Shown piece by piece: positions 1 to 7,372 of a stretch of DNA of 7,372 nucleotides (its first letter is position 1; each line of letters starts with the position of its first letter). The stretch comes from Candidatus Sodaliphilus fimicaballi. GTDB taxonomy: Bacteria > Bacteroidota > Bacteroidia > Bacteroidales > Muribaculaceae. The stretch covers positions 1 through 7,372 of the forward strand of contig JAGHTV010000537.1 in assembly GCA_018065165.1 (NCBI GenBank). Direction: 5' to 3'. Position numbers and translations under genes: made by a program. Below the pieces are notes generated by a model, which searched no databases, was not told the origin of the DNA, and was given only the letters and a program-made list of their open reading frames with translations.

Positions 1-437
1 ATGTTGACGCATCACGCATCGGCATTTGGGGATGGAGTTTTGGGGGATATGAAACACTCATGGCAATGTCGCAAAAGAATAGTTGCTATGCAGCAGGCGT
101 ATCGATTGCTCCCGTTACATCATGGCGTTTCTACGATACAATATATGCCGAGAGGTTTATGCGTACTCCTCAGGAGAACGAGGCGGGATATGACGCAGGA
201 GCACCATTAAAACTTGTCGACAACCTTAAAGGAAATTTGTTAATAATGTTTGGCAGTGCCGATGATAATGTTCACATTATTAACTCAATGCAATATATTG
301 CAAAATTGCATGGCAACGGCAACCAGTTTGACATGATGGTTTACCCCAACATGAACCACTCAATCAACGGCTGCGGAGTACGCGAGCCATTGTACCAACG
401 AGTGCTTAACTTCTTTGATCGCACACTGAAGAAATGA
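1..437 (+). CDS. S9-family dipeptidyl peptidase IV-like serine peptidase, C-terminal part (5' end outside window)
   Basis: This is the C-terminal 144 residues of an alpha/beta-hydrolase prolyl oligopeptidase-family (S9) peptidase. The frame is open from base 3 to the window edge, so the gene begins upstream and the internal ATG at 60 is not its start. All three catalytic residues are visible: Ser12 of the fragment in GWSFGG (codon 36-38), Asp87 in GSADDNVH (codon 261-263) and His119 in NMNHSI (codon 357-359). The Asp-His spacing (32) equals that of human DPP4 (708/740) and the Ser-Asp spacing (75) is close to its 78. ADDNVH is typical of the DPP IV subgroup. Such enzymes remove Xaa-Pro dipeptides from peptide N-termini, usually in the periplasm of Bacteroidales. 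The signal peptide and beta-propeller cannot be checked. Prolyl tripeptidyl peptidase is an alternative. The stop codon overlaps the miaA start (ATGA), so the two genes are probably cotranscribed and translationally coupled. Confidence 0.9.
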   Translation, partial: VDASRIGIWGWSFGGYETLMAMSQKNSCYAAGVSIAPVTSWRFYDTIYAERFMRTPQENEAGYDAGAPLKLVDNLKGNLLIMFGSADDNVHIINSMQYIAKLHGNGNQFDMMVYPNMNHSINGCGVREPLYQRVLNFFDRTLKK

Positions 438-1360
438 CCGATAATCGTCTCATAGTAATTACGGGTCCTACAGCCTCGGGAAAGACAGCCCGAGCCGTTG
501 CACTTGCCCGTGAGATTGACGCTGAAATAATCAGTGCCGATTCAAGGCAACTTTATCGTGGTATGGACTTGGGCACAGGAAAGGATCTAGAGGAGTATGG
601 CGATGTCCCCTATCATATGATTGACATATGCGACGCTGGATACAAATACAACCTGTTTGAGTATTTACGTGACTATCAACAAGTGTACGATGATATTACA
701 TCAAGAGGCAAGAGGGTGATACTGTGTGGAGGTACAGGCCTATATGTTGAGAGTGTGCTCAAAGGTATAGCACTCCCTCCAGTACCACAAAATGAACAGT
801 TGAGGTCAAGTCTTGCCGACAAATCGCTTGAAGAACTTACTGAGATTCTCAAGAGATACAAGACATTACGCAACAACAGCGATATTGACACGGTAAAACG
901 AGCAATTCGAGCAATAGAGATAGCAACTTACTATCACGAGAATCCTGATCTTAAATTGCTTACTGAACCCCACCCAATCAAGGATGCAGTAGTTATAGGC
1001 GTTAACATTGATCGCGAGGCTCGACGTCAACGCATCAGCAGTCGTTTGAAAGCACGACTAGACGCTGGAATGATAGACGAAGTCAAGCGGTTAATTGAAG
1101 GTGGTGTCAATCCCGACGACCTAATTTATTATGGACTAGAATATAAGTTTGTCACTAAGCATGTTATAGGCGAACTTACTTATAACGAAATGTATGAACT
1201 GCTCGAAATAGCAATTCATCAATTTGCAAAGCGACAAATGACATGGTTCAGAGGTATGGAACGCCGCGGTTTTCCCATAAATTGGATAAACTACAATGTT
1301 TCAGGTGACGAGTTTATCAAGCGTTGTCTTGAATTGATGAACGAGTCAAAAAAGAGCTGA
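434..1360 (+). CDS. miaA: tRNA dimethylallyltransferase (MiaA family, divergent Bacteroidota type)
   Basis: The enzyme transfers a dimethylallyl group to N6 of A37 in tRNAs that read UNN codons, in the cytoplasm. At 308 aa it has the usual MiaA length. Visible motifs are the P-loop GPTASGKT (11-18), SADSRQLY (34-41, containing the general-base Asp36), GGTGLYV (99-105), the helical insertion from about 106 to 200, and KRQMTWFR near the C-terminus (266-273; KRQITWLR in E. coli). It differs from canonical MiaA: GTAKP is GTGKD (47-51) and the IRCVGYRQ segment is IYYGLEYK. From memory this matches the second MiaA paralogue annotated in many Bacteroides (miaA2), so a canonical copy may lie elsewhere. 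The start is the ATG that overlaps the preceding peptidase stop by 4 bp; there is no SD, as is normal for the phylum. Family assignment is firm; the exact substrate of this subgroup is an assumption. Confidence 0.93.
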   Translation: MTDNRLIVITGPTASGKTARAVALAREIDAEIISADSRQLYRGMDLGTGKDLEEYGDVPYHMIDICDAGYKYNLFEYLRDYQQVYDDITSRGKRVILCGGTGLYVESVLKGIALPPVPQNEQLRSSLADKSLEELTEILKRYKTLRNNSDIDTVKRAIRAIEIATYYHENPDLKLLTEPHPIKDAVVIGVNIDREARRQRISSRLKARLDAGMIDEVKRLIEGGVNPDDLIYYGLEYKFVTKHVIGELTYNEMYELLEIAIHQFAKRQMTWFRGMERRGFPINWINYNVSGDEFIKRCLELMNESKKS

Positions 1361-1365
1361 TACAT

Positions 1366-1396
1366 TTTGCAATGCCCGTGTTTTACACTACCTTTG
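1366..1396 (+). promoter_or_regulatory. Bacteroidota-type housekeeping promoter for tgt
   Basis: A TTTG box at 1366-1369 is followed by exactly 19 bases and then TACCTTTG at 1389-1396. This fits the Bacteroidota consensus TTTG-N19-TAnnTTTG (-33/-7) without a mismatch in the defined bases. Transcription would begin near 1401-1404, leaving a leader of about 20 nt before the tgt ATG. The site lies in the 63-bp gap after miaA, and no terminator is visible there, so read-through from miaA may add to tgt expression. Confidence 0.8.
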
Positions 1397-1423
1397 CACA
1401 AAAATTGAAAAAAGACTTAATTA

Positions 1424-2554
1424 ATGGAATTTGAAATAAAATCGACAGCAACCGGAACCAACGCTCGCGCGGGTCTCATTACAACCGATCATGGTCAAAT
1501 TGAGACACCAATCTTCATGCCTGTTGGTACAGTGGGATCAGTTAAAGGTGTTCACATGCCCGAGTTGCGCGATGACATAAAAGCTCAAATCATCCTTGGA
1601 AATACTTACCACCTGTACTTGCGTCCTGGCATGGACATTATGGAGCGTGCCGGTGGCTTACACAAGTTTAATGGTTGGGATCGTCCCATCTTGACTGATA
1701 GCGGCGGTTTTCAGGTATTTTCATTGAGCGGTAACCGCAAACTCAAGGAAGAGGGTGTGACCTTCCGTAGCCATATTGATGGTTCAAAGCACTTATTTAC
1801 TCCCGAGAATGTTGTTGACATTCAACGCATAATAGGTAGCGACATCATGATGGCACTTGATGAGTGCCCTCCTGGCACAAGCGACTACAACTATGCCAAG
1901 CAATCGCTAAAACTTACACAAGGTTGGCTTGAACGTGGCTGGAAGCACTACAACGAGACCGAGCCCAAGTACGGACATCGTCAAGCCTATTTCCCCATCG
2001 TGCAGGGGTGCGTATACAAAGACCTGCGTCAAGATGCGGCAAAACATGTTGCTGACTTGGGTGCCTATGGTAATGCCATAGGCGGACTGGCCGTAGGCGA
2101 GCCTACCGAGCAAATGTATGAGATGATCGAAGTTGTAAATGATATTCTGCCACAAGATCGTCCTCGTTACTTAATGGGTGTGGGTACACCAGCCAACATT
2201 CTTGAAGCAATTGATCGTGGCGTTGATATGATGGATTGTGTGATGCCAACCCGTAATGGACGCAACGGAATGCTGTTTACCCAACATGGTATAATGAATA
2301 TGCGTAACAAGAAATGGGCCGACGACTTCTCTCCCATTCAGGAAGATGGAGCGTCGATAGTTGACCACATTTACTCTAAAGCATATTTAAGACACCTGTT
2401 TGTTGCAAGCGAATTGCTAGCTATGCAAATTGCAAGCATACACAACCTTGCATTCTACTTATGGCTTGTGGGCGAGGCTCGCAAGCACATTATTGCAGGC
2501 GACTTCAAGACTTGGAAAGAACAAATGGTAATTGATGTACAGCGCCGACTGTAG
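1424..2554 (+). CDS. tgt: tRNA-guanine transglycosylase (queuosine pathway), lacking the zinc-site cysteines
   Basis: Tgt swaps G34 of the GUN-anticodon tRNAs (Asp, Asn, His, Tyr) for preQ1 or queuine. The 376-aa TIM-barrel protein has normal length. It shows the active-site Asp92 in TDSGGFQVFSL, the substrate-recognition segment DEC (146-148), GGLAVGE (220-226), and nucleophile Asp271 in DCVMPTRNGRNG. The family's structural zinc site CxCxxC...H is not intact: aligning on the conserved YSKAYLRHL, the three Cys positions are Gly309, Ser311 and Asp314, while the histidine (His340 in IHNL) remains. The reading frame is intact and the surrounding sequence well conserved, so this looks like a lineage variant rather than decay. 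The ATG lies just after a consensus promoter in an A/T-rich context with no SD. The permease gene follows after 4 bp, so the two probably form an operon. Whether the substrate is preQ1 or salvaged queuine cannot be told from sequence. Confidence 0.95.
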   Translation: MEFEIKSTATGTNARAGLITTDHGQIETPIFMPVGTVGSVKGVHMPELRDDIKAQIILGNTYHLYLRPGMDIMERAGGLHKFNGWDRPILTDSGGFQVFSLSGNRKLKEEGVTFRSHIDGSKHLFTPENVVDIQRIIGSDIMMALDECPPGTSDYNYAKQSLKLTQGWLERGWKHYNETEPKYGHRQAYFPIVQGCVYKDLRQDAAKHVADLGAYGNAIGGLAVGEPTEQMYEMIEVVNDILPQDRPRYLMGVGTPANILEAIDRGVDMMDCVMPTRNGRNGMLFTQHGIMNMRNKKWADDFSPIQEDGASIVDHIYSKAYLRHLFVASELLAMQIASIHNLAFYLWLVGEARKHIIAGDFKTWKEQMVIDVQRRL

Positions 2555-2558
2555 TAAG

Positions 2559-3791
2559 ATGAGCGAAGAGCAGAAAGAAATATTAGAGCAACAAAACCTA
2601 CCCGAACAGGATGTAGAACAGAATGTTCAAGTAGAGAAGGAAGGGAGTGAAACTCTTCCCGATGATACTGTTTCTAATACAGAAACTGCCCCTATGAAGA
2701 AACATAGAGAATCAAAGTGGAAGATAAAGAAATTTGATTTATACATAATCAAGAACTTCTTGGGAACCTTTGCATTTGCCATATTGTTATTATGTGCAAT
2801 TGTAATTGTATTTGACACCAACGAGAAACTTGACGCAGTACTTACCGCCCCTGTATCGGCAACTGTGTTCCAGTACTTTATGAACTTCTTACCGTTCATC
2901 TTAAGTCAATTCAGTCCCCTTTTCACTTTCATTTCAGTAATTTTCTTTACCTCACGACTTGCCGACAGGTCTGAGATTATTGCGATGCTATCAAGTGGTA
3001 TCAGCTTTAAGCGATTGCTTGTACCATATATGGTATCGGCATTTCTCATTGCGTCAGTTTCTTACCTATTATCGGCATACATTATTCCTCCTGCAAATGT
3101 AAAACGCATCGAATACACTAACCGCTGGGTGAAAAACAAGGAAATTGTATATGCCGACAACATTCAGTTGCAAGTAAAAGATGGCGTAATGGCATTCATG
3201 TCACGATATGACAATACTACACGCAGTGGTTACAAGTTCTCACTCGAGAAATATGAAGGCAAAGAAGTAAAGTCAAGACTCACAGCCGAGAATATCCGTT
3301 ACGATTCGGCAGGATTGTGGACATTGACAACATGGAAAATCCAAAACTTCAATGGTTTAAAAGAAGAAATGACTTCAGGAGGAAACCTCGACACATTGCT
3401 TAATATAGAACCACGCGACTTCCTTATCTCAAAAAATGATGAGCAAACACTTACATCTCCAGAGTTAAAGCAATATATTGAGCGTCAGAAGGAGAGAGGC
3501 GTCGCCAATATCAAAGACTTTGAAATCGAGTATGAGCGTCGCTATGCTATGACAGCAGCAGCTTTCATTCTTACCATTATTGGCCTTTCACTCTCATCAC
3601 GCAAAGTTAGAGGAGGAATCGGTGTCAACATTGGTATCGGACTCTTGCTGAGTTTCTCTTACATCCTGTTTATGACTGTGACAAGCACATTTGCAGTCAA
3701 CAACTACACATCGGCTCGTGTAGCAATGTGGATTCCTAATCTCATATACTCAATCATTGCAATTTATCTATATCGTCGAGCAGCTCGATAA
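2559..3791 (+). CDS. LptF/LptG (YjgP/YjgQ) family permease with acidic N-terminal extension
   Basis: Inner-membrane permease of the YjgP/YjgQ family, whose members pair with the ATPase LptB to extract lipopolysaccharide and push it onto the periplasmic bridge. The 410-aa product shows the family layout: KWKIKKFDLYIIKNFLGTF (from 54), membrane segments near 67-84, 105-130 and 153-175, a periplasmic beta-rich domain at about 180-320, then segments near 329-345, 353-376 and 385-405 with a basic end. Proteobacteria have an lptF-lptG pair; only one gene is present here, so LptF versus LptG is not assigned. Residues 1-45 are an unusual Glu/Gln-rich hydrophilic extension (about 45 aa). I chose the ATG at 2559 because it is 4 bp after tgt; ATG 2694 (Met46) would give a 365-aa protein without the extension and cannot be excluded. 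Expression probably depends on the tgt promoter. Confidence 0.9.
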   Translation: MSEEQKEILEQQNLPEQDVEQNVQVEKEGSETLPDDTVSNTETAPMKKHRESKWKIKKFDLYIIKNFLGTFAFAILLLCAIVIVFDTNEKLDAVLTAPVSATVFQYFMNFLPFILSQFSPLFTFISVIFFTSRLADRSEIIAMLSSGISFKRLLVPYMVSAFLIASVSYLLSAYIIPPANVKRIEYTNRWVKNKEIVYADNIQLQVKDGVMAFMSRYDNTTRSGYKFSLEKYEGKEVKSRLTAENIRYDSAGLWTLTTWKIQNFNGLKEEMTSGGNLDTLLNIEPRDFLISKNDEQTLTSPELKQYIERQKERGVANIKDFEIEYERRYAMTAAAFILTIIGLSLSSRKVRGGIGVNIGIGLLLSFSYILFMTVTSTFAVNNYTSARVAMWIPNLIYSIIAIYLYRRAAR

Positions 3792-3809
3792 TTGATTTTT
3801 GGCACATAA

Positions 3810-3841
3810 TTTGCTAAATTAAAATAAAAGTAGTAATTTTG
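3810..3841 (+). promoter_or_regulatory. Bacteroidota-type promoter for rpoD
   Basis: TTTG at 3810-3813 is followed by 20 bases and TAATTTTG at 3834-3841. This matches the TTTG-N19-21-TAnnTTTG consensus recognised by the phylum's primary sigma factor. The predicted start near 3846-3849 leaves a leader of about 17 nt. The sigma factor encoded downstream presumably transcribes its own gene from this site. No terminator is visible after the preceding permease gene. Confidence 0.75.
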
Positions 3842-3864
3842 CGTGCTTAAACTACATTGTTTAA

Positions 3865-4731
3865 ATGAGACAACTAAAAATCACAAAATCAATCACCAAT
3901 CGCGAGAGCGCATCGCTTGATAAGTATTTACAAGAAATTGGTCGTAAAGAACTTATTACAGTTGATGAAGAGGTAGAACTCGCACAACGCATTCGCGAAG
4001 GTGGTCCTGCAGGACAAGCCGCTCTTGATAAACTCGTTAGCGCCAACTTGCGTTTCGTCGTTTCAGTAGCAAAACAGTATCAGAACCAGGGATTAAGTCT
4101 GCCTGACTTGATCGATGAAGGTAATTTAGGCCTGATTAAGGCAGCTCAGAAATTTGATGAAACACGCGGTTTCAAGTTTATCTCTTATGCAGTATGGTGG
4201 ATTCGTCAATCAATCCTTCAAGCGCTGGCCGAGCAATCACGCATCGTGAGACTCCCCTTGAATCAGGTGGGCTCATTAAACAAGATTGGTAAGGCTCTTT
4301 CTCGTTTTGAGCAAGAGAACGAGCGTCGCCCTTCAGCCGAGGAGTTGGCAGAACAACTTGATGTACCCGTTGACAAGATTTCTGACACAATGAAGGTGTC
4401 AGGTCGTCACGTGTCAGTTGATGCCCCCTTCGTTGATGGCGAAGACAACAGTTTACTCGATGTAATTCCAAACGATGACAGCCCCATGGCCGACTCTTCG
4501 CTCAATCAAGAGTCACTCTCAAAGGAAGTTAATCGTGCACTTGACCAACTTAATCCGCGTGAAAGCGAAATTCTCAAGATGTTCTTCGGCATTGGTTGCC
4601 AAGAAATGACACTTGAAGAAATCGGTGCAAAGTTTGATCTTACACGCGAGCGTGTACGCCAAATTAAGGAAAAGGCAATACGCCGTCTCAAAGGACAAAA
4701 GAGCAAATTACTCAAGTCTTATCTAGGATAA
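3865..4731 (+). CDS. rpoD: Primary (housekeeping) RNA polymerase sigma factor, Bacteroidota short form
   Basis: This is the vegetative sigma factor that directs RNA polymerase to TTTG/TAnnTTTG promoters such as those seen in this window. The 288-aa protein lacks region 1.1 and the large non-conserved region of E. coli sigma70, as expected in this phylum. Region 1.2 covers about 15-50 ([16 protein letters not shown]). Region 2 covers about 55-125, including [18 protein letters not shown] and the -10-recognising [16 protein letters not shown]. Region 3 follows (about 130-215), and region 4.2 has the helix-turn-helix [20 protein letters not shown] (249-268). The segment [14 protein letters not shown] (44-57) seems two or three residues longer than the Bacteroides sequence I recall. 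It is a single-gene unit with its own promoter and a strong terminator just downstream. Identity is essentially certain. Confidence 0.97.
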
Positions 4732-4755
4732 TTTAATTTATCCACAAGTTACAAG

Positions 4756-4790
4756 CTGGAGTCTCACATCGAGGCTCCAGTTTTTATTTT
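4756..4790 (+). terminator. Rho-independent terminator of rpoD
   Basis: CTGGAGTCTC (4756-4765) pairs with GAGGCTCCAG (4771-4780) over 10 bp with a single G-U wobble, around the 5-nt loop ACATC. The T-rich tract TTTTTATTTT (4781-4790) follows at once, and AAG before the stem can extend pairing with the first T's. The hairpin begins 25 nt after the rpoD stop and insulates the corA leader from read-through. Confidence 0.92.
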
Positions 4791-4832
4791 CAAAAAGTTA
4801 TTCTCCCTTACAAATATTAAATGAAAAATAAG

Positions 4833-4840
4833 TACCTTTG
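4833..4840 (+). promoter_or_regulatory. Probable -7 element of the corA-yraN promoter
   Basis: TACCTTTG matches the TAnnTTTG -7 consensus and is identical to the -7 box of the tgt promoter. No TTTG lies 19-21 bases upstream (the bases there read about TTAC), so the -33 box is weak or absent, which may suit a regulated promoter. Transcription would begin near 4845-4848, about 20 nt before the small leader ORF and about 146 nt before corA. Confidence 0.6.
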
Positions 4841-4866
4841 CAATACTAACCAATTTTAATTTATAT

Positions 4867-4920
4867 ATGGACGATACAGTTCCTTTACCCTATCAGAAAA
4901 CTTATTTATTAATTGCTTAA
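4867..4920 (+). CDS. Putative 17-aa leader peptide upstream of corA
   Basis: An ATG in an A/T-rich context typical of Bacteroidota starts (AATTTATATATGG) opens a 17-codon frame, MDDTVPLPYQKTYLLIA, ending in TAA. It sits about 20 nt after the likely transcription start, entirely within the 5' leader of corA, and is followed by 73 nt of potential alternative hairpins. It has acidic residues at 2-3 and prolines at 6 and 8. The enterobacterial Mg2+-transporter leader peptide MgtL, as I recall it, also has 17 codons with acidic and proline residues near its N-terminus. No homology is claimed. It could be a chance ORF; start context, position and the structured downstream region are the reasons for listing it. 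Confidence 0.4.
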   Translation: MDDTVPLPYQKTYLLIA

Positions 4921-4924
4921 TTAA

Positions 4925-4992
4925 GAGCAAGCAACCGACTAATACCTAGTCTGTTCCTTTGCTCGCATTGAGCATAACATCACGGAACAGAC
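4925..4992 (+). promoter_or_regulatory. Candidate two-state RNA leader controlling corA translation
   Basis: Two mutually exclusive folds can be drawn. State A pairs GAGCAA (4925-4930) with TTGCTC (4959-4964) and encloses a GACTA/TAGTC hairpin (4937-4941 with 4947-4951). State B pairs GTCTGTTCC (4949-4957) with GGAACAGAC (4984-4992), a perfect 9-bp stem ending one base before the corA ATG, and encloses TGCTC/GAGCA (4960-4964 with 4970-4974). Bases 4949-4951 and 4960-4964 are used in both states. State B would hide the corA initiation region. No T tract follows either fold, so control of translation (or Rho access) is more likely than intrinsic termination. Pairing was found by eye; no energy calculation was made. 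Confidence 0.45.
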
Positions 4993-4993
4993 A

Positions 4994-5917
4994 ATGAAAG
5001 AATTCATTCTATTTGGAAAAGGGTTCAAGAAAGTCGACACCTGGCAAGACGGGTGTTGGATAAATATGCACAACCCAAGTGCTGGTGACTTGACTTACCT
5101 TAAAGAATTAGGTGTTCCCAGTTCTTTTGTCAGCGACATCAAGGATACCGACGAGCGTGCCCGCACCGAGAGTGATGGCAACTGGCGATTAACAATCTTG
5201 CGTCTGCCTTGTGAGACCAATGATGTTGATATTCCATTCTCAACAATCCCTGTTGGTATCATCACCAATAAGAAGCTAATTATCGTATTAAGTTACTTCA
5301 ACAATCCGGTAATTAATGATTTCATCCAGTTCAACACCCTCAAGAATCACGAAATCAATAATTTTCTCACACTCACACTGCGACTGATTATGTCGTCGGC
5401 CGTATGGTTCCTGAAGTTGTTGAAACAAATCAACAATAGCATTAATAATGCCGAGGACAACCTGGAGCGCCGATTAAGAAACGATGACCTCTTGAAAATG
5501 CGAAACTTGCAAAAGAGTCTCGTGTATTTCAATACCGGCATTAGAGGTAACGAATCGCTACTTATGCGACTAAAGACGCTTTACCAAAACTCAGACCTTC
5601 TCGACAAGGATCTAGTTGAGGATGTTGACATTGAGTTGCAACAGGCACTCAACACAGTAAATATTTACAGCAACATCTTGACTGGTACAATGGAAGCGTT
5701 TGGTTCAATCATATCCAACAACTTGAACTTGATAATGAAACGCATGACCAGTATCACTATTATATTGCAAGTGCCAACTCTTATTGCAAGTTTGTATGGT
5801 ATGAATGTAAAATTGCCGCTTGAATCCAATCCCATTGCATTCGTACTGATCGTGCTCACTTCAATTTTACTATCGGCAAGTGCATTCCTGCTCTTTAAGA
5901 AAATCAAGTGGTTCTAA
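4994..5917 (+). CDS. corA: CorA-family magnesium/cobalt transport protein
   Basis: CorA proteins are homopentameric inner-membrane channels that import Mg2+ (and Co2+ or Ni2+). The 307-aa product has the standard layout: a cytoplasmic alpha/beta domain (about 1-120), long helices that form the funnel (about 120-250, with charged stretches such as NNAEDNLERRLRNDD), membrane segment 1 (about 251-268) ending in the signature YGMN (268-271), a short acidic periplasmic loop (KLPLESNP), membrane segment 2 (about 280-300) and a basic C-terminal tail KKIKWF. The GMN selectivity motif is intact, so the channel should work. It follows a presumed leader of about 146 nt with a small ORF and alternative hairpins. 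There is no SD, and yraN begins 6 bp downstream, indicating a two-gene operon. Specificity for Mg2+ over Zn2+ or Co2+ is inferred from family. Confidence 0.94.
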   Translation: MKEFILFGKGFKKVDTWQDGCWINMHNPSAGDLTYLKELGVPSSFVSDIKDTDERARTESDGNWRLTILRLPCETNDVDIPFSTIPVGIITNKKLIIVLSYFNNPVINDFIQFNTLKNHEINNFLTLTLRLIMSSAVWFLKLLKQINNSINNAEDNLERRLRNDDLLKMRNLQKSLVYFNTGIRGNESLLMRLKTLYQNSDLLDKDLVEDVDIELQQALNTVNIYSNILTGTMEAFGSIISNNLNLIMKRMTSITIILQVPTLIASLYGMNVKLPLESNPIAFVLIVLTSILLSASAFLLFKKIKWF

Positions 5918-5923
5918 ACATAT

Positions 5924-6301
5924 ATGGCACAACATAATGAATTTGGACAGTTTGGAGAAAAGGTCGCTTGCGAGTTATTAATTTCAAAGGGTCTAGTAAT
6001 ACGCGAGACCAACTGGCGACTCAATCATCTCGAAGTAGACATTATTGCTTACGACGAGAAAACAAGCACCTTGCATATCGTTGAAGTGAAAACTAGGCGT
6101 ACTGCATTATTTAATCCTATGGATTCCATCAACTATTCCAAACAGAAGAATCTCATTAATGCTGCTAATGGCTATATAAGATATTACCAATTGCGATGTG
6201 GAATACAATATGATGTGATCTTTGTAATAGGATCGCAACAAAACTATAAGATTGAATACATTCCCAACGCATTCAGACCGAGATTAAAGACTTACAGGTA
6301 A
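5924..6301 (+). CDS. yraN: YraN/UPF0102 family nuclease-fold protein
   Basis: A small (125 aa) soluble protein of the UPF0102 family, which has a restriction-endonuclease-like (PD-D/ExK) fold related to Holliday-junction resolvases; its cellular role is not settled. Visible family features are FGQFGEKVACELLISKG (7-23, with Glu12), the LEVDIIA segment (36-42; GEIDLIA in most members) carrying Asp39, and VEVKTRR (53-59) with Glu54 and Lys56. Together Glu12, Asp39, Glu54 and Lys56 would form the metal site. KQKNL (73-77) is another common family element. The ATG lies 6 bp after the corA stop with no SD, so it is probably translated from the corA transcript. The usual genomic partner of yraN in other bacteria, rnhB, is not here. 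A strong terminator follows. Confidence 0.9.
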   Translation: MAQHNEFGQFGEKVACELLISKGLVIRETNWRLNHLEVDIIAYDEKTSTLHIVEVKTRRTALFNPMDSINYSKQKNLINAANGYIRYYQLRCGIQYDVIFVIGSQQNYKIEYIPNAFRPRLKTYR

Positions 6302-6304
6302 CAC

Positions 6305-6335
6305 AAAAAAAGGCATCGATTTCTCGATGCCTTTT
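6305..6335. terminator. Bidirectional Rho-independent terminator between yraN and rplI
   Basis: AAAAGGCATCGA (6308-6319) and TCGATGCCTTTT (6324-6335) form a perfect 12-bp stem with the 4-nt loop TTTC. On the minus strand the hairpin is followed by a run of seven T's (from A's at 6305-6311), so it should stop the ribosomal protein operon efficiently. On the plus strand the T's at 6332-6335 serve corA-yraN. It starts a few bases after the yraN stop and lies about 25 bp from the rplI stop. Confidence 0.92.
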
Positions 6336-6359
6336 ATATTGTGAGAATTTATTATCAAA

Positions 6360-6815
6360 TTACTCAGCAGCAGCCTCTTCAGCAACAACTTCGAAAGGAA
6401 CTTCAACTGAAACTTCCTTGTGAAGCTTAACTGTAGCAACATATTCACCTACTTGCTTAACAGCTTCAACGCTGATGAGCTTGCGGTCAACTTCCTTGCC
6501 AGCTTGTGCGAGAGCCTCAGCAACTTGGATGCTACCAACTGAACCGAAGATAGTACCTTGCTCGCTAACCTTAGCAGCGATAGTGAGCTTGATGCCCTTC
6601 AATGTTTCAGCTACAGCCTCAGCGTCAGCCTTAATCTTAGCGATCTTGTGAGCGCGTTGGCGAAGGTTTTCAGCGAGAACCTTAAGTGCTGATGGAGTTG
6701 CGAGAACTGCCTTGCCTGTAGGGATAAGGTAATTGCGGCCGTATCCGTTCTTTACTTCAACAACGTCATCCTTGTATCCAAGGTTAGCAACGTCTTCTTT
6801 CAATATAATCTTCAT
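6360..6815 (-). CDS. rplI: 50S ribosomal protein bL9
   Basis: bL9 binds 23S rRNA near the L1 stalk and helps maintain the reading frame and translation fidelity. The 151-aa protein has the usual length and two-domain form. The N-terminal rRNA-binding domain (1-50) begins MKIILKEDVANLGYKDDVVEV and includes the signature GYKDDVVEVKNGYGRNYLIP (13-32). A long basic connecting helix runs about 41-75 (NLRQRAHKIAKIKADAEA). The C-terminal domain contains GTIFGSVGSIQVAEAL, and the protein ends in an acidic, alanine-rich tail (VAEEAAAE). It is the last gene of the rpsF-rpsR-rplI operon, 24 bp after rpsR. Unlike the plus-strand genes here it has a strong SD, GGAGGA, 9 nt before the ATG. Confidence 0.97.
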   Translation of the reverse strand: MKIILKEDVANLGYKDDVVEVKNGYGRNYLIPTGKAVLATPSALKVLAENLRQRAHKIAKIKADAEAVAETLKGIKLTIAAKVSEQGTIFGSVGSIQVAEALAQAGKEVDRKLISVEAVKQVGEYVATVKLHKEVSVEVPFEVVAEEAAAE

Positions 6816-6824
6816 AAATCTTAT

Positions 6825-6830
6825 TCCTCC
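6825..6830 (-). promoter_or_regulatory. Strong Shine-Dalgarno sequence of rplI
   Basis: Read on the minus strand, GGAGGA lies 9 nt before the rplI ATG. A strong SD is unusual for Bacteroidota, and none of the plus-strand genes in this window has one. The 10-mer GGAGGAATAA is shared with the rpsR site. Confidence 0.85.
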
Positions 6831-6839
6831 AGTTTTAAA

Positions 6840-7109
6840 TTATTTCATCAAGTCAGTTACGAAGGGGAGCAATGCCAAGTGGCGAGCGCGCTTAACGGCG
6901 CGAGCTACGCGACGTTGGAACTTGAGAGAAGTACCAGTGAGTCGGCGGGGCAGAATCTTACCTTGCTCGTTCAGGAATTTCTTCAGGAACTCGGGATCCT
7001 TATAATCGATATACTTGATACCGCTTCTCTTGAAACGGCAATATTTCTTCTTCTTGTTGTCCACTGAGAGCGGAGTCAAATAGCGGATTTCACTTTGTGC
7101 TTGTGCCAT
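6840..7109 (-). CDS. rpsR: 30S ribosomal protein bS18
   Basis: bS18 binds with bS6 to the platform of the small subunit. The 89-aa protein shows [20 protein letters not shown] (19-38), [17 protein letters not shown] (45-61) and [20 protein letters not shown] (64-83), the core of the family. Phe64 stands where E. coli has Tyr (TGTRAKYQRQ). A short N-terminal extension (about 17 aa) precedes the conserved part. In Bacteroidota ribosomes bS18 is one of three proteins, with bS6 and bS21, that hold the 3' end of 16S rRNA so that the anti-SD is hidden. The gene lies 19 bp after rpsF and 24 bp before rplI, in the common rpsF-rpsR-rplI order but without ssb or priB between. It has its own strong SD. 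Confidence 0.97.
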
Positions 7110-7115
7110 AATTAT

Positions 7116-7121
7116 TCCTCC
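7116..7121 (-). promoter_or_regulatory. Strong Shine-Dalgarno sequence of rpsR
   Basis: Read on the minus strand, AGGAGGA lies 6 nt before the rpsR ATG, in the 19-bp gap after the rpsF stop. It shares the 10-mer GGAGGAATAA with the rplI start region. Because bS18 helps hide the ribosomal anti-SD in this phylum, an SD in front of its own gene is potentially regulatory. Confidence 0.85.
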
Positions 7122-7128
7122 TATTTCT

Positions 7129-7372
7129 TTAAGCGTTAGTTTCTACAGTTTCTTCTTGTGCAGGAGCAGCTTCCTTAGCGGCCTTCTTGAGGCTACGACG
7201 CTTAACAGCATACTCAGCAGCAAACTTGTCAAGACGGAAAGTAAGGAAACGAATAACCTTCTCGTCACGACGATAAGCAGTCTCGAGCTTAGCTACTACT
7301 GTAGGTTCAGCATCGAATTCAACAAGAGTGTAAAAACCGGTAGTTTTCTTTTGGATGGGATAAGCAAGCTTG
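7129..7372 (-). CDS. rpsF: 30S ribosomal protein bS6, C-terminal part (5' end outside window)
   Basis: The minus-strand frame is open from the right edge to a TAA at 7129-7131 and encodes the last 80 residues of bS6. It includes [20 protein letters not shown], matching the family core (KLAYPI...YxxxxF), and [20 protein letters not shown] (the VLRxLT-like strand of the ferredoxin-like fold). The protein ends in a charged Ala/Glu-rich extension ([19 protein letters not shown]), like the acidic tails of other bS6 proteins. bS6 pairs with bS18 on the subunit platform, and in many bacteria the bS6-bS18 complex binds the leader of this operon to repress it; that leader would lie beyond the window. 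It is the first visible gene of the operon, with rpsR 19 bp downstream. Confidence 0.95.

Follow-up and report, generated by a model that had tools for sequence, protein, structure and literature searches.

The 5' leader of the corA gene in the stretch of DNA analysed here (7,372 nucleotides, hereafter called the window) is probably a ribosome-read switch, consisting of a conserved short open reading frame (ORF) with an acidic start and two mutually exclusive RNA folds, through which low Mg2+ would likely turn corA on. This reading is based on the conservation of the ORF start and the promoter box, on changes on both sides of the helices, on the predicted coupling between a ribosome on the leader and the corA start, and on the recurrence of the module upstream of mgtE genes. 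The module may well be a portable and widespread Mg2+ sensor of Bacteroidota, in which an acidic-start mini-ORF and a three-arm RNA gauge ribosome survival in front of genes for both CorA and MgtE channels. The preliminary description of the leader was confirmed in what it had observed and supported in its interpretation.

The corA gene of the window is the only CorA gene found in the source genome (approximately 80 % complete by estimate), in which one mgtE gene (L258), with an upstream region lacking the leader, and two CNNM genes were also found. The 5' neighbour of corA encodes a sigma-70 factor (Table 1). One terminator-like site was identified in the window with a consensus scan, compared with 0.1 in shuffled sequences, and it is located between these two genes. 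It is followed by the sequence TACCTTTG, which is presumably a Bacteroidota-type -7 box, as judged from the promoter motif TANNTTTG. Since both the hairpin and the box precede corA, the gene is probably transcribed from a promoter of its own, separate from the sigma-factor gene.

Table 1 Features of the window surrounding the corA leader
Feature	Positions	Strand	Remarks
Sigma-70 factor gene	3865-4731		Pfam; 5' neighbour of corA
Terminator-like hairpin	4753-4783	+	Consensus scan; between the sigma-factor gene and corA
Putative -7 box TACCTTTG	4833-4840	+	TANNTTTG type; leader ATG 26 nt downstream
Leader ORF MDDTVPLPYQKTYLLIA	4867-4920	+	17 codons; stop codon 4918-4920
State A outer 5' arm TGCTTAAT	4914-4921	+	Includes the leader stop codon; pairs with ATTGAGCA; constrained fold
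State A inner 5' arm GAGCAAG	4925-4931	+	Pairs with C4957 and TTGCTC; within the expected footprint of a ribosome at the stop codon of the leader
State A innermost hairpin	4937-4951	+	GACTA (4937-4941) with TAGTC (4947-4951); constrained fold
State B 5' arm GTCTGTTCC	4949-4957	+	Overlaps bases of state A
State A inner 3' arm	4957-4964	+	C4957 and TTGCTC (4959-4964); constrained fold
State B inner hairpin	4960-4974	+	TGCTC (4960-4964) with GAGCA (4970-4974); fold prediction
State A outer 3' arm ATTGAGCA	4967-4974	+	Pairs with TGCTTAAT; constrained fold
State B 3' arm GGAACAGAC	4984-4992	+	9-bp stem with GTCTGTTCC; one base short of the corA ATG (4994)
corA, CorA-like Mg2+ transporter	4994-5917	+	PF01544, E 1.6e-46

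The 17-codon ORF that had been reported upstream of corA is present in the sequence and is preceded by the -7 box. Two named relatives, bacterium UBA1790 (L031) and also Candidatus Sodaliphilus limicaballi (L032), have 84 % CorA identity with the window. The promoter box and the sequence ATGGACGA were kept in all four close corA loci (72-84 % CorA identity), the remaining leader being mostly diverged, and the leader peptides of these loci begin with MDDTVPLQ, MDDTVPKD, MDDSVPLN and MDDSVPLN. The genus of the window itself mostly contains another type of corA with a short 5' region, the product of which has 39-43 % identity with the CorA of the window (L005-L028). The leader was absent from 22 of 24 same-genus corA upstream regions, and of the two matches the one in L030 (MDDYPAYCCSSQG) was judged real and the one in L025 due to chance. 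Apart from L030, 23 genus loci were read, and in 18 of these a -7 box lies only 25-55 nt upstream of corA itself, leaving no space for a leader.

An order-level sample was formed from the 86 of 393 genomes that had a CorA match with an E value of 1e-30 or better; two of these (G285 and G359), in which the match starts within the gene, were dropped, giving 84 upstream regions. A leader was defined as an ORF of 6-40 codons beginning with M[DE][DE] and located between -300 and -60 of corA. Such an ORF was found in 67 of the 84 regions and in 0 of 84 on the opposite strand, compared with a mean of 1.03 and a maximum of 4 per 84 in dinucleotide shuffles. Conservation of the ORF among relatives, which had been set beforehand as a point on which the proposal could fail, was thus found both in the four close relatives and across the order. 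The 17 corA genes without a leader include two (L138 and L141) with the variant start MDGVP. That a chance ORF lies next to chance hairpins would suit the frequency with which short ORFs and hairpins occur, and also the 17 relatives without the ORF, but this explanation was ruled out by the conservation counts, by the coupling and by the leaderless controls described below; with both helices covarying as well, its probability is negligible.

The leader was also found in 6 of 35 newly read corA upstream regions of the class, a seventh match (L163) being judged due to chance, and in 4 of 22 corA upstream regions of the phylum. In the corA families f188 and f193 of the phylum search, 0 of 10 upstream regions had it (matches below 1e-50). 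The loci sampled leave out G688 and G740. With duplicate loci counted once, the set used below consists of 82 leaders: 67 from the order, four from the close relatives, L030, six from the class and four from the phylum. L025 and L163, as likely chance matches, and the MDGVP loci were not counted. A combined pattern of box and MDDY, searched over 247 genomes, occurred at 46 places compared with approximately 37 for a backward control (hand count), and the peptide-plus-box pattern alone is unspecific. Thirty of the 46 places were read, of which 9 lie before CorA genes, 8 start frames of at least 153 codons and 13 start shorter frames that are not before CorA genes; close examination among these 13 was confined to L237, described below.

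The early acidic residues, which had been singled out in the peptide of the window, vary least among all features of the leader peptides, Asp or Glu occupying positions 2 and 3. To avoid circular counting, the leader start was also chosen independently of the peptide, as the first ATG 10-45 nt downstream of a TANNTTTG box, and M[DE][DE] was obtained at 47 of the 56 loci having such an ATG. Codon 3 in these 56 loci was GAT in 23, GAC in 14, GAA in 10, GAG in 1 and another codon in 8, indicating that the residue and not the base is conserved at this position. When all 82 leaders were counted, codon 2 was GAC in 71 and GAT in 8, and codon 3 was GAT in 46 and GAC in 20; codon 2 thus shows a preference at the level of the bases in addition to the constraint on the peptide. 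In 72 of the 82 leaders residue 4 was one of Y, G, S and T, and 70 had Pro or His among residues 4-6, with little shared further on. Pro was present at residues 4-8 in 53 leaders and absent there in 29. The leaders were 8 to 34 codons long, and among the 74 leaders having an upstream box, 67 had the nearest one at a distance of 15-33 nt from their ATG.

The Pro and His residues at positions 4-6 would also suit a switch that reads leader translation in response to a signal other than Mg2+, such as the supply of Tyr-, His- or Pro-tRNA, the activity of EF-P or the presence of ribosome-targeting drugs, and proline-rich leader ORFs of Salmonella have been described to respond to EF-P (available text of PMC6460261). 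This is quite unlikely, given that the leaders have no common regulatory codon, that their constant residues are the Asp or Glu at positions 2-3, and that the targets belong to two unrelated families of Mg2+ channel. An amino-acid attenuator of the trpL kind was likewise rejected, the peptides being without a common codon run and the window without a terminator-like site after the leader.

The minimum-energy fold of positions 4846-4996 had a z score of -3.28, and 2 of 200 shuffled sequences were as stable. Two alternative sets of stems before corA, one of them with a 9-bp stem (GTCTGTTCC/GGAACAGAC) adjoining the corA ATG, were present as had been proposed, and they have bases in common and are mutually exclusive. 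GAGCAA of state A was found at 4925-4930 as described, but the extent given for this state was too small, since the constrained fold also includes the pairs TGCTTAAT/ATTGAGCA and GACTA/TAGTC.

The usual layout of the leaders contains an arm 2 at or just past the leader stop, an arm 3 in the middle and an arm 4 at the start of the channel gene, arm 3 pairing either with arm 2 (helix A, open) or with arm 4 (helix B, closed). In L030, for example, arms 2, 3 and 4 are AAGACTC, GTTGAGTCTTG and CAAGACTCAAC. Covarying stems, the second sign of conservation to be looked for, were found in the best-aligned group (alignment A2; 12 corA leaders, mostly of the MDEGPY type), in which changes on both sides were observed in 7 of the 8 pairs of helix A and in 7 of the 9 pairs of helix B; these counts were matched by 0 of 500 shuffles, and both covariation signals were lost when the partner was shifted by 1-3 columns. 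A joint alignment of ten corA and five mgtE leaders gave both-sided changes in 6 of 8 pairs of helix A and 7 of 9 pairs of helix B (0/500 shuffles). In alignment A4, 4 of 9 pairs of helix A changed on both sides, which was equalled by 44 of 500 shuffles; no shuffle equalled the covariation score of this helix, whereas 353 of 500 equalled its count of different pair types. The consensus folds were weak for A4 (-1.9 and -0.9 kcal/mol) and for helix B on alignment A3 (-2.3 kcal/mol), and the covariation counts exclude A3, with its weak helix B consensus, and helix B on A4, in which an arm is misaligned.

The effect of a ribosome on the leader was predicted from the cost of opening positions -15 to +6 at the corA start, either with the leader empty (the first 18 nt covered) or with a ribosome at the stop (the leader covered up to 10 nt beyond the stop codon). 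The energies come from one folding model and the sequences are related. The predicted cost at the corA start of the window rose from 4.1 kcal/mol with the leader empty to 9.6 kcal/mol with the ribosome at the stop. The mean cost over the 82 leaders was 12.06 kcal/mol with the ribosome at the stop and 6.80 kcal/mol with the leader empty, whereas controls with shuffled spacers (20 dinucleotide shuffles each) gave 6.46 and 6.81 kcal/mol, respectively, that is, a mean difference of 5.25 kcal/mol, hereafter called coupling, compared with -0.35 kcal/mol. Coupling exceeded the shuffle mean in 75 of the 82 leaders and exceeded 1 kcal/mol in 68 of 82, compared with 19.9 % of the shuffles. Because the sequences are related, coupling was also averaged by family, with L031, L033 and L034 assigned to the family of the window; it was positive in 36 of 39 families (sign test, p = 3.6e-8) and exceeded 1 kcal/mol in 33 of them. 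When the start region was given other widths, the coupling was 4.35 and 4.94. No coupling (-0.22) was observed in 86 leaderless corA upstream regions with five pseudo-leaders each, including L138, L141, L025 and L163. Reversed spacers, in which the hairpins are kept but their order is lost, retained 1.92 kcal/mol, with 50 of 82 exceeding 1; coupling thus comes partly from the hairpins as such and mostly from their order.

A ribosome with the stop codon in its A site has its 3' edge approximately 9-12 nt after the stop. When the covered edge was moved along 73 leaders, the predicted cost was 6.5-6.9 kcal/mol as long as the edge was at least 12 nt upstream of the last base of the stop codon, reached its maximum of 12.1-12.2 kcal/mol with the edge 9-12 nt past the stop and was approximately 4.0 kcal/mol at 33 nt. 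The maximum coincides with the 3' edge of a terminating ribosome, and the device therefore seems set to respond to a completed ORF. The earlier suggestion that a ribosome at the leader stop favours a closed corA start is thus borne out by prediction, the closing being greatest with the ribosome edge just past the stop.

Coupling above 1 kcal/mol was absent in 14 of the 82 leaders (L003, L033, L077, L080, L081, L092, L107, L108, L109, L111, L113, L130, L131 and L144). Five leaders of the MDDGP/MDEGP type (L107, L109, L113, L121 and L122) have a spacer of approximately 200 nt and a coupling of -0.5 to 2.4 kcal/mol, and perhaps represent a different layout.

Bacteroidota are thought to make little use of Shine-Dalgarno (SD) sequences, and the preliminary description had proposed a switch that works without SD initiation. 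In the window, the arm at the corA start (GGAACAG) contains no such motif, but the proposal does not fit the leaders as a class because 57 of the 82 leader-bearing genes have an SD-like GGAG or AGGA at -20 to -4 relative to the corA start, compared with 3 of 17 leaderless genes of the order. The same motifs were found upstream of 2 of the 82 leader ORF starts. SD-like sequences resembling GGAGGAATAA were also seen by eye a short distance upstream of the starts of the L9 and S18 ribosomal-protein genes of the window (minus strand; 6816-6840 and 7110-7130).

The distribution of the SD-like motifs suits hiding of the start site and bears on an alternative in which the ORF and the folds are real, the main output being premature transcription termination, for example Rho-dependent, with hiding of the start as a by-product. 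Such an output would have precedents in corL and mgtL, both of which act on transcription (PMC11552253 and PMC6460261, as far as available). It is nevertheless considered unlikely here, the closing fold reaching the channel start in the loci drawn and the consensus scan giving no terminator-like site downstream of the leader in the window.

Riboswitches for Mg2+ are known from other phyla, and the M-box and the Mg sensor are Mg2+ transporter leaders with alternative folds, as is the leader described here. The alternative helices are also long, as would be expected if the RNA itself sensed Mg2+ and the ORF were a mere passenger. This possibility is very improbable, since the ORF start is best conserved while the RNA diverges, the folds respond to where the leader stop lies, and a search of Rfam at the gathering score gave only tRNAs in 20 related loci. 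In the window itself, Rfam 15 gave no Mg2+ family at E values up to 1, the only match being a weak one to rimP at 6278-6354 (25.9 bits, cut-off 47). Known RNA families, including the M-box and the Mg sensor, were thus rejected for the window and the 20 related loci.

A ribosome-read switch in response to Mg2+ is further supported by the recurrence of the module on mgtE, the product of which (PF01769) belongs to a Pfam family of Mg2+ channel different from and unrelated to that of CorA (PF01544). Matches to MgtE were found in 130 of 295 genomes and the best-scoring loci were examined, of which 50 were read and 49 retained (L298 was dropped because the start lies outside the locus). The leader module was present upstream of 5 of these 49 genes, which are the best-scoring ones of the 130 genomes and not a random sample; two further upstream regions (L255 and L318) were judged chance matches and not counted. 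The five peptides begin with MEEDPYRS, MDEGPYPS, MDDVPGY, MDDGPYHS and MDDVPDYHS, and the arms are TGTAAGG, CCTTACA and TGTAAGG or near variants. Coupling was predicted in all five leaders (3.3-8.4 kcal/mol) and in each case exceeded the highest value among the 20 shuffles of that leader. A device restricted to CorA was thereby ruled out. A pattern of the three-arm core, searched over 188 genomes, occurred at two places, the known mgtE locus (G066) and a place in G106 that is not a leader.

The CNNM/CorC family has been linked to Mg2+ export, and no leader was found before CNNM genes in the 30 upstream regions examined. In a single case (L237:1532-1657; G110:C50), a 41-codon ORF beginning with MDDYHAER follows a -7 box and terminates a single base short of where a CNNM/CorC-type gene starts (PF01595, E 1.5e-47). 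This could be the same sensor in reverse wiring, in which completion of the ORF leads to re-initiation.

In the mechanism proposed for the corA leader, transcription would start from the -7 box and the leader ORF would be translated, as the codon-level constraint suggests. At low Mg2+, the Asp or Glu at positions 2-3, soon followed by Pro or His, may destabilise the ribosome, as early acidic residues have been described to do at low Mg2+ in enterobacteria (PMC8092293 and PMC11552253, as far as available). Loss of the ribosome in the first codons is predicted to let fold A form, leaving the corA start free (on). At high Mg2+, the ORF would be completed and arm 2 covered, and fold B is predicted to hide the corA start (off). 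Control would thus act mainly at translation initiation of the channel gene, and its sign, on at low and off at high Mg2+, suits an importer.

If true, Mg2+ would be sensed via ribosome stability far outside the enterobacteria, by hiding of a start site that is often SD-like, and the leaders would make it possible to test directly whether destabilised ribosomes serve as a Mg2+ gauge in general or are an enterobacterial speciality. A mini-ORF start of, as a rule, ATG GAC GAY would then flag Mg2+-controlled channel genes in many Bacteroidales. It would also mean a ribosome-controlled translation-initiation switch in Bacteroidota, of which few are known, and one that might be used to grade gene expression in gut commensals.

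No description of a Mg2+ leader switch in Bacteroidota was found in the literature covered, which includes a minority of subscription papers and no preprints. In the Bacteroides thetaiotaomicron transcriptome, long 5' UTRs with short ORFs that recall leader peptides have been noted (PMC7366714), and corA does not occur in the main text of that paper. The available part of the paper on mgtQ (PMC8092293) mentions no member of Bacteroidota.

By analogy, the closest known systems are mgtQ, mgtL and corL, the following comparisons being drawn from the available text of the respective papers. The mgtQ ORF of Salmonella, located between mgtC and mgtB, is likewise very short, has acidic residues early on (Asp2 and Glu5) and is linked to a Mg2+ transporter gene on which alternative stems hide or free the start of translation (PMC8092293). 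It differs in being within an operon, before the gene of a P-type ATPase, and in that a ribosome on the mgtQ ORF favours the open fold, whereas a ribosome at the leader stop is predicted here to close the start (PMC8092293). With mgtL of Salmonella mgtA the corA leader would share alternative stem-loops and the lowering of transporter expression by completed leader translation, but the mgtL leader is 264 nt long compared with approximately 150 nt here, acts by transcription attenuation and not by the translational control predicted here, and has prolines at positions 3, 5, 7 and 9 in place of an acidic pair at 2-3 (PMC6460261). The corL of Escherichia coli and Salmonella is also a corA leader ORF, with translation inverse to corA expression, but it acts through Rho-dependent termination, has fewer acidic and proline residues and belongs to a different phylum (PMC11552253). 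Common to all of these is a short ORF 5' of a Mg2+ transporter gene with early acidic and/or proline residues, and exclusive folds coupled to the position of the ribosome, which here are supported by prediction and covariation with 14 exceptions among the 82 leaders. The logic of the leader would accordingly be that of mgtL and corL, and its RNA output would resemble the start-site hiding of mgtQ.
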